Translations under genes and position numbers: made by a program
In this document: piece by piece, positions 1 through 64,000 of the stretch
Position numbering within the stretch: position 1 is the first letter of the stretch
Layout: every line of letters begins with the position of its first letter
Assembly (NCBI RefSeq): GCF_004362805.1
Contig: NZ_SNYF01000008.1
Coordinates: 186,001 to 250,000, forward strand
From: Algoriphagus boseongensis
GTDB lineage: Bacteria > Bacteroidota > Bacteroidia > Cytophagales > Cyclobacteriaceae
DNA: 64,000 nt
Reading direction: 5' to 3'
Notes under the pieces: model-generated
Databases searched by the model: none
The model's input: the letters and a program-made list of their open reading frames with translations, nothing else
Told to the model about the DNA's origin: nothing

Positions 1-1
1 A

Positions 2-1081
2 GGAGCAGGGGTAACCTCCCTTCAAAATACAAACTTGGGATGGGAAACTACTTCGCAGTTTGATTTGGGTTTTGATTTGGGTTTTTTGGATGACAGAATC
101 CAGTTCACTTACGATTACTACACCAAAAACACTACTAACCTTCTTTATGCTGTTCAGATTCCACAGGAATCAGGATTTACCAACTTCAATGACAACATTG
201 GGGAGATCAAGTTTTGGGGACATGAATTTGCTATCAATGCAATCCCAGTAACAGGACAATTTAGCTGGACTATCAATGCCAACCTTTCTATCAACCGCAA
301 CGAGGTACTTTCCTTGGCGGATGGAATCGACAGAGTATATGGATCTTGGCATATTACTCAGGTCGGTCAGCCTTTCGGTCAATTTTATGGATTGCAGAAG
401 TTAGGAAATTATGCTAATGCGGAAGATTTGGCCAATTCTCCAAAAATCCCAGGTAGATCTACAGTAGGTAGTATCAAGCTTAAAGATGTGAATGGAGATG
501 GGGTGATTACTTTCGGGGGAGATAATGACGATAGAACTATAATCGGAAACCCATTCCCTGATTTCATTTACGGGCTTGTCAATAATTTCAAGTTCAAGAA
601 TTTCGATGCCAGTATCACGGCATCAGGATCCCAAGGAAATGAGTTGTACATGAGACATTTGTTCTCTACAGCGAATTTGGACGGGGTATTCAATATGGTT
701 AGAAGAGCAAAGGATCGATTCCGGTCTCCAGAGAATCCTGGAGAAGGAATTTTCGGGACCACCGTCGGTGGGGGTAATGTAACGGGAATTGAGAGGGATT
801 GGCCTAACAGTAATTTTGTTTGGGATGCCTCTTATTTCACCATTAGAAACATCACAGTTGGATATACTTTCACCAAGCTACCAAAATCTGTAAAGTCTGC
901 TAGACTTTATATGTCCGGCCAAAACATGTGGGTATTTACCAAATATTGGGGAGGTTCCAATCCTGAGGTTAGTATGCAGAACAATGGCCAGGGAGATGGG
1001 GGTAACTTAAGTCCAGGAGTTGACTTGGGACCATATCCAGTGCCAAGAACGATCACCTTTGGTGCCAATATTACTTTCTAA
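2..1081 (+). CDS. SusC/RagA-family TonB-dependent outer membrane transporter, C-terminal part (5' end outside window)
   Basis: The reading frame is open from base 2 with no start needed, so this is the last 359 residues of a larger gene (SusC proteins are usually about 1000 residues). It shows beta-strand-rich outer membrane barrel sequence, the SusC-type stretch around NTNLGWETT near the left edge, GSIKLKDVNGDGVI in the middle and a barrel end finishing in aromatic Phe (ITF). By family, the protein imports oligosaccharides across the outer membrane with energy from TonB. susD follows after 36 bases, which is the normal susC-susD order and supports co-transcription. The sugar imported cannot be read from the sequence; the downstream genes suggest a glycoside degraded by oxidation. 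Confidence 0.93.
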   Translation, partial: GAGVTSLQNTNLGWETTSQFDLGFDLGFLDDRIQFTYDYYTKNTTNLLYAVQIPQESGFTNFNDNIGEIKFWGHEFAINAIPVTGQFSWTINANLSINRNEVLSLADGIDRVYGSWHITQVGQPFGQFYGLQKLGNYANAEDLANSPKIPGRSTVGSIKLKDVNGDGVITFGGDNDDRTIIGNPFPDFIYGLVNNFKFKNFDASITASGSQGNELYMRHLFSTANLDGVFNMVRRAKDRFRSPENPGEGIFGTTVGGGNVTGIERDWPNSNFVWDASYFTIRNITVGYTFTKLPKSVKSARLYMSGQNMWVFTKYWGGSNPEVSMQNNGQGDGGNLSPGVDLGPYPVPRTITFGANITF

Positions 1082-1117
1082 TTGGCTGAAATCTGATCTA
1101 TTCTAATCAACCTAAAC

Positions 1118-2638
1118 ATGACGAAAATGAAAAAATATATCCCAGTCCTTCTCGCAGCTAGTTTGTTTATAAGCAGCTGTGATGATTTTCTGACAGTGGT
1201 GCCCGAGACCCAATTGAGTTCGGCTACTTTCTTCAAAAATCAAAAAGACTTTGAACAAGCAGTCAATGCGGCTTATGTGCCCCTTCGTACCATAGTAAAC
1301 GACCGGGCGTGGTTACTCGGTGAAATGCACTCTGACAATACCTACTATGCGAGAAACGTTCTCTTTGGAGCGACGGATAACCAAGAAGATTTAGCTGATT
1401 TTTCGGTTCCTGAATCTAACGGTACCACTGCCAATGTCCATGTTCTCAATCAATGGAGACAAGATTATTTGATTATAGCCCGCGCCAACCAAATTCTTGC
1501 CTTGATTGATGACGTAGATTTTGATGCAGCAGCAAAAGCCAATGTCAAGGGGCAGGCTCTCTTTTTAAGAGCCTATGCGTATTTCGAATTGGCAAGATAT
1601 TTTGGAAAAGTTCCTTTGCATTTAACTCCAGTGGCATCCAGAGAAGAAGCTGCTCTGCCGCTTTCCGAGGAGGCAGAGATCTATGCTCAAATTATTTCTG
1701 ATCTGAATGCCGCTATTCCGCTTTTGCTGGATAAATCCAAACAGGAACCAGGAAGAGTCACTGAGGGTGCTGCCAGAACCCTACTAGCCAATGTTTATAT
1801 CAATCTCAAGCGTTGGTCGGATGCAGAGCAGGTGTTGACCCCTGTAATTACCTCTGGTAAATATTCGCTGATGTCGTCTTATGCAATGGCTTTTTCTGAT
1901 AACGCTGCCAATAAAAACAATGCAGAATCTGTTTTTGAAGTTCAGTTTCAAGAAGGAGCCGCTGGATTGCAAGGTAATTTCACCTATCAATGGTTACCAA
2001 GACCGATTTCTGCCGCAGAGCTTCAGCCCCTTATGGGAACAAGTAATCCTCAGCCACAAGATGGTGAAGGAAATAACATTCCTACACCAGATATAATAGC
2101 TGCTTATGAACCTGGTGATTTGAGAAAAGATGCATCTATTGGATATGTGTTTTTGTCTGGGGCCTTTCAGGTTCCAAAGACTTTGCCTTACATCTTGAAG
2201 TTTTTCAAGAAGCACTCCCAGCATAACAACCATGGTCAAAACTTCCCAATTTATCGTTATGCAGAAGTCCTATTGTTCATGGCTGAGGCATTGAATGAGC
2301 AAGGAAAAACAGGTCAAGCGATTCCATACTTGAATCAAGTAAGAACACGTGCGGGACTGGCTGCTACCACCGCCACTGGCCAAGCTGGAGTAAGGGAAGC
2401 AATTTTCAAAGAAAGACGAGTTGAGCTTGCGTTCGAGAATAAGCGTTGGTTTGATATTCAGCGTACTGACCGAATCCAAGAGATCATTATTCCTCATGGT
2501 AACCGAATCAAAGCCAATCCTCAAGCCTATTATTATCCACCTCTTCCAGGTGCTGTGCCGAGAAGTAATGCATTCACCAATTTGAACAAGTTTTATGCTT
2601 ATCCTGCTGATGAATCTAATTTGAGTCCTTATTTCTAA
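1118..2638 (+). CDS. SusD/RagB-family nutrient-binding outer membrane lipoprotein
   Basis: A 506-residue surface lipoprotein that caps the SusC channel and binds the glycan. It has a short signal peptide ending in ISSC (Cys about 21), the N-terminal PETQLSSATFF block, the SusD helix motif RAYAYFELARYFGKVPL near residue 155 and the C-terminal family signature ERRVELAFENKRWFD near residue 435. Length is normal for the family. The start at 1118 (MTKMKK) and a Met three codons later are both usable. It lies 36 bases after susC and ends just before a strong terminator, so susC-susD form one transcription unit. Family assignment is secure; the ligand is unknown. Confidence 0.95.
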   Translation: MTKMKKYIPVLLAASLFISSCDDFLTVVPETQLSSATFFKNQKDFEQAVNAAYVPLRTIVNDRAWLLGEMHSDNTYYARNVLFGATDNQEDLADFSVPESNGTTANVHVLNQWRQDYLIIARANQILALIDDVDFDAAAKANVKGQALFLRAYAYFELARYFGKVPLHLTPVASREEAALPLSEEAEIYAQIISDLNAAIPLLLDKSKQEPGRVTEGAARTLLANVYINLKRWSDAEQVLTPVITSGKYSLMSSYAMAFSDNAANKNNAESVFEVQFQEGAAGLQGNFTYQWLPRPISAAELQPLMGTSNPQPQDGEGNNIPTPDIIAAYEPGDLRKDASIGYVFLSGAFQVPKTLPYILKFFKKHSQHNNHGQNFPIYRYAEVLLFMAEALNEQGKTGQAIPYLNQVRTRAGLAATTATGQAGVREAIFKERRVELAFENKRWFDIQRTDRIQEIIIPHGNRIKANPQAYYYPPLPGAVPRSNAFTNLNKFYAYPADESNLSPYF

Positions 2639-2659
2639 GTTGGTTTTCTTCTAATTGAT

Positions 2660-2713
2660 AGCCCGGTGTCCAAAGAATTCAAGGGGGTTCTAAGGATGCT
2701 GGGTTATTTTTTT
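2660..2713 (+). terminator. Intrinsic terminator after susD
   Basis: A 12-bp stem containing several G-U pairs joins agcccggtgtcc (2660-2671) to ggatgctgggtt (2694-2705), with a possible inner agaa/ttct stem, and is followed by a run of seven T at 2707-2713. It lies 22 bases after the susD stop and separates the susCD unit from the next operon. Confidence 0.8.
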
Positions 2714-2720
2714 GGCAGAC

Positions 2721-2732
2721 AAGGCAGGATAG
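2721..2732 (+). promoter_or_regulatory. Shared motif (R)GGCAGGATAG, copy 1
   Basis: The sequence aaggcaggatag lies in the upstream region of the dehydrogenase-like lipoprotein gene, about 114 bases before its start. Near-identical copies lie at 6513-6524 and 24561-24572 upstream of two other sugar genes, and a 9-base version lies on the minus strand at 12609-12617. Function is inferred only from position and recurrence; it could be a regulator site or part of a promoter. Confidence 0.35.
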
Positions 2733-2845
2733 TGAACAAATTGATAAATAGTAAATAGTCCTTGTGAATGGCTACTATGTTTAAGAATTAATTGGCAACT
2801 TGAGATAGAAGTATTCATAATTTGAAAGCAATAAATCCAAATCAT

Positions 2846-5533
2846 ATGGTCCTTAAAAAAATCCCTCAATCTCTTCTTCTTTTGGTTGGCGCTCTGGTAT
2901 TGATTACCTCCTGTGCTAAGAAAGAAGAAACCGGTCGAAAGCTTACCGGAAATCCAAAAATCGATAAACTCAAATTGCCTGATGGCTTTGAAGCTGAGTT
3001 GCTTTACAGTCCCGGTGAAAATGACCAGGGGTCTTGGGTTGCCATGACTTTTGATGATAAGGGACGAATGATTACCTCAGATCAGTATGGCTTTTTGTAC
3101 CGGCTGGAATTACCTCCGATCGGATCTGACTCCACCGTCAAGCCAAAGGTTGAAAAGCTGATCGTGGGCAATGTCCCAGATTCCCTGGTCGGAATGGGCT
3201 ATGCACAAGGTTTGCTTTATGCATTCAATTCACTGTATGTCATGGTGAACCATAATCCCAATGAGACCTTCAGTCAGCCAACTGGATTGTATAGAATTCA
3301 GGATTTGGATGGAGATGATCAGTTTGAGACAATTACTCAAATCCGAGAACTTAAAGGTCAGCAAGGAGAGCACGGCCCTCATAGCATGAAGTTAACTCCT
3401 GATGGAAAAGGTATTTATCTGATTGCGGGTAACCATGTGGATGTTCCCGAGATGAATTCCTATCGTCTTCCAAGAGTTTGGAATGAGGATAATCTATTCC
3501 CATTGATCAAAGATCCAAGAGGTCATGCTAATAGCAGAATGGCTCCTGGAGGATGGATCGCAAGAATTGATCCTGAAGGAAAAGATTGGGAATTGATAGG
3601 AGCTGGATTTAGAAATGCTTTTGACTTCGACTATAATGAGGTAGGGGACATTTTCGCTTACGATGCGGATATGGAATGGGACTTTGGAATGCCTTGGTAT
3701 CGCCCAACCCGAATCAATCACGTAACCAGCGGAGCTGAATTTGGCTGGAGAACAGGAAACTCTAAATGGTCTCCAAATTATCCGGACAATCTTCCTGCAA
3801 TTTTGAATATTGGACAAGGCTCGCCAACCAATGCCATGTTTGGCTATGGAGCAAACTTCCCAAGCAAATACAAAAAAGCGCTCTATGCATTTGATTGGAG
3901 CTTTGGTATTATTTACGCGATTCATTTGACACCAAATGGGGCAACTTACGATGCCAGTGCTGAAGAATTTATTTCTGGTTCTCCACTTCCTTTGACAGAT
4001 GGAATCATCGGTCCAGATGGTGCATTTTATTTTGCCACAGGTGGTAGAAGATTGGAATCTGATCTTTATCGGGTGACCTACAAAGGAGAATTGGATACGT
4101 ATACTCCAATGACAGAGGCCGACCTTCCAGAGGCGGCAAAAATCAGAAGAGATTTGGAGCAATATCATAAGGAAGGAGCTCCGGCCGAAGGATTAGAAAA
4201 AGCCTGGGCTCAATTGAATAATCCGGATAGATATGTGCAGTATGCTGCAAGAATTGTTTTGGAACATCAGCCTGTTGCTTCCTGGAAGGATAAAGCGATT
4301 GCTGAAACCGATCCTGTGAAAAAGATTCACGCAATCCTTGCTTTGGCCCATCATGCTACCGATGCGGATGCAGCTGCTATGTTGAATAGTTTGATGCAGA
4401 TAGGTTTCAAAACCTTGAGTACAAAGGATAGACAGGATTTACTGCGTACAATTGAGGTGATTCTTTATCGTTATGATAAAGGTGCCGAGTCAGTTAAGTC
4501 TCAGTTAGTAGCCTATCTGGATCCTAATTTCCCGGCCAATGATAACATGTTGGATAGATCGTTGAGTATTTTGATGGTTCATTTGGATGCACCTTCTGCT
4601 GTAGAAAAAACCTTGGCCTTACTTAGAAATGCTAAGGATGATCCTGATTACCAAAAGACTTTCACAGCCTCTTCGGACTTGATTTTCAGAAATCCACAAT
4701 ATGGAATGGACATTGCCAATATGCTTGCCAATGTTCCCCCTGCGCAGGCTACCTTCTATGCTACTGTTTTGGGTGGGGCTGACAAAGGCTGGACTACACA
4801 TGAGCGTGAGGAATATTTTTCTTGGGTAAAAAATGCATTAACTCAATATAAAGGCGGTAGAAGCTATGTGGGTTTCTTGGATAGAGCTCGTAAAATGGCG
4901 CTTGCCAGTGTAGATAAAGCCGAATTCGAAAAGTATGATGAATTATCTGGAGGTAAGCTTTTGACTGCCAATGGAAATGATATAGTCAATTCTGGTGTTC
5001 AGCCAGAAGGTCCTGGAAGAAGATGGACGCTTGAAGAAGCGGAACCATTAGTAGCCAATCTAGTTGGTAGGGATTTGGTAAAAGGTAAAGCAATGTATTC
5101 TGCGGTACTTTGTCAGTCTTGTCATACCATGCAAGGAGAAGGAGGAGTCATCGGTCCAGATTTGACTCAATTGGGAACTCGATTCTCTCCAAAAGATATT
5201 TTGGTGGCCACTATCAACCCTAGCGAAACTATTTCTGATCAATACCATGCTACTGTATTAGAATTGAAGGAAGGCGGTTCAATTGTAGGAAAGTTAAATG
5301 ATGAGGACGAGCAGAATTATTATATCTCTCAGAATCCATTTGCGCCGGATCTGATCAAAACTGTTCCAAAGAATACCGTGGTTTTGAAAAAGAACGCCGA
5401 GGTTTCCATCATGATGCCGGGCTTGATCAATCGACTTAACGAAGAAGAGTTGAAGGATTTAATAGCCTATTTGGTTTCAGGGGGAAATCCGGATCATGCA
5501 GTTTATAAAAATCAAGCAACAGCCCAGAAATGA
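2846..5533 (+). CDS. Lipoprotein with dehydrogenase-type beta-propeller, HEAT-like region and C-terminal cytochrome c domain
   Basis: An 895-residue protein of the type often annotated as PVC-type heme-binding/membrane-bound dehydrogenase. I chose ATG 2846 over an upstream TTG because it begins a clean lipoprotein signal (lipobox ITSC, Cys23). Residues about 30-430 resemble a glucose/sorbosone-dehydrogenase-like propeller, about 430-700 are helical repeats, and CQSCH at about 756-760 is a class I haem-binding site followed by a C-terminal cytochrome c domain. The family is thought to pass electrons from sugar oxidation to haem. Its stop overlaps the next start by 4 bases (ATGA), so it is translationally coupled to the DUF1080 gene. 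Substrate and real activity are inferred. Confidence 0.85.
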   Translation: MVLKKIPQSLLLLVGALVLITSCAKKEETGRKLTGNPKIDKLKLPDGFEAELLYSPGENDQGSWVAMTFDDKGRMITSDQYGFLYRLELPPIGSDSTVKPKVEKLIVGNVPDSLVGMGYAQGLLYAFNSLYVMVNHNPNETFSQPTGLYRIQDLDGDDQFETITQIRELKGQQGEHGPHSMKLTPDGKGIYLIAGNHVDVPEMNSYRLPRVWNEDNLFPLIKDPRGHANSRMAPGGWIARIDPEGKDWELIGAGFRNAFDFDYNEVGDIFAYDADMEWDFGMPWYRPTRINHVTSGAEFGWRTGNSKWSPNYPDNLPAILNIGQGSPTNAMFGYGANFPSKYKKALYAFDWSFGIIYAIHLTPNGATYDASAEEFISGSPLPLTDGIIGPDGAFYFATGGRRLESDLYRVTYKGELDTYTPMTEADLPEAAKIRRDLEQYHKEGAPAEGLEKAWAQLNNPDRYVQYAARIVLEHQPVASWKDKAIAETDPVKKIHAILALAHHATDADAAAMLNSLMQIGFKTLSTKDRQDLLRTIEVILYRYDKGAESVKSQLVAYLDPNFPANDNMLDRSLSILMVHLDAPSAVEKTLALLRNAKDDPDYQKTFTASSDLIFRNPQYGMDIANMLANVPPAQATFYATVLGGADKGWTTHEREEYFSWVKNALTQYKGGRSYVGFLDRARKMALASVDKAEFEKYDELSGGKLLTANGNDIVNSGVQPEGPGRRWTLEEAEPLVANLVGRDLVKGKAMYSAVLCQSCHTMQGEGGVIGPDLTQLGTRFSPKDILVATINPSETISDQYHATVLELKEGGSIVGKLNDEDEQNYYISQNPFAPDLIKTVPKNTVVLKKNAEVSIMMPGLINRLNEEELKDLIAYLVSGGNPDHAVYKNQATAQK

Positions 5534-6363
5534 AAACTAAGTTCAGTCCCAAGAAATCCTTTGTGATTCTTTTGGGGGCAGCCCTTTTGGTTTCTCTTGG
5601 ATTGAGTTCCTTTCGAACAGTCAATCGGTGGGGAGAAGCCGCCTTTCTTCTAGGTAAAGCCTTTAGCTTTGGTTACTCCGATCCAAAAGTGGCTGATTTT
5701 GAATCCATCTTTGACGGAAAATCCTTGGAAGGCTGGGAATATGATCCTGCCTTTTGGACAGTGAAAGATGGTGCAATCCATGGAGAAACTTCCGCAGATA
5801 ATCCCTTAAAAGCGAATACCTTCATTATTTGGAAGGGAGGGGAAGTAGGTGACTTTGAGCTGAAAATGGATTACTGGATTTCTGAAACGGGGAATTCGGG
5901 AGTGCAATATCGAAGTGATCGATTCACTGAAGTTCCTTATGCATTAAGGGGCTATCAAGCCGATATTGATGGTGGAAATCGCTACACTGGACAAAACTAC
6001 GAGGAGAGAAAGCGTACTACCTTGGCTTATCGAGGACAGAAAACCAGAATTACTTCCCAGCCTGATAGCATCACCAATCTTCGCGAATTCGTAGAGAGGA
6101 ATGCATGGAAGGGACTTAATTTGGTAGAAGACCTTGGAGATCGGGCCGAATTGGGTAATCTGATCAAAAAAGGAGACTGGAATTCAATCCATATCGTGGC
6201 CCAAGGCAATGTGTTGAAGCATTATGTCAATGGAACTTTAATGAGCGAAGTTCATGATGAGGATTCTAAAAATCGGATGCTAAAAGGTCTGATGGGCATG
6301 CAGATGCACGTTGGCCCTCCGATGAAGATAATGTTTAAGAATGTTCAATTGAAAAAGATGTAA
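5530..6363 (+). CDS. DUF1080 (3-keto-disaccharide hydrolase family) secreted protein
   Basis: A 277-residue protein with an N-terminal signal/anchor segment (about residues 9-28) and one DUF1080 concanavalin-like domain: SIFDGKSLEGWEYDP near residue 60, GNSGVQYRSDRF near 122 and a C-terminal PPMKIMFKNVQLK strand. Members of this family cleave 3-keto-glycosides in periplasmic pathways that first oxidise the sugar at C3. The start codon overlaps the stop of the cytochrome-c dehydrogenase-like gene, which fits a pair that oxidises and then cleaves the same substrate. A strong hairpin follows the stop. The family call is firm; the exact substrate is not visible. Confidence 0.87.
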   Translation: MKTKFSPKKSFVILLGAALLVSLGLSSFRTVNRWGEAAFLLGKAFSFGYSDPKVADFESIFDGKSLEGWEYDPAFWTVKDGAIHGETSADNPLKANTFIIWKGGEVGDFELKMDYWISETGNSGVQYRSDRFTEVPYALRGYQADIDGGNRYTGQNYEERKRTTLAYRGQKTRITSQPDSITNLREFVERNAWKGLNLVEDLGDRAELGNLIKKGDWNSIHIVAQGNVLKHYVNGTLMSEVHDEDSKNRMLKGLMGMQMHVGPPMKIMFKNVQLKKM

Positions 6364-6382
6364 AGGTTTGAACCACTTAAAG

Positions 6383-6418
6383 ACAAAGGCACAAAGTAAA
6401 TTTTGTGCCTTTGTGCTT
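6383..6418 (+). terminator. Terminator-like hairpin after the DUF1080 gene
   Basis: A perfect 13-bp stem, acaaaggcacaaa (6383-6395) with tttgtgcctttgt (6402-6414), has a 6-nt loop. It is followed by only four T (gctttta), so termination may be partial. It begins 20 bases after the DUF1080 stop. Confidence 0.6.
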
Positions 6419-6512
6419 TTAGGGTGATTTCAAATTTCTTTTTTGATCAACGGCAAAATTCTGTTTTTCATTTTGCCTAATTTAAAGCCTAGCTTTTCTG
6501 TGCTACCCATAT

Positions 6513-6524
6513 AGGGCAGGATAG
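6513..6524 (+). promoter_or_regulatory. Shared motif (R)GGCAGGATAG, copy 2
   Basis: agggcaggatag sits 48 bases before the DUF4432 start codon at 6573. It is identical over 12 bases to the copy at 24561-24572, which sits 45 bases before the NCS1-like transporter start. The near-equal distance to two start codons suggests a promoter element or regulator site, but this is inference. Confidence 0.4.
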
Positions 6525-6572
6525 TCTCAGAGGGCCTTTTTTATAGGTTACAGTTTCATCCATAAACCCAAA

Positions 6573-7631
6573 ATGAATCTTCAGAATCCAGCAAGTTGGA
6601 AGTATAAACTTTCAAATTCCCAGCAGATCGGGGGAATAGAAACCTCTGTTGTGGATAATGGAGCAGGAAGAGGAGTTAGGATTGCTTGGGTGAATACAGG
6701 AACAGGCCTTCGCTATAAGCTGATTCTTGACCGGGGAATGGATATCCTCGATGCTTTTTTTAATGAAAACAGCCTTGCCTGGATTTCGCATGCAGGAATG
6801 ACTGCCCCACAACCATTTTCCAACAAAGGAATAGACTGGCTCCGAACTTTCGGTGGGGGATTATTAACCACTTGTGGACTCTCCAATGCAGGTCCGCCGA
6901 ATTCGGATGAGGGAGAAGCCCGTGGTCTTCATGGGAATTATTCCAATACTCCTGCGGAATTGGTGTCCATAAAGCAGCCAGACATTTTCTCGGGAGATTT
7001 GAGTTTTGAGATTGTGGCTAAAGTTCGGGAGACGACCACTTTTGGACCAAGTCTGGAGATGCACAGAAGTATTTCAGGAGTCCTCGGATCGCCCGAAATT
7101 CGGATAAAAGATACTGTTATAAATAGAGGGAATTCGGCAGCTCCTCATATGCTGTTGTATCACATCAATTGCGGCTGGCCTTTGATCGATGAGGGAACTC
7201 GGATCGTTTGGCAAGGTGAAAAAAAACCGAAAGCTACTGATGCGAATAACACTGACTTCAACCGCAAGTATGAATTTACCCGCTGCGCTGCCCCGATGGA
7301 TGAGCATTCAGGCTTTGGGGAAGATGTGGCATTTATTGATCCAAAAGCAGATTCAAATGATCGGGTGATTTGTGGCTATGCCAATGATGAATTGAGGTTG
7401 GCTTTGAAGATCACATTTTCCAAAACACAAATGCCTTGGCTGATCAATTGGCAACATTGGGGGAAAAATGAATATGTCACAGCCCTGGAGCCTGCTACGC
7501 ATCCACCGATTGGGCAGGCTGCTGCAAGGGAAAATGGAACCTTGATTCTTTTGGAACCTGGAGAAAGTCGAACTTATGATTTGCTCCTTGAAGTGCTCAC
7601 AGGAGAAAAAGTAAAGGAGTTTAAAGTTTAA
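6573..7631 (+). CDS. DUF4432 family protein (galactose-mutarotase-like fold)
   Basis: A 352-residue cytoplasmic protein without signal peptide. The block LDRGMDILDAFFNENSLAW near residue 50, the GLSNAGPPN and HGNYSNTPAEL segments near 110-130 and the late His-containing LLYHINCGWPL near 192 fit the DUF4432 family, which shares the aldose-1-epimerase fold. Members occur in sugar operons; some may act on sugar epimers or keto-sugars, but the reaction is not established here. It opens a four-gene plus-strand run (DUF4432, cupin, TIM barrel, Gfo/Idh), preceded by the recurring GGCAGGATAG motif. Family confidence is good, function is open. Confidence 0.8.
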   Translation: MNLQNPASWKYKLSNSQQIGGIETSVVDNGAGRGVRIAWVNTGTGLRYKLILDRGMDILDAFFNENSLAWISHAGMTAPQPFSNKGIDWLRTFGGGLLTTCGLSNAGPPNSDEGEARGLHGNYSNTPAELVSIKQPDIFSGDLSFEIVAKVRETTTFGPSLEMHRSISGVLGSPEIRIKDTVINRGNSAAPHMLLYHINCGWPLIDEGTRIVWQGEKKPKATDANNTDFNRKYEFTRCAAPMDEHSGFGEDVAFIDPKADSNDRVICGYANDELRLALKITFSKTQMPWLINWQHWGKNEYVTALEPATHPPIGQAAARENGTLILLEPGESRTYDLLLEVLTGEKVKEFKV

Positions 7632-7723
7632 AATTAAGAATTAGGAGAGCTTGGTTAATCTTTCAATTTTCCAATCTTTCAATTTCCAATAAATAGTAAC
7701 TCAATAACCTAATAACCAATACC

Positions 7724-8932
7724 ATGAGTTTAGCCAAAAAGGCCCTAGAACAGGGCGAAGGAATTTTAAGATTGACGCCTACTTGGGTGCCAAGATCTTT
7801 CTGTGTGCCCGGGCGTAGGATCAAACTTCACCCAGATGATTATTATGCTTTGGGTGGAAATAGGGGAGGAATAGATGAACGTTGGTTTGCTTCCACCACT
7901 CCAGCTCAAAATGGACCACTTACTTCCAAGAATGAGGGCTTGAGTCATGTTGCCTTTGAAGATGGAGGTAAGACCGAGTTATTTCTGTTGAAAGATGCCA
8001 TTGATGAATTGGGAGCTCAGATCATCGGTTCCCGACTTTGGAACAAATACAAGTCCTGGCCCATGTATTCCAAATTCTTTGATAACATGGGACCTTTACC
8101 ACATCACATCCATCCAAGTGATGAGTTTGGCGCCTTGACTGGGCAAAATGGTAAGCCAGAAGCTTACTATTTTCCTCCTCAGGTCAATAATCATGGAGGA
8201 GATTTTCCTTATACCTTCTTTGGAATTGCACCGGGAACAACCAAGGATATCATTCTGGATTGTCTAAAAAACTTCAGCAAAGGCGATAATAAAATCACCA
8301 ATTATTCTCAGGCCTTCCGGCTTCAACCGGGAACAGGCTGGGATGTGCCTCCGGGAATGCTTCATGCTCCAGGCTCACTTTGCACCTATGAGCCACAAAA
8401 GGCCTCGGATATTTTCGCGATGTATCAAAGCTTGGTAAATGAAGCGATCATTCCAGAAGAATTGCTTTGGAATGCCACTCCAAAAAATAGATGGGGAGAT
8501 TATGAATTGCTGGTTGAAATGATCGATTGGGACCTGAATGTGAATCCTAACCTGATGGATAATCATTACATGGAGCCAAAGCCTGTTCATAATGTGGATC
8601 AAATGCATGCTGCGGGATACAATGAAAACTGGATTTGCTATCGATCTCATGATTATAGTGCCAAGGAGTTGACTGTTTATCCTGGTCAAACCGTAGTCAT
8701 CAAAGATTCGGCCGCCTATGGCTTTATCATGATGCAGGGTTATGGGAAAATGGGCGTTTGGGATATCGAAACTCCAGCCATGATCCGCTTCGGTCAATTG
8801 ACACATGATGAATATTTCGTATCAGAAGATGCCGCTAAAGCCGGAGTGAAAATCACCAATCTTTCCAAAACTGATCCAATCGTGATGTTGAAGCATTTTG
8901 GACCGGATAATCCTGATTTGATAATAAAATAA
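7724..8932 (+). CDS. Mannose-6-phosphate-isomerase-like cupin protein
   Basis: A 402-residue cytoplasmic protein. [14 protein letters not shown] at residues 123-136 supplies a cupin metal site (His127, His128, His130, then Glu), and [13 protein letters not shown] near 205-217 supplies a further conserved His214. The overall pattern resembles class I phosphomannose isomerase relatives rather than a plain small cupin. It probably binds a divalent metal and interconverts or opens a sugar or sugar derivative. It lies between DUF4432 and a TIM-barrel isomerase, with an A/C-rich leader just before the ATG (aataacctaataaccaat). The substrate cannot be named. Confidence 0.65.
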
Positions 8933-8939
8933 TTGTCAA

Positions 8940-9001
8940 CAGACCACGGACTACAGTCCACAGAACTAAGAAGCTGTGGACTGTCGACTGTGGACCGTTG
9001 A
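8940..9001. repeat. Intergenic GTCCACAG-type repeat with 11-bp hairpin
   Basis: This gap between two sugar genes is made of degenerate copies of a short GTCCACAGTCCA-like unit. acagtccacag (8953-8963) pairs perfectly with ctgtggactgt (8974-8984) across a 10-nt loop. There is no T run, so it is not a normal terminator. Related short stretches lie at 26204-26220 and 34155-34172. Confidence 0.6.
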
Positions 9002-9036
9002 CCTATTCAATAACCAATAACCTAATAACCAATAAC

Positions 9037-10053
9037 ATGAACAATTTCCCAAAACTCCATAACGCCACATGGCCGGGATTGGTCGGAAAAGGACCTGATT
9101 CTGAGCCGGTGATCGCTTTTGATTCCTTGCTCCAAATGACCGCGGCAGCGGAAGTTAATGGGGTCAAGTTTGATGGAATTGATGTGGGCTTGCTCGAACC
9201 ACATTTTGATTTGAATAACCCGGATGAGGCAAAAAAACTAGCTGATAAAGTTTCTAAGTACAATCTCAATGTCGGCTCCTTAGTAGCTCCTATTTGGGCT
9301 GGCTCGGCTATGGGTACAGCAGAGCAAAGAAAGACTTTCGTTGAGATGGTTCGCAAATCCTGTGAATTTGGACAAAAACTAAAGGGCCTTGGCGTAAGGC
9401 ATTATGGAATTGTGAGGATTGATTCTGCTGCTGGTGTTTCAGATTGGGCAAAGGACCCGGTAGGGAATACCAAGCAAATCGCAGAAACATTCCGGGAGGC
9501 CTGTGATGTTGCAGCTGGTTTTGGTGAAAGACTTGCAGCAGAGGGCGAAATCTGCTGGGGAGCTATGCATAGCTGGAAGCATATGGTTGACCTTTTGGAA
9601 ATGGTCGATCGACCAAATATTGGATTCCAGGCAGATATGTCTCATACTTTCCTTTATACTTTGGGATATAATGCACCTGAGCACAGAATCTTGCCTGCAG
9701 ACGCAGATTTGAAGGATAGGGAAGTGGTGAAAGAAGCTTTGAAAAAAGTGACTGCGGCGCTTAGACCCTGGACTATTGATTTCCACGTGGCTCAAAATGA
9801 CGGTTCTGTTTTTGGATCGGGTTCACACGATAAGACAGGTCGCCATTGCCAGGCAACGGATCCAAATGGACTCTTAGATATCGCCAATGATGCGGGCTAC
9901 TGGCTTAGAGATGAAAAGGGAAATCTGACGAAGGCATTCCAACATATCTGTTGGGATGGTTGCATGTTCCCTAATGCAGTAATGGAGAATCAGCAAACCT
10001 GGAACGACATTCTTGCTGCAATGATAAAGGTGCGGGAAGCACATGGGTATTAA
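9037..10053 (+). CDS. Sugar phosphate isomerase/epimerase-type TIM-barrel protein
   Basis: A 338-residue cytoplasmic protein of the xylose-isomerase-like TIM-barrel superfamily. I start it at ATG 9037 ([12 protein letters not shown]), directly after an A/C-rich leader, not at the TTG 39 bases upstream. Acidic and His residues expected for a metal site are present in [14 protein letters not shown] (about residue 167), [10 protein letters not shown] (about 197), [11 protein letters not shown] (about 246) and the HICWDGCMF segment near the end. By family it would isomerise or epimerise a keto-sugar. It fits the cassette with the preceding PMI-like cupin and the following Gfo/Idh oxidoreductase. 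Exact substrate unknown. Confidence 0.82.
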
Positions 10054-10082
10054 ATTACGAAGTACGAATTACGATTTACGAG
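10054..10082. repeat. Intergenic TACGAATTACGA-type short repeat
   Basis: A run of about 9-10-base units (attacgaagtacgaattacg and onward) directly after the TIM-barrel stop. Similar runs occur at 21051-21078, 45918-45946 and 48355-48376, always between genes. Coding potential is nil; function unknown. Confidence 0.6.
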
Positions 10083-10206
10083 GGGAATGTCGGTGGCAAA
10101 GGGAATTTAGAAAATTAACGCTTTGAGTGTCCAAATTTTTCAACCCTAACACTATCAACCCTGCCAACCCAATTTTCCAATCTTTCAATTTTAAAATCTT
10201 AAAATT

Positions 10207-11373
10207 ATGAGCAATAAAAAACTAATTCGAGTTGGGCTAATCGGAACTGGACTGATGGGCCGAATCCATACCAATGGCTATAAGCGCCTAGCGGATTTTT
10301 TTCCGGAATATGAATATAATCCAGTGCTTCAGGCTTGCTGCTCTAGAAGAGAAGCTAATGCAAAGGCTTTCGCAGAGCGCTGGGGCTATGCTTCCTATGA
10401 GACTGACTGGAGAAAAATCATAGAAAGAGACGATATCGATGCAGTGGACATCTGTACTCCAAATGATACGCATGCCGAAATTGCCATTGCCGCTGCAAAG
10501 GCTGGGAAGATGATTCTTTGCGAAAAGCCTTTGGCTCGGACAGTCGCTGAGGCAGAGGGAATGCTAAAGGCTGTGGAAGAAGCTGGGGTTCAAAATACCG
10601 TTTGGTACAATTACCGAAGAATTCCTGCAGTAACCTTGGCTAAAAACATTGTGGCCTCAGGTAAGCTGGGAAAGATTTTCCACTACCGAGCCAATTTCCT
10701 TCAGGACTGGACGATCAATCCTGATCTTCCTCAAGGCGGGGATGCGCTTTGGAGATTGGATGTAGATGCAGCTGGTTCAGGTGTGACTGGAGATCTTTTG
10801 GCCCATTGCATCGATACAGCGATGTGGATCAATGGGGGAATCAAGGATGTTTCAGCAGTTACAGAAACATTTATCAAAGAGCGAGTTCATCAAGGTACTG
10901 GACAAAAGCAAGCTGTTGGGATTGATGATGCCTGTATTTTCCATTGCCATTTTGACAATGGCTCTTTGGGGCTTTTTGAAGCTACTAGATATGCCCGTGG
11001 GCATAAAGCCCTTTATACTTTAGAAATCAATGGTGAGCATGCCTCTATCCGATGGGATCTGCATGATATGAACCGTTTGGAATACTTCGATCATGGAGAT
11101 GAGGGAAAAGTGAGAGGTTGGAGATCAATCCACATTACAGATGGGGATCATCCCTACATGAATCGTTGGTGGATTCCAGGAACTTCTATTGGCTATGAAC
11201 ATTCATTCATCCACCAGGTGGCAGATTTCTTCTATAGCCTTCAATCTGGGGAACCATGCCATCCAACTTTCCGGGATGCTTTCGAAACTCAGAAAGTTTG
11301 CGAAGCTGTTCTGGATTCGGCGAGGGACAGGGCTTGGAAAGATACCCATGTCAAGTGGGTAGAGAAAGTTTAA
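10207..11373 (+). CDS. Gfo/Idh/MocA family NAD(P)-dependent oxidoreductase
   Basis: A 388-residue cytoplasmic oxidoreductase. The Rossmann motif [16 protein letters not shown] lies at residues 8-23, the family EKP motif ([15 protein letters not shown]) near 103, and [13 protein letters not shown] near 197 supplies the usual catalytic His/Asp region. Such enzymes oxidise or reduce ring hydroxyls of sugars and inositols, often making or using 3-keto-sugars. It ends the DUF4432-cupin-TIM-Gfo run and is followed by an intrinsic terminator, so the run is a self-contained catabolic unit. Upstream is a T/C-rich repeat (tttccaatctttcaatttt) seen also near 7670 and 21110. Confidence 0.9.
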
Positions 11374-11394
11374 ACCTCAAGTAGAAAATAGGAA

Positions 11395-11427
11395 AAGGCT
11401 CAAATCGAAAGGTTTGGGCTTTTTTTC
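11395..11427 (+). terminator. Intrinsic terminator after the Gfo/Idh gene
   Basis: A 10-bp stem with two G-U pairs (11395-11404 with 11413-11422) around gaaagg is followed by a T run to 11427. It closes the plus-strand sugar cassette before the convergent minus-strand genes. Confidence 0.8.
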
Positions 11428-11472
11428 ACTGTTTGAGAACAATGCCGAAAGATAGATTTATTAATGTAATTT

Positions 11473-12576
11473 TTAGATTCTGAAAAATATCCCCTTTCGA
11501 TAAAGGAAATAACACAAGCCCCACATGGCTGTCAATGCTGATAATGATGCGATAAGGAAAAGTCCGTGCTCTCCGATTCCCAGCAGTCCAAAAACTCCGT
11601 TGCTAAAAATCCCAACAGTCTTATTCATCCATCTGCCCAGCATTTCTGCAAATAGGTAAATGAAAATCGAGTTCATCCCGACAACTAGGAAGGGAAAAAC
11701 TCCTTTCCTTCTATTTTTTATATCCACTCTCCAAAAGGAAAATGCCAAGGATAATATTGCCCATCCGCCCGATGCAAAGACAAAAGCCGATGTGCTGATC
11801 CGTTTAATAATGGGAGTGATTCCAGTCCAATCCAATCCATATCCGATCAATAATCCAGCTATTCCTGCGAGTACAAAAAGTTTGATTTTTTCTTGGGAAG
11901 GTTTGGAAGAAAGAAGAAGATTTCCACATATCGCTCCCCAAATAGTATGAGCTGCTGTGGGAATGCAATTGATGGCTACCCATCCTCCTCGGTTGATTTT
12001 TCCCATCAAAATCATGTCCGTGTAATTACCAAAATTGCTTCCATGTTCATAAGGGACCTCTGGATTATAGGTTCGGTACAGTATTTCGGTCAATGCCAAA
12101 AGCCCTAAAGAAACACCTAACTGAACTTTCCACCCTTTGTCCAAAAGGAAAAAAGTAACCAAAATGGTAAATGAAAGCTGAGTTAAAACATTCCAAAGTT
12201 CAAAGACTATTTTCCCGGAATACACGCAGTGTAAGCTAGTCCCGAAAAAAAACAGAATAAGGCATCTCTTCAAAATATGAAGCGCCACTTTGTTTCTATC
12301 CTCTGATAAAGCTAGTCTCTTGTTTAGGGAAAAAGGCATCGCCACTCCCACGATGAACATGAAAAAGGGTTGAATCAAATCCCAGAACCGAAGGCCATTC
12401 CATTCGTGATGGGTAAACTGAAGGAAAAAGGGATGGAGAATATTTCCTTTAGGGAAAAGCTCCAGCGATGCATCATAAACCAAAGCGGCCTCTGCGACCA
12501 ATAAAAACATGGTGAGTCCTCGGAAGACATCCAGCGACACCAAGCGCTGAGTAGGTTGAGGTGAAAGATCGTTCAT
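11473..12576 (-). CDS. DUF5009/heparan-glucosaminide N-acetyltransferase-like membrane protein
   Basis: A 367-residue polytopic membrane protein of the COG4299 type. The N-terminal QRLVSLDVFRGLTMFLLVAE and the following FWDLIQPFFMFIVGVAMPFS are hallmark segments; about ten hydrophobic helices follow, with PTAAHTIWGAICGNLL near residue 215. The family is related to the human lysosomal enzyme that moves an acetyl group across the membrane to glucosamine ends, and in bacteria it is probably an acyltransferase for a surface or periplasmic sugar. A minus-strand ggcaggatt motif lies 33-41 bases before its start. Confidence 0.85.
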   Translation of the reverse strand: MNDLSPQPTQRLVSLDVFRGLTMFLLVAEAALVYDASLELFPKGNILHPFFLQFTHHEWNGLRFWDLIQPFFMFIVGVAMPFSLNKRLALSEDRNKVALHILKRCLILFFFGTSLHCVYSGKIVFELWNVLTQLSFTILVTFFLLDKGWKVQLGVSLGLLALTEILYRTYNPEVPYEHGSNFGNYTDMILMGKINRGGWVAINCIPTAAHTIWGAICGNLLLSSKPSQEKIKLFVLAGIAGLLIGYGLDWTGITPIIKRISTSAFVFASGGWAILSLAFSFWRVDIKNRRKGVFPFLVVGMNSIFIYLFAEMLGRWMNKTVGIFSNGVFGLLGIGEHGLFLIASLSALTAMWGLCYFLYRKGIFFRI

Positions 12577-12666
12577 TTGGAGGATTTGGGCTGTATTGAA
12601 GATAAAAAATCCTGCCTAAATGGTTTTCATTTTCCGGATTATTCTCAACTAGTTTTAGCCAGTTGA

Positions 12667-13305
12667 TTAATGGGAAAGCAAGTGATAAACTGCGACAAAG
12701 TGAGCTGCGGTTCCTCCCAAGACAAACACATGCCAAATGGTATGAAAGTACGGCCGATTGCTTTGCACATAAAAAATAACTCCCAAAGTATAGCTCAATC
12801 CACCTACTCCTATCCAGACCAAGGTTTCCAGAGAAAGTCTTTCCACCAAATCATTGAAAAAGAAAACTGCCAGCCAGCCCATGGTTAAATAGATGACAAC
12901 GGAAAGGGTCTTGAATTTTCCAGTGAAGAAAAGTTTGAAAAAAGTACCGATCAATACCGAAGCCCATATGATGGACAGAAAAAGAATCGCATCATCAGTT
13001 TTAAGAATTGCCAAAACCATGGGGGTATAAGAACCTGCGATCAGAAAATAAATCGAGACATGGTCCATGATCTGAAGCTTGGCTTTTTTCTTGGAGTTCT
13101 TTGCAGCATGATATGCCGTTGAAAATCCATAAACCATCACAATTCCCAAGCTGAAGGCTAATGTGCCTATGAGATACTTAGAATCATCCAGTCGCCATGC
13201 TTTTGAGATTAAAAATGGAATACCAATAATCCCCAACAAGAATCCCAGAGCATGAGAAAGGGCATTGGCTTTTTCTTCCGGAAGAGTTTGAAGTCTTTTG
13301 GGCAT
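12667..13305 (-). CDS. PAQR/hemolysin III family membrane protein
   Basis: A 212-residue protein with seven hydrophobic helices. The family signature is visible: EEKANALSHALG near residue 10 (conserved Glu/Asn/His), STAYHA near 64, MDHVSIYFLIAGSYTPM near 80-96 and the C-terminal HTIWHVFVLGGTAAHF with its two conserved His. Bacterial members (TrhA/YqfA) affect membrane lipid homeostasis, although the family was named for haemolysis. It reads on the minus strand 6 bases downstream of an unrecognised gene and 90 bases upstream of the DUF5009 gene, so these three may be co-transcribed. Confidence 0.92.
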   Translation of the reverse strand: MPKRLQTLPEEKANALSHALGFLLGIIGIPFLISKAWRLDDSKYLIGTLAFSLGIVMVYGFSTAYHAAKNSKKKAKLQIMDHVSIYFLIAGSYTPMVLAILKTDDAILFLSIIWASVLIGTFFKLFFTGKFKTLSVVIYLTMGWLAVFFFNDLVERLSLETLVWIGVGGLSYTLGVIFYVQSNRPYFHTIWHVFVLGGTAAHFVAVYHLLSH

Positions 13306-13311
13306 CGATGT

Positions 13312-13782
13312 TTAAAAATCGATCAAATTTCCCATTTCGTGGATACAAAGACGAAAATTATTCTCTTCTAAGGAAATGGTAATCGCTCTGATTTCTTCAT
13401 TTTTCGGGAAATCCCAGCTTCTTCCTTTCCATTGGTTTAAAATTATTTCTTCTTCCTCATCCTCGCTTAGCCAAAGGTTGCGATTGTCGTCTGCCCCATA
13501 AATATCCACTAAGCCATCTATGAGTTTTTTCACTACGTCTAACTTAGACACATTGAAATCTTCATCGATAAGTTTCATGTGTCTGTTGTTGACATACTCT
13601 AAAGTGACTACCTCAATTTTTGTAAACATTCCAAAAATTGGTTCGTCGAGATATCTATAGGAAAAAAACTCCGGGAACCTTGAATATCTTCTTGCTCTTG
13701 CTTCAATTAAAGAATAAGCTGTACTGGGATAGTCCTCCAAACTAATTCCCAGGAATTCTTCGAGTTTTTGATTGTAGTTCAT
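13312..13782 (-). CDS. Unrecognised acidic cytoplasmic protein
   Basis: I do not recognise this 156-residue protein. It has no signal peptide or membrane helix, is rich in Glu/Asp (an SEDEEEE run near residue 107) and is probably a single small folded domain beginning with NYNQKLEEFLGISLEDYPS. It sits 6 bases upstream of the hemolysin III gene on the same strand. The good frame, tight spacing and ordinary codon use argue that it is real. Confidence 0.7.
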   Translation of the reverse strand: MNYNQKLEEFLGISLEDYPSTAYSLIEARARRYSRFPEFFSYRYLDEPIFGMFTKIEVVTLEYVNNRHMKLIDEDFNVSKLDVVKKLIDGLVDIYGADDNRNLWLSEDEEEEIILNQWKGRSWDFPKNEEIRAITISLEENNFRLCIHEMGNLIDF

Positions 13783-13851
13783 AGCTGAAAAAAGTTGAAT
13801 TGAAACTCAAACTAATTTCGCTTTAAAAAATTAAAAATGGAATTTCCTAAA

Positions 13852-13880
13852 CAAAAAAAAATCCCGCTGTTTGGCGGGAT
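13852..13880 (-). terminator. Intrinsic terminator after the DUF2911 gene
   Basis: The 7-bp GC-rich stem atcccgc (13861-13867) with gcgggat (13874-13880) is followed on the minus strand by an eight-to-nine-base T run (A run at 13852-13860). It lies 20 bases past the DUF2911 stop. Confidence 0.85.
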
Positions 13881-13900
13881 TTTGATTGGGTTGGTTCTTC

Positions 13901-14497
13901 TTAGAATTGAGTCTTAAACTGCTCCATTTTCTGCTCCACTTGGGTATCCACCGGGAAAGTAACTTTCACACCTTCGAAAGCCATAGTGATATGAGCCACT
14001 TTGTTGTCATTGGCAGAAATGTGGTACTGAAGACGTTCAGTTTTTCCACCTCTTTCGGTAGTTGCCTTGAAGGATGCTGCATCATCTTTAGCTACGGCCT
14101 CTTCGTCGATTTTGCCATCTTTCATATAGGCAAAAACAGAAGCAGCTTTGCTGTTCAAGTGTACAGTCCAGTCACCTGATTCAGTTGGGGTCATGAAGAT
14201 GGAATACTTTCCAGCTCTTAGGTTTTTGCCACCTACACTCACAGGAGTGCTAAATTCGATAACGGTTTGAGCATTAGCTCCTGCTCTCCAAGTCACGCCA
14301 TACTTCTCGATTTCACCGAAGATTTTTCTGCCTTTCACGGCTGGTGAAGAATAGTCAATGCTGATTTTGGTAAAGCCAACTACTTGACTTACTGTAGCTG
14401 CAGGGCTTAGAGCAGGTTGTTGAAGTTGAGCTAATGCTCCAAAGGTGGAGGTAATAAACAAGGCAAAAGCCAAGAAAAAGAACTTCGTGTTTTTCAT
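13901..14497 (-). CDS. DUF2911 domain secreted protein
   Basis: A 198-residue protein with a signal peptide (about residues 1-24 ending GALAQ) and one DUF2911 domain: QVVGFTKISIDYSSPAVKGR near residue 40, YGVTWRAGANAQTVIEF near 66-82 and GKYSIFMTPTESGDWTVHLN near 97-116. This domain is widespread in Bacteroidota and is predicted to be periplasmic; no enzymatic role is established. It stands alone between two terminators, so it is its own transcription unit. Confidence 0.88.
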   Translation of the reverse strand: MKNTKFFFLAFALFITSTFGALAQLQQPALSPAATVSQVVGFTKISIDYSSPAVKGRKIFGEIEKYGVTWRAGANAQTVIEFSTPVSVGGKNLRAGKYSIFMTPTESGDWTVHLNSKAASVFAYMKDGKIDEEAVAKDDAASFKATTERGGKTERLQYHISANDNKVAHITMAFEGVKVTFPVDTQVEQKMEQFKTQF

Positions 14498-14534
14498 GTG
14501 TTTGTGTATAAATGGGTTTGGTTTGGAAAACTAA

Positions 14535-14567
14535 CAAAAAATCAGGCCGAAAGTTGCCTGATTTTTT
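14535..14567 (-). terminator. Terminator after the secreted TIM-barrel gene
   Basis: The 8-bp stem aatcaggc (14540-14547) with gcctgatt (14556-14563) is flanked by A on the left and T on the right, so it could work in both directions. It serves the minus-strand gene ending at 14589. Confidence 0.8.
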
Positions 14568-14588
14568 CATTTGGAATAAATAATTGTT

Positions 14589-15410
14589 TTAAAGGTGCTT
14601 TTTGATGAAGGCAACACTTTGTGGAATTTGTTCTACCGATTTTGAACTTTCATCCTCAATGACCAAAAAGGCTGTTCCTTGTTTTTTGGCTTCCTTGATC
14701 AATCCTGCAATATCAATATCCCCTGTACCAAGAACTACATTAGTCTCTACATCCCCTCGTCCATCCGGAGAGCCAGGAGTTCCTTTTTTGCGGTCTTTAA
14801 GGTGAAGCTGTGGAAACTTACCCGGGTTAGCCTTCATGATTGCCAAAGGATCTCCTCCGCCCATTTTTACCCAGAAGACATCCATGTTGAATTTGAAATT
14901 TTTGGCATTTGCCAACATGTAATCCATTGGAGTTCCGGTTCCGGAATTCGCAAATTCATAACCATGGGGATGATAGGTAAGGGTGACTCCCTCTTTTGCG
15001 AAAATTTCCCCTGCCTGATTGAAAAGGTCGGTGGCTTGCTTTACCTCTTCCAAGGAAATCGGACCCTCAGCATGAGGAATCCAGTAGCAGGTAGCGAATT
15101 TTGCCCCGTATTTTTTTGCCTCAGCCAAGATGCTTTGGGGATCTGTTTTGAGTTTGTTGTAATCCGCTCCCACGCCTACAATCCTCAATTTATTTTCTGC
15201 GAGAAGTTTATTGTATTCGTCTTGGGACATTCCATAAGTTCCTCCTCCTTCCAAAGCCGAGATACCCCATTGATTTATCAGTTGGTGATACTTGACTGGA
15301 TCAACTTTCATTTCATTTCTCAGGGAATAAAGCTGTAAAGCAATTTCCTGAGCCTGAATGCTAAATGGGATTAGCATTGATACTAAGAAAAGCCAAATTC
15401 GAGATTTCAT
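14589..15410 (-). CDS. Secreted sugar phosphate isomerase/epimerase-like TIM-barrel protein
   Basis: A 273-residue protein with a signal peptide (about residues 1-20, SIQAQ) and a xylose-isomerase-like barrel. The N-terminal ALQLYSLRNEMKVDP, GVTLTYHPHGYEF near 136 and FNMDVFWVKMGGGDP near 172 supply the His/Asp/Glu positions expected for a metal site, and a late LVIEDESS provides the final Glu. A secreted location is unusual compared with cytoplasmic sugar isomerases and points to periplasmic processing of a sugar, as in 3-keto-glycoside routes. It is transcribed divergently from the NHL-propeller gene. Confidence 0.82.
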   Translation of the reverse strand: MKSRIWLFLVSMLIPFSIQAQEIALQLYSLRNEMKVDPVKYHQLINQWGISALEGGGTYGMSQDEYNKLLAENKLRIVGVGADYNKLKTDPQSILAEAKKYGAKFATCYWIPHAEGPISLEEVKQATDLFNQAGEIFAKEGVTLTYHPHGYEFANSGTGTPMDYMLANAKNFKFNMDVFWVKMGGGDPLAIMKANPGKFPQLHLKDRKKGTPGSPDGRGDVETNVVLGTGDIDIAGLIKEAKKQGTAFLVIEDESSKSVEQIPQSVAFIKKHL

Positions 15411-15542
15411 ACTAGGTCTATTTTGAGTTTCTCTAATCTAGGAAATTTTTGGGCAAAGATTGGAATTGAAATAGGCCACTTTCGGATAAATCCATATGCC
15501 TTTTACCCTAATTTCTTTAACTTGAAGAATTCTCCTTCAGCT

Positions 15543-16583
15543 ATGAATTCACGAAGAAAATTCATCAAAGACACCTCTTTAATCGGAATGGTAATGACCC
15601 TATCTCCCAATCTTTCCCTTTTAGCCTCGCAAAACCAAATTCTCGGACATGGGGATTTTAAATACCAGATTGATCCAACTTGGGGCAATCTAGATCCAGC
15701 CAAATATCCGGTGATCAATTGCCATGAAATGGTTATGGATAGGAAAGGAAGGATGATCATGCTTACTGATGAGGCTAAAAACAATGTCTTGATTTATGAT
15801 CAAAGCGGAAAATTGCTGGATAATTGGACTTTGGGATTAGATCGGGCGCATGGATTGTCGATCGTGGATGAGGGGGATGCAGAATACCTTTGGGTCGTGG
15901 ATAATGGTGGTAGGGTTGTAAAAACTACCCTTTCAGGCGTAGTGGTTTCTGAAGTAATTTCTCCAATCAAGGAGGGGATCTATGAGGAAAAAATGCGCTG
16001 GGTTCCGACCGAAACAGCTGTGGCTCCAAATGGGGATTTATACATCGCTGATGGATATGGCTCCCAATATTTCCTTCAGTACGATAAGAACGGAAAATTT
16101 ATCCGAAAATTTGGAGGTCCAGGTCAGGGGGATAGTCAGTTCAGCACGGCTCATGGGATTGCCATTGATCAGAGGGGAGGAAAGGAGCCGACCTTGCTCT
16201 GTACTTCTAGAGGGCATAATTCCTTTAAGCGCTTTACGCTGGACGGGAATTATATAGAGACGATTTTTCTTCCGGGTGCTTTTGTTTGCAGACCGGTCAT
16301 TCACGGAGAAAATCTTTACGCGGGAGTATGCTGGTCTAGGTTGAAATATTTGGAACAAACCGATAATTCAGGCTTTGTGACCATTTTGGATCAAAACAAT
16401 AAGGTGGTTTCCAACCCGGGTGGAACAGCTCCTGAGTACAGAAATGGGGAGCTTCAGTTGATGGTTCAAAAGGAAGCGGTTTTCAAGCATTGCCACGATG
16501 TCTGTATTGATCAGGATGAAAATATCTATGTCTGTCAGTGGAATGCTGGGAAAACGTATCCGATCAAATTAACAAGAGTCTAA
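15543..16583 (+). CDS. NHL/6-bladed beta-propeller protein with Tat-like signal
   Basis: A 346-residue exported protein. I start at ATG 15543, which gives MNSRRKFIKDTS, a twin-arginine-like leader, instead of the TTG 120 bases upstream. The mature part repeats propeller-blade patterns such as NVLIYDQSGKLLDNWTLG, AVAPNGDLYIADGYGSQYF and FGGPGQGDSQFSTAHGIAID, and ends with HDVCIDQDENIYVCQWN. NHL propellers can be lactonase-like enzymes or binding scaffolds; no catalytic set is obvious. The gene is divergent from the secreted TIM-barrel protein and may act on the same periplasmic material. Confidence 0.8.
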   Translation: MNSRRKFIKDTSLIGMVMTLSPNLSLLASQNQILGHGDFKYQIDPTWGNLDPAKYPVINCHEMVMDRKGRMIMLTDEAKNNVLIYDQSGKLLDNWTLGLDRAHGLSIVDEGDAEYLWVVDNGGRVVKTTLSGVVVSEVISPIKEGIYEEKMRWVPTETAVAPNGDLYIADGYGSQYFLQYDKNGKFIRKFGGPGQGDSQFSTAHGIAIDQRGGKEPTLLCTSRGHNSFKRFTLDGNYIETIFLPGAFVCRPVIHGENLYAGVCWSRLKYLEQTDNSGFVTILDQNNKVVSNPGGTAPEYRNGELQLMVQKEAVFKHCHDVCIDQDENIYVCQWNAGKTYPIKLTRV

Positions 16584-16617
16584 TTAAATCTTTGTATTCA
16601 TTTTAATAACCCCAGCT

Positions 16618-16998
16618 ATGAAATCAGTAACCGTAGGATGGTTTGAGATTCCTGTCAACGATATGGATCGCGCCATCAAGTTTTATGAACAAGTTTTTGA
16701 TTGCACCCTCAATAAACAAGTGATGGGCGATTTTCAGATGGCATGGTTTCCCGGTGATGAAACTAGTCAGGGGGCGACTGGGAGTTTGGTCTATCACAAG
16801 CAGTTTTATGAAACCAGCGGACATGCTGGAGCCTTGGTATATTTTTCCTCTGAGGATTGCGAAATTGAACTCAGTAAAGTCAAAGATGCAGGAGGCGAAG
16901 TTCAAATCCCTAAAAGAATGATTGCTCCTGATATCGGTTTTATGGGGGTTTTCCTGGATTCCGAAGGGAACAGGATTGCGATTCACTCCAGGAAATAA
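16618..16998 (+). CDS. VOC (glyoxalase/bleomycin-resistance fold) protein
   Basis: A 126-residue single-domain protein. It shows two beta-alpha-beta-beta-beta modules: WFEIPVNDMDRAIKFYEQVF at residues 6-25 and the C-terminal PDIGFMGVFLDSEGNRIAIHS. Metal-ligand positions near the start and the last strand are partly present (Glu7, His123), so enzymatic or metal-binding function is possible but unproven. It starts 34 bases after the NHL gene and may be co-transcribed; it converges on lutC. Confidence 0.88.
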   Translation: MKSVTVGWFEIPVNDMDRAIKFYEQVFDCTLNKQVMGDFQMAWFPGDETSQGATGSLVYHKQFYETSGHAGALVYFSSEDCEIELSKVKDAGGEVQIPKRMIAPDIGFMGVFLDSEGNRIAIHSRK

Positions 16999-17029
16999 AA
17001 TGTCAGAGGCTTACTAGGATAAAACCGAT

Positions 17030-17590
17030 CTATTTCCAGACAACCCGTAAGCTTTTTGCTCCATGGGCTCCTATGACTAAGGACTGCTCGATATCGGCAG
17101 TCTTGGATGGTCCAGCTACAAAAAGTCCAAATCCTGAGTGAGCATCTCCGATTCTTTGGTAGGCCTGATGAAGGGTAGGGACTAGGTTTTTTCTATCCAA
17201 CACAATGACCAAATGCTCAGTAATAAAAGGTATTGCTCGGAGAAAAAGCTGTGAATCATCCAGCCATATTGCTCCATTTTCAGCAACTCCAAATTGACCC
17301 TCCAAAATCGCCAAATCCAAAGTACTTAGCTCATGAGGATCTTTTGGGAGCTCGATTGTGGAAAGATTTCGATAGGATTCTGTGAGGGAAAGAATTTTTG
17401 AAAAATCCTGGGTTGCCAACCAATTCTCGAAAACGGACTTTTCCAAAACCTCTCCTTTATTTCCTAAAATGGATTGAGTGAAGCCTTCTTCCAATTCCCC
17501 GGAAATACCAAAATCTGGCAAATCAGGAAGAGGTTTTTCTTCTCTTGGAATAGCCTTGATAGCTTCTAAAATGGATTTCCGGCTGCTCAT
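17030..17590 (-). CDS. lutC: LUD-domain protein LutC, lactate utilisation
   Basis: A 186-residue LUD-domain protein. The family pattern GQFGVAENGAIWLDDSQ (about residues 94-110), the LVIVLDRKNLV segment and FVAGPSKTADIEQSLVIGAHGAK near 155-177 are typical of LutC/YkgG. With LutA and LutB it forms the iron-sulfur complex that oxidises L-lactate to pyruvate. Its start overlaps the lutB stop by 4 bases (ATGA). As the last gene of the rhamnose operon it finishes conversion of the lactate made by RhaW. No clear terminator follows in the 30-base gap to the convergent VOC gene. Confidence 0.92.
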   Translation of the reverse strand: MSSRKSILEAIKAIPREEKPLPDLPDFGISGELEEGFTQSILGNKGEVLEKSVFENWLATQDFSKILSLTESYRNLSTIELPKDPHELSTLDLAILEGQFGVAENGAIWLDDSQLFLRAIPFITEHLVIVLDRKNLVPTLHQAYQRIGDAHSGFGLFVAGPSKTADIEQSLVIGAHGAKSLRVVWK

Positions 17591-18945
17591 TTCCTGTTTT
17601 TAAGATACCATTCTTTGAAAGTTTCCTCGGGTGTTTCTGGTAGATTCCTGCCTTTTCCCCAGCTATTTATAGGATGATAAATCAGGGATTTAGGTAAAGT
17701 TTTTAAGGCAGCCCGCATCAGATTTCCAGAGATTTTATAGGCCAATGGACTTTTGAAAATTCCACTCGCCAGTTTCATGGAAAGTCCTTTTCCCAATTCT
17801 CCATGGGTTTTGGTGATCTCCTGTCTCCATTCGTACAACTGCTCATGAATATTGATCTTCACAGGACAGACATCCGAGCAGCTTCCGCAAAGGGTAGAAG
17901 CAAATGGAAGCGTACTGTATTTTTTCATGTCCAAACCTGGAGAAAGTATGGACCCAATTGGACCGGGAACCGTGCTCCCGTAGCTATAACCTCCACTTCT
18001 TCTATAGATCGGGCAGGTATTCATACAAGCTCCACAGCGGATGCACTTGAGAGAGTTTCTGAATTTTTCCCGTGCAAGTTGGGCTGTCCTGCCATTGTCT
18101 ACAAGGATGATATGAATTTCTTTTCCCGGTGAGGGACTGCGAAAATGTGAATTATAATTCGTGACGGATTGCCCAGTGGCTGATCTTGCCAAAAGCCTGA
18201 GGAAAACCCCCAAATCCTTTCGCCTTGGGATGATTTTTTCTATCCCCATGCAGGCAATATGCACATCTGCCAAGTGCACGCCCATGTCGGCATTTCCTTC
18301 ATTGGTACAGACCACGAATTCTCCGGTTTCGGCAATTCCGAAATTAACTCCCGTTATGGCAACTTTTGCCCCCAAAAACTTTTCTCTCAAATGAATTCGT
18401 GCAGCTTGAGTCAGGTAAGTTGGGTCCTCATTCCCTTTTTCAGTGTGGAGTTTTTCATGAAAAAGTTCTGAGATTTCACCCTTTTTCAGGTGAATAGCAG
18501 GAAGGACAATATGGCTTGGAGGCTGATTTAAAAACTGAACAATCCTTTCCCCTAAGTCGGTATCCACTACTTCAATCCCGTTTTTTTCTAGATAGGGATT
18601 GAGATGGCACTCTTCAGTTAGGATCGATTTGCTCTTGACGATGGCCGTGCAATTTTGCTTGCGAAGAATCTCTAAAACAAGTTGATTGTGTTCTTCTCCA
18701 TCCTTGGCCCAATGGACATGAATCCCATTGGCCTGAGCATTTTTTTCAAATTCAATAAGGTATTCATCCAGCTTGGATAGAACATTTTCTTTGATTTGTG
18801 AGGCTAGATTCCGTAGCTCTTCCCATTCAGGAATGGTTTTACTGATTCGATCCCTTTTATCCCGAACAAACCAAAGCGTTTCATCATGCCATTTGGCCTT
18901 CGGATGGTCTTTGAGAAATTCGCCTGCTGCCTGTGGATGACTCAT
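17587..18945 (-). CDS. lutB: Iron-sulfur protein LutB, lactate utilisation
   Basis: A 452-residue LutB/YkgF protein. I start at ATG 18945 (MSHPQAAGEF), which overlaps the lutA stop by 4 bases, rather than the longer frame to 19035 that would run deep into lutA. The N-terminal LUD domain includes ITGVNFGIAETGEFVVCTNEGN, and two [4Fe-4S] sets appear as CIRCGACMNTCPIY and CGSCSDVCPV in the C-terminal third. It is the electron-transfer core of the L-lactate oxidase complex. Both ends use ATGA overlaps, so lutABC is tightly coupled. Confidence 0.95.
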   Translation of the reverse strand: MSHPQAAGEFLKDHPKAKWHDETLWFVRDKRDRISKTIPEWEELRNLASQIKENVLSKLDEYLIEFEKNAQANGIHVHWAKDGEEHNQLVLEILRKQNCTAIVKSKSILTEECHLNPYLEKNGIEVVDTDLGERIVQFLNQPPSHIVLPAIHLKKGEISELFHEKLHTEKGNEDPTYLTQAARIHLREKFLGAKVAITGVNFGIAETGEFVVCTNEGNADMGVHLADVHIACMGIEKIIPRRKDLGVFLRLLARSATGQSVTNYNSHFRSPSPGKEIHIILVDNGRTAQLAREKFRNSLKCIRCGACMNTCPIYRRSGGYSYGSTVPGPIGSILSPGLDMKKYSTLPFASTLCGSCSDVCPVKINIHEQLYEWRQEITKTHGELGKGLSMKLASGIFKSPLAYKISGNLMRAALKTLPKSLIYHPINSWGKGRNLPETPEETFKEWYLKNRK

Positions 18946-19700
18946 TGTATGGCCTGATTTAAGATTTCTGCCACATGCATAAACTTCAATTTTCTTCCTT
19001 CCCTGCTCGCTATTCCTTGAAGATGCATAATGCAAGACATATCTCCACCCGTGAGGATTTCTACATCGTGGCTTAGGTGGTCATCCAAGCGGTCTTTTCC
19101 CATTTGCAAGGAAAGAGCTTCTTCGGTGACGGCAAATGTTCCTCCGAAGCCGCAGCATTCATCTGATCGACTGAGCTCCACCCATTCCAAACCTTCCAGA
19201 TTTTCAAGAAGACTTTTTGCCTTATTGAAAGGTGTAATATTCATCTCTGAGCTTGAAGCGAGCCGAAGTCCCCGCTGTCCATGGCAGGAAGCGTGGTATC
19301 CTACCCGATGGGGGAAACTCCCTTTTGGCACTTTGACTTTAAGGATATCTGTGAGAAACTCAGTTAGCTCAAAGATTTTATCATGAATTGCTTTTTGGGC
19401 TTTTTCTTTTCCTGAAATAACCGGAAAATGCTCCTTTACATGAAGCACACAGCTTCCCGAAGGTGCCACTACGTAGTCGTATTCCTGAAATAGCTCAATA
19501 AATCGCTCAGAAGTGCCGACAGTATCGCGCTCATAGCCCGCATTGGCCATGGGTTGCCCACAGCAGGTTTGATCCAAGGGATAGCTGACTTGGCAACCAA
19601 ACTTTTCCAATAACTCCAAGGTCGCTATTCCAACTTCTGGATAAAATTGATCCACATAGCAGGGAATAAAGAGGCCTATATGGGGTTTTTGGGAATTCAT
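18942..19700 (-). CDS. lutA: CCG-domain protein LutA, lactate utilisation
   Basis: A 252-residue protein with two cysteine-rich CCG domains: the first around CCGQPMANAGYERD (about residue 46) and the second around DECCGFGGTFAVTEE (about residue 184), with lone Cys at PCYVDQFYPEVG and YHASCHGQRGL. These bind an iron-sulfur cluster in the LutABC L-lactate-oxidising complex. The gene lies 14 bases after rhaB in the rhamnose operon and overlaps lutB by 4 bases. Placement fits disposal of L-lactate derived from L-lactaldehyde. Confidence 0.94.
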   Translation of the reverse strand: MNSQKPHIGLFIPCYVDQFYPEVGIATLELLEKFGCQVSYPLDQTCCGQPMANAGYERDTVGTSERFIELFQEYDYVVAPSGSCVLHVKEHFPVISGKEKAQKAIHDKIFELTEFLTDILKVKVPKGSFPHRVGYHASCHGQRGLRLASSSEMNITPFNKAKSLLENLEGLEWVELSRSDECCGFGGTFAVTEEALSLQMGKDRLDDHLSHDVEILTGGDMSCIMHLQGIASREGRKLKFMHVAEILNQAIQ

Positions 19701-19714
19701 CTTGGAAGATAAGC

Positions 19715-21043
19715 TTAGGATAACATATTCACCAGCATAGCGGCTCCTAATGCGGAACCGTTTGGAAAATCACTGGGGATAATTTCTTTTCCCGGAAGCT
19801 TAATTCTCAGCATTTCCAGAAAAATAGAATTCGCATTAAATCCTCCATCCACAAAAACCCGGTTCACTTGAGTATCATTTAAAACAAGACTCAATGAAGC
19901 TACCTGAATGTCTGTCAATTCATGGATGAAGGTGTAGTAGGCCTCAGTAAAATCAGAAAATTGATTCCAATCTGAGGAATCTGCTTTTTCTAAGCCATAG
20001 TCTTGAGGCTTCAGGTAATGGAAACCGATTTTTTTCACTTTTGAATCGGCGACTCTTTGGTAAATACTTCTATCAAATTGCAGCTTTTTGTAGGTTCCTA
20101 AAGGCAAATTCCAATGGGAGTACATTTGCTCAACTTGGTATTTGTGCTCTTCCCCGATGAATAATCTGGAAATCTTGATTGGCTCTCCAGAGATACTTAA
20201 GAATTGAAGGCAATCCTGATAAAGCTCGGATTCAGTCAATGGAGTTTTGTTGAACGGATTAATACTGATCGCCCAAGTTCCGGTTGAGAGTAAAGCGAAT
20301 GGCTGTTTCTCTTGTTCCAAATAAGGTAAAAGCGCTCCAGAAGAATCATGGACCCCTATTCCGCAAGGAATACTTCCTAATTCAGATTTGGTTTGCAGAA
20401 GGGAATTCCCGGGGAGAATGGGTGGCAAAAGAGGTTCAATACCTTCCCTTTTTAACCATTCATGATAATCCATTTTAGAGAAATCCCAAAGTCCAGTATG
20501 GCAACCAATGCTAGTGTAATCAGAAACCATCTGCCCCGTAAAAATCAAACTCAAATATTGGGGTAAATGGAGGCAGTGCTTTACATTTTTGAATTTTTCA
20601 GGCTTGGCATATTTGAGAAAATAAATCTGCAGACCCGAGTTGAGCATAGCCAGAGGAGGAGAGGAGGTTTGCTGGCAAAAGCTCATTTTGCCCCCGTTTT
20701 CGGTATAAAAACGCTCTAATAAATCTTCTGGAAAGGGCTTTAGGTAATCGTAAAGTGGCGTGACTGGTTCCCCTGTTTCGTCGGTATGGACAAAAGAGGC
20801 TCCATGTCCGGAAAAGTTCAGTTTTTTTATTTCGAATTCGGTGGAAGCTAGGGCGTTTTTGAAAGTTTCTAGCATCCAATCCCGCATTGGCAGGATGGGC
20901 TCGCTTGGAAAACCATCCTCATCAGGGATGGCTTCCATTCGAGTGTAGGTATGGTAAACCTCTTTTAGATTTTCATCAAAAAGGAAAAATTTCTTGTTCG
21001 TTTTCCCGATGTCAAAGACAGCTGTTACGGGAGTTCTGGACAT
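19715..21043 (-). CDS. rhaB: FGGY-family carbohydrate kinase, probable L-rhamnulokinase
   Basis: A 442-residue kinase. TAVFDIGKTNKKFFLFDENL at residues 7-26 is the first phosphate-binding loop, GIGVHDSSGALLPYL near 229 holds the catalytic Asp, LLSTGTWAISINPF near 253 is the second phosphate motif and RVFVDGGFNANSIFLEM near 397 the adenosine motif. The sequence alone fits a kinase of rhamnulose, fuculose or xylulose. Its place between the GntR regulator/rhaEW and lutABC, with rhaI nearby, makes rhamnulose the likely substrate, giving L-rhamnulose-1-phosphate. Confidence 0.83.
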   Translation of the reverse strand: MSRTPVTAVFDIGKTNKKFFLFDENLKEVYHTYTRMEAIPDEDGFPSEPILPMRDWMLETFKNALASTEFEIKKLNFSGHGASFVHTDETGEPVTPLYDYLKPFPEDLLERFYTENGGKMSFCQQTSSPPLAMLNSGLQIYFLKYAKPEKFKNVKHCLHLPQYLSLIFTGQMVSDYTSIGCHTGLWDFSKMDYHEWLKREGIEPLLPPILPGNSLLQTKSELGSIPCGIGVHDSSGALLPYLEQEKQPFALLSTGTWAISINPFNKTPLTESELYQDCLQFLSISGEPIKISRLFIGEEHKYQVEQMYSHWNLPLGTYKKLQFDRSIYQRVADSKVKKIGFHYLKPQDYGLEKADSSDWNQFSDFTEAYYTFIHELTDIQVASLSLVLNDTQVNRVFVDGGFNANSIFLEMLRIKLPGKEIIPSDFPNGSALGAAMLVNMLS

Positions 21044-21050
21044 TTATGGG

Positions 21051-21078
21051 TACGATTTACGATGTATGAGTTTCGATT
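21051..21078. repeat. Intergenic TACGATTTACGA-type short repeat
   Basis: tacgatttacgatgtatgag and onward lies just before the rhaB start. It belongs to the same family as the runs at 10054, 45918 and 48355. It is followed by a T/C-rich run near 21097-21136 resembling those at 7652-7690 and 10167-10200. Confidence 0.5.
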
Positions 21079-21134
21079 TTTAGAAAGTCCTTTGAAGGCA
21101 ATTTTCAAATTTTTCAATCTTTAAATTTTCCAAT

Positions 21135-22172
21135 CTAAAGCGACTTTCTCAAAGTCATTCGGAAAGGATTTTTGATTGGAATCCGATCTTCTTTACCTAT
21201 GATTTGCTCGGCTATTGACTTACCCATGCTGTGAAAATCTGTAGAAATGGTAGTGATGCCATCTGCAAGGATTTCTTTTAGAGGGGTATCGTTGTAAGAA
21301 ATCACCCCAACCTCCCGTCCAAGTCTGAGCAGTTGTTCTCTGGATTTTTTGACAATATTCACCAAGTCAGATTCTGCCAAAACGATATGGCAATCGCCGG
21401 CGTCTAATGGTTCGTCATCATCTACTCCATCAACAATTAGGTTTTTGAAATCATGGAAAAAGCAAAACCGCTTGAATCCATCCATAATCTCTACTGGATA
21501 CAAATCCCCTTTTGGAAACACCAAGATCAAACGCTGGTATTTTCTCAAATGGGAAATTCCTGATTCCAATACTTCAAAAATATCCTTGGCGAAATCCTGG
21601 TAAACTCCCGGAAATTCATTTTCATGATCTTTTACTGCCCGGTCTAAAATCAACAGTTTCTCTTTTGGAATTCTTTTAATCAGATCATAGGCGCTCTCCG
21701 GATGTCCATTTGAGTCAAAGAAATGAGGAGCCAAAACGTAGTAATTGTATTTCCCAAGATTTTGCTCCAAAAGGTCTTCCAAAAGGTTTCGATTGTAATG
21801 GTGGATATGTAAATCCACCGTGGCATTAGAGCCTAGAGTTTCTACAATAGAGTAATAAATTATCTTTTTGTAGGAACTCAGCTTGTTGAAAAGTAAAAGC
21901 ACTTTTGGCTTGTTCCCCATATTCGTAGAAGAGATATAAAATCCCTTGCCTCTCACAGAAGTAATGATTCCTCTGTCCCTTAATTCATTGTATGCTTTTT
22001 CCACCGTATCGCGGGAAAGCAAAAAGTCAAAACTGGTTTCATTGATCGAGGGAATTCTATCACCTATTTTAAGTTTGCCTTTCTCAATTTCCTCTAGGAT
22101 CAAATTCACGACTTGCAAATACTTCGGCGTGCGCGAGTCCACGGCGATTTTTTCAGATTTGTCTAGTAGCAT
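21135..22172 (-). CDS. GntR-family regulator with sugar-binding-protein-like effector domain, likely rhamnose regulator
   Basis: A 345-residue regulator. Residues about 14-75 form a GntR winged helix (YLQVVNLILEEIEKGKLKIG, then RDTVEKAYNELRDRGIITSV), and the rest resembles a LacI/periplasmic-binding-protein type effector domain (PKVLLLFNKLSSYKK, VGVISYNDTPLKEILADGIT). Such proteins sense a sugar and switch the neighbouring operon. It lies inside the rhaEW-rhaB-lutABC operon, so control of rhamnose genes is the natural inference; whether it acts as repressor or activator cannot be seen. Its leader carries the recurring AATAACC-type sequence. Confidence 0.85.
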   Translation of the reverse strand: MLLDKSEKIAVDSRTPKYLQVVNLILEEIEKGKLKIGDRIPSINETSFDFLLSRDTVEKAYNELRDRGIITSVRGKGFYISSTNMGNKPKVLLLFNKLSSYKKIIYYSIVETLGSNATVDLHIHHYNRNLLEDLLEQNLGKYNYYVLAPHFFDSNGHPESAYDLIKRIPKEKLLILDRAVKDHENEFPGVYQDFAKDIFEVLESGISHLRKYQRLILVFPKGDLYPVEIMDGFKRFCFFHDFKNLIVDGVDDDEPLDAGDCHIVLAESDLVNIVKKSREQLLRLGREVGVISYNDTPLKEILADGITTISTDFHSMGKSIAEQIIGKEDRIPIKNPFRMTLRKSL

Positions 22173-22225
22173 AGGTTACTGGGTTATTGGGTTCGGGTAT
22201 GGGGTAATAAGTACTTCGTTCGGAC

Positions 22226-24346
22226 TTACCGAGGGAAAGCAGCCGCAAGGCCTCCATCCACATTGAGCATATTTCCTGTGGATTTACTCAGCAATCCACT
22301 GACAAAGGCAAAAGCAGCATCAGCTATATCGCTGACTTTGACGCTTTCTTTGAGTAAAGTTCTATTGGCATAATACTGAGGAAGATCCTTCACCTCAATG
22401 CCGTAAGCTTTCGCTCGATTTTCGGCCCATCCTCCTTCCCAGATATTTGAATTTTCAATCACAGCATCTGGGTTTACTACATTGACGCGGATTTTGTCCT
22501 CGGCCAATTCCGCTGCCATTAACCTTGACATATGCAATTGAGCAGCTTTGGCAGTTCCATAAGCCACATTTTTCGGTCCCGCAACCAGGGCGTTTTTACT
22601 GACTACATTGACGATGTCTCCACCCAATCCCTGCTTTCTCATCAAATCCACTCCGACTTTTGAGACATGGTATTGTCCCATGACCAAAATGTCATTTAAT
22701 CTGTCCCAATCCTGTTGGGTATGATCCTCGAATGCTCTTGAAATAGAGATTCCTGCATTATTCACTACGATGTCAATTCCTCCAAATTTCAGGCAGGTAG
22801 CTTGGATGGCTTCCGCTAAACTTTCGGTATTGGTGACATCAAGCCTAGCGCCTAATACCACATCTTTGCCGTATTTCTTCTCAAAATCAGCTAAAGTTCC
22901 ATCTAGCCTTTCTTGGTCGATGTCGGTCAATACCACACAGGCACCTTCGTGAACAAACTTTTCCGCGATTCCTTTTCCGATACCACCAGCGCTGCCTGTG
23001 ATTAGAGCAATTTTTCTGGAAAGAGGTTTTTCTTTAGGCATACGCTGAAGTTTGGCCTCCTCAAGCAACCAATATTCGATATCAAATGCTTCCTGAAGCG
23101 GAAGCGAAACGTAAGAAGAAACAGCCTCAGCCCCTCGCATTACATTGATGGCATTGATGTAAAATTCAGAGGCAACTCTACTGGTTTGCTTATCCTTTGC
23201 ATAGCTAAAAAGTCCAACTCCAGGCCATAAAATGATCACTGGATTTGGGTCTCGCATGGCTGGGCTATTCGGATGTTTATGCTTCTCGTAATAATCCGCA
23301 TACATTTCTCGGTAGGCCTGAAATGCAACTCCAATTTTTTCCTTCAAAGCTTTTGCATCGCTCAAGTCAGCATTTGCTGGTAAATCCAGAACCAAAGGAC
23401 TGATTTTTGTCCTTAAGAAGTGATCTGGACAAGAGGTACCCATAGGTGCTAACTTGCTTAGATCATGGCTATTGATAAACTGAAGTACGGTTTCTGAATC
23501 GTTGAATGTACCCACCATTCTTTTTTCCGAAGAAGCGAGGCCTCTAAGGATGGGAGCCAGTTTTGCAGCTTGAGATTTTCTGGTTTCAGCATCCAAGGAA
23601 CTTACCTTTTCCCCTCCGAAAACAGGTCTGGTTTTGCCATAATTAGCAGCCAAAAATGCAGATGCCGCTTCGATCACCTCCAAACTGTTCATGTAGCATT
23701 CGTAGGCAGTATCTCCCCAAGTAAACAGACCATGACCTCCAAGCATAATTCCTCTTATGCCTGGGTTTTTCTCTAAAGTCTCTTTGAGTTTAAGACCTAA
23801 GTCAAAACCAGGTCTCTGCCATGGAACCCAAGCAATAGCTCCTTTCCAGAGTTCTTGGGTGATTTTTTCTCCTTCTTTGGATGCCGCAATGGCAATGGCA
23901 GCATCTGGATGAAGGTGGTCTATATGCTTGAAAGGTAAAAATCCATGAAGTGGAGTATCTATAGAAGGGGCCTTTGAAGCCAGGTCATAGATGCAATGGT
24001 TAAAAAGCTCCACCATTTCATCTTCAAATTCAATTCCTCTATAAATACCTTCCAATGAGCGGAGTTTTTCTACATACAATCCAGCCAAACCAGATCTGGT
24101 CATGGTTCCTATGTCCCCTCCGGATCCTTTGATCCACATGACCTCCACGGGTTCCTTGGTTAATGGATCAAGTTCAATGGTCTTACAGGAAGTGTTACCT
24201 CCCCCATAATTGGTTATTCTTAGGTCTGCACCTAATATATTGGATCGATAGATTAACAGGTCAACTTCATTACCTTCCATTTGGGATGCTTTTTTATCAT
24301 CCCAGAGATAGCTTACGTGCTTAAAACTCATAATAGGTGTATTCAT
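22226..24346 (-). CDS. rhaEW: Bifunctional L-rhamnulose-1-phosphate aldolase / L-lactaldehyde dehydrogenase
   Basis: A 706-residue two-domain enzyme. Residues about 15-400 are a class II aldolase domain with a metal site (HIDHLHPDAAIAIAAS near 137 and IMLGGHGLFTWGDTAYEC near 205). Residues about 435-700 are a short-chain dehydrogenase (ALITGSAGGIGKGIAEKFV near 440, NAGIS near 528 and the catalytic YGTAK near 600). The aldolase splits L-rhamnulose-1-phosphate into dihydroxyacetone phosphate and L-lactaldehyde; the dehydrogenase turns the aldehyde into L-lactate. It heads the minus-strand operon opposite the NCS1-like transporter. Met6 is an alternative start. Confidence 0.92.
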   Translation of the reverse strand: MNTPIMSFKHVSYLWDDKKASQMEGNEVDLLIYRSNILGADLRITNYGGGNTSCKTIELDPLTKEPVEVMWIKGSGGDIGTMTRSGLAGLYVEKLRSLEGIYRGIEFEDEMVELFNHCIYDLASKAPSIDTPLHGFLPFKHIDHLHPDAAIAIAASKEGEKITQELWKGAIAWVPWQRPGFDLGLKLKETLEKNPGIRGIMLGGHGLFTWGDTAYECYMNSLEVIEAASAFLAANYGKTRPVFGGEKVSSLDAETRKSQAAKLAPILRGLASSEKRMVGTFNDSETVLQFINSHDLSKLAPMGTSCPDHFLRTKISPLVLDLPANADLSDAKALKEKIGVAFQAYREMYADYYEKHKHPNSPAMRDPNPVIILWPGVGLFSYAKDKQTSRVASEFYINAINVMRGAEAVSSYVSLPLQEAFDIEYWLLEEAKLQRMPKEKPLSRKIALITGSAGGIGKGIAEKFVHEGACVVLTDIDQERLDGTLADFEKKYGKDVVLGARLDVTNTESLAEAIQATCLKFGGIDIVVNNAGISISRAFEDHTQQDWDRLNDILVMGQYHVSKVGVDLMRKQGLGGDIVNVVSKNALVAGPKNVAYGTAKAAQLHMSRLMAAELAEDKIRVNVVNPDAVIENSNIWEGGWAENRAKAYGIEVKDLPQYYANRTLLKESVKVSDIADAAFAFVSGLLSKSTGNMLNVDGGLAAAFPR

Positions 24347-24617
24347 ATAGGAAACAGGTCTTCTTGTTATTTGATGAATTTCAGAGAAATCAAGGTTTCA
24401 AGTATCCTGTAGTGTCTTGAGTGAATTTATTTTTCTTTCATTGATTCTAAATGAATATAAAATCAACTAGTGAAATTCATTTGATTAATTTTTAAAATCT
24501 ATTCCCAAATTCCTTTTTTGCAAAATAAAAGATTGCAAAAGGTCTAAAATGAATTCGGACAGGGCAGGATAGGGGTAGAATCAAATTTACTTTTATTTCC
24601 CTCTATAAAAAATCAAG
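24347..24617. promoter_or_regulatory. Divergent control region between rhaEW and the transporter gene
   Basis: The 271-base gap separates the two arms of the rhamnose locus and must hold both promoters. It contains spaced inverted repeats such as tcaag...cttga (around 24395-24420) and aatcaa...ttgatt (around 24461-24486), any of which could be the GntR operator, and the AGGGCAGGATAG motif at 24561-24572. No protein gene is seen. Assignment of any one site is inference. Confidence 0.5.
24561..24572 (+). promoter_or_regulatory. Shared motif AGGGCAGGATAG, copy 3
   Basis: Identical over 12 bases to 6513-6524, and 45 bases before the transporter start against 48 bases before the DUF4432 start. 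This suggests a common promoter element or regulator for two separate sugar operons. Confidence 0.4.
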
Positions 24618-26021
24618 ATGAGTAATCGATTCTTCAAAAAAATTGTCGCTGAAACGAATGAGTATGAGCGAACTCCAATTCCGGATTCCAGTCTAAAGGG
24701 AAGCAAAAGTTTTTTGGGAATGTATGCGGGAGAGCATACTGCAGGAACTGAATTTGTAATCGGGCCTTTATTCGTAGCGCATGGAGTCAGCGCAGGCGAT
24801 CTTGTATTTGGGTTATTGATCGGAAATTTTTTGGCTGTTCTTAGTTGGGGATTGATTACTGCTCCAATAGCTACTTCCAAGAGACTCACCTTATATTATC
24901 AATTGGAAAGAATTGCTGGTAAAAATGTAGTCCGATGGTATAATCTGGTTAATGCATTGATGTTCTGCTTTTTGGCAGGGTCCATGATTGCCGTTTCTGC
25001 AACGGCTGTGGGTATTCCTTTTGATTTAGAAATGCCAACACTTACAGATTGGCTTCCCAGGACTCCGGGCTGGATTTTGACCGTTTTGCTAATGGGTGCA
25101 GTGATTACTTTGGTAGCGATTCAAGGCTATTCTCAGGTGTCGAAATTTGCCAATATCATGTCCCCTTGGATGATTTTGATATTTTTCGCTGCCGCTATCG
25201 TTGGTTTGGCTCAATTGGGGGTGAACTCTGCGGATAGCTTGATTTCTGTCGCTCAGGAAGTGATTTGGAATGGAGTTCCATTACCGGGAATGTCCAGATT
25301 TTCCATTTGGCATATTATCTTTTTCGCATGGTTTTGCAATATGGCCATGCACATCGGAATGTCCGATTTGACCATTCTTCGCTATGCTAAATCCTGGAAA
25401 TATGGCTTTACTTCTTTCGCCGGCGTTTACTTGGGACATTTTGTGGCCTGGATTGCTTCAGGAATTTTGTATGCGGTTTTCCTTCAGGCCAATGCAACCT
25501 CACAGGAATTTGCTCCGGGAGCTATAGCCTACCAAACTTTAGGAATTGCAGGAGCAATTTGTGTGGTGATTGCAGGTTGGACCACAGCAAATCCAACTAT
25601 CTATCGAGCTGGTTTGGCCTTGCAGGGAATTTTCCCCAAAGTACAAACCTGGAAAATCACCGCTATCGTAGGTGGAATTACCAGTATAGCTGCCTGCTTT
25701 CCAGCGCTGGTGATGAAATTACTCGATTTTGTAGCCCTTTATGGATTACTTTTAATGCCAATGGGTGCTGTAATTTTTGCGGATTTTTATTTCTCCAAGA
25801 AAATGGGTTTTCAGGCTGAAGGAGCTTTGTCCTCAGGGTCAAATTTTAGTCTTCCGGCTCTTTTGAGCTGGGTTCTAACTTTGGGATTCTGCCTTGGATT
25901 GAATCTGATGTATGGAGTGGAAATATTCTTCCTCGGGCTGCCAGGTTGGTTCGTAGCTGTGGCGATCTTCGTAATTCTCTCTAAACTCAAGTACCCTACC
26001 AAACCATCCCTTGCCTTATGA
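24618..26021 (+). CDS. NCS1-like (purine/cytosine permease type) membrane transporter, candidate rhamnose-locus importer
   Basis: A 467-residue membrane protein with about twelve hydrophobic helices. The N-terminal GMYAGEHTAGTEFVIGPLF and the TAPIATSKRLTLYYQLERIAG loop resemble the nucleobase-cation symporter-1 family, whose members normally move purines, cytosine, allantoin or hydantoin. It is divergent from rhaEW and upstream of rhaI, with no other transporter in the cluster, so I infer that it carries L-rhamnose or a related compound; this would be an unusual substrate for the family. Its stop overlaps the start of a tiny membrane protein by 4 bases. Confidence 0.75.
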   Translation: MSNRFFKKIVAETNEYERTPIPDSSLKGSKSFLGMYAGEHTAGTEFVIGPLFVAHGVSAGDLVFGLLIGNFLAVLSWGLITAPIATSKRLTLYYQLERIAGKNVVRWYNLVNALMFCFLAGSMIAVSATAVGIPFDLEMPTLTDWLPRTPGWILTVLLMGAVITLVAIQGYSQVSKFANIMSPWMILIFFAAAIVGLAQLGVNSADSLISVAQEVIWNGVPLPGMSRFSIWHIIFFAWFCNMAMHIGMSDLTILRYAKSWKYGFTSFAGVYLGHFVAWIASGILYAVFLQANATSQEFAPGAIAYQTLGIAGAICVVIAGWTTANPTIYRAGLALQGIFPKVQTWKITAIVGGITSIAACFPALVMKLLDFVALYGLLLMPMGAVIFADFYFSKKMGFQAEGALSSGSNFSLPALLSWVLTLGFCLGLNLMYGVEIFFLGLPGWFVAVAIFVILSKLKYPTKPSLAL

Positions 26022-26203
26022 AAAATCTAGCTAAAGTTTTTTCTTTATTAGGATTGCTATTGACAATCGTCCCTCCGGTTTTATTCTTTATGGGCTCCAT
26101 GGAAATGGGAACCATGAAAATTGCCATGGGAATTGGAATGGTAGCATGGATTGCGAGTGCTCCTTTTTGGATCAATAAACCAGCTGGCAGTGATCAGGGA
26201 TGA
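26018..26203 (+). CDS. Small two-helix membrane protein coupled to the transporter
   Basis: A 61-residue protein with two hydrophobic segments (about residues 5-25 and 32-51), rich in Gly and Met. I do not recognise a family. The ATG overlaps the transporter stop (ATGA), which argues for translation with it and against chance. It may be a small accessory subunit of the transporter or simply a helper membrane peptide; nothing in its sequence shows a function. Confidence 0.65.
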   Translation: MKNLAKVFSLLGLLLTIVPPVLFFMGSMEMGTMKIAMGIGMVAWIASAPFWINKPAGSDQG

Positions 26204-26277
26204 GTCCATAGTCCATATACTTTAACCAAAATGTGAAAACTCACAACAGATAATCGATAACTAATAACCAACACCCC
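26204..26277. repeat. Intergenic GTCCATAG repeat and AATAACC leader before rhaI
   Basis: gtccatagtccatatac (26204-26220) belongs to the GTCCACAG family seen at 8940-9001. The last 27 bases before the rhaI ATG are an A/C-rich leader (ctaataaccaacacccc) in place of a Shine-Dalgarno, as in several other genes of this window. Confidence 0.5.
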
Positions 26278-27519
26278 ATGTCAACCGACTTTCACAACCG
26301 GTCTTTTTCTCTACTTTCAGAGCAATTGGTCTCCAAAGGAATGGACGTTGAGTCTCTGATTTCAAAAATTGCCAAATTTCAAATCGCAGTGCCCAGTTGG
26401 GCGCTTGGAGCTGGGGGAACTCGATTTGGACGATTTTCTATTGGCGGAGAGCCTAGAAATTTGGAGGAAAAGCTGGAGGATATTGGACTTTTAGCCAAAA
26501 TCACCAAGCGCACGGATGCGGTTTCATTGCACATCCCATGGGATATTCCTCAGGATGCGGAAGCTGTAAAACAAAAGGCATCAAGTCTTGGGATTGGTTT
26601 TGATGCGATGAACAGTAATACGTTTCAGGATTACGGACAGACGCTTTCCTATAAAATGGGTTCGCTGAGCAATGCCGATTCATTAGTTCGAGCTCAGGCA
26701 GTAGAGCATAACCTTCAGGTGATTGAAATTGGAAAAAGCTTGGGAAGCAAAGGCTTGACTGTTTGGCTGGCGGATGGAAGTAATTTTCCCGGACAGGCGA
26801 ACTTTAGAAATAGCCTTCAATGGACCACAGATTCGCTCAAAGAAATTTATGCCGGATTGCCTTCTGACTGGAAATTGCTCTTGGAGTACAAACCTTACGA
26901 ACCCAATTTTTACCATACCGTCATTCCGGATTGGGGGACTTCGGCATTAATTTGTCATCAATTAGGAGATCAGGCAAAAGTACTGGTGGACTTAGGACAT
27001 CATTTGCCTAATACTAATATCGAGCAAATTGTTGCTACCCTGATGCATTTGGATCTCCTGGCTGGATTCCATTTCAATGACAGCAAATATGGAGACGATG
27101 ATCTGAGTACGGGAAGCATCAAGCCGTATCAGCTTTTTCTAATCTTTTGCGAGTTGATAGGCGGATCCTCAGATGGAGCTCAGGCTTGGGATTCCATCTC
27201 CTGGATGATCGATGCCAGCCACAATGTCAAAGACCCCATTGAAGATTTGATTCAGGCTTTAGAGGCCATTTCACAGGCTTATGCCAAAGCCCTTTTGGTG
27301 GATAGGAAGAAGCTTTCCCAATGTCAGATTGAAGGTGATGTGGTAGGAGCTCAAGAAGTGCTTCAGGAGGCATTTTTAACTGATGTGAGGGCTTTGGTTA
27401 GAGAAGCCCGAATCCAAAGTGGAGGAGAAGCCGATCCCCTAGCTTTTTATAGAAGAGAAAAAATTAGGGAAAAGCTAATTGCTAAGCGAGGAAAGAACGC
27501 GCAGGCGAGCGGGCTTTAG
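26278..27519 (+). CDS. rhaI: L-rhamnose isomerase (RhaI type)
   Basis: A 413-residue TIM-barrel enzyme of the RhaI (Pseudomonas stutzeri-like) isomerase group, distinct from E. coli RhaA. Visible features are FQIAVPSWALGAGGTRFGRF near residue 32, VSLHIPWDIP near 81, LLLEYKPYEPNFYHT near 199, VLVDLGHHLPNTNIEQ near 235 and GFHFNDSKYGDDDL near 261, which carry the metal-binding Glu/Asp/His set. It converts L-rhamnose to L-rhamnulose, the first step of the pathway completed by RhaB, RhaEW and LutABC across the divergent promoter region. Confidence 0.93.
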   Translation: MSTDFHNRSFSLLSEQLVSKGMDVESLISKIAKFQIAVPSWALGAGGTRFGRFSIGGEPRNLEEKLEDIGLLAKITKRTDAVSLHIPWDIPQDAEAVKQKASSLGIGFDAMNSNTFQDYGQTLSYKMGSLSNADSLVRAQAVEHNLQVIEIGKSLGSKGLTVWLADGSNFPGQANFRNSLQWTTDSLKEIYAGLPSDWKLLLEYKPYEPNFYHTVIPDWGTSALICHQLGDQAKVLVDLGHHLPNTNIEQIVATLMHLDLLAGFHFNDSKYGDDDLSTGSIKPYQLFLIFCELIGGSSDGAQAWDSISWMIDASHNVKDPIEDLIQALEAISQAYAKALLVDRKKLSQCQIEGDVVGAQEVLQEAFLTDVRALVREARIQSGGEADPLAFYRREKIREKLIAKRGKNAQASGL

Positions 27520-27621
27520 TCCTAAATCCAACTCAGACGTGTGTAAAGAAATCTGGATTTGGACAGGTAGAAAAATTGTGAGTTTCAAAGGGGTTTGAAT
27601 ATTTTTAGAAGAGAATGAGTT

Positions 27622-27637
27622 TTCAATAATTATTGAA
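27622..27637. promoter_or_regulatory. 16-bp perfect palindrome before a lipoprotein gene
   Basis: ttcaataattattgaa is a perfect 16-base palindrome 18 bases upstream of the lipoprotein ATG at 27656. It could be an operator or an A/T-rich chance palindrome. Confidence 0.3.
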
Positions 27638-27655
27638 TAGATAGAGTTTTTTAAC

Positions 27656-28075
27656 ATGAGGTTGTATCATAAGATATCTAAGATAGTAATGCAATTTTTT
27701 TGTGTCCTATTAATTCAAGGATGCGAAATAGAGGAGCCAACCATCTTTTCTGGAGAAGTGGTCGATCTTCAGACTGGCCGGGAAATTCCCAAAGTCACGT
27801 TATTATTCAGTGTTTATGAAAAGTCTCCATTCCTTACCATTCCTAGTATTGTCAGAGAGGATACAGTTGAGACGGATAGCCAAGGAAAATTTCATCTAGT
27901 CGTCCCCTACAATGAACAGTATTCTCGATTCACAATTAATGTTTTGAAAAAGTTGTCTAATGGTAGCTTTGAATTTGTTAATGAGAGTAGAGATTGCTCT
28001 CCCTATGATTGCAGTTCCTTTAAGGCTGGAAACGCTTACAAATTCAAGCTTAAAATCCCATTGGACTCATTATAA
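27656..28075 (+). CDS. Lipoprotein with carboxypeptidase-regulatory-like beta-sandwich
   Basis: A 139-residue predicted lipoprotein (lipobox IQGC, Cys23). The mature part begins IFSGEVVDLQTGREIPKVTLL, the usual start of a carboxypeptidase-regulatory-like or transthyretin-like beta-sandwich, and continues with ETDSQGKFHLVVPY. Such small lipoproteins are common in Bacteroidota and bind or decorate envelope partners; no enzyme activity is expected. It follows rhaI by 136 bases and need not belong to the rhamnose unit. Confidence 0.75.
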   Translation: MRLYHKISKIVMQFFCVLLIQGCEIEEPTIFSGEVVDLQTGREIPKVTLLFSVYEKSPFLTIPSIVREDTVETDSQGKFHLVVPYNEQYSRFTINVLKKLSNGSFEFVNESRDCSPYDCSSFKAGNAYKFKLKIPLDSL

Positions 28076-28297
28076 AAGACATATCGTCCAGTTTAGCTTT
28101 CCTCCAATGAGCTAAGGAGAAAGTTGATTAGGACTGGGTTTAGATTGCCTCCCCTTAAATCTGGTCTTTAGCTAAAAGCTTTACCAAAGCTTTTCCTGAC
28201 TCTCGATCCTACCTTTCTATAAAAACAAATTTGTAATTTGTTAGAGTTACAAGACAATAGGAAAAATGACCTTCATCTTTCTCAAAACCAACCCCTC

Positions 28298-29305
28298 ATG
28301 AAAAATTCCTTTTGGTTTATCCTTTTTGCCTTCGGTGCATGCTCCACTCCGAAATCTCAGGAATCCGTTGAGCAGGAAGTCATGACGATCGGCTCAGTCG
28401 AGCGATTGGATGCTGTAATAAATGCCCTGATTTCTGAGGATGCCCAAATCGAAGTGTTGGCATCGGGCTTCGAATGGGCCGAAGGTCCGCTTTGGTTGGA
28501 GGAACAGCAGGCCTTGATTTTTACCGATGTTCCTACTAATAAAATATGGAAATGGACCGAGAAGGATAGCTTAGCTCTTTATTTGACCCCTTCGGGTTAT
28601 CTGGGGGATCGAACAGACAAGCGAGAGCCTGGAGCTAATGGCTTGGCATTAGATTCAGAAGGCAACCTGATCCTTTGCCAGCATGGAGAAAGGCAGGTGG
28701 GGAAAATGCTTTCTCCATTAATCACTCCAAAACCTGAATTTGAAGCACTTGCGACGGGATTTGAAGGCAAGCGTTTCAATAGTCCAAATGACCTGGTTTA
28801 TAATTCCAAAGGACAACTCTTTTTCACAGATCCACCTTACGGAATGGACCCTTGGGATGAGAAAAAATTGGATTTTCAGGGTGTTTATCGATTGGATTCG
28901 GATGGAAAAGTAAATCTCTTAGTGGATTCCCTTTCCAGACCTAATGGAATTGGCTTGAGTCCAGATCAGAAGACTTTATATATCGCGCAGTCCGATCCGG
29001 AAAAGGCGAAGTATTATGCCTTCGATTTGGATGAGCAAGGAAATGTAGTTTCCGGTAGGGTGCTATTTGATGCCACTTCTCTACAAAGTGAAACCCGAAA
29101 AGGGCTACCGGATGGATTGAAGGTTCATTCGAGCGGGATGATTTTTGCAACAGGTCCTGGAGGGGTGCTAGTCTTGAGTCCAGAAGGGAAGCATATAGGT
29201 ACGATTCTGACTGAAAACGGCACCGCTAATTGTGGGTTTGATTTGGGAGAAAAAAACCTCTACATGACTGCAGATAGCTTTCTTTTGAGGATAAAGCTGA
29301 ATTGA
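28298..29305 (+). CDS. SMP-30/gluconolactonase family lipoprotein
   Basis: A 335-residue secreted lactonase-like propeller. I start at ATG 28298 (lipobox FGAC, Cys15) rather than TTG 28238. FEWAEGPLWLEEQQALIFTD near residue 58 (metal-binding Glu), PGANGLALDSEGNLILCQHG near 110, RFNSPNDLVYNSKGQLFFTD near 155 and SRPNGIGLSPDQKTLYIAQS near 210 carry the four-ligand metal site of the family. It would hydrolyse sugar lactones in the periplasm, consistent with oxidative sugar use. It converges on a secreted Gfo/Idh gene 26 bases away. Confidence 0.9.
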   Translation: MKNSFWFILFAFGACSTPKSQESVEQEVMTIGSVERLDAVINALISEDAQIEVLASGFEWAEGPLWLEEQQALIFTDVPTNKIWKWTEKDSLALYLTPSGYLGDRTDKREPGANGLALDSEGNLILCQHGERQVGKMLSPLITPKPEFEALATGFEGKRFNSPNDLVYNSKGQLFFTDPPYGMDPWDEKKLDFQGVYRLDSDGKVNLLVDSLSRPNGIGLSPDQKTLYIAQSDPEKAKYYAFDLDEQGNVVSGRVLFDATSLQSETRKGLPDGLKVHSSGMIFATGPGGVLVLSPEGKHIGTILTENGTANCGFDLGEKNLYMTADSFLLRIKLN

Positions 29306-29331
29306 AAAGAGGGATGCTGAAATCGTAAATT

Positions 29332-30651
29332 CTACCCTTTAGGCAAAACCCATGGTTCCCGATAGCTAGGCCAGACCAGTTCATTGGCCGCTTTGTTCCC
29401 TTCAAATTCCCGTTTTGCATCATTCCAAATTAATTCCTCTGCCCCAACCCGAGCGGCGATATTGGGAATATGGGCATGAAGTGCCGCGATTCTCCCAGCT
29501 TCTGGAGGGCAAATAGTTTGGTTTCGGGTTTTGATGCATTCCACAAAATTGGCCACATGGAGGTTATGGGATTCCTTCATGCCTTCCAGTTTTTTGGCTT
29601 CGATCTTTGGTGCTTTTGCCTCGGGGTCCCATTCTGGATAGATTTCATATCCATTTCGATTAACGACTAAGGTTCCTTTTTCCCCTACATATCCTATCCC
29701 ATAAGGTTTTCCATACGGGCCAGTTTGTAGTCCACCATTCATGTCGTAGTTAATCAAAAAGTCTTTTTTAGGATATAGGACATTCATCGTGTCAAAGGTA
29801 TCCCGATCCCGATTTTCCAGATTGACATTACTGGCATAGGTAAGTACCCTGCTCGGAGCGGCTGGATTTTCCTCGATCCAGATCGCCATATCCAATAAAT
29901 GGACTCCCCAGTCTGACATTAGCCCTCCTCCATAATCCCAAAAATGCCTCCAGCTACCATGGAATCGATTGGGATTAAAGTCTCTCTTCGGGGCAGGGCC
30001 TAGCCAAAAATCATAATCCACTCCATCCGGGACGGGTGTTGGGGATTTCTTCAGATTACCCAAACCGTAGTTGAAATTGGACCAGATATTCACTTTCCGG
30101 ATTTTGCCCAAATACCCGCTTTTGACAAGTTCCCTGGATTCGATAAAGGCCTGTCCGGAGCGCTGCTGCTGACCAACCTGCATGATTCGGCCATAGTTGG
30201 ATGCAGCCTGTGCCATCAGGTCGCATTCTCCGATCGAGTTAGCCATAGGTTTTTCTACATAGACGTCCTTTCCTGCTTCACATGCCGCAGTGGCTATCAG
30301 ACAATGCCAATGGTCAGGCGTACCAATGATGACGGCATCCAAATCCTTTTTCTCCAGAAGCTTTCTAAAATCCGTAAATCGCTCCGGAGATTTACCGGTT
30401 AAATCATTCACCTCCTTTATCCGTCGATCCAATACGTTCTGATCAATATCGCATATTCCTGCACAGACCACTTCGGGTAAGGCAAGGTGATGGCGAAGAA
30501 TTCCAAAACCCATATTGTTGGCGCCAATAAGACCTACTCGGATTTGATCACTTGGAGCTATCCGCCTTTTGGCTTGAAGTAAGGCTGGGGAAGCTAAAAT
30601 TCCTGCTGTAGTCAAGGCAGAATATTTAATAAATCTTCGTCTTGGATTCAT
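29332..30651 (-). CDS. Secreted Gfo/Idh/MocA family oxidoreductase with Tat-type signal
   Basis: A 439-residue protein. MNPRRRFIKYSA is a twin-arginine leader, as expected for an enzyme exported with its dinucleotide. The Rossmann motif VGLIGANNMGFGILRHH lies near residue 40, VYVEKPMANS near 130 and RFHGSWRHFWDYGGGLMSDWG near 232, the last being typical of the secreted subgroup. It likely oxidises or reduces a sugar in the periplasm and could form 3-keto-glycosides for DUF1080 enzymes. It is transcribed away from the structured-RNA region. Confidence 0.9.
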   Translation of the reverse strand: MNPRRRFIKYSALTTAGILASPALLQAKRRIAPSDQIRVGLIGANNMGFGILRHHLALPEVVCAGICDIDQNVLDRRIKEVNDLTGKSPERFTDFRKLLEKKDLDAVIIGTPDHWHCLIATAACEAGKDVYVEKPMANSIGECDLMAQAASNYGRIMQVGQQQRSGQAFIESRELVKSGYLGKIRKVNIWSNFNYGLGNLKKSPTPVPDGVDYDFWLGPAPKRDFNPNRFHGSWRHFWDYGGGLMSDWGVHLLDMAIWIEENPAAPSRVLTYASNVNLENRDRDTFDTMNVLYPKKDFLINYDMNGGLQTGPYGKPYGIGYVGEKGTLVVNRNGYEIYPEWDPEAKAPKIEAKKLEGMKESHNLHVANFVECIKTRNQTICPPEAGRIAALHAHIPNIAARVGAEELIWNDAKREFEGNKAANELVWPSYREPWVLPKG

Positions 30652-30900
30652 GGGATTTTGGTTTTGGGTCCTATTGTTTGGAATAAGTTAATGGGAATCG
30701 GCAAAGAATAAAAGGGGAGGAAGGTAGTGCGAATTAGGATTTGCCAAATAAGGTTCTGGAAATCCCGGGATTTTGTGGATAAGTCAAAAATTACGGTGAA
30801 CAACCTGTTCTTTTACATAAAATTTTGTGGGGGAAAATTGTGGGAAAATAAGGTTTGGAAAACTTGTATTCAGGTAGAATATGATGCAACTTTGATTATA
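30652..30900. other. Intergenic spacer upstream of the structured RNA
   Basis: Holds the minus-strand promoter area of the Gfo/Idh gene and the probable promoter of the RNA. I see no protein gene. One perfect DnaA-box-like 9-mer (tgtggataa, near 30774) is present but isolated. Confidence 0.5.
30864..30894 (+). promoter_or_regulatory. Bacteroidota-type promoter for the structured RNA
   Basis: ttg at 30864-30866, a 20-base spacer, then caactttg at 30887-30894. This matches the Bacteroidota consensus (TTTG about 19-21 bases before TAnnTTTG) except for the first base of the -7 box. Initiation would be near 30900, about 20 bases before the first hairpin. Confidence 0.45.
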
Positions 30901-30996
30901 CCAAATGAGAGATAAAAGGCCGGGAATACGATCCCGGATTCAAGTTTGAAAGTTTGAGATCGGGCGCAAAGGGGAACAAATCTTCGGAAGAGTTTC

Positions 30997-31420
30997 TGAG
31001 ACGGGTAACCGCAGAAGTGCCAACAACGATTAGACTGAGTTTGAAAAGTCTTAGGACAATTCAAATAACTTGGCGTGAAAGACTGGAAGTGCAAACGGAA
31101 GGTTGAAAGAGGTAACTCCAAAAGCGCAAAACAAGTGAGTCAGTCGGCTGAGTTTCTTCGGAAACAAAACGCCAATCGGGCACAAAGGAATCGAGGCTTA
31201 GCTGCATCGATTTGAAACGGACCACCGCAGAAGTGCTACACTAGATCGGCCCTGAAAATGCTCCCAGAGCAGATTCGGGATACCTGACAGGAAGGAGCTT
31301 TTAGAAATAAAAGTTTGAGATGGGCAACCGCAGAACTGTGACACTGGTATCTAAAAAGGGACAATCCTTTCGAGGAGGCTTCAAACATCAGAATTTTGAC
31401 CTGGGCAACTGGGAAAAGTC
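30997..31420 (+). repeat. Five-copy tandem RNA core repeat
   Basis: Cores start at 30997, 31104, 31213, 31316 and 31397, giving spacings of 107, 109, 103 and 81 bases. The shared pattern is TGARA, then YGGGY or similar, then AACCGCAGAAGTGC. Copies A and C share 17 of 20 bases over 31001-31020 and 31217-31236; A and D share TGAGA, GGG and AACCGCAGAA; B is weaker (17 of 24) and E weakest (about 13 of 24). A further core-like element (tgagatcgggcgcaaagg) begins at 30955. The 5' flank GGGCRCAAAGG is shared by A (30962) and C (31178), with a poorer form in B (31071). Confidence 0.7.
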
Positions 31421-31470
31421 TTTGAACAGTAGTTTGGAATAAGTTGAAGGCTATGGTTTTCAGCTTATTA

Positions 31471-31512
31471 AACGGGAAGATTTCGCTAGAAACTCTTCCC
31501 GTTTTTGTTTTT
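31471..31512 (+). terminator. Intrinsic terminator ending the structured RNA
   Basis: A perfect 10-bp stem, aacgggaaga (31471-31480) with tcttcccgtt (31494-31503), has a 13-nt loop and is followed by tttgtttttt. It fixes the plus strand as the transcribed strand. It ends 25 bases before the sulfatase start. Confidence 0.88.
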
Positions 31513-31528
31513 TAGGCTAATAGCCTAA
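31512..31528 (+). promoter_or_regulatory. Hairpin just before the sulfatase start codon
   Basis: ttaggct-aat-agcctaa is a perfect 7-bp hairpin ending 8 bases before ATG 31537. It would sit where the ribosome binds, so it could dampen translation or react to transcription stopping at the adjacent terminator. The role is inferred. Confidence 0.45.
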
Positions 31529-31536
31529 ATTCCAGA

Positions 31537-32979
31537 ATGAAGCACTGTCTGGTTATCTTTTTAGCATTGGTTTTATTTTCATTTCAAGGGAAAAACCAAA
31601 GCGAAGCTCCTCTGAAATCTCCCCCAAATGTGATTTTTATTCTAGCCGATGATTTAGGTTACGGGGATTTAGGCTTTTTAGGTCAGCAGTACATAGAGAC
31701 TCCAAACATCGATCGATTGGCTGCTGAGGGAATGGTTTTCACCAACCATTATTCCGGAGCCACAGTCTGTGCACCATCCCGATCAGCTTTTATGACTGGA
31801 TTGCATACCGGACATACCCCGATTCGAGGGAATTCGGAAGTTCAACCTGAGGGTCAATATCCGATGCCGGATACCTTGATGACTATTTCAAAAGTTTTCC
31901 AAAAAGCAGGTTATGTCACTGGAGCCTTTGGGAAATGGGGATTAGGGATGAACGAAACTACAGGCGATCCGCTCAATCAAGGGTTTGGAGAATTTTATGG
32001 CTACCTCTGCCAGCGGTATGCGCACCGCTACTATCCTGCCTACCTCTGGCAAAACGGAGTTCAGGTAAACTTGCCTGGAAACGATTGGACGAATAAGGTT
32101 ACCTATGCTCCGGATTTGATCCAAAAGGAATCTCTGGCTTTTATTGAGAAAAATAAGGATATGCCTTTCTTTCTTTTTATGCCTATCGTCACCCCTCATG
32201 CAGAATTGGCAGCGCCTGATGATGGGCTTTTCCAGAAATACAGAAATAAATTCGGAGAAGAAAAACCTCATTTGGCTCCTCCAGGTGGGGATTATGGACC
32301 TGAGATGAAAATTCCCGGCTACCAAAGTGAGCCTTATCCGCATGCTGCTTTTGCTGCCATGGTGGAGCGAATCGATCGATATGTAGGGGAGGTTGTTTCG
32401 AAGTTGGAAGAATTGGGATTGAGCGAAAATACGCTGATTGTTTTCACCTCAGATAATGGTGCTCACCGAGAGGGTGGTGCCGATCCGGACTTTTTTGATT
32501 CCAACGGGCCGTTTAGAGGATATAAAAGGGATTTGTATGAAGGAGGAATTCATGTGCCGCTCGTGGTCAAATGGCCAGGAAAAATCAAAGCCAATTCCAG
32601 TTCGGATCATGTTTCTGCCTTTTGGGATTGGTTGCCTACTTTTGCTGAACTTTTAGGCGAAAAATCTCCAGATGGTATTGATGGAATTTCTTTGGTTCCG
32701 ACTCTTCTAGGAAAAGGAAATCAAGCGGAGCATGAAACTTTATACTGGGAATTCCATGAATTGGGCGGAAGGCAGGCGCTGAGAAAAGGAGACTGGAAGT
32801 TGGTCAAATATCAAGTCAAGGATTCCTCAAAAACGTCTGTTGAGCTTTTTGATCTTAAAAATGATCCGGGGGAGCTGACAGATTTGGCAGCCCAAAATCC
32901 CCAAATCGTGGAGGAGCTTGAAGTTTTATTGGAGAAATCTCGTTGGTCCAATCCGGTATTCAACCTTTTTGAAAATTAA
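31537..32979 (+). CDS. Sulfatase of the arylsulfatase A type (formylglycine-dependent)
   Basis: A 480-residue secreted sulfatase with a signal peptide (about residues 1-17). ADDLGYGDLG at 37-46 gives the metal-binding Asp pair, and CAPSRSAFMTG at 78-88 is the C-x-P-S-R site in which Cys78 must be changed to formylglycine by a maturase not present in this window. FVFTSDNGAHREGG-type residues near 303-316 and GPFRGYKRDLYEGG near 326 complete the site. It removes sulfate from a glycan or aryl ester, fitting marine polysaccharide use. It starts 25 bases after the RNA terminator. Confidence 0.93.
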   Translation: MKHCLVIFLALVLFSFQGKNQSEAPLKSPPNVIFILADDLGYGDLGFLGQQYIETPNIDRLAAEGMVFTNHYSGATVCAPSRSAFMTGLHTGHTPIRGNSEVQPEGQYPMPDTLMTISKVFQKAGYVTGAFGKWGLGMNETTGDPLNQGFGEFYGYLCQRYAHRYYPAYLWQNGVQVNLPGNDWTNKVTYAPDLIQKESLAFIEKNKDMPFFLFMPIVTPHAELAAPDDGLFQKYRNKFGEEKPHLAPPGGDYGPEMKIPGYQSEPYPHAAFAAMVERIDRYVGEVVSKLEELGLSENTLIVFTSDNGAHREGGADPDFFDSNGPFRGYKRDLYEGGIHVPLVVKWPGKIKANSSSDHVSAFWDWLPTFAELLGEKSPDGIDGISLVPTLLGKGNQAEHETLYWEFHELGGRQALRKGDWKLVKYQVKDSSKTSVELFDLKNDPGELTDLAAQNPQIVEELEVLLEKSRWSNPVFNLFEN

Positions 32980-32980
32980 A

Positions 32981-33006
32981 AACGGGAGCTTTTGACTCCC
33001 GTTTCC
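32981..33006. terminator. Terminator between the sulfatase and GNAT genes
   Basis: The 8-bp stem aacgggag (32981-32988) with ctcccgtt (32996-33003), with A before and a short T run after, lies directly after the sulfatase stop. It may act in both directions between these convergent genes. The sequence resembles the terminator at 31471-31503. Confidence 0.7.
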
Positions 33007-33099
33007 CTTACCCAATCAATTACTTATTACCCTATAAGTAGTTTGAAAATAGCTCATTATCAAGCCTTAACTATCCTTCTCTGACCTGCTTCTGGAAAT

Positions 33100-33651
33100 T
33101 TATTTCCAATCCCAAGCTACGATTGCCCAAGGTTGGGTTTGGTCGGCAAATTCATGAATTGTTCTAAACCCCACTCGTTGATGTGCAGCCAGAGACCTGG
33201 TATTGCTCAAGGCAATTTCTGTGATGGCAAACTCGTATGAGGGTGAGTAGGCTTCTTGGTAAGCTTTGTACATCTGATCAAAAAGTCCAGTTCCGCGTTG
33301 ATTTTTTCCAACACAAATCTGCCCGATCACCATGTAGTCCATTTCAGCCACTTTTTTTCCTTTAAAATTGAGCTGATCAAATTGCTCGAACATGGGGACC
33401 AAAACAGGTACTAAATTTCTGGAAGCCTTTGTCATGGCTAAAATATAGCCCACCACCTCTTCTTCATCTTTGGCAATGATGTGAGGGGCGAGAGCATTCA
33501 TCGCTGCCAATTGTTCCATAGTGTGTCGTACGGTGACAAACCCTTCTTTGGATTTTTCTTCAGAAGAAATAGTACTTAGGTGGTTGGCCCATTGAAGTGC
33601 CAAAATTCCTTCTAAATCAGAAGAGGTGGATGCCGCTTTTATCTCGACCAT
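33100..33651 (-). CDS. GNAT-family N-acetyltransferase
   Basis: A 183-residue protein starting at ATG 33651 (MVEIKAASTSSDLEGI); a longer frame to 33699 is possible but adds no domain. The acetyl-CoA-binding loop appears as IGQICVGKNQRGTGLFDQMY near residue 107, followed by a terminal strand ITEIALSNTRSLAAHQRVGF typical of GNAT enzymes. The substrate could be a small amine, a protein N-terminus or an antibiotic; sequence does not decide. It is single and convergent with the sulfatase. Confidence 0.85.
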   Translation of the reverse strand: MVEIKAASTSSDLEGILALQWANHLSTISSEEKSKEGFVTVRHTMEQLAAMNALAPHIIAKDEEEVVGYILAMTKASRNLVPVLVPMFEQFDQLNFKGKKVAEMDYMVIGQICVGKNQRGTGLFDQMYKAYQEAYSPSYEFAITEIALSNTRSLAAHQRVGFRTIHEFADQTQPWAIVAWDWK

Positions 33652-33780
33652 GCCCAGCTTTTGTTTTCCGAACCAAAATACCTGAATTTTTCCTGACAAA
33701 AATCTCTTTTGCCGAATATCCCAAGACGGCTTGATTCTTTTTTAAAATGCTTAGTTTTAAAAAATTCAACCCAAAATCGT

Positions 33781-34143
33781 ATGAAATTCAATAAATACTT
33801 CTTCGGAATTTGGTTTTTCCTCTTTGCCCTTTTCGCCTATTGGCAGTTTAACGACCCCGATCCTGAAGTTTGGGTAAGCATTTATGGAGTAGCTATGGTC
33901 TTTTGTCTACTTGGTGTGAGAGGGATTTTTCCTAAAATACCATTGACGGTTACTGTGGTGGTGGCTGTTTTAGGAGCCATTTACTTCTTCCCAGGCGGGG
34001 TGGGAGATTGGATATCTCAGGAATGGGCCCAAAAAGACTTGACCATGAAAACTCAGCAGATGGAAGAAAACAGGGAGACTTTCGGCTTGGCCATCATCGC
34101 ACTCGTCCTTAGCCCAGCTTTATATAAGGCTTGGAAAAAGTGA
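33781..34143 (+). CDS. TMEM220-family membrane protein
   Basis: A 120-residue protein with three to four hydrophobic helices. The start FGIWFFLFALFAYWQFNDPDPEVW carries the QxNDPDP pattern of the transmembrane protein 220 family. I start at ATG 33781 because the earlier frame from 33709 adds a polar, low-quality leader. Function in bacteria is unknown. It precedes the NIPSNAP gene by 86 bases that contain a GTCCAT-type repeat (34155-34172), so co-transcription is possible but not certain. Confidence 0.85.
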   Translation: MKFNKYFFGIWFFLFALFAYWQFNDPDPEVWVSIYGVAMVFCLLGVRGIFPKIPLTVTVVVAVLGAIYFFPGGVGDWISQEWAQKDLTMKTQQMEENRETFGLAIIALVLSPALYKAWKK

Positions 34144-34229
34144 ATTAGTTTATTGTCCATTGACCATGGACTTATCTAAAAATCGATTTTCTAACTATTC
34201 AATAAAAACCATTTAAACCCATTAACCTT

Positions 34230-34979
34230 ATGAAAAAAATCATGCTCTTAGCTTTGGCCTTTTTTATGGCCTTCGGAGCTTTCGCGCAGCTGCCAAAAGT
34301 GTCCAAATCCAAGTATTTCGAAATCAGAAAATACTACGCTCACCCAGGTAAATTACCTGATTTGATCAAGCGATTCGAAAATCACACGATGAAGCTTTTT
34401 GAAAAAGCGGGAATGGAAAACATCATCTACTTTATCCCGGATGAGAATACGGACAACTCCATGACTTATATCCTAGGCTATCCTGATGAAGCGTCCAGGG
34501 AAGCCAGCTGGGAAAAGTTTTTGAATGATCCGGAGTGGAAAGCGGCCTATGAGGCTTCCCACGTCAATGGACCTTTGGTCGCTAAAATCGATCAGACCTT
34601 TATGGTTTTGGCTCCCGAACTGAATGATACTCCAATTCCTACTGGAAGCGGGATTTTCCAAATGAGAACCTATTATTGTTTTCCCGGGAAAATTGAGAAT
34701 ATCCAGGCAAGATTTAGAGATCACACCAGAGCCTTATTTGAAAAGCAGGGATTGAAGAATTATCCATATTGGTTGACTGTAGAGAAAGATGGAAGTCAGC
34801 CTAAGCTGGTATATCTATTGGGTCACGATTCTAAGGATGCATTTAATGCTGCTTTTGACAGATTCAGAACAGATCCTGAGTGGATCAAGGCAAGAGATGC
34901 ATCTGAGGCTTCAGGAAAAATTGTAGAAAAAGTAGATGCAATTTTCTTTAAGACTTTGCCTTTTTCCCCTATGAAATAA
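34230..34979 (+). CDS. Secreted NIPSNAP-family protein with two ferredoxin-like halves
   Basis: A 249-residue protein with a signal peptide (about residues 1-19, ending GAFAQ). Two similar halves are visible: KYFEIRKYYAHPGKLPDLIK (about 26-45) and GIFQMRTYYCFPGKIENIQA (about 141-160), each followed by an F-x-x-H-T helix and a late SWEKFLNDPEWKAA or AFDRFRTDPEWIKA block. This tandem arrangement marks the NIPSNAP dimeric alpha-beta barrel fold. Bacterial members are often near sugar or sulfatase genes, but their role is not known. Confidence 0.9.
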   Translation: MKKIMLLALAFFMAFGAFAQLPKVSKSKYFEIRKYYAHPGKLPDLIKRFENHTMKLFEKAGMENIIYFIPDENTDNSMTYILGYPDEASREASWEKFLNDPEWKAAYEASHVNGPLVAKIDQTFMVLAPELNDTPIPTGSGIFQMRTYYCFPGKIENIQARFRDHTRALFEKQGLKNYPYWLTVEKDGSQPKLVYLLGHDSKDAFNAAFDRFRTDPEWIKARDASEASGKIVEKVDAIFFKTLPFSPMK

Positions 34980-35020
34980 CTTTGAATTCAAGGATTAAAA
35001 CTTGATTTCCTAAGACATAA

Positions 35021-35054
35021 AAAAAGCCATTCCGATACTTCGGAATGGCTTTTT
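35021..35054. terminator. Bidirectional terminator between NIPSNAP and ThuA genes
   Basis: A perfect 15-bp stem (35021-35035 with 35040-35054) has a 4-nt loop, A at the left and T at the right. It serves both convergent genes. Confidence 0.9.
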
Positions 35055-35074
35055 ACTTTTAATAATTCAATGGA

Positions 35075-38000
35075 TTACTTGGCGTTGAAGGTAATACCAA
35101 TCAAAATTGCTGTGCCTAAGTCAGATCCTTGAGCATTGCTGACAAAGTAAAGCTTATGTTTTTGGCCGTCTTGTCCGCCAGTCACTTGTAAGCTCGTCAT
35201 GTGCATAGGAATTGGCATTCCAGGTACTTCCATTCCTTTTCCAGGATTTACCGCTCCCTGACCGACAACAGGTCCTGTTGGGCTATCTTGTCTGATCTCG
35301 AAAGTGAGAGGTTTTGTGATTTCTCCTTGGATGGCAAGATTCAAAGAAACTGAACCAATACCTGTCAGATCTGTAGCAGGAAATGCAAACGATCCTGTTT
35401 CAGCAGGAATAGTCAATAAGGTTTGACCATTGAAGACCATTTTATTGTAGCCTGCGAATTCTCTTGCCAAAGCCAAACTTGGGGAATTGGAGGTCAAAAC
35501 TAAGGTGCTCACCCCAGTCAATGGTTTGATATTTTCTCCACCTTTATCCGTGTAGCTGGAAGAAATTACCAAAGCTCCGGTAGGTGAGGCAGTCTTTCCA
35601 AGAGTAGGATCAAGTGAACCACTAGCTGGAAGGTTTGGCTTCTGCTCTCTTCTTAGAGAAAGAATATAAGTGACCAATGCATTTGCGTCAGCAGCTTTTA
35701 GGTCTGGGTTGGCAGGCATGGCTGTTTCACCCCAAACTCCTCCGCCACCTTTGCGGATTTTGTCCAGTAAGTAGTTTCGGTCTCTTTCTCGGTATTTCTT
35801 AGCCACATCAGTATAAGCTGGGCCAATGGAGGTTTCACTTTCTTTATGGCAAGTTTTACAAGTCAGAGATTGTACTAAAGCTTTTCCAGTCATCGCTTCG
35901 GTCATGACTTTGTGGCCCATATCAGCCTCAGCCATGTCGATTCCTTGAAGATAATCTGCCGATACAATTAGGGAAGACAAATCATTTCCGGCATTAGGGT
36001 CATCCTGATCACTTACGCTAACAGAATATGCCACCTTTTTACCTGGGAAATAGAAAGACTGGTTGCCTTGAATCGAGATCTTTACTTCAGGAGCAAAATT
36101 TCCAGAATAAACCGAAACTGGAAGGCTGCTTCCCTGCATTCCTGCTGGGTCGGCGGCAGAAACTTTGATTTCAAAGTCGCCTACAGTCTGGTAGGTATAA
36201 GTTAAGCTTGGTTCCTGAGTGGTTTGAGTTTCCCCATTTCCAAGATCCCAGGTATAAGTCATCGGATCTTTTTCAGGATCACTTGCAGTAGCTGTAAAGG
36301 TCACTGTCAATGGATTGCTACCTGAAGTTTTATCCACGGTAAGTGAAGAAACTACAGGTGCTCTGTTTCCTCCATTGAAATCAATTCTGAATAATCCAGC
36401 ATCCGGATTTTTAGTAAACCAACCGTTACCATATTCCAGAATGTAGATTTTTCCGTCTGGACCCATTTCCATATCCATCAAGGCATTGAATTTAGTGCCT
36501 GGCATGAACGGTTCCATTTTGTCAAAATCCCCATTTTCCTGCATGGTCACTACCTTGATCCATCCTCTGATCCAGTCATAGATAAAGAATTTACCATCAA
36601 AATAATCCGGTATTCTGGTATCCGCTGGATACATGTTTGAATAATAAACGGGACCTGCCATCGCATTTCTACCTCCTGTACCGACTTGAGGGAAGTCTGG
36701 AGATACTGCATAAGGATACCAAATGAAAGCTGGCTCCACAGGCGGTAATTTCTTCAATCCAGTATTGTGAGGTGAATTATTTTCAGGACCAGCTGGGTCA
36801 AAAGCCCGTCCATGTTCGCCTGTTTCGTAGTTAAATTCTCTGTAAGAGAAATTATTTCCAATGGTGTACGGCCAGCCGAAATGACCTGCTTTTCTGGCTT
36901 GATTTACCTCGTCGTAGCCTCTTGGACCTTTGACATCCAGGGAATCATTATTGGCATCAGGACCTACTTCACCCCAATACAAGAAACCAGTCTTTTGGTC
37001 AACTGAGATTCTATATGGATTTCTAAGACCTTGAACAAAAATTTCAGGTCGGGTGCCTTCAGTGCCTTGAGGATAAAGATTTCCTTCAGGAATGGTGTAG
37101 CTTCCATCTTCAGCCACCTTGATTCGGAGGATTTTACCTCTCAAATCATTGGAGTTACCAGAGCTTCTTCTGGCATCCCATTGCTTGTTTCCTTCTCTAC
37201 CGTCCAATGGAGCATAGCCATTCAAGGTATACTTAGAATTTGGCTGGTTGAATGGAGTAGAATTGTCACCGGTGGAAAGGAATAGATTTCCTTCTGCATC
37301 AAAAGCAATAGATCCACCTGTATGGCAGCAAATGTTGCGCTGGGAATACAGTTCCAAAATGATCTGTTCAGATCCCATGTCCCATACTCCATTCACAAAT
37401 TTAAATCTGGAAAGCCTGTTGATTTCCTTATCTCCTGTAGGAGAGTAGTAGGCATAAATCCAGTTGTTTTGTGCGAAATTCGGATCCTTTTGTAATCCCA
37501 TCAAGCCTTCTTCGGCATTGACTCCCTGCACCTCAGCCTTCCAGTAAACATCCAATTTGACGATTTCTTTTAGCTCCCCTGTGGCGTTATTGTAGTGCAC
37601 GATTTCGCCTCTTCTTTGGGCCACCAAAATGTCCAAATTAGGTAAAACGGTCATTTCTGTTGGTTCGGTAAATTCACCTACAGAAAGGGTGGTTTTGGTA
37701 AATCGGTTTTCTTCAGGAGTTCTCTTGGATTTTGCTTTGCTGTAATCCAATTGGTTATTATCACCGATTGCATATAGAATACCTGCCAGCAAATGCTTCA
37801 AAAAGTCGGCTTCTTCAAAGGATTCTTTGGTATGTCCGCCACCGGTATACCAAGCTCGGCCACCATCGAAGTCATGATACCAAGCAATCGGGTGTTCGCC
37901 CATATCCAATCCACCCTGATAGGATGATTCGTCTAGCATCAGAAGTTTTTTGGTGTTTGGATTGACCTTTTTATAGCTGTACCATTCGTCAGTTCTTTCC

Positions 38001-38518
38001 CAAGACTCAGGCAAAAAATCCGCGGAAGGATGTTTTTCTCCTGTTTTGGTGATTTTGCCTGGCTGAACATTTGGATGTGGATCGTTGATGCCCGGGTGAT
38101 CGGCGAAGTATCCTCCTACCAATCTTCCATACCATCCCCAATCGTATTCAGAATCGGCAGCGGCATGAATACCCACAAATCCTCCTCCTGATTGGATGTA
38201 GCGTTCAAAATCAGCTTCCTGGTAATGATTCAAAACATCTCCAGTAGTGCTCACAAAGATTACTGCCGCATATTGCGCTAAGTTTTCTTCGTTGATGTTT
38301 TCCGCATTTTTGGTAGTGTCTACCTCAAAGCCGTTTTCGGCTCCGAGTTTTTGAATGGCTGCAATCCCATTCGGGATGGATTCATGATAGAATCCAGCTG
38401 TTTTACTGAACACAAGGACTTTGGGTTTGCCTTCACGCTTTTTGGAACAAGAGGCAAGACCCAAACCAAGTACCAGTAGCAAAAGCAATAGGCTACGTAG
38501 GTTTTTCGGGTAATTCAT
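35075..38518 (-). CDS. Multidomain lipoprotein: ThuA, sugar-dehydrogenase propeller, PKD, cytochrome c and C-terminal beta domain
   Basis: An 1147-residue envelope protein starting at ATG 38518 (lipobox LASC, Cys24). Domains in order are ThuA-like glutamine-amidotransferase fold (about 32-270, KVLVFSKTAGFYHESIPNGI and GFVGIHAAADSEYDWGWYG), glucose/sorbosone-dehydrogenase propeller (about 285-710), PKD (about 715-800, TVTFTATASDPEKDPMTYTW), cytochrome c (about 845-940, haem motif CKTCH at about 887-891) and a final carbohydrate-binding-like beta domain (about 1000-1147). It resembles a self-contained sugar-oxidising machine with its own haem electron outlet. ThuA relatives are linked to 3-keto-trehalose metabolism. 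Exact substrate is unknown. Confidence 0.88.
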   Translation of the reverse strand: MNYPKNLRSLLLLLLVLGLGLASCSKKREGKPKVLVFSKTAGFYHESIPNGIAAIQKLGAENGFEVDTTKNAENINEENLAQYAAVIFVSTTGDVLNHYQEADFERYIQSGGGFVGIHAAADSEYDWGWYGRLVGGYFADHPGINDPHPNVQPGKITKTGEKHPSADFLPESWERTDEWYSYKKVNPNTKKLLMLDESSYQGGLDMGEHPIAWYHDFDGGRAWYTGGGHTKESFEEADFLKHLLAGILYAIGDNNQLDYSKAKSKRTPEENRFTKTTLSVGEFTEPTEMTVLPNLDILVAQRRGEIVHYNNATGELKEIVKLDVYWKAEVQGVNAEEGLMGLQKDPNFAQNNWIYAYYSPTGDKEINRLSRFKFVNGVWDMGSEQIILELYSQRNICCHTGGSIAFDAEGNLFLSTGDNSTPFNQPNSKYTLNGYAPLDGREGNKQWDARRSSGNSNDLRGKILRIKVAEDGSYTIPEGNLYPQGTEGTRPEIFVQGLRNPYRISVDQKTGFLYWGEVGPDANNDSLDVKGPRGYDEVNQARKAGHFGWPYTIGNNFSYREFNYETGEHGRAFDPAGPENNSPHNTGLKKLPPVEPAFIWYPYAVSPDFPQVGTGGRNAMAGPVYYSNMYPADTRIPDYFDGKFFIYDWIRGWIKVVTMQENGDFDKMEPFMPGTKFNALMDMEMGPDGKIYILEYGNGWFTKNPDAGLFRIDFNGGNRAPVVSSLTVDKTSGSNPLTVTFTATASDPEKDPMTYTWDLGNGETQTTQEPSLTYTYQTVGDFEIKVSAADPAGMQGSSLPVSVYSGNFAPEVKISIQGNQSFYFPGKKVAYSVSVSDQDDPNAGNDLSSLIVSADYLQGIDMAEADMGHKVMTEAMTGKALVQSLTCKTCHKESETSIGPAYTDVAKKYRERDRNYLLDKIRKGGGGVWGETAMPANPDLKAADANALVTYILSLRREQKPNLPASGSLDPTLGKTASPTGALVISSSYTDKGGENIKPLTGVSTLVLTSNSPSLALAREFAGYNKMVFNGQTLLTIPAETGSFAFPATDLTGIGSVSLNLAIQGEITKPLTFEIRQDSPTGPVVGQGAVNPGKGMEVPGMPIPMHMTSLQVTGGQDGQKHKLYFVSNAQGSDLGTAILIGITFNAK

Positions 38519-38689
38519 AGGGTAAAGTTTAATTTTTTGCAAAATAGGGTATTCTCTGAATCTGAGCTCTAAGTAACTGAATTTCGGTAATTTTTAGTGA
38601 TGAGAATCCTATTGTTTCAATTTGTGACAATAAAAATCCGATATTGCGGGGAAGAATTAAAATCACTTCTTTCATAAAATCCTATTTGA

Positions 38690-41017
38690 ATGAAAAATGT
38701 TATCAAGGCTTCTTTGATTTTTTCCATTGGGCTTGCATCCTGTGGAGGAAATGAAATCTCTGAGCAATCACTTAACGAATCGATAATCCTTCTTTCCCAA
38801 ACGGAAGGAAAAACTTTAGGGTATTCGACAACTTCCGGTATTAAAATCTTGAAAGAAGGTGGTTATGCATTTAAAGATTTAAATAAAAACGGCACCCTCG
38901 ATCCCTATGAAGATTGGAGGCTTTCAGTGGAGGAAAGAGCTAAAGATTTGGCTTCCAAAGTGACTAAAGAACAGATCGCCGGATTGATGCTCTATAGCTC
39001 ACATCAGTCTATTCCAGCTAATCCTCAAGGATTTGGTGCTGGAACTTATGATGGAAAGCCTATCAGTGAAAGCGGGATGCCTACTTCTAGTATTTCAGAT
39101 CAGCAAAAAAAGTTTTTGGAGGAGGATAATCTCCGTCATGTCTTGATCACTCGAGTAGAGAGTCCAAAAGTTGCTGCAGAATGGAATAACAAAGTTCAGG
39201 CCTTCGTGGAGGGTCTAGGAATGGGAATTCCTGCGAATAACAGTTCTGATCCAAGAAATAGTCCAGTGGCAAGTACGGAATACAATGCTGGTGCAGGTGG
39301 ACAAATTTCCATGTGGCCAGAGTCCTTGGGAATGGCAGCAACTTTTGATCCTGCCTTAGTTCAGAGATTTGGAGAGGTTGCTTCCGAGGAATATCGAGCC
39401 TTAGGGATTTCAACGGCTCTTTCACCCCAGATTGACCTGGGAACTGAGCCTAGATGGAATCGAATCAAAGGTACATTTGGAGAAAACTCCAGGCTGGCAG
39501 CTGAAATGGCTAGAGCCTATGTGGATGGATTTCAGACTTCTACAGGAGCTGCGGAAATCTCTGGGGGCTGGGGATACCATAGTGTAAATGCCATGGTTAA
39601 GCATTGGCCGAGTGGAGGACCTGAAGAGGGGGGAAGAGATGGACATTTTGCTTACGGAAAGTTTGCTGTTTATCCGGGGAATAATTTTGCAGACCACCTG
39701 ATCCCATTTACCGAAGGAGCTTTTAAACTGAATGGACCAACGGGAAAGGCAACTGCTGTCATGCCCTATTATACCATTTCCTACGGCCAGGATAAAAATG
39801 GAGAAATCGTAGCGAATGCCTATTCTTCTTATTTGATTACGGATCTTCTGAGAGGGGAGTATGGATATGATGGAGTAGTCTGTACAGATTGGGGAGTCAC
39901 AGGAAATGAAGGTCCGAAGGTGGAAGTTTTCGCAGGCAAACCTTGGGGTATGGAATCCGCCACCATAGCTGAGCGGCATTTTAAGGCGCTAATGGCTGGT
40001 GTAGACCAGTTTGGGGGAAATAATGATAAAGTTCCTGTTTTGGAAGCTTTCGAAATGATGGAAAAGGAATTAGGACCTGAAGCAGCCAGAGCCCGAATTG
40101 AGCAATCCGCAGTTCGATTACTCAGAAATATTTTCAATGCCGGCTTGTTTGAAAATCCTTATCTAGATCCTGAATCCACCCAGCAAAAAGTTGGAAATCC
40201 TGCCTTTATGCAGGAAGGATATGAAGCCCAACTTAAGTCTGTGGTTTTGTTGAAAAATGAAAATCAGGTTTTGCCTATTAAGGACAAGAAAAAGGTTTTT
40301 ATTCCTCAGCGTTATTTGCCTTCAACCACAAACTGGTGGGGGATCAAATCTGAGGCTAAGTGGATTGATCCTGTGAATTTGGAGATTGCCTCTAAATACT
40401 TTGAGCTGGTTTCCTCTGCTGAAGAAGCGGATTTGGCTTTGGTATTCGTTGAAAGTCCTGAATCAGGGACAGGTTATGATCCTTCAGATAGAGAAAAGGG
40501 TGGGAATGGGTATGTGCCTATTTCTTTGCAATACGGCCCGTATAAGGCTGAGCTCGCCCGTGAGCAGAGCATTGCTGCAGGAGATCCAGTCCTAGAGCCC
40601 ACCATTACAAATAGATCCTATAAAAACAAATCGGTAGAAACTGCTAACTATCAGGATTTGAAAACTATTCTGGATACGAAGAAAGCAATGGTAGATAAGC
40701 CTGTATTGGTTGTCATCAAGGCAAACAATCCAATGGTTATGGCTGAATTCGAAAAAGAAGTTCAAGGGATTTTCTTCCACTTCGGAGTCCAGGATCAGGT
40801 TATTTTTGATTTGATCAGCGGGAAATCAGAACCTTCTGCTTTGCTTCCAGTACAGTTGCCGGCTTCCATGGAAACGGTGGAAACTCAATTGGAAGATACT
40901 GCCCACGATATGGAAGTTCATGTGGATGCCAGCGGGAATTCTTATGATTTTACTTTTGGGCTGAATTGGTCAGGGGTTATCCAAGACGACCGCGTTACGA
41001 AGTATAAGAAGAAGTAA
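38690..41017 (+). CDS. Glycoside hydrolase family 3 lipoprotein
   Basis: A 775-residue predicted lipoprotein (lipobox LASC, Cys18). The GH3 N-terminal domain is clear: SPQIDLGTEPRWNRIKGTFG near residue 245, MVKHWPSGGPEEGGRDGH near 300 and the nucleophile region DGVVCTDWG near residue 400 (the Asp in TDW). The second domain begins at VVLLKNENQVLPI near 515. It releases beta-linked glucose or a similar sugar from oligosaccharides. It is transcribed divergently from the ThuA protein, separated by a 170-base control region, and ends before a strong terminator facing galK. Confidence 0.92.
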   Translation: MKNVIKASLIFSIGLASCGGNEISEQSLNESIILLSQTEGKTLGYSTTSGIKILKEGGYAFKDLNKNGTLDPYEDWRLSVEERAKDLASKVTKEQIAGLMLYSSHQSIPANPQGFGAGTYDGKPISESGMPTSSISDQQKKFLEEDNLRHVLITRVESPKVAAEWNNKVQAFVEGLGMGIPANNSSDPRNSPVASTEYNAGAGGQISMWPESLGMAATFDPALVQRFGEVASEEYRALGISTALSPQIDLGTEPRWNRIKGTFGENSRLAAEMARAYVDGFQTSTGAAEISGGWGYHSVNAMVKHWPSGGPEEGGRDGHFAYGKFAVYPGNNFADHLIPFTEGAFKLNGPTGKATAVMPYYTISYGQDKNGEIVANAYSSYLITDLLRGEYGYDGVVCTDWGVTGNEGPKVEVFAGKPWGMESATIAERHFKALMAGVDQFGGNNDKVPVLEAFEMMEKELGPEAARARIEQSAVRLLRNIFNAGLFENPYLDPESTQQKVGNPAFMQEGYEAQLKSVVLLKNENQVLPIKDKKKVFIPQRYLPSTTNWWGIKSEAKWIDPVNLEIASKYFELVSSAEEADLALVFVESPESGTGYDPSDREKGGNGYVPISLQYGPYKAELAREQSIAAGDPVLEPTITNRSYKNKSVETANYQDLKTILDTKKAMVDKPVLVVIKANNPMVMAEFEKEVQGIFFHFGVQDQVIFDLISGKSEPSALLPVQLPASMETVETQLEDTAHDMEVHVDASGNSYDFTFGLNWSGVIQDDRVTKYKKK

Positions 41018-41035
41018 GTGATGTTGTAAAAAATT

Positions 41036-41070
41036 AAGGCCAGTCAGGTTAACTCTGACTGGCCTTTTTT
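41036..41070. terminator. Terminator between the GH3 gene and galK
   Basis: A perfect 12-bp stem, aaggccagtcag (41036-41047) with ctgactggcctt (41055-41066), has a 7-nt loop and a T run on the plus strand; A-rich sequence before it permits some action for the convergent galK. Confidence 0.9.
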
Positions 41071-41081
41071 GTGGTTTACTT

Positions 41082-42230
41082 TCAGGAAATTATTCTGGCT
41101 CCTTCTCCTATTTCAACAAGGATAAAGTCAGGAGTTTTGCCAAAGGAGGTTTCATACCCTTTCCGAAGAGTGTCTTTGAAAATATCAAGTTCGGACTCTT
41201 TAACCAGATTAATGGTACAGCCTCCAAAGCCTCCTCCCATCATTCTGGAGCCTAAAACTGAATGCATGGCTTGAGCAGTTTCTGCCAGAAAATCTAATTC
41301 AGGGCAGCTGACTTCATAGTCTTCACTCAAGCTTTTATGGGATAAATTGAGCAGCCTGCCAAATTTCGCTAAATCCTTTGCCTGTAATGCTCTTGCCGCT
41401 TGATGAACTCGATCACATTCAGTGATTTCATGTTTGGCTTTGGGGTAAAGTTCTTTGGGTAAGAATCCTTCTACTTTTTTCAAATCAGCAAGTGAAAGAT
41501 CTCTGAGAGTTTTGATTTCCGGGAATTCATTCAGCAGAATTCGTACACTTTCTTCGCAAGCTTCTCTTCTTTTATTGTAGGCTGTGTCTGCCAAACTGTG
41601 TTTGACTTTGGTATTGACCAAAACCAACGCATAATCCCCAAAATCGGCGGCAATTTCTTGATGAGTATTGCTGCGGCAATCTAATAATAGAGCTTTGCCT
41701 TCCACTCCGAAAGCAGAGGTATAGGGATCCATGATTCCGCATTTTACCCCTGCGTAGAGATGTTCCGATTTTTGAGCGTAGAGAACGATATTCTTTTTGG
41801 GGATTTTAAAATCAAAAAGTCTGGAAATAGCTGTTCCGATGGCGACGGATAATGCTGCTGACGAAGATAATCCTGCTCCAACCGGAATATTTCCTCCGAT
41901 GACCATGTCGAATCCGGATACTTCATAGCCCGATTGCTTGAGCAAGGCTACCATGCCCATGACATAGGTTGCCCAATGTCCATTTTTGGGAGAGAGAAAA
42001 CCCAAGTCAAAACTATACTCCTGATCAAAATCCATGGAGTAAAGTCTGCAAGTTTTGGAGCTATTTTTTTGAATCCCAACCCAAATCCCTTGCTTGACTG
42101 CAGCAGGAAAAACAAATCCCTCTTGGTAATCTGTATGTTCTCCAATCAGGTTTATTCTCCCCGGAGCAAATGCAACGAGGGGAATGGTCTCAAAATAAGA
42201 TTGAAATACCTCGGTAAGTTGGGAGATCAT
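41082..42230 (-). CDS. galK: Galactokinase
   Basis: A 382-residue GHMP-family kinase that phosphorylates galactose at C1 with ATP. The signature PGRINLIGEHTDYQEGFVFP lies at residues 23-42, the ATP loop IPVGAGLSSSAALSVAIG near 115, and the C-terminal GSRMMGGGFGGCTINLV near 338. The catalytic-Asp segment reads GIMDPYTSAFG, where galactokinases usually have GIMDQ, so the residue after the Asp is Pro; the Asp itself is kept. It follows the LacI-type regulator on the same strand by 103 bases, suggesting sugar-responsive control. Confidence 0.93.
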   Translation of the reverse strand: MISQLTEVFQSYFETIPLVAFAPGRINLIGEHTDYQEGFVFPAAVKQGIWVGIQKNSSKTCRLYSMDFDQEYSFDLGFLSPKNGHWATYVMGMVALLKQSGYEVSGFDMVIGGNIPVGAGLSSSAALSVAIGTAISRLFDFKIPKKNIVLYAQKSEHLYAGVKCGIMDPYTSAFGVEGKALLLDCRSNTHQEIAADFGDYALVLVNTKVKHSLADTAYNKRREACEESVRILLNEFPEIKTLRDLSLADLKKVEGFLPKELYPKAKHEITECDRVHQAARALQAKDLAKFGRLLNLSHKSLSEDYEVSCPELDFLAETAQAMHSVLGSRMMGGGFGGCTINLVKESELDIFKDTLRKGYETSFGKTPDFILVEIGEGARIIS

Positions 42231-42333
42231 GGGATGGAGGATAGGGTTATTGGAAAATGGGTTGGAAGTTATCGGTAGAACAAATGAATGGGTATCTCAC
42301 CTGTACCAAAATAACTATTCACTCAATAACTCA

Positions 42334-43368
42334 CTATTTTTTCACTTCGAAGTGCTGGGAGGATTTCCTTGGAACCAAAGTAGTTTCCAAAACAATGGAG
42401 ATAGGATCTTCTGAAGCAATTCCGTCCAATTGATCCAAAAGGTGGCTAACTGCTAGTTTGCCCATTTCATAACCTGGTTGGGATACGGTAGTCAAAGGAG
42501 GTTCCACCACTGCGGAGGTCGGATTATTGGTAAATCCAGCCAAAGCCATGTCTTCAGGAACTTTTATCCCAAGGGTCTTCCACTCAGTCAGAACATCCAC
42601 CGCCACTGGATCTATCATGCAAAAAACTGCATCGGGTCTGGGTCTCATGGAAACGATATCTCTGGCGATCTTGATATTTCCTTCCTCGGTAAGGTCTGTG
42701 ATTTTGATCAAGGAATTGTCCTGATGAACTCCAAATTCGGCCAATGCTCTTAGATATCCCTCTTTTCTTTTCTTTGAAATGTAAAGGTCTTCGGGCCCTG
42801 AGACGTAGACGATTCTTCTAGAACCATTTTCCAACAAATGTTTGACAACCTGATAAGCTCCGCCCGCATCATTGAAAGTCACCTTGGAAACTGGGATATC
42901 TTCCTGAACCCGGTCAAATAAAACGAAGTTGATTTCCCGGCTATAAAGGTCATACAAGTGGTCAAATTGGTTGGTCTCCCTGCTGAGGGAAATCAACAAA
43001 CCATCCACTTGGGAAGAAACAAGGGTTCGGATGTTGGCTTTTTCCTGCTCTATAGATTCATTGCTTTGGCAAATCATCACATTGTAGCCACGCTTGTTGG
43101 CAGTATCCTGAATGCCACTGATACAGGAAGCGAAAAAATGGGAAGTGATTTCAGGAACGATCACTCCTAATGTTTTTGAGCGGGAAATCCGGAGACTTTG
43201 AGCCAAAAGATTTGGCTGGTAATTCATCTCCTTTGCCGCTTCCACGATTTTGCGCTTGGTCTCAGGGTGCAATTCCGGGGAATCTTTCAATGCCCTAGAA
43301 ATGGTGGAAACCGACACACCAAGTTTTTTGGCGATTTCCTTCATCGTAATCTGATGCCCCTTTTTCAT
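42334..43368 (-). CDS. LacI-family transcriptional regulator
   Basis: A 344-residue regulator. The DNA-binding helix-turn-helix and hinge are textbook: MKEIAKKLGVSVSTISRALKDSPELHPETKR at residues 9-39 with AQSLRISRSKTLGVIVPEI at 56-74. The remainder is a periplasmic-binding-type effector domain (GLLISLSRETNQFD, MALAGFTNNPTSAVVEPPLTT). It probably represses sugar genes nearby, with galK immediately downstream as the nearest target. The inducer cannot be told from sequence. Confidence 0.92.
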   Translation of the reverse strand: MKKGHQITMKEIAKKLGVSVSTISRALKDSPELHPETKRKIVEAAKEMNYQPNLLAQSLRISRSKTLGVIVPEITSHFFASCISGIQDTANKRGYNVMICQSNESIEQEKANIRTLVSSQVDGLLISLSRETNQFDHLYDLYSREINFVLFDRVQEDIPVSKVTFNDAGGAYQVVKHLLENGSRRIVYVSGPEDLYISKKRKEGYLRALAEFGVHQDNSLIKITDLTEEGNIKIARDIVSMRPRPDAVFCMIDPVAVDVLTEWKTLGIKVPEDMALAGFTNNPTSAVVEPPLTTVSQPGYEMGKLAVSHLLDQLDGIASEDPISIVLETTLVPRKSSQHFEVKK

Positions 43369-43441
43369 GTTAGTGCTTTCTTAATTCTTACCCTGCAAAC
43401 GTCTGCAATTGCGAATAAAGCAAAGATTTTTAGAAAAAACC

Positions 43442-44422
43442 CTATTCTTGGTAAACTGTGAACAAAACCGTTTCGCCGACAGCCTTCAAGGTTCGGGAAT
43501 CAATCAACTCCATATTGTCCTGATGGGTATGGTGGTAATGGCCAAAACCATAGTCAGGAGAAAATTCGATAATGTCAATCATCGGGATTTTAGCCCATTC
43601 GTTGACAAAGGCATGGTCGTCCAAGATTTCTGGAGCATCCTGCTGAATAAAAAATCCAGAATGGCCCAGTTGAGCTGCATTTCCCCAAACTTTGGATAAA
43701 ATCTCGCCGGCAAATTGTCTGGAATATCCTTCCCGGTAAAATCTGGCATTTTTTCCTCCAACCAAATCCACCAATATTCCATAGTAAGCCGAATAATTCG
43801 GAATATGTTTGTTTTTGGACCAATACTGTGAGCCATGGCACCACCAGATTTGGGAGTTGTTTCGCATGCTGGCTTGCTCTGGTTCCCCATCATCTTCTCC
43901 GTCAAAGAAAATAAAGTCAATCCCGACTTCCGGTTTTAATCCTTGAGCAGCAATAGTTCTGGCAATTTCCAACAAAACGCCTACACCTGAAGCCCCATCA
44001 TTAGCCCCGTCGATTGGCTCATTCATGCGCTCTGTGTCTTTATCAGCAATTCTTCTGGAATCCCAGTGTGCCGCAAGTAGAATTCTTTTGGTTGCCTGAG
44101 GATTATAGGAGGCGATAATATTGGTCAAATTCCAAGTCAATCCATCGTAGGTTTTTGCCTGAAAATCTTGGGTTTGAACGCTCATTCCATACGCTTCTAT
44201 TTTTTGGATAATCCAAGCCTTGGTATTCGAATGACCTGAGGTTCCAGGAATTCTTGGACCAAAATCAACTTGCTTTTGAACAAAGGCATATGCCGAATCT
44301 GCGTTGAAGCTTGGGTAGGGCTTGACAACTACTTCGGGAATCTGAGTCTCTGTGGTTTTTTCTCCAGAACAGGCCCAAAACCCAATTAATAGAGCCAGAA
44401 GCCAGATTTTTCTATTCTTCAT
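43442..44422 (-). CDS. M28-family peptidase / glutaminyl-cyclase-like lipoprotein
   Basis: A 326-residue zinc enzyme. I start at ATG 44422 (lipobox FWAC, Cys18), which overlaps the cysS end by 11 bases. The metal site is visible as LLAAHWDSR near residue 115, [15 protein letters not shown] near 138 and [11 protein letters not shown] near 165. Families sharing this pattern are M28 aminopeptidases and glutaminyl-peptide cyclotransferases; the single-domain form and HWDSR motif favour the latter group, but either is possible. It is likely anchored in the envelope and processes peptides. Confidence 0.85.
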
Positions 44423-45905
44423 ACGCCCAATCAATTTTTTCTTTCATGTCTTTGACTACAAAGCCCATAGCCTTAAGTCCTGCTCTGATTTCATCCACCT
44501 TGGCGTAGTCTCGGGCTGTTTTCGCTTCTGAATATAGCTTCAATAAAAGCTCAATCATGGAGTCCTGTACATCACTCTTCTCCTCAATCAAACCCAAAAT
44601 ATCCACCACGAAAGTGATGAATGTTTCCTTCAACTTGGTAAAAACTTCCTCACCCAAGGCTGCTGATGAAAGTTGTCCGGTGAATATGGAATTGATTTTC
44701 TTCAACAGATTAAATAGATGACCAATAGCCTGAGCAGTATTGAAATCATCATCCATAGCTCGGTAGGCTGCAGTGATGCTACTTTCGACTTGCTTGATTT
44801 GGGCTTCATCCAAAGCAACTTCGGTGTTTGGAGTATATTCCAGCAATCGGGCTATTCGGAGACCATTGATAATCTTTTTGTAGCCTTTTTGTGCAGCTTT
44901 TAGCGCTTCATTGGAAAAGTCCAATGTAGAACGGTAATGAGCCGTCAACATGAAATATCGAATGGTCATCGGGCTGTAAGCTTGTTCTAAAAGCTTATGA
45001 TTTCCGGTGAATAATTCCTGCAGGGTAATAAAATTCCCCAAGGACTTACCCATCTTTTGCCCATTGATGGTAATCATGTTGTTGTGCATCCAGTATTTGG
45101 CTGGATCCTTATGATTGCAGGCATTTCCCTGGGCAATTTCACATTCGTGATGAGGGAACATCAGGTCCATTCCGCCTCCGTGAATGTCGAATTGGGTTCC
45201 GAGATACTTGGAACTCATAGCAGTACACTCCAGGTGCCAGCCCGGGAAACCCACTCCCCAAGGAGAATCCCATTTCATCAGATGCTCCGGCGCAGCATTT
45301 TTCCAAAGTGCGAAATCCACAGAATTGCGCTTTTCACCTTGGCCGTCTAGATCTCTAGTTCCGCTTACCAAGTCATCCAAAACACGACCTGAGAGCTTTC
45401 CATATTGGTATTCCTGATTGTATTTCAGGACGTCAAAATATACCGAGCCGTTTACTTCATAAGCCAAACCTTCCTTTAGAATGGCTTCTACCAAAGCAAT
45501 TTGCTCAGGAATATGGCCAGTTGCACGAGGTTCAATACTTGGTTTCCATGTGTTTAAAAGAGCCATGTCCCGATGGTAAGTGTCCGTATATTGCTGGGCG
45601 ACCTCCATAGGTTCAAGCTGTTCCAATTTGGCTTTTTTGGCGATTTTGTCCTCGCCCTCGTCAGCATCTCCAGTCAAGTGACCCACATCTGTGATGTTGC
45701 GAACATAGCGAACTCGATAGCCTAAATGGGTTAGGTAGCGATTTACCGTATCAAAGGTTACTGCTGGTCTGCCATGACCTAAATGGGCATCTCCGTACAC
45801 GGTTGGTCCGCAGACATACATGCCCACAAAGGGCGGATTGATTGGTGCAAACTCTTCTTTTTCCCTTGAAAGGGTATTGTATAGCTTGAGTTGATGTGAC
45901 TTCAT
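44412..45905 (-). CDS. cysS: Cysteinyl-tRNA synthetase
   Basis: A 497-residue class I synthetase that joins cysteine to its t[20 protein letters not shown] at residues 31-47 contains the zinc Cys and the HIGH signature (HLGH at 41-44), [10 protein letters not shown] near 225 supplies further zinc ligands, and KMGKSLGN near 285 is the KMSKS loop. Length is normal. Its end overlaps the following peptidase gene. The upstream gap carries a TACGAAATACGA-type repeat (45918-45946). Confidence 0.97.
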
Positions 45906-45917
45906 AAGTCTTCAAAA

Positions 45918-45946
45918 GTACGAAATACGAATTACGAAATACGAGA
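45918..45946. repeat. Intergenic TACGAAATACGA-type repeat
   Basis: tacgaaatacgaattacgaa and onward is a 9-10-base tandem of the family also at 10054, 21051 and 48355. It lies between cysS and the purH terminator. Confidence 0.6.
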
Positions 45947-46033
45947 TTAGAGAACCACAGTTCTAAACTGGGGGCAAAATAAACGATAATGCCGGTAATT
46001 TTTGGATAATCAAATTTGAAATACCTGAAATAC

Positions 46034-46067
46034 AAAAGACCTCCGATTCCATGGAACCAGAGGTCTT
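46034..46067 (-). terminator. Terminator after purH
   Basis: The 8-bp stem aagacctc (46036-46043) with gaggtctt (46060-46067) encloses an inner ttcc/ggaa pairing. It lies 33 bases beyond the purH stop, with only a short T run (ttttgta) on the minus strand. Confidence 0.6.
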
Positions 46068-46099
46068 GATACTAAAATCTAGCTACTTGATACTTCAAA

Positions 46100-47626
46100 T
46101 CAATGCTTGAAATGTCTAACTCCTGTCATCACCATGGACATTCCATGAGCATCACAGAAATCAATGCTGTCTTGATCTTTAATGGATCCTCCAGGCTGTA
46201 CTACCGCGGTAATTCCAGCCTGATGAGCGATCTCCACGCAGTCTGGGAAAGGGAAGAAGGCATCAGAAGCCATCACAGCACCCTTCAAATCAAAGCCAAA
46301 TTCTCCGGCTTTGGTGATCGCCTGACGAAGTGCGTCAACTCTGGAAGTCTGGCCTACGCCTGAGGCAAACAGTTGAGAATCGTTGCTCAAAACGATTGTA
46401 TTGGATTTGGTGTGCTTGCAGACTTTGGCTGCAAAAACTAAAGCGTCTAATTCTTTTTCAGATGGGGCCACTTTGGTTACTACTTTGAAATCAGCTTTGC
46501 TTTCTGTAGCCAAATCTTTGTCTTGTTCGATTACCCCGTTCAAAAGGGTTTTGATCATTTTAGTTCCTGGCAAAGCCATTTTCTGGCGAAGTAGGATTCT
46601 GTTTTTCTTTCCTTTTAAAACAGTCAAAGCCTCCTCAGTGAATTCAGGAGCAATCAAAACCTCGAAGAAAAGGGAATTCATTTCTTCAGCAGCAGCTTTG
46701 TCTACAGTTTGATTGGTCACCAAAACACCTCCAAATGCAGAAGTTGTGTCTGCTGCGAAAGCTTTTTGATAAGCCTCTTTTACTGTACTTGCAGTCGCAC
46801 AACCGCAGGCGTTGGTATGTTTAAGGATGGCAAAAGCAGTCTGTTCCGGGAATTCAGCAATTAAATTCACTGCGGCATCTACGTCGACCAGGTTATTATA
46901 GGAAAGTTCCTTGCCATTGAGCTGATCAAAAAGATCGTCCAGATTTCCGTAGAAATGCGCTGCCTGATGAGGATTTTCTCCGTAGCGAAGTGCTTTGGCT
47001 TGGTTCTCTGAAACTTTCAAAGCCGGAATATTTTCACTTCTGTTGAAATAGTTGAAAATATGGGTGTCGTAATTGGAAGACACTTGGAAGGCTTGAGCCG
47101 CAAAATATCTTCTGTCTTCAAGGGTTGTTCCGCCATCTTGAGCTTCCAATTTAGCTTCGAGTTCTCCGTATTGATCTTTGGAAGCAACGATGATTACGTC
47201 CTTGAAATTCTTAGCAGCAGCTCGGATCAGGGAGATTCCTCCGATGTCAATTTTCTCGATGATATCCGCTTCGGAAGCTCCAGAGGCTACGGTTTCCTCA
47301 AAAGGATACAAATCCACAATCACCAAATCAATCGCAGGAATATCATATTCGGCAGCTTGGCTTACATCACCCTCATTTTCTCTTCGGTAAAGGATCCCTC
47401 CAAAAACTTTAGGATGGAGGGTTTTTACCCGACCTCCGAAAATGGACGGATAAGAAGTTAATTCTTCCACTGGGATGACTTCGGCACCTTGTTCTTCAAT
47501 GAATTTTTGAGTGCCTCCAGTGGAATAAATTTTCACTCCGTGCTTTTTCAAAAGAGCGATAATAGGTTCAAGATTGTCCTTGTAAAAGACTGATATAAGC
47601 GCAGATTGTATTTTTTTGACAGCCAT
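46100..47626 (-). CDS. purH: Bifunctional AICAR formyltransferase / IMP cyclohydrolase
   Basis: A 508-residue enzyme for the last two steps of IMP synthesis. The N-terminal cyclohydrolase domain contains KKHGVKIYSTGGTQKFIEEQ near residue 27 and GGRVKTLHPKVFGGILYRR near 64. The C-terminal transformylase shows ALRYGENPHQAAHFYG near 212 and the catalytic KHTNACGCA near 266. Length and order are normal. It is monocistronic here. Confidence 0.97.
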   Translation of the reverse strand: MAVKKIQSALISVFYKDNLEPIIALLKKHGVKIYSTGGTQKFIEEQGAEVIPVEELTSYPSIFGGRVKTLHPKVFGGILYRRENEGDVSQAAEYDIPAIDLVIVDLYPFEETVASGASEADIIEKIDIGGISLIRAAAKNFKDVIIVASKDQYGELEAKLEAQDGGTTLEDRRYFAAQAFQVSSNYDTHIFNYFNRSENIPALKVSENQAKALRYGENPHQAAHFYGNLDDLFDQLNGKELSYNNLVDVDAAVNLIAEFPEQTAFAILKHTNACGCATASTVKEAYQKAFAADTTSAFGGVLVTNQTVDKAAAEEMNSLFFEVLIAPEFTEEALTVLKGKKNRILLRQKMALPGTKMIKTLLNGVIEQDKDLATESKADFKVVTKVAPSEKELDALVFAAKVCKHTKSNTIVLSNDSQLFASGVGQTSRVDALRQAITKAGEFGFDLKGAVMASDAFFPFPDCVEIAHQAGITAVVQPGGSIKDQDSIDFCDAHGMSMVMTGVRHFKH

Positions 47627-47766
47627 TTTTTAGATGGAAAGGTGAGAATTTCGAGAAGGTGCAAAGGTAGGAAAAAAGACCGGAAGGGGAAGGGTAAAAT
47701 GACAGATTAGCCGCTGATTGACTTGGTCTTTCTGGTCTTTTTGAGAAAATATCTATAAGCTTTTGC

Positions 47767-48312
47767 CTAATCTCTTTTCCTTAAAAAATGATTCTGGACG
47801 ATTTTATCAACGAAGAGAGTTGTCTTTTTGCATTCAAAAATCAATTTCTGATTCAGCTTTCCAAATAAAGGAAAGCCTCCTCCCAACAAAACTGGAATAA
47901 CCGTCACCACCATCTCGTCAATCAAATCCTCCTGAAGAAAGCTTTGGATAGTTTTACCGCCATCGATATACAATCGTCCAAGCCCTTTTCCATGGATATA
48001 GGCTAGGACTTCTCTGAGATTTCCTTTTACCAATTCAGCCTTCCCTTGGTACTTTTCTGGAATTTCATTTAAGGTATTACTTAGGACGAAAACTGGTTTT
48101 TGATAAGGCCAGTCTATATCAAATCCACAAACAGTCTCGAAAGTGGTTCTTCCCATGACCAAAGCATCGATCCCAGCAGTAAAGGAATAATACCCGGAAT
48201 CGATTTGGTTGATTTCCGGAAAGGTGTCCAGAAAGTCGATTTTTCCTTCTGAATCTGCTATATACCCATCCAAGCTCGTGGCAATAAAGACGCAGTTGCT
48301 GGTTTGCATCAT
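47767..48312 (-). CDS. Dihydrofolate-reductase-family (RibD C-terminal type) protein
   Basis: A 181-residue protein with the DHFR-like fold: NCVFIATSLDGYIADSEGKI near residue 6, IDALVMGRTTFETVCGF near 48 and YIDGGKTIQSFLQEDLIDEM near 116. These are features of small RibD-C-domain reductases; the exact reduced substrate is unknown, and true DHFR function (FolA) is less likely because the folate-site pattern is only partly kept. The upstream region carries the two intergenic repeats described separately. Confidence 0.85.
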   Translation of the reverse strand: MMQTSNCVFIATSLDGYIADSEGKIDFLDTFPEINQIDSGYYSFTAGIDALVMGRTTFETVCGFDIDWPYQKPVFVLSNTLNEIPEKYQGKAELVKGNLREVLAYIHGKGLGRLYIDGGKTIQSFLQEDLIDEMVVTVIPVLLGGGFPLFGKLNQKLIFECKKTTLFVDKIVQNHFLRKRD

Positions 48313-48354
48313 GTGTTTGTTTAATTTTAAAACTATTCCAAACCTCCGTATCCG

Positions 48355-48469
48355 GTATTTACGATTTATGATTTACCTAGTACCGACCTCGATCAGATCA
48401 CGGTCTTCTTGTTTCTTCTGACTTCGCTCTTCGGTCTTCGGTCTTCCCACATCCTACATCGGACTTCCA
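48355..48469. repeat. Intergenic repeats between the DHFR-like gene and purN
   Basis: tatttacgatttatgattta (48355-48376) belongs to the TACGATTTACGA family. It is followed at 48412-48460 by a C/T-rich run of ttcggtc-like heptamers (cttcggtcttcggtcttccc). Nothing codes here. Confidence 0.55.
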
Positions 48470-49030
48470 TCATCCTAACAAACTGTCAATTACCTCTGGG
48501 AAATAGCGATGTTCCAAAGCATGTACTTTTTGGGCAATGGTTTCCGGAGTGTCTTCAGCACTGAGGGAGGTAGCTGCCTGAAAAATGATTTTTCCCTCGT
48601 CGTAATGCTCATTGACCAAGTGAATGGTGATTCCGGTTTCTGTATCTCCACCAGCTTTTACGGCCTCATGCACATGCATGCCATACATGCCTTTTCCTCC
48701 ATATTTTGGAAGTAGTGCAGGGTGGATATTAACCATTCGATTGGGAAAAGCCCGAATCAGTTCATCTGGAATTTTGAGTAAAAAACCCGCCAATATCACC
48801 CAATCGATTTTTTCCTCCTGAAGTTTGGAAAGCAAGACTCCCGCTTCCATTTCTTTTCTGGAAAAAGTAAAGGTCGGAACTCCGAATTTCTTGGCTCGCT
48901 CGAGGACAAAAGCATCTGACTTATTGGAGGCCACAAGGGCAATTTCCCCTTTGGAGGAATTTTGGAAGTGCTCCATTATTTTTTCGGCATTGCTGCCGCT
49001 GCCGGAGGCAAGGATGGCGAGGCGTTTCAA
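48470..49030 (-). CDS. purN: Phosphoribosylglycinamide formyltransferase
   Basis: A 186-residue enzyme that formylates GAR in purine synthesis using 10-formyl-tetrahydrofolate. The GAR-phosphate loop GSGSNAEKIMEHF lies at residues 10-22, the active Asn-His pair in NIHPALLPKYGGKGMYG near 100, and DTETGITIHLVNEHYDEGKII near 130 holds the catalytic Asp. Length is normal. With purH at 46100-47626 it makes two purine genes close together, though not in one operon. Confidence 0.96.
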   Translation of the reverse strand: MKRLAILASGSGSNAEKIMEHFQNSSKGEIALVASNKSDAFVLERAKKFGVPTFTFSRKEMEAGVLLSKLQEEKIDWVILAGFLLKIPDELIRAFPNRMVNIHPALLPKYGGKGMYGMHVHEAVKAGGDTETGITIHLVNEHYDEGKIIFQAATSLSAEDTPETIAQKVHALEHRYFPEVIDSLLG

Positions 49031-49096
49031 GGGATTGGGATTTGTAGATTTCCTCCAAAAATAAAAGGTCCTGTGGTTTTCCTTCTAGAAATGCAT

Positions 49097-49123
49097 AAAA
49101 AAAGCGGATCCTGGGGAACCGCT
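49097..49123 (-). terminator. Terminator after the ROK kinase gene
   Basis: A 9-base stem with one mismatch (49103-49111 with 49115-49123) is followed on the minus strand by a T run from 49102 down to 49097. It lies 36 bases beyond the ROK stop. Confidence 0.8.
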
Positions 49124-49158
49124 CTTTTTGACTTACTAAACCAACTTTTAATTTTTTT

Positions 49159-50019
49159 CTATGCTTCGACTTTAATTTCCTCGGTGTCTACCAAGGCCAC
49201 AGCACCGTGAATGGCTGTTTCATCCAATTCAGAAATAAGAATTTTTAGATTTTCTAAAACTGTGGGATAAGAAAAAGTCTGCAAGGTTTCGTACATGGAC
49301 TTTTTGAATAAAGGGAAAGTCTTCCGGATGGATCCACCAAGGATTATTGCTTCCGGTGCCAAGGCGTAGAGAATAGTTTTCAATAATTCTCCCAAGTGAT
49401 GCCCAAATTCATCAAATGCTTTTTGGGCTTCTGCATCACCGGTCAAAGCCAGTTTTGCAAGGGCCTTTGGTTTGCTATGGTAAAAGTTTTGAAAAAACTT
49501 CCCACTGCAATAGTATTCGTAATTATGGTCCAGATAGGGAGCGCTACACCATTCTCCTGCAGCTGAAAATGAGCCTGAGTACAGATGGCCATTGATTACA
49601 ATTCCCCCTCCGGTTCCGGTTCCTAAAGTAATTCCAACCAGATTTTTGAATGGTTTGCCGACTCCATATTTATGGACTCCAATGGCAAAGCAGTTTGCAT
49701 CGTTATTGATAAAGACCGGCTTTTGGAATTTTGTAGTCAGATACTTTTTCAATTCCACATGCTGGAAAGAGGGTATGTTTGACAAACCCAAAACAATTCC
49801 CTGTTTGGTATCTACCAGTCCGGGAATTCCGATTCCAATTCCTATCAATTCATGGTATTCATAGGTATGGATAAAATCTGCAATGGTTTGGAGTATGTAT
49901 TCCTGTGATTCATGGGCTGGGGTAGGAATAGATCGGATGTCTTCCAAATGTCCATTCACTAACACACCGCCTTTAATCCCGGTGCCTCCTATATCCAATC
50001 CTAAAATGGCCTTTTGCAT
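49159..50019 (-). CDS. ROK-family sugar kinase
   Basis: A 286-residue ROK protein without a DNA-binding domain, so an enzyme rather than a repressor. AILGLDIGGTGIKGGVLVNG at residues 4-23 is the ATP loop, GIGIGIPGLVDTKQGI near 62, NNDANCFAIG near 104 holds the catalytic Asp, and GITLGTGTGGGIVINGHLY near 128 the second phosphate motif. The usual ROK zinc-Cys cluster is not seen. Glucose or an amino sugar is the likely substrate. It lies after nagB-PIG-L on the same strand, hinting at N-acetylglucosamine or glucosamine use. Confidence 0.88.
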   Translation of the reverse strand: MQKAILGLDIGGTGIKGGVLVNGHLEDIRSIPTPAHESQEYILQTIADFIHTYEYHELIGIGIGIPGLVDTKQGIVLGLSNIPSFQHVELKKYLTTKFQKPVFINNDANCFAIGVHKYGVGKPFKNLVGITLGTGTGGGIVINGHLYSGSFSAAGEWCSAPYLDHNYEYYCSGKFFQNFYHSKPKALAKLALTGDAEAQKAFDEFGHHLGELLKTILYALAPEAIILGGSIRKTFPLFKKSMYETLQTFSYPTVLENLKILISELDETAIHGAVALVDTEEIKVEA

Positions 50020-50112
50020 AGGCTCTGGGTTATTTTGGGTTATAATATGGTTTTAAAATAGAAAGCGGCCGGTAATTCCGGCAGCTTTCTAACATAGGTT
50101 TGTGGGTATGTA

Positions 50113-52440
50113 TTAAAGCATTCCTTCTATGGACTTTTCCAATTCCCTTGCTGTGGCCAAGAACTCATCCACACTCATATCTCTAAAGAAGATCAAACCA
50201 TGGCTGGCTCGAACTTTTGCTCTTTCATGTAGGTAGAAGTAGTTTTTCCCTAACAAAAGCTGGATGTCATTTAGCTGACCCACCCAAGTTCGTTTTGCAA
50301 CGGTACTGAACTTTCCATTATGGGAATAGCTCGGGAAGGAAGCATTGACCTGGCTTAGGTAGCAATTGGCAAAGGAATCCTCCATCACGGACATGTCTCC
50401 TAAGGATACTGGCACGATGACATTAGCCTCATGTGGTTCAAATTTGAACCAAACATTTCGATAGCCGATGATTCTCAGTTTGCTGGTATCATGTTCTTCT
50501 CCCCATTTTTTGACTGCAGCTGCAGTAGCCTGCAAGACTTTGTAGTGAGTGTCAGGACCAGAACCCTCCGGATCGAGCGTCAAGCTAATCTTTGTAGGTT
50601 TGATTTTGCGGAACATTTCCACAATTGGTTCCACATCTCTGGTTTTATCCGGTTGCTCGGTGAAAATATCTCCAGTGTAGAAGCCCAATCTAAGGTGGTG
50701 TACATTTTTCACCTGTACTCCAAAATGCGCCCAAACCAATTCCTCCTCAAACTCCCGGATCATGCCTTTAAGTTTTTGGATTTTGGATGGGTTCTTTTCC
50801 CCATCATAGGAATTTCTCAAAATGCTGATCACATCGTTGATGGTTTCTCTTAGCTGAGATTTGTTTTTTATTCCCCAGATAATCACCAAAGCTCGGATCA
50901 CTCGGTGAGAAAGCCCTCTCTTTCGGGCATCTGCATTTTCCGAGGCTACATTTGTTAAGAAATGATAGACATCTTTGTCGGTCTTAAGGCTGTAACCAAT
51001 TTCAAAGAAGTCCTCATAATTGACCATTTGGATTTTTCCCTCATCCAATAATTTTCGGGTGTAGATTAAGGTATCAATTACAAAGGTGTTGGTTACCGCG
51101 GTGAATCCAGAAGTCAAAACCGAAAAATGAGCTTTATTACTTGGCTCGTGGAGCTGGTTGGTAATATGAGGAAGAATCCCCAAGGAAATATCGTCATGGT
51201 GAGGTCCAGTGTGAAGTAGCACCTCATTGCTCTCTTGCTCCAGACCTTTTGTTAGCTTGGATTCAATGTTTTTCATTACTTGACTGACCGTTTCTTCCGA
51301 TAAATCCGGGATCAGCTTAGTGTATTTGTCAGCCTTGAGGTCAGCCAATTTGACGCGGTGACCATACTTGTTTAATTTCTTGCAAAGTTCAATGACCGCT
51401 CTTTCTGTCTTCTCGAAGGTCCATTCCCCCTTTTGATAATAGGAGTCCATGGAATCGGTCAATTTTACCGCGGCTCCTTTGGTGAGGTAGAATCGGCCAT
51501 TCTTTAATTTTTGGAGAACAGTGGCAGGATAGACATTATTCATTGGAGTTTCCAAAGAATCTTTTACAATTCCTGCCTTGGCTTCACCGGCTGCAATGAT
51601 GATTCCCACCGCATCTTTATTGTAAACTATGGTATCCAAACCTATGGTGATTACCAATCTGTTGGCCGAGACTTCAATCCCGCCCAAGTCACCTGCAGCA
51701 ACCGCCTGGGTTTCAAAGTTGGTTTCAGTCAATCGGGTTACTGAATAAAGGTGAGAACCGCGGGTGTTGAAGGCAATATGACCATCTGGTCCGATTCCTC
51801 CCAAGAAAAATCCGATTCCACCTTTGTCTCTGATTTTTTGCTCATACTCCCCGCACCACTGATCGATCATATAGATCGAGGTTTGTTGGAGCTTCTCTAA
51901 GTCATTGACTGGTTCACGGAATCTTAGGGAAAGGTCTACTTTTAGGTCTGGGAATATCTCACTGAAATGCTTCCCTTCTGCCAAAGGAATTTCGTCCGAA
52001 TTGATCAGGATGGCTTTTTCTTTAGAAAGCCCAAATCCCTGTAAATAGAACTTATTGACATAGTCAAAAAAGCTGTTGTGCTGCTTGGAGGAAATAGGAT
52101 AAAACTCATCGATTTGCACAAAGGTCAAGTCCTTAAGGACAGGCTTTTTGGTAGTTCCCAAGCCATATTTTTCACGAATTTCTTTTCCTTTCTTGCTATC
52201 CCAGTTTTCCAATAAATACTGAGTCCATTTGATAAAAAACTCTGGAGTTTTTCCTGTTGGAAGGCTTATTACTCCCTCAGGATTGGCGGCTGCCCATTCT
52301 AAAAATCGGCAAGCTGTCAGGAGACCTAGTTTTGGAAAGTTATCGACCATCAAGTAAGGAATCAGGGTCGAGATTTTTTCTACTCCAGATTCTGTGAGGA
52401 AGGCCTTTTCAACTTCGGAGAGGGGATACTTGCTGAGCAT
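50113..52440 (-). CDS. nagB: Glucosamine-6-phosphate deaminase fused to a PIG-L/LmbE-like deacetylase domain
   Basis: A 775-residue protein, about three times a normal NagB. The first part (to about residue 380) is a sugar-phosphate deaminase with VISLPTGKTPEFFIKW near 57, FVQIDEFYPIS near 110 and GGIGPDGHIAFNTRGS near 215. The second part (about 400-775) shows LLHTGPHHDDISLGILPHI, a PIG-L/LmbE-type zinc motif (P-H-H-D-D in place of P-H-P-D-D). The deaminase converts glucosamine-6-phosphate to fructose-6-phosphate and ammonia; the second domain could remove an acetyl group first. Comparable fusions occur in Bacteroidota. Preceded by a palindrome-bearing A/T-rich promoter region. Confidence 0.9.
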   Translation of the reverse strand: MLSKYPLSEVEKAFLTESGVEKISTLIPYLMVDNFPKLGLLTACRFLEWAAANPEGVISLPTGKTPEFFIKWTQYLLENWDSKKGKEIREKYGLGTTKKPVLKDLTFVQIDEFYPISSKQHNSFFDYVNKFYLQGFGLSKEKAILINSDEIPLAEGKHFSEIFPDLKVDLSLRFREPVNDLEKLQQTSIYMIDQWCGEYEQKIRDKGGIGFFLGGIGPDGHIAFNTRGSHLYSVTRLTETNFETQAVAAGDLGGIEVSANRLVITIGLDTIVYNKDAVGIIIAAGEAKAGIVKDSLETPMNNVYPATVLQKLKNGRFYLTKGAAVKLTDSMDSYYQKGEWTFEKTERAVIELCKKLNKYGHRVKLADLKADKYTKLIPDLSEETVSQVMKNIESKLTKGLEQESNEVLLHTGPHHDDISLGILPHITNQLHEPSNKAHFSVLTSGFTAVTNTFVIDTLIYTRKLLDEGKIQMVNYEDFFEIGYSLKTDKDVYHFLTNVASENADARKRGLSHRVIRALVIIWGIKNKSQLRETINDVISILRNSYDGEKNPSKIQKLKGMIREFEEELVWAHFGVQVKNVHHLRLGFYTGDIFTEQPDKTRDVEPIVEMFRKIKPTKISLTLDPEGSGPDTHYKVLQATAAAVKKWGEEHDTSKLRIIGYRNVWFKFEPHEANVIVPVSLGDMSVMEDSFANCYLSQVNASFPSYSHNGKFSTVAKRTWVGQLNDIQLLLGKNYFYLHERAKVRASHGLIFFRDMSVDEFLATARELEKSIEGML

Positions 52441-52582
52441 AATGAACAGACAGGTTAGGGTATAAGATTTATTGTTAAGGTTTTGATTTCCGATTTTTCA
52501 AGAGTTCAATTCCTTGTTTTCCAAACAATGTATTGAGTCCTCATTTTTAGCAGAAATAAATTCCGGGTTTAGCCCGAGAAAC

Positions 52583-52600
52583 TTCAATTTATAAATTGAA
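52583..52600. promoter_or_regulatory. 18-bp perfect palindrome upstream of nagB
   Basis: ttcaatttataaattgaa is a perfect 18-base palindrome 143 bases before the nagB start in an A/T-rich, gene-free 236-base gap. It could be a repressor operator (GntR or LacI type) or a cruciform-prone site. Confidence 0.4.
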
Positions 52601-52676
52601 ACAAAATTAAAAAAGTTTATTTAATAAAAAACAACTTTTATAAAAATTTTTAAAAAGTATCTAAAGAACAGAGAAA

Positions 52677-54131
52677 TTATAGTGTTCGGGTAAAGGAAAT
52701 CCGGATCCTTGCCTGGAATTCTTCAATAACTTTAAAGATTTCCACCAAGGTTACTTGCTGAACTTTGGTGAGATCACTGACTAGAAGATAATTTTTTGGC
52801 TTATTTCCTTTTTCCAAAATGGAAAGAGCCTGACTCTCTAATCTAAGATTCATTAAATATTCAAAAGCATGGGTGAGCTCTTGCACCTCTTTTCGGGTAA
52901 AAATCCCCTTGGATTCTAAAAGCTGAATCCGCTGAATTGTTCCTGTTTCCAAAATACTATGCTTCAAAGCATAAACTCGAGCCAAGTCCACAATCGGACG
53001 CATCGTTTTTTTCAGGTTGATTTGCTTTTCCCCATCAATTTCCTCGGTTTTGATCCTTTTAAAAAAAGTCAGGGGAGGCTCATATTGAAGTGCATTGTGA
53101 CCAAGACTGACAAAAAACCGCTCTGGAGCCCTCTCCATCAGGTCTGCCATGTGCGATTTGAGCTCATCCAAAAGTGAAAGCTCACCAAAGATCGCCCGGC
53201 AGTCAAAAAATGTGGAATAATTCATGGCGGTCTCTTGGGAAGCATCCGAGACCCAAGTGTCATAGTTTCTTTTCCAATGAGAAAGAGAATGAGTCCATTT
53301 AGGATTCATAGCCATCAATTCTCCTTCACAAAAATCAATTCCAATTTGATTTAAGGCAGTGGAAACACGGGTGGCAAAATCCAAAAAGTAAGCCCGAACT
53401 TCTTCCCGGTGCTCATTGGCTTTGTCTTCATAGATTATGGCATTGTCCTGATCTGTTTTGAGCGTTAATTCTCCCCTTCCTTCGCTTCCAAAAACAATGA
53501 AAACAAACTTTGCAGGAGTAGGACCGAGTTCTTTGATTACCCGCTCAATTACTCGTTGAGTGATGGTATCAGCTACAGTGGTGATGATTTGATTCACATT
53601 AGCGGCTTTCATTCCACGGCTGATCAGGAGGTGGATCAATTCCGGCATGCGAACCCACTTGTCCTGCAATTCAGCTATATGCCGAGCTTCTTTTACGGAT
53701 TGGATAAACATAAAAGGTCCTTGGCTCTGCTCGGTAAGGATTTTGGTACGGCTCACCCAACCGGTATACCCCTCATTTCCTTTTACCAAAAGGTATCTGG
53801 CTTTAGTTCGAAACATCAATAAAAGTGCTTCTACCAAGGATGATTCAGGATCGATAGAAATTAACTCAGTTTCATGGATCTGATCTACAGAAATATCAGG
53901 AGAAAGTCCTTTTGCGAGAACCTTGTCCCTTAAAGTCAGGTCTGTGATGTAGCCGATGATGTGATTTTGATCCTCACCTATAAATAAACAGCTCACTTGC
54001 TCAGCAGCCATTTGTCTTGCGCAATCACCTACACTTGAATTCGGGTGAGCTATCCGAATACTCCTTACCTGAAGGTCTTTGATTTTTTTGGAGTAAAACT
54101 GATCCGAAAAGTGAATAGCTGATTGCTGCAT
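52677..54131 (-). CDS. CBS-domain protein with DUF294 nucleotidyltransferase-like domain
   Basis: A 484-residue cytoplasmic protein starting at ATG 54131 (MQQSAIHFSD). Two CBS motifs span about residues 15-140 (IRIAHPNSSVGDCARQMAAE and LISIDPESSLVEALLLMF). The DUF294 nucleotidyltransferase region follows with FIVFGSEGRGELTLKTDQDN near 212 (the G-S then D-x-D pattern), and a helical DUF294 C-terminal domain ends the protein. CBS pairs usually bind adenosine nucleotides; the middle domain may modify a partner protein. Such proteins are often annotated as putative signal transduction. No obvious partner (for example a PolC-like exonuclease) is adjacent. Confidence 0.88.
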   Translation of the reverse strand: MQQSAIHFSDQFYSKKIKDLQVRSIRIAHPNSSVGDCARQMAAEQVSCLFIGEDQNHIIGYITDLTLRDKVLAKGLSPDISVDQIHETELISIDPESSLVEALLLMFRTKARYLLVKGNEGYTGWVSRTKILTEQSQGPFMFIQSVKEARHIAELQDKWVRMPELIHLLISRGMKAANVNQIITTVADTITQRVIERVIKELGPTPAKFVFIVFGSEGRGELTLKTDQDNAIIYEDKANEHREEVRAYFLDFATRVSTALNQIGIDFCEGELMAMNPKWTHSLSHWKRNYDTWVSDASQETAMNYSTFFDCRAIFGELSLLDELKSHMADLMERAPERFFVSLGHNALQYEPPLTFFKRIKTEEIDGEKQINLKKTMRPIVDLARVYALKHSILETGTIQRIQLLESKGIFTRKEVQELTHAFEYLMNLRLESQALSILEKGNKPKNYLLVSDLTKVQQVTLVEIFKVIEEFQARIRISFTRTL

Positions 54132-54164
54132 AGATTGAAAATACAAAATCAAAAGTGAAAAAGA

Positions 54165-54204
54165 CTAAAAAAAAACCGCTCCGAAATTATTTTCGGAGCG
54201 GTTT
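54165..54204 (-). terminator. Terminator after sucD
   Basis: A perfect 14-bp stem (54173-54186 with 54191-54204) with loop ttat is followed on the minus strand by a run of T (A run at 54165-54175). It lies 37 bases past the sucD stop. Confidence 0.9.
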
Positions 54205-54241
54205 GTATTGATTTTAGATAATGATCTCCTATGGGATAAAC

Positions 54242-55123
54242 TTAAGCGTTCACTCCAAGAGCTTTTGCCATAGTAGCACCGATTTCGGCTGGAGATTCTA
54301 CCACGTGGATTCCATTTTCTCTCATGATTCTCATTTTAGCAGCAGCGGTATCGTCAGCTCCACCGATGATTGCACCGGCATGGCCCATTCTTCTACCTGG
54401 AGGTGCTGTTTGTCCAGCGATGAATCCTACGACTGGCTTCTTGTTTCCATTTGCTCTGATCCACTTTGCAGCTTCTGCTTCGTAGTTTCCACCGATTTCA
54501 CCGATCATGACGATTGCATCAGTTTCAGGATCATTCATCAACATTTCTACAGCTTGCTTGGTGGAAGTTCCAATGATAGGATCTCCTCCGATACCAATAG
54601 CAGTAGAAACTCCCAATCCTGCCTTAGCAACCTGATCAGCTGCTTCGTAAGTCAAGGTTCCTGACTTGGAAACGATGCCAATTCTACCTGATTTGAACAC
54701 AAATCCTGGCATGATTCCGACTTTGGCTTCACCCGGAGTGATTACGCCTGGGCAGTTTGGTCCGATCAAAACACAACCTCTTTCTTTGATATAAGGCTTG
54801 GCTTTCATCATATCTGCTACCGGAATGCCTTCTGTGATAGCGATAATCACCTTAATTCCCGCATCAGCAGCTTCCATGATTGCATCCGCTGCAAAAGCCG
54901 GTGGAACAAAAATGATGGAAGTATCGGCACCAGTATTCTGAACGGCCTCTTCCACTGAATTAAACACGGGTCTTTCCAAATGCGTGGAGCCACCTTTTCC
55001 TGGAGTCACACCTCCAACTACATTGGTTCCATACTCTATCATTTGTTGGGCGTGAAACGAACCTTCCGAACCGGTAAATCCTTGGACGATTACCTTAGAA
55101 TTTTTATTTACTAGTACACTCAT
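54242..55123 (-). CDS. sucD: Succinyl-CoA synthetase alpha subunit
   Basis: A 293-residue protein starting at ATG 55123 ([16 protein letters not shown]); the longer frame to 55330 would run into the divergent kinase gene. [20 protein letters not shown] near residue 14 binds Co[21 protein letters not shown] near 123 is a family block, and [13 protein letters not shown] near 241 carries the phosphorylated His. It acts with SucB-side SucC (not in this window) in the citrate cycle, making ATP or GTP from succinyl-CoA. Monocistronic. Confidence 0.97.
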
Positions 55124-55238
55124 CGATGCGCTTATTAAAGTTTGGCACAAAAATAAAAGAAACCACCCGCTGACAAAAGAAAACAGCAACAATCTCCAAG
55201 GAATTTGGGATGCGGAATCTTTTCCTAATTTTATCCTC

Positions 55239-58200
55239 ATGCTCAGGAAATTCACCCTGCTAGTGCTAATTCTTTTTGGTTTGATTGATTCAAGCCAGGA
55301 ATTGCTCGCCCAAACTTTCAAATTCAACACCTCCCCAAAAGGAGTTCGTCTTCCTGTGCAGAATGTTCTTCAGATTGAACAGGACTCCTTGGGGCAAATG
55401 TGGTTTTCTACCACACGGGGTGTGGTGTATTCTGATGGAATCCAGACTTATGAGCTCCCAGACACGCTTTTGAGGAAATTTGTGTACAGGATTTCGATCC
55501 TGAAGGATGAGGATGGAGTTCTTTGGTTGTATAATGGAAGTGGGGTACCGGTTCTTTTTGAAGGTGCTGCTGAGGGATGGAAAGAATTTCCCTTTGAGGA
55601 AAATCTGAAGTCTAATTTTTCTAATAAAATTCTTTTTCATTCCATTCGAAAAAAAGAAGATAAGCTCTTTTTTCTGGACAACGGGAATCAGCTTCTTTTT
55701 TGGAGGAACGGCGAAAAAAGTGTCAATACCATTAGTAGAGATGTCTCCAAAACCGGCTTGTTGCTTTCTGTAATTGATCTGGAAGGCAGGATATTGCTGA
55801 ATTTCCAAAAAGGAGCGTATATACTGGAAAACAACTTTTTGAAGGAGTATCAATTCAGAGGAGTACCCCTTCCTTCTCCTCCGTTATTGGTTAAAAAATC
55901 TCCTACTGGTGAATACTATTTCTTAGGAGATGATTACTTGGCAAAAGGGCCAGAGGCTGAATTTCCAGTGGAAATTGTCGATCAGGATTTTTCCACCTTT
56001 GACATTAGCATTTCACCTTATTTTTCCCTGGATTTCAGTGGTAACTATGTTTTTTACCACTTTAATTCCCACTTCAGAAGATACAAGCCGGGAAGTTCAA
56101 GGCCTTTGGTTGTTGATCTTACGAATATTTTTCGAGCGACTTCGATTCAAACACTTTTTGTGGATCGAGAGGATATCCTTTGGGTTGGCTCAAGTCGGGG
56201 TTTGGCAAGTAATAACAGTCAGATTTTTCAGAATTATGGGGGTGAATCCACCGGATTTCTTGGAGAGGAAGTGACTGCAATCATCGAATTGGGAGTTAAT
56301 TCATTTCTTTTTGGCTTTAATAATGGAATCCAGATTTTTGAAAGAAGAGGTATTCAAACCGTATATGAGGATAAAAATCCTCTAGGAAATCCAAATCAAC
56401 GCATTATCAATTTTAGTAAGTCTGAGAAAGGAGATATTATATTTTCAGCCAATTGGGGGGGAGTTGGAATGTATTTTCCTCAGTCAAGTCAGGTAAAATT
56501 TATTAAGCCAAGGGAAAATTTTAACATCTCTTCTGTTCAGTTTGATGGAGATAGTGTTTTAGTCACAAGCCAAGAAAGAGTCTTTCATACTTCGTTTGCT
56601 TCTTTGAAAAAGGGAGATTTTGGAAAAGAGTTGACTCCTTCAATTCTTGAAAAATTGTCGGGAGGAAAGTCATTTTTTCGAAAGACGGCTCGATTAAAAA
56701 ATGGAAAAATCATTGTTCTCAGAGCCAGCAAACTTGAAAATCAATACCCAATAATCGAAACTCCTGAATATGTTTTGGCGGAGGGATATGACTTTTTGGA
56801 AATGCCTGATGGTTCCATTCTCCTAGGCACAGAATATGGCTTAAAAATTTACAAAGAAGGCTATGTTGGGTATTATGTTTACATAGGAAAGACTGTTACA
56901 AACCCTGTTTATACGCTTTTTTTGGAGGATAATGGTTGTGTTTGGGCAGGTTCGGATAATGGGATTTTTGTCCTTGGTAAAGGGAAGTTTCATCATTTTA
57001 ACGAGACTAATGGCTTGGTGGGGGATGAAGTAAATCGGGGTGCTTTAATCAAGTCCTCCTCTGGTAGGGTGTTGATTGGAACCCAAAAAGGACTATCGAT
57101 TTATTTATCCGATGAAAATTTCTACGCTAAGGGTTCACCTGAAATTTATCTCAAAAACATTTCGATAGGGAATAAAGCCTTGAATACAAATGGTATTTCA
57201 AAATTCTCAGCGGAGGAAAATTCGGTAAAAGTCGAATTTACTGCCCCTGCCTTTAATGAATCCAAAGAGCTTTGGGTTCACTATCGATTGATTCAAGAGG
57301 ACTCGACCGATTGGGAGATTTTAAAAGATCCCAGAACTAATGAGCTTTTCTTTGCAAACCTTCCCGCAGGTGAATACCAATTTGAAATCAAAGCTTCCTA
57401 CAATGGAGAAGAGTTTTCAAAGACTTTAAAATCCTCCAAATTTCAAATTCTAAGGCCATTTTATCTCCGAACTTGGTTTTTGATTTTAGCGGTTTTGTTC
57501 TTGGTGGGAATAGGAATCTTGATCAACCTTATTTTTAGGCAAATCCAAAATTTGGGTTTACTCAGGACTGAGGTAGATCAAAAAAGTAGGGATAAACTTT
57601 TGGCTGAACAGCAGTTCAAGAATGTTTGGAACAGTTCCCAAGACGGGATGATCTTGATCTTAAATGGCAAATCAATTCTCACGGTAAATCCTGCTTTTGC
57701 TCAGATAATGAGAAAGACGATCGAGGATTTGGAGAATAGAGCCATCGAAGAATTATTTGATCCTAAATTCTCTTTGGACAAATACTTGGATATAATCCAT
57801 TCAAAAGTAAAGCAGGAGCCGGGAAAAGGATTCTCCAGCGAGATGATGATTCAGTGGAAATCCAGAACCCTAGAGATGGAAGTTTTTGCAGTGTTGCTGG
57901 AAAAGGATTTTACAGGAAAAGAATTGGTTTTATGTGTTTTTAAAGACATTACCGCCCAAAAACTCGCAGAGAAAAATCTAAAAGAAGCAAAGGACAAAGC
58001 CGAGGAAGCCAACAGATTCAAGACTAGCCTGCTTTCAAATATTAGTCATGAAATCCGGACACCACTCAATGGAATTATCGGTGGAGCAGAACATATCATG
58101 ATGGTCAGAAAAAATGACCATGAGCTTCAGGATCTTTTGGATATCATTTTGCAAAGCGGTGAAAGACTTTTGGAGACGATTAACTCGCTTTTGGAACTGG

Positions 58201-58694
58201 CAAAAATTGAAGCGAACAAGATGCCGGTAGTATATACCCTTACCAAAATCAACCAATTTATCTGTGATATTTCAAAGCAACATATCAAATCTGCAGAGAG
58301 GAAGGGATTGAAAATAAAGGTTGAATGTGTAGGTGACGAAAAAGAGAGCAAGATAGACCGTCGTTTTATTGAGATTATTTTGAATAACCTTTTAGGTAAT
58401 GCAATCAAGTATACCGAGTCGGGAGAAATTTTATTTAAGACATCCTATCGATCAAACTCTTTGGTATTAGACGTTACCGACACAGGCATTGGGATGACCA
58501 AAGAGTTTCAGGATAAAATGTTTGATCCTTTTGAGCAGGAAAGTACCGGGAATGAGCGGCTTTTTGATGGGTCCGGCTTAGGGCTAAACATCACCAAAAA
58601 CCTGGTTCAATTACTCGGAGGAAAAATTCAAATCTGGAGTCAAAAGAATTTAGGGACTAGAGTTGAAGTAGAAATCCCATTGCCTGAAGCTTAA
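55239..58694 (+). CDS. Propeller-domain sensor histidine kinase (no receiver, no AraC output)
   Basis: An 1151-residue membrane sensor. Order: signal peptide (1-24); two-component-regulator propeller blades (about 25-640, for example [20 protein letters not shown] and [16 protein letters not shown]); Y_Y_Y-type beta domain (about 655-735, [17 protein letters not shown]); one membrane helix (about 742-765); PAS (about 785-900); HisKA with [10 protein letters not shown] (His937); HATPase ending [18 protein letters not shown]. In Bacteroidota such propellers usually belong to hybrid systems that sense glycans and carry a receiver and AraC regulator; these two parts are absent, so phosphate must leave to another protein. 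The next gene begins with a receiver. Confidence 0.92.
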
Positions 58695-58741
58695 ATTTTG
58701 TAATTTACCCAACAAATGACCATCCAATCCTCTTTTAGTCC

Positions 58742-59917
58742 ATGTTTACACTGAAAATCCTCATTGTCGAGGACGATTCTGTTTCAGCACTTTTACTTCA
58801 GCGTGCTTTAGAGAAAAACGCTCATCAAATCATAGGAATAGCCGATACCGGGGAAAAAGCCCTTGAAATTTTAGAGGAAAACAGGGCTGATATCGTCATG
58901 ATGGATATCAATCTTGCCGGTGAACTGGATGGGATCAAAACCACTGAAATCATCAATGAGAAATTTGATATTCCGGTAGTTTATCTCAGTGCGAGTTCGG
59001 ATGCGGAAACTCTAAATAAGGTAGTAGGAACAAATCCAAGTGCCTATGTAATCAAGCCATTCAATATCCGTGAATTAAACATGGTAATTGAATTGGCGAT
59101 TTTTAAGGACAGGAAAGAAAAGGAATTACAAAAGCTCAATAACGAGCTCGAAGAAAAAGTAAAACAGCGGACTGCCGAATTGTACGAGGCAAATAAGGAA
59201 CTGACCAAGGCCTTGGAAAAGGAAAGGGAAATCAATGAATTGAAGTCCAGAATTGTCCTCAACGTCTCCCACGGATTTAAAACTCCACTGACTAGCATAT
59301 TAAGTTCTGCTCAGTTGCTTCAGATTTATGCGGAAAAGGACCATCCTTTTAAGCAAAAAATTGCCAAGCATGCTTTTAAGATAGAAAACTCAGTTAGGGC
59401 CCTGAATAACCTGCTTACGAGTGTTCTATTCTTTGGAAAAGCTGACGAAAATAAACTTGAATTTAAGCCAAAGAAGATTTTTACTGGAGCATTTGTCAAG
59501 GAATTAATTGATACAGTCAATGCCGGGATCGAAAATGAAGTAACGATTCATGCAGAGATTGGAGATATGCCAAAGACCATTACTTCGGATCCCGAACTGG
59601 TTTATCAAGTCCTTGAAAACTTGCTGTCCAATGCGGTAAAATATTCCAAAGATGGCAAGCAGGTTCAGTTCAAAATGAACATAGAAGAAGGCAAACTCAA
59701 AGCAGAGGTAATTGATAAAGGAATCGGAATTCCAAAATCTGAACAAGGGAAGCTATTTGACCGTTTCTTCAGAGCAAAAAACGTAGGAATTGTAGAAGGA
59801 TCAGGTTTAGGTCTTTCTATTGTCAAAAAATGTCTTGAAGTACTCAATGGTGAAATTGAATTCCAAAGTGAACAAGACAAAGGGACTAAATTCCAAGTCA
59901 CAATTCCGGTAAAATAA
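58742..59917 (+). CDS. Receiver-histidine kinase hybrid with altered H-box
   Basis: A 391-residue cytoplasmic protein. The receiver domain fills residues 1-125, with acidic pair Asp11-Asp12, phosphoacceptor Asp55 (MMDINLAGELDG) and Lys in AYVIKPFN. A coiled coil (about 128-165) leads to HisKA with NVSHGFKTPLTSI (His177). The Glu that normally follows the His is Gly here. HATPase follows (GIGIPKSEQGKLFDRFFRAK, GSGLGLSIVKKCLEVLNG). It starts 47 bases after the propeller kinase, so it is probably the receiver that takes phosphate from it, then signals through its own kinase part. Final output is not in this window. Confidence 0.9.
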   Translation: MFTLKILIVEDDSVSALLLQRALEKNAHQIIGIADTGEKALEILEENRADIVMMDINLAGELDGIKTTEIINEKFDIPVVYLSASSDAETLNKVVGTNPSAYVIKPFNIRELNMVIELAIFKDRKEKELQKLNNELEEKVKQRTAELYEANKELTKALEKEREINELKSRIVLNVSHGFKTPLTSILSSAQLLQIYAEKDHPFKQKIAKHAFKIENSVRALNNLLTSVLFFGKADENKLEFKPKKIFTGAFVKELIDTVNAGIENEVTIHAEIGDMPKTITSDPELVYQVLENLLSNAVKYSKDGKQVQFKMNIEEGKLKAEVIDKGIGIPKSEQGKLFDRFFRAKNVGIVEGSGLGLSIVKKCLEVLNGEIEFQSEQDKGTKFQVTIPVK

Positions 59918-59920
59918 AGT

Positions 59921-60550
59921 ATGCTGCTCCAAACCAGCTCGCTCAGTTTCTCTCATCCTGGACAATCCCCAATTCAATTCCCAGATATTCACTTGAATTC
60001 AGGGGATTCTCTCTTGATTCTAGGAAAATCAGGCAGTGGAAAAACCACTCTCTTGAATCTCCTTTCAGGCTTACTCCGTCCCCTAACAGGAGAGGTTATT
60101 CTGGATGGTAAATCCCTTTCCAAACTTTCCTCACATGAACTTGACGAGTTTCGGGGTAAAAAAATCGGTATCGTATTTCAAAAACCTCATCTGATTTCAG
60201 CCCTGAATGTCAAAGAAAACCTCCAGCTAGTACCTTATTTTTCTAAGGAAAAAGCCCAGAATCTGGATCAATTGTTAATTGATCTGGGAATTGGAGGAAA
60301 AGCTAAATCATCGGTTTTGACCTTGAGTGAGGGGGAAGCTCAGCGAGTATCCATTGCAAGGGCTTTGGCCGTCTCACCAAAGTTGATTTTGGCAGATGAA
60401 CCCACTTCCAGTTTGGATGATGAGCATGCCGAAAAGGTAATTCAACTTCTGAAGTCTCAATCAGAAAAAATCGGTGCGGCATTGGTTATTGTCACGCACG
60501 ATCAGCGGGTAAAGAATCATATTTCCAATTTCATTGAAGTCAAAGCCTGA
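59921..60550 (+). CDS. ABC transporter ATP-binding protein (LolD/MacB type)
   Basis: A 209-residue ATPase. Walker A GKSGSGKT lies at residues 35-42, the signature LSEGEAQRVSIARAL near 133-147 (S-E-G replacing the usual S-G-G), and Walker B LILADEPTSSLDD near 153-165. The closest type by pattern is the LolD/MacB family that powers FtsX-like permeases. The gene directly precedes its permease, whose start overlaps its stop by 1 base, and follows the hybrid kinase by 3 bases, so signalling and transport genes may be co-transcribed. Confidence 0.93.
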   Translation: MLLQTSSLSFSHPGQSPIQFPDIHLNSGDSLLILGKSGSGKTTLLNLLSGLLRPLTGEVILDGKSLSKLSSHELDEFRGKKIGIVFQKPHLISALNVKENLQLVPYFSKEKAQNLDQLLIDLGIGGKAKSSVLTLSEGEAQRVSIARALAVSPKLILADEPTSSLDDEHAEKVIQLLKSQSEKIGAALVIVTHDQRVKNHISNFIEVKA

Positions 60551-61851
60551 TGAATCTCTTTAAAATAAGCTGGAAATATTTGACTTTCAGACCTCTTTCG
60601 ACTGGGTTGAATGTGTTTTTACTTGCTTTAGGCTTGGCGATTATCACGGTTTTGCTCTTGATCCAAGACCAATTGGAGAAAAAAATGAATCAAGATGCGG
60701 CCGGTATAGATATGGTGGTAGGGGCAAAGGGGAGTCCTTTGCAATTGATTCTTTCTTCGGTTTATCATGTGGATTTTCCCACTGGAAATATTCCAATTGA
60801 TGAAGCCAAAAAACTCTCCAGAAACCGATTGGTAAAAAATGTGATTCCATTGGCGCTGGGGGATAATTATCAGGGATTTAGAATTGTCGGGACCAACCAT
60901 GATTACCTAGAATTATATCAAGTTGATTTTTCCTCAGGCAAAGCTTGGGAACTGCCTTTCGAGGTGGTAGTAGGGGCAGAGGTTGCTAAAAAACTCCAGC
61001 TAAAAGTTGGGGATGAATTTCTTGGAAGTCACGGGATCAGCATGGGAAGCCATGATCATGACCAGCATAATTTTGTAGTCTCTGGAGTTTTGGCTCCAAA
61101 AGGAAATGTGGTGGATCGATTGGTTTTGACAAGCTTCGAATCGGTTTGGTATACCCATGATGAGGGAGAAGAAATTGCAACTGAGGATGAGTCATCGCCA
61201 GATTCATTGACGGTTCTTCGCTCAGATTTAGCTTCAGAACCAAGTGAGGGCCATGATCAATTTCACCAAAAGGTTAAAACGAAGGGTTTTCCAGAATCTG
61301 ATCAGCCTCGAGAAGTGACAACTCTGCTTCTCCAATTCAGAAATCCAATGGCGGCCGTTCAGTTGCCTAGAATGATCAATTCAGGCACCTCCATGCAAGC
61401 TGCCTCTCCTTCTTTTGAGATCTCTAGATTGTTTGAGCTTTTGGGAGTGGGTGTGAGTTTGCTCCAGGGAATTGCGGTGATTTTGATTGTAGTAGCTGGA
61501 TTGGGAATTTTTATAGCCTTGTTCAATTCCCTTAAAGAGAGAAAATATGATCTGGCAATTCTTCGGGCACTTGGAGCCTCGAGGATGCAACTCCTGATTT
61601 TGGTCTTTTTAGAGGGGATTTTGCTGACCTCTTTTGGAGCGATACTTGGGATGGGGTTGGGACATGGATTCCTAGCTTTGCTGGTTAGTCAATCAGACCA
61701 AATGATGGTTTCTTCCATTCAGCCTTGGATTTTCCTCAACCAAGAACTTTGGATACTGGTTTATGCGTTAGTAGTGGGTGTTTTGGCCTCTGTTATCCCT
61801 GCATGGTCCGCTTATCAGACCAGTATTGCGAGACAGCTGACAAAAGCGTAA
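60550..61851 (+). CDS. FtsX-like ABC permease with His/Asp-rich periplasmic loop
   Basis: A 433-residue permease: one helix near residues 15-37, a large periplasmic domain (about 40-295), then three helices near 304-325, 345-378 and 392-418 (ERKYDLAILRALGASRMQLL between the first two). The family uses ATP to move lipoproteins, peptides or to drive a periplasmic partner. The loop at residues 160-176 reads GSHGISMGSHDHDQHNF, a cluster of His and Asp well suited to bind a transition metal, and is unusual for plain MacB or LolC. It partners the upstream ATPase and, by position, the small secreted protein downstream. Confidence 0.9.
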   Translation: MNLFKISWKYLTFRPLSTGLNVFLLALGLAIITVLLLIQDQLEKKMNQDAAGIDMVVGAKGSPLQLILSSVYHVDFPTGNIPIDEAKKLSRNRLVKNVIPLALGDNYQGFRIVGTNHDYLELYQVDFSSGKAWELPFEVVVGAEVAKKLQLKVGDEFLGSHGISMGSHDHDQHNFVVSGVLAPKGNVVDRLVLTSFESVWYTHDEGEEIATEDESSPDSLTVLRSDLASEPSEGHDQFHQKVKTKGFPESDQPREVTTLLLQFRNPMAAVQLPRMINSGTSMQAASPSFEISRLFELLGVGVSLLQGIAVILIVVAGLGIFIALFNSLKERKYDLAILRALGASRMQLLILVFLEGILLTSFGAILGMGLGHGFLALLVSQSDQMMVSSIQPWIFLNQELWILVYALVVGVLASVIPAWSAYQTSIARQLTKA

Positions 61852-61875
61852 TTAGCATTCAAATTAGAATTAGCG

Positions 61876-62313
61876 ATGAAAAAGTGGAGTTTTATCTGGG
61901 TGATGGTCTTTTTTCTTGGGGGAATTTTCAACCAAGTTCAGGCGCAGGGGGTTTGGAAAAGCCTTACTGAAGTGTCCTACAAAATAAGCGAGGACCAATA
62001 CGGTGAGCTTTATGTTCCTGTTTTCTCAGAAAATATCAAAAAACTGGAAGGCAAAGTGGTAGAAGCAGATGGATACATCATTCCTTTTGAGGGAATGTTT
62101 AAGCCTGATCACATCATCCTTTCCAGCCTACCGCTGGCTGAATGTTTCTTCTGCGGTTCTGGTGGCCCGGAAACTGTCATGGAAGTCATGCTTGCCAAGC
62201 CTATCAAATACACCTCAAACCGGGTGAAGGTCAAAGGAACCCTGACTCTAAATTCAAAAGATCCAGAGAAGTTGATGTATATTTTGAAAAATGCTCAACT
62301 GATTTCTCAATAA
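61876..62313 (+). CDS. DUF3299-like small secreted protein
   Basis: A 145-residue protein with a signal peptide (about residues 1-24, QVQAQ). The mature domain includes LEGKVVEADGYIIPFEGM near 58 and LAECFFCGSGGPETVMEV near 89 with a Cys pair (C-F-F-C) that could hold a metal. This matches the DUF3299 type, a secreted OB-like domain of unknown role. It sits 24 bases after the His-loop permease and ends at a strong terminator, so it belongs to that ABC operon; a metal-linked role is my inference. Confidence 0.75.
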   Translation: MKKWSFIWVMVFFLGGIFNQVQAQGVWKSLTEVSYKISEDQYGELYVPVFSENIKKLEGKVVEADGYIIPFEGMFKPDHIILSSLPLAECFFCGSGGPETVMEVMLAKPIKYTSNRVKVKGTLTLNSKDPEKLMYILKNAQLISQ

Positions 62314-62314
62314 A

Positions 62315-62347
62315 AAAAGCTCCCAAAAGGAGCTTTTCTTTTTTAGG
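62315..62347 (+). terminator. Terminator after the ABC/DUF3299 operon
   Basis: The 9-bp stem aaaagctcc (62315-62323) with ggagctttt (62329-62337) is followed by cttttttagg. It lies directly after the DUF3299 stop. Confidence 0.88.
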
Positions 62348-62357
62348 TTGATTTCAA

Positions 62358-63179
62358 TTAACCGACCAATTCTTTTTCCAGGTTTCTAAATCTTTCCAGA
62401 ATGGATCGGGTTACTGGGCCCACTTTTCCATTTCCTATTTTTCTATCATCAAGTTGAGTAACTGGCAAAAGTACCTTGGTGGTGCTGGTAATAAACGCCT
62501 CATCCGCATCCCAAACTTCCTCTAAGGTTATTGGTCTAATTACAGCATCCTTGGCCAGTTGAAGAATATGCTTTCGTGTAATTCCCAATAAGATATGTTG
62601 GTCTGGAGTATGGATGATCCCATTTTTTACTATGAAAAAATTACTTCTGGAGCTCTCACTCACCATACCATTCCAGTGATAAAGGACATCTTCTGCTCCC
62701 AAATTTTTCCAATGGTAACTATGCCAAACCGGTAAGGCATAATTGGTTGTTTTGATTTCGGCGATGGGGCGCACATATTCCAAGGTCAACAATTTGATGC
62801 CTTGATTGTATTTTTCTTCTGCTGGAAAATCCAAAGACTCACAGAAAATAAATAATTTCCCCTCTGCTGGAGAAAAGTGATTTTGGGATACCCCACCACT
62901 CAAGACCATTCTGAATCCACCTTGCTTCAGGTCGTTTTTTTCAGTGAGCTCAGAAATGATGGCCTTTAGTTCTTCTCTGCTATACTTCAAAGGCAAATGT
63001 GTTTTTTCTGCAGAAGCAATGAACCTATCCAAGTAATGCTCTATAAATAGAGGCTGATAATTGGATGTTCTGAAAAAGTCAAAAATCCCATAACCACGGA
63101 TTAAACCGAGATCCATAGGATGGATGGTTGCAGATTCGGAAGGGATGATAGTGCCATCGGCAAAACAGAAAGGTTTCAT
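62358..63179 (-). CDS. Class IV PLP-dependent aminotransferase
   Basis: A 273-residue fold-type IV enzyme related to branched-chain and D-amino acid aminotransferases or aminodeoxychorismate lyase. MDLGLIRGYGIFDFFRTSN at residues 22-40 is the N-terminal signature, IKTTNYALPVW near 153 carries the likely PLP Lys, and MVSESSRSNFFIVKNG near 181 the phosphate-binding part. The substrate cannot be chosen from these motifs alone, although the size fits D-alanine or branched-chain types. Single gene between a terminator and a divergent lipoprotein. Confidence 0.88.
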   Translation of the reverse strand: MKPFCFADGTIIPSESATIHPMDLGLIRGYGIFDFFRTSNYQPLFIEHYLDRFIASAEKTHLPLKYSREELKAIISELTEKNDLKQGGFRMVLSGGVSQNHFSPAEGKLFIFCESLDFPAEEKYNQGIKLLTLEYVRPIAEIKTTNYALPVWHSYHWKNLGAEDVLYHWNGMVSESSRSNFFIVKNGIIHTPDQHILLGITRKHILQLAKDAVIRPITLEEVWDADEAFITSTTKVLLPVTQLDDRKIGNGKVGPVTRSILERFRNLEKELVG

Positions 63180-63304
63180 AAGCTTAGGATAATCTCAGAC
63201 AAAATTAACCATTGCATTGGGATTTCCAGAAATTCCATTTTTCTCTTAGTTTTTAATTTTAAGGGTAATAAATTGTACCTTTGGAATCTGTTAACCGTCC
63301 TAAT

Positions 63305-63733
63305 ATGAAATACCTGCTTTTTTGTTTGGTTATTGGAGTTTCTTTCATTTTTCAATCTTGTGGAAATAAACAGGTTGAGGAAAATAAAAAGTTGAGAGAA
63401 GAAGTCATCGCTGTTCATGACGAGGTGATGCCTAAAATGGGGCAACTAAAATCCTTTGAAAAGACTGCCTTGCAAATGGCGGAAGACATTTCTAAAGCCT
63501 CTCCCATGGATTCGGTTAAGATTCAGGAGCTCAAAAATTTAGCTGCTGAGCTAGATCAAGCCTATGAAGGAATGTTTGTCTGGATGAGGCAATATGACGT
63601 GGAGGATGGGGAGAAAACTCCTGAAGAGGTGAAGACTTACCTCGATGATCAAATGGAAAAGGTGAGCAAGGTCAATCAGGAAATCAAAGCAGTTTTAGAA
63701 AAAGCTGAAAAATCCCTTCGCTCAGGTCAGTAA
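63305..63733 (+). CDS. Small coiled-coil lipoprotein
   Basis: A 142-residue predicted lipoprotein starting at ATG 63305 (lipobox FQSC, Cys19). The mature part is almost wholly alpha-helical and charged (VEENKKLREEVIAVHDEVMP, QELKNLAAELDQAYEGMF, VKTYLDDQMEKVSKVNQEIK), as in small envelope coiled-coil proteins often mislabelled as viral A-type inclusion proteins. No catalytic motif. Its stop overlaps the end of the convergent cytochrome gene by 7 bases. Confidence 0.75.
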   Translation: MKYLLFCLVIGVSFIFQSCGNKQVEENKKLREEVIAVHDEVMPKMGQLKSFEKTALQMAEDISKASPMDSVKIQELKNLAAELDQAYEGMFVWMRQYDVEDGEKTPEEVKTYLDDQMEKVSKVNQEIKAVLEKAEKSLRSGQ

Positions 63734-64000
63734 TTTTCTGGCTTGGTTTGTAAATATTTTTCCACGTCAGGAGCAGAAATTACCCCTTCTTCCATTCCCC
63801 AAATATTGTAGAGATACGTGGTGATCTGTGCAATTTCCAATGGCTTCAGTTGAGGATTGGCTGGCATTTTTTGGTCATAAATTTCACCATTCACTTCAAT
63901 TGGACCTTCCTGCCCATGGCGAATGATCCATATCGTCCGGTGCACGCTTTCTTTGAAATAGTCAGCTTCTCGAAGTGGGGGGATTAGTTTTCCCAGTCCT
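63727..64000 (-). CDS. Cytochrome c family protein, C-terminal part (5' end outside window)
   Basis: The minus-strand frame stays open to the right edge, giving about 91 residues: GLGKLIPPLREADYFKES, then IIRHGQEGPIEVNGEIYDQ, then KMPANPQLKPLEIAQITTYL. This is the end of a class I cytochrome c domain with the axial-ligand Met in KMPAN; the haem C-x-x-C-H would lie beyond the window. Such small periplasmic cytochromes feed terminal oxidases or take electrons from sugar dehydrogenases. The GTG at 63945 is not the true start. Confidence 0.8.
   Translation of the reverse strand, partial: GLGKLIPPLREADYFKESVHRTIWIIRHGQEGPIEVNGEIYDQKMPANPQLKPLEIAQITTYLYNIWGMEEGVISAPDVEKYLQTKPENY

Follow-up and report, generated by a model that had tools for sequence, protein, structure and literature searches.

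The 64,000-nt stretch of Algoriphagus boseongensis DNA analysed herein (the window) carries, between a Gfo/Idh gene and a sulfatase gene, a region at 30902-31512 on the + strand that very probably represents a stand-alone, non-coding RNA gene of Algoriphagus belonging to an undescribed class. A preliminary description made from the single sequence had proposed a large RNA here, structured and modular, with no protein gene; the comparative evidence given below, together with the lack of an Rfam match, backs that proposal. Judging from the aligned copies, the conserved unit begins some 130 nt upstream of the RNA, at a DnaA-box-like array that the preliminary description had missed. The predicted features of the unit are as follows (A2, A4 and A5 are alignments described below).

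30774..30782, + strand: DnaA-box-like 9-mer TGTGGATAA, a strict match, lying 128 nt ahead of the RNA start; the copies keep its position and orientation
30826..30847, + strand: two direct box-like repeats, TGTGGGGGA (30826) and TGTGGGAAA (30839), 13 nt apart, from the upstream alignment
30864..30894, + strand: Bacteroidota-type promoter, with -33 TTG at 30864-30866 and -7 element CAACTTTG at 30887-30894, from the upstream alignment and the -7 motif count
30902..31512, + strand: non-coding RNA gene, long (five-module) form, from homologue search, alignment and covariation
30902..30918, + strand: conserved 5' block CAAATGAGAGATAAAAG, column identity 0.956; motif reused as a search probe
30902-30906, + strand: 5' strand of the terminal helix P0, pairing with 31432-31436
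30920..30937, + strand: hairpin H1, CCGGGA/TCCCGG with hexaloop ATACGA (alignment A5)
30963..31021, + strand: M1, three-way junction, P1 GGCGC/GTGCC (alignments including A5 and A2)
31073..31127, + strand: M2, three-way junction, P1 GCGT/GCGC; 12 of 17 pairs with double changes
31180..31236, + strand: M3, three-way junction, P1 GCAC/GTGC; 7 of 16 pairs with double changes
31287..31339, + strand: M4, three-way junction, P1 ACAG/CTGT; 12 of 16 pairs with double changes
31357..31421, + strand: M5, divergent, limits approximate; hairpin CCTGG-GCAA-CTGGG, then AAAAG (alignment; helix 1 of A4)
31426..31437, + strand: conserved 3' block, column identity 0.958
31438..31469, + strand: 3' stem-loop; 14 of 14 pairs with double changes in A4
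31470..31512, + strand: intrinsic terminator, inverted repeat 31470-31483/31491-31504 followed by a T run

The absence of a protein gene was confirmed, in that no + strand ORF of at least 60 aa lies inside 30902-31512. A minus-strand ORF of 83 aa (30870-31121) overlaps the region; of 28 relatives, only 2 keep its aligned stretch open, and in 23 the length there differs by a number that is not a multiple of 3. This ORF is thus not conserved, and no ORF accounts for the RNA region. The minimum free energy of the region is -179.4 kcal/mol, with a folding z of -3.88 on the + strand against -0.99 on the - strand (only 20 shuffles each). When the RNA was compared with its own genome, L002, L003 and L005-L008 were chance-level matches, and L004 was the opposite strand of the RNA's own terminator.

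The start of the RNA is placed, from the upstream motifs, near 30902, 3' of the -7 element CAACTTTG. The promoter-like site noted earlier is present, though it is better described as a promoter of the Bacteroidota type than as a sigma-70 one, for which a scan gave two sites in the region against 1.3 expected. The Bacteroidota -7 consensus is TAnnTTTG, and among 89 RNA copies, which include close relatives and are therefore not independent, NAnnTTT[AGC] ends 3-9 nt before the RNA in 76 (shuffled mean 7.3). The proposed terminator also survived comparison: the stem at 31470-31504 is followed by a T run, and its 15 pairs are conserved (97.9% standard across 28 sequences). A simple terminator scan of the window did not return this stem.

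The two ends of the RNA are predicted to pair with one another. In the window, GTTTG at 31432-31436 faces CAAAT at 30902-30906, where the usual pair is CAAGT/GCTTG; by comparison of the copies, the window's CAAAU/GUUUG is a compensatory change relative to CAAGU/GCUUG. This P0 pairing is nearly invariant, with the window's own as the one clear double change: CAAGU occurs with GCUUG or ACUUG in 81 of the 87 copies whose ends were both read by pattern, and two of the six exceptions look like wrong picks of the 3' pattern. The hairpin H1 has double changes at five of its six pairs and is 97.9% paired in A5.

Between these ends lie the five 24-nt cores of the preliminary description, recovered exactly at 30997, 31104, 31213, 31316 and 31397. 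Cores 2-5 match the first at 17, 20, 20 and 13 of 24 positions, that at 31397 being weak on sequence alone; at a threshold of at least 16 of 24 matches, the core family numbers five, where 100 Markov-shuffled copies average 2.18 and never exceed 3. Four of the five related modules (M1-M4) are clear three-way junctions that run in the same order, with a short closing helix P1, (A/G)AAG, a variable hairpin P2, GARA, P3, and CAGAA or a near variant. P3 is here a three-pair hairpin whose four-base loop is only loosely GNRA, and the junctions between the helices are A/G-rich and nearly invariant. M1 exemplifies the series with AAAG, a P2 capped by a UUCG loop, GAGA, P3 as CGG[GUAA]CCG and CAGAA, and M5 retains mainly the P3-like hairpin. 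The core starts of M1 and M3 are 216 nt apart and those of M2 and M4 212 nt, and each of these pairs shares extra sequence, which suggests that a two-module unit was tandemly duplicated (M1-M2 to M3-M4).

The best BLAST match is genome G010 (92%); BLAST matched 74 of 145 genomes at E <= 0.1, many by chance, and an exact module pattern found 17 stretches, 16 of them named Algoriphagus. From up to 30 BLAST places, 28 near-full-length genus sequences, the window's own included, entered the main alignment, the partial loci L035 and L036 being dropped. Across these 28, the 169 predicted pairs have 94.1% standard cells and 96 of them show double changes. With seven near-duplicates removed, the remaining 21 sequences gave an alifold value of -236.8, where 40 column shuffles averaged -95.4 (sd 6.9, z = -20.6), and the opposite strand folds less well (-166.7). 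The cores and pairings are kept in homologues, as the preliminary description required of a selected RNA, with a mean column identity of 0.887 in the cores against 0.756 elsewhere and strong covariation.

The family-wide alignment A5 (40 rows) was assembled from short copies, 43 of which were reduced to 37 by removal of six near-duplicates; two longer copies and one second copy were left out and six long forms added. In A5, 19 of 22 pairs are doubly changed, a number reached by 0 of 500 shuffles, and sliding the pairing by one column lowers the paired cells from 89.8% to 52.7% or less. Alignments A2 (L013 and L027 omitted, as in A3) and A4 (40 rows, 10 of 50 candidate rows omitted) agree with A5 on most covariation measures; the exception in A2 is the count of further pair types, which is not above shuffles (149 of 500), and in A4 the number of doubly changed pairs is reached by 2 of 500. 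Because the structure was derived from these very alignments, all pair counts are somewhat biased in its favour.

The preliminary description could fit the region to no known RNA class, and this still holds, with no match in the window at the curated gathering threshold of Rfam 15 (4227 models). A relaxed Rfam search of 30600-31600 returned 10 matches at E <= 10, all far below the thresholds; relaxed searches gave no match over the RNA at 19 genus or family loci, and Rfam gave none at E <= 1 at 17 further 5'-motif loci (15 outside the family). Neither the covariance models of OLE, ROOL and GOLLD, themselves Rfam members, nor the 6S and 6S-flavo models matched in the window or in these 36 relatives' loci. 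Type III toxin-antitoxin RNAs are near-identical tandem repeats next to a toxin gene; this class was considered and rejected, the cores here being 50-83% alike and no gene family recurring beside the RNA.

The RNA is common in its genus and varies in size beyond it. Covariance model R1 found it in 56 of 72 genus genomes at E <= 0.1 (55 at E <= 1e-5) and in 44 of 245 genomes sampled from the family (36 at E <= 1e-5, nine of which belong to the own genus); these are under-counts, since model searches score only the top candidates per genome. Twelve of the 36 family-sample genomes have two or three RNA places (E <= 1e-5), which in eight lie 0.8-2 kb apart. Six loci (L135, L137, L140, L141, L148, L149) each hold two RNA copies 0.7-2 kb apart, and in several of them ordinary genes separate the two. 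Outside part of Algoriphagus, and across the family, the RNA takes a form of ~290 nt with one full module; at L125 and L126 it measures ~390 nt and a second module is present. The simpler direction would be growth, within the genus, of this shorter and wider-spread RNA into the five-module form (~610 nt). Since L120 has the short form at the same Gfo/Idh-RNA-sulfatase locus where the window has the long one, module number appears to have changed in place there.

At the level of the class, the 3' model R3 matched (E <= 0.01) 18 of 395 sampled genomes, of which 14 lie outside the family, and the exact 5' 17-mer occurs in 16 of 390 (three for a reversed-pattern control). Thirteen genomes, 11 outside the family, were found by both probes at the same places, and the 3' block is present in 16 of the 17 5'-motif loci (15 outside the family), L182 being the one without it. 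The class-level carriers fall in families f23, f31, f44 and f67, with f75 added by the 5' motif only. These class-level RNAs are 253-714 nt long (12 with the terminator placed by pattern), with the same ends and very different middles. In family f44 (L186-L190, L197), the 3' block lies ~465-540 nt from the 5' end, and these loci are rich in GAAAGG-type motifs and in hairpins that do not resemble the Algoriphagus modules. In a phylum sample R3 matched own-genus genomes only (3 of 296 at E <= 0.001), so the spread outside the family is patchy. We do not claim the weak R2 matches in six genomes from other families of the order (best E 2e-5 to 0.008), nor, on R3 alone, the weakest R3 matches of the class sample, such as that in G669. 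In viral contigs the exact module pattern had no match, and the 5' motif occurred in 20 viral stretches, none with the 3' motif within 1,200 nt, which fits chance.

The genes beside the RNA vary in kind (sulfatase, GntP permease, MBOAT, glyoxalase, lumazine-binding protein, PAP2, TonB receptor, LytB), and promoter and terminator travel with the RNA across these differing neighbourhoods. In the locus comparison, no gene family was shared by the RNA's neighbourhoods in different genera. Of 34 neighbour proteins compared with Pfam, a subset of those beside RNA loci and some without a Pfam match, none was a transposase, reverse transcriptase or TnpB/IscB, the last being the adjacent gene expected of an omega/reRNA guide RNA.

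Several members of the genus appear to lack the RNA. A retest with more candidates per genome, from which three incomplete genomes (G013, G050, G054) were omitted, gave no convincing RNA match in 14 of 16 genomes (best E 0.018), several of them single-contig. The neighbour gene f1 (SMP-30/gluconolactonase-like) is present in 11 of these 14, and in eight of those no more than 60 nt separate the f1 stop codon from the start of the following ORF (90 codons or longer). At L245, L246, L248 and L249 that ORF is f8, which is 54-58% identical to the window's copy and, on our own reading of its sequence, acetyltransferase-like (no Pfam match); at the RNA-bearing loci L121, L129 and L130, f1 and f8 lie ~470 nt apart with the RNA unit between them. 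By this comparison, the four RNA-less loci are empty sites. The other seven f1-bearing, RNA-less genomes have differing surroundings, and the comparison as a whole fits gain or loss alike. At L238 (G070), also RNA-less, a gap of ~660 nt without a tight junction lies downstream of f1 and is a possible remnant.

The array at which the unit begins is built on a 9-mer that we take to be the well-known DnaA box. Strict matches to TGTGGATAA/TTATCCACA occur in the 64-kb window at 6650 and 30774 only. In the 200 nt upstream of the 89 distinct copies, 9-mers of the type TGTKNATAA number 98 in forward orientation against one in reverse. At least one forward box is present in 67 of the 89, most densely at -130..-121, -110..-101 and -70..-61, and the box-like sites lie about 60-140 nt upstream of the RNA; the 22 copies without a forward box by the pattern used include L131, L143 and L181. 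An earlier set of 76 copies held 89 boxes against 4.1 (sd 2.0) expected from Markov sequences. Across 41 copies with wide flanks, 36 boxes fall at -150..-100 and 13 at -100..-50, where ~0.2 are expected per 50-nt bin (the far-away rate being 0.0055 per 50-nt bin and copy), and TGTGGRAAA has 11 matches at -150..-50 against ~0.05 expected per 50-nt bin.

The typical layout is TGTGGATAAC-TTTGTGATT, a gap, GTGGAAAAATTGTGGGGAAAT, and then the promoter (-33 TTG, -7 TAnnTTTG) 3-9 nt before the RNA. Boxes at a recurrent position near a promoter are, at the level of sequence, what a DnaA-regulated promoter has. Their position, orientation and spacing make DnaA control of the RNA plausible; that DnaA does govern its transcription falls, in our estimate, just short of an even chance, and another protein could read the same 9-mer.

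No DnaA-type partner peculiar to RNA-bearing genomes was found among 28 genus genomes, 14 of them carrying the RNA and 14 lacking it: each has exactly one PF08299 match over the cut-off, so that no special partner of this type is indicated. The single DnaA C-terminal domain match of the window's own genome (G000), in dnaA, lies at C4:253678-253884, ~3.7 kb past the right end of the window and ~37 kb from the RNA; the distance between RNA and dnaA is 20-37 kb in G010, G016 and G064, ~90 kb in G015, and large in G033 and G036. Elsewhere in G000, three strict TGTGGATAA/TTATCCACA boxes lie in AT-rich intergenic DNA (L265 1498-1603, C8 near 27068) flanked by a transglycosylase gene and a chloride-channel gene. 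Such clusters of three strict boxes occur likewise in G009, G033 and G036, and in all four genomes the cluster is the probable oriC. Two more matches, each of two boxes, occur in G000, and a backward control pattern gave one match in G036 and one in G242.

These observations can be assembled into a working model. With the upstream direct repeats read as DnaA boxes, DnaA bound there would set transcription and couple RNA output to replication or growth. In the transcript, the fixed ends would pair as a terminal helix around a variable number of three-way-junction modules. Nearly invariant junction repeats inside changing hairpins suggest repeated recognition of one partner; each module may thus be a binding platform for the same protein or ligand, in which case the RNA would act in trans as a multi-site scaffold or sponge. 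Module duplication would alter its valency, making module number the evolving variable.

Of this model, the predicted independent RNA with start and stop signals of its own is the best supported. The chain of steps read loosely, with a multi-site RNA that acts in trans and is controlled through the boxes, seems to us nearly as probable as its opposite, and the scaffold or sponge role taken by itself is possible but rather doubtful. More boldly, the locus might be pictured as a replication-coupled RNA machine scattered through the Bacteroidia: a DnaA-controlled promoter would drive a large RNA with fixed ends and an exchangeable, expandable module set, and this RNA, as a multivalent scaffold or a particle of RNA alone, would adjust some cell-cycle or growth process in trans. 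The protein-less cassette of ~400-850 bp would be gained, lost and duplicated as one self-contained piece. This full picture is speculative and, on balance, unlikely.

The main rival to the scaffold or sponge reading is an ornate RNA that assembles into an RNA-only homo-oligomer, its modules serving as intermolecular contacts instead of protein sites. OLE, ROOL and GOLLD form such homo-oligomers according to PMC12286853, and the present RNA shares with them a similar size, an elaborate conserved fold and a free-standing gene without a protein gene; the same source, however, gives raiA, another large RNA, as a monomer. The lack of a match to the OLE, ROOL and GOLLD families of Rfam also counts against the analogy, as does a module number that varies between relatives and is a poor fit to one fixed stoichiometry, and we hold an oligomer of this kind to be decidedly unlikely. 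Less likely again is a replication-associated element, for which datA and priming by ColE1 RNA II are the comparisons, and in which the boxes, the AT-rich promoter and the RNA would form an accessory initiation or DnaA-titration site with the RNA in a controlling part. It would suit boxes in one orientation with recurrent spacing and a whole unit present or absent at one locus; yet the GC skew has no origin-like flip at 30.9 kb, the three-strict-box cluster at L265 is the better oriC candidate, the RNA ends in a terminator and does not run on as a primer, and plasmid and phage records gave no match to one short form (L141).

A cis-acting leader or riboswitch array of the sulfatase gene at 31537, with the terminator as attenuator, is suggested by modules that resemble tandem aptamers and by the RNA lying directly upstream of a same-strand sulfatase gene in the window and at L116, L120 and L127. 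These are, however, the only 4 of 41 loci in which the sulfatase family is the next same-strand gene; at a fifth sulfatase locus, L114, an opposite-strand ORF lies in between, the next ORF is on the other strand in 22 of the 41, and elsewhere neighbours of other kinds occur while RNA and terminator are kept. Cis-leaders have a downstream gene of conserved kind and orientation, which the RNA loci lack, and a gene context that varies in this way leaves the sulfatase leader very improbable. Scarcely credible, finally, is a diverged copy of a housekeeping RNA (6S, RNase P, tmRNA or SRP RNA), which would agree in size range and lack of an ORF. Such RNAs are present in every member of a genus, and the 14 retested genus genomes without the present one argue against an essential housekeeping role, to which are added an architecture and copy number that vary and the lack of an Rfam match in the window (curated) or over the RNA in the 36 relatives' loci (relaxed).

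The locus bears on a sparse field: the large structured RNAs known from bacteria are few, and even for the best-known of them a clear function is still lacking (PMC12286853). The positioned DnaA-box-like array that accompanies the RNA is a regulatory clue, and genus members without the RNA at the same locus, alongside relatives with one, two or five modules, form a natural experiment that makes its role and the meaning of module number directly testable. A search of PMC6429828, PMC8632094 and PMC11109978 by taxon name gave no Cyclobacter- or Algoriphagus-type match. Among the titles and abstract openings searched, which came mostly from outside subscription papers, the RNA class is undescribed and no pairing of DnaA boxes with an RNA appears in this group. 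If DnaA control is real, an ornate RNA would be tied to the replication cycle, a link without printed precedent in the literature searched.

Several known systems offer partial parallels. CsrB/CsrC-type RNAs titrate a protein via many copies of a short GGA hairpin, and like them the present RNA has one motif in many and variable copies on one putatively trans-acting RNA; its repeat unit, by contrast, is a whole three-way junction. With datA and DnaA-regulated loci it shares a cluster of DnaA-box-like sites away from the origin, but here the cluster precedes a conserved RNA promoter, with a distance and orientation that recur. The 6S-flavo RNA (RF01685), a 6S RNA listed for Bacteroidetes in a table of PMC2864571, is likewise non-coding and of the Bacteroidetes, whereas the present RNA does not match its model, is multi-branched and modular, and is absent from 14 retested genus genomes. 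OLE, ROOL and GOLLD are likewise several hundred nt long, with an elaborate conserved secondary structure and a poorly understood function (PMC12286853); the present RNA differs in having no Rfam match, in its repeated three-way-junction modules of varying number, and in its occurrence in Bacteroidia genomes, usually after a DnaA-box-like array. It appears new as an RNA class, and resembles the loose category of large ornate RNAs of unknown function in style only.
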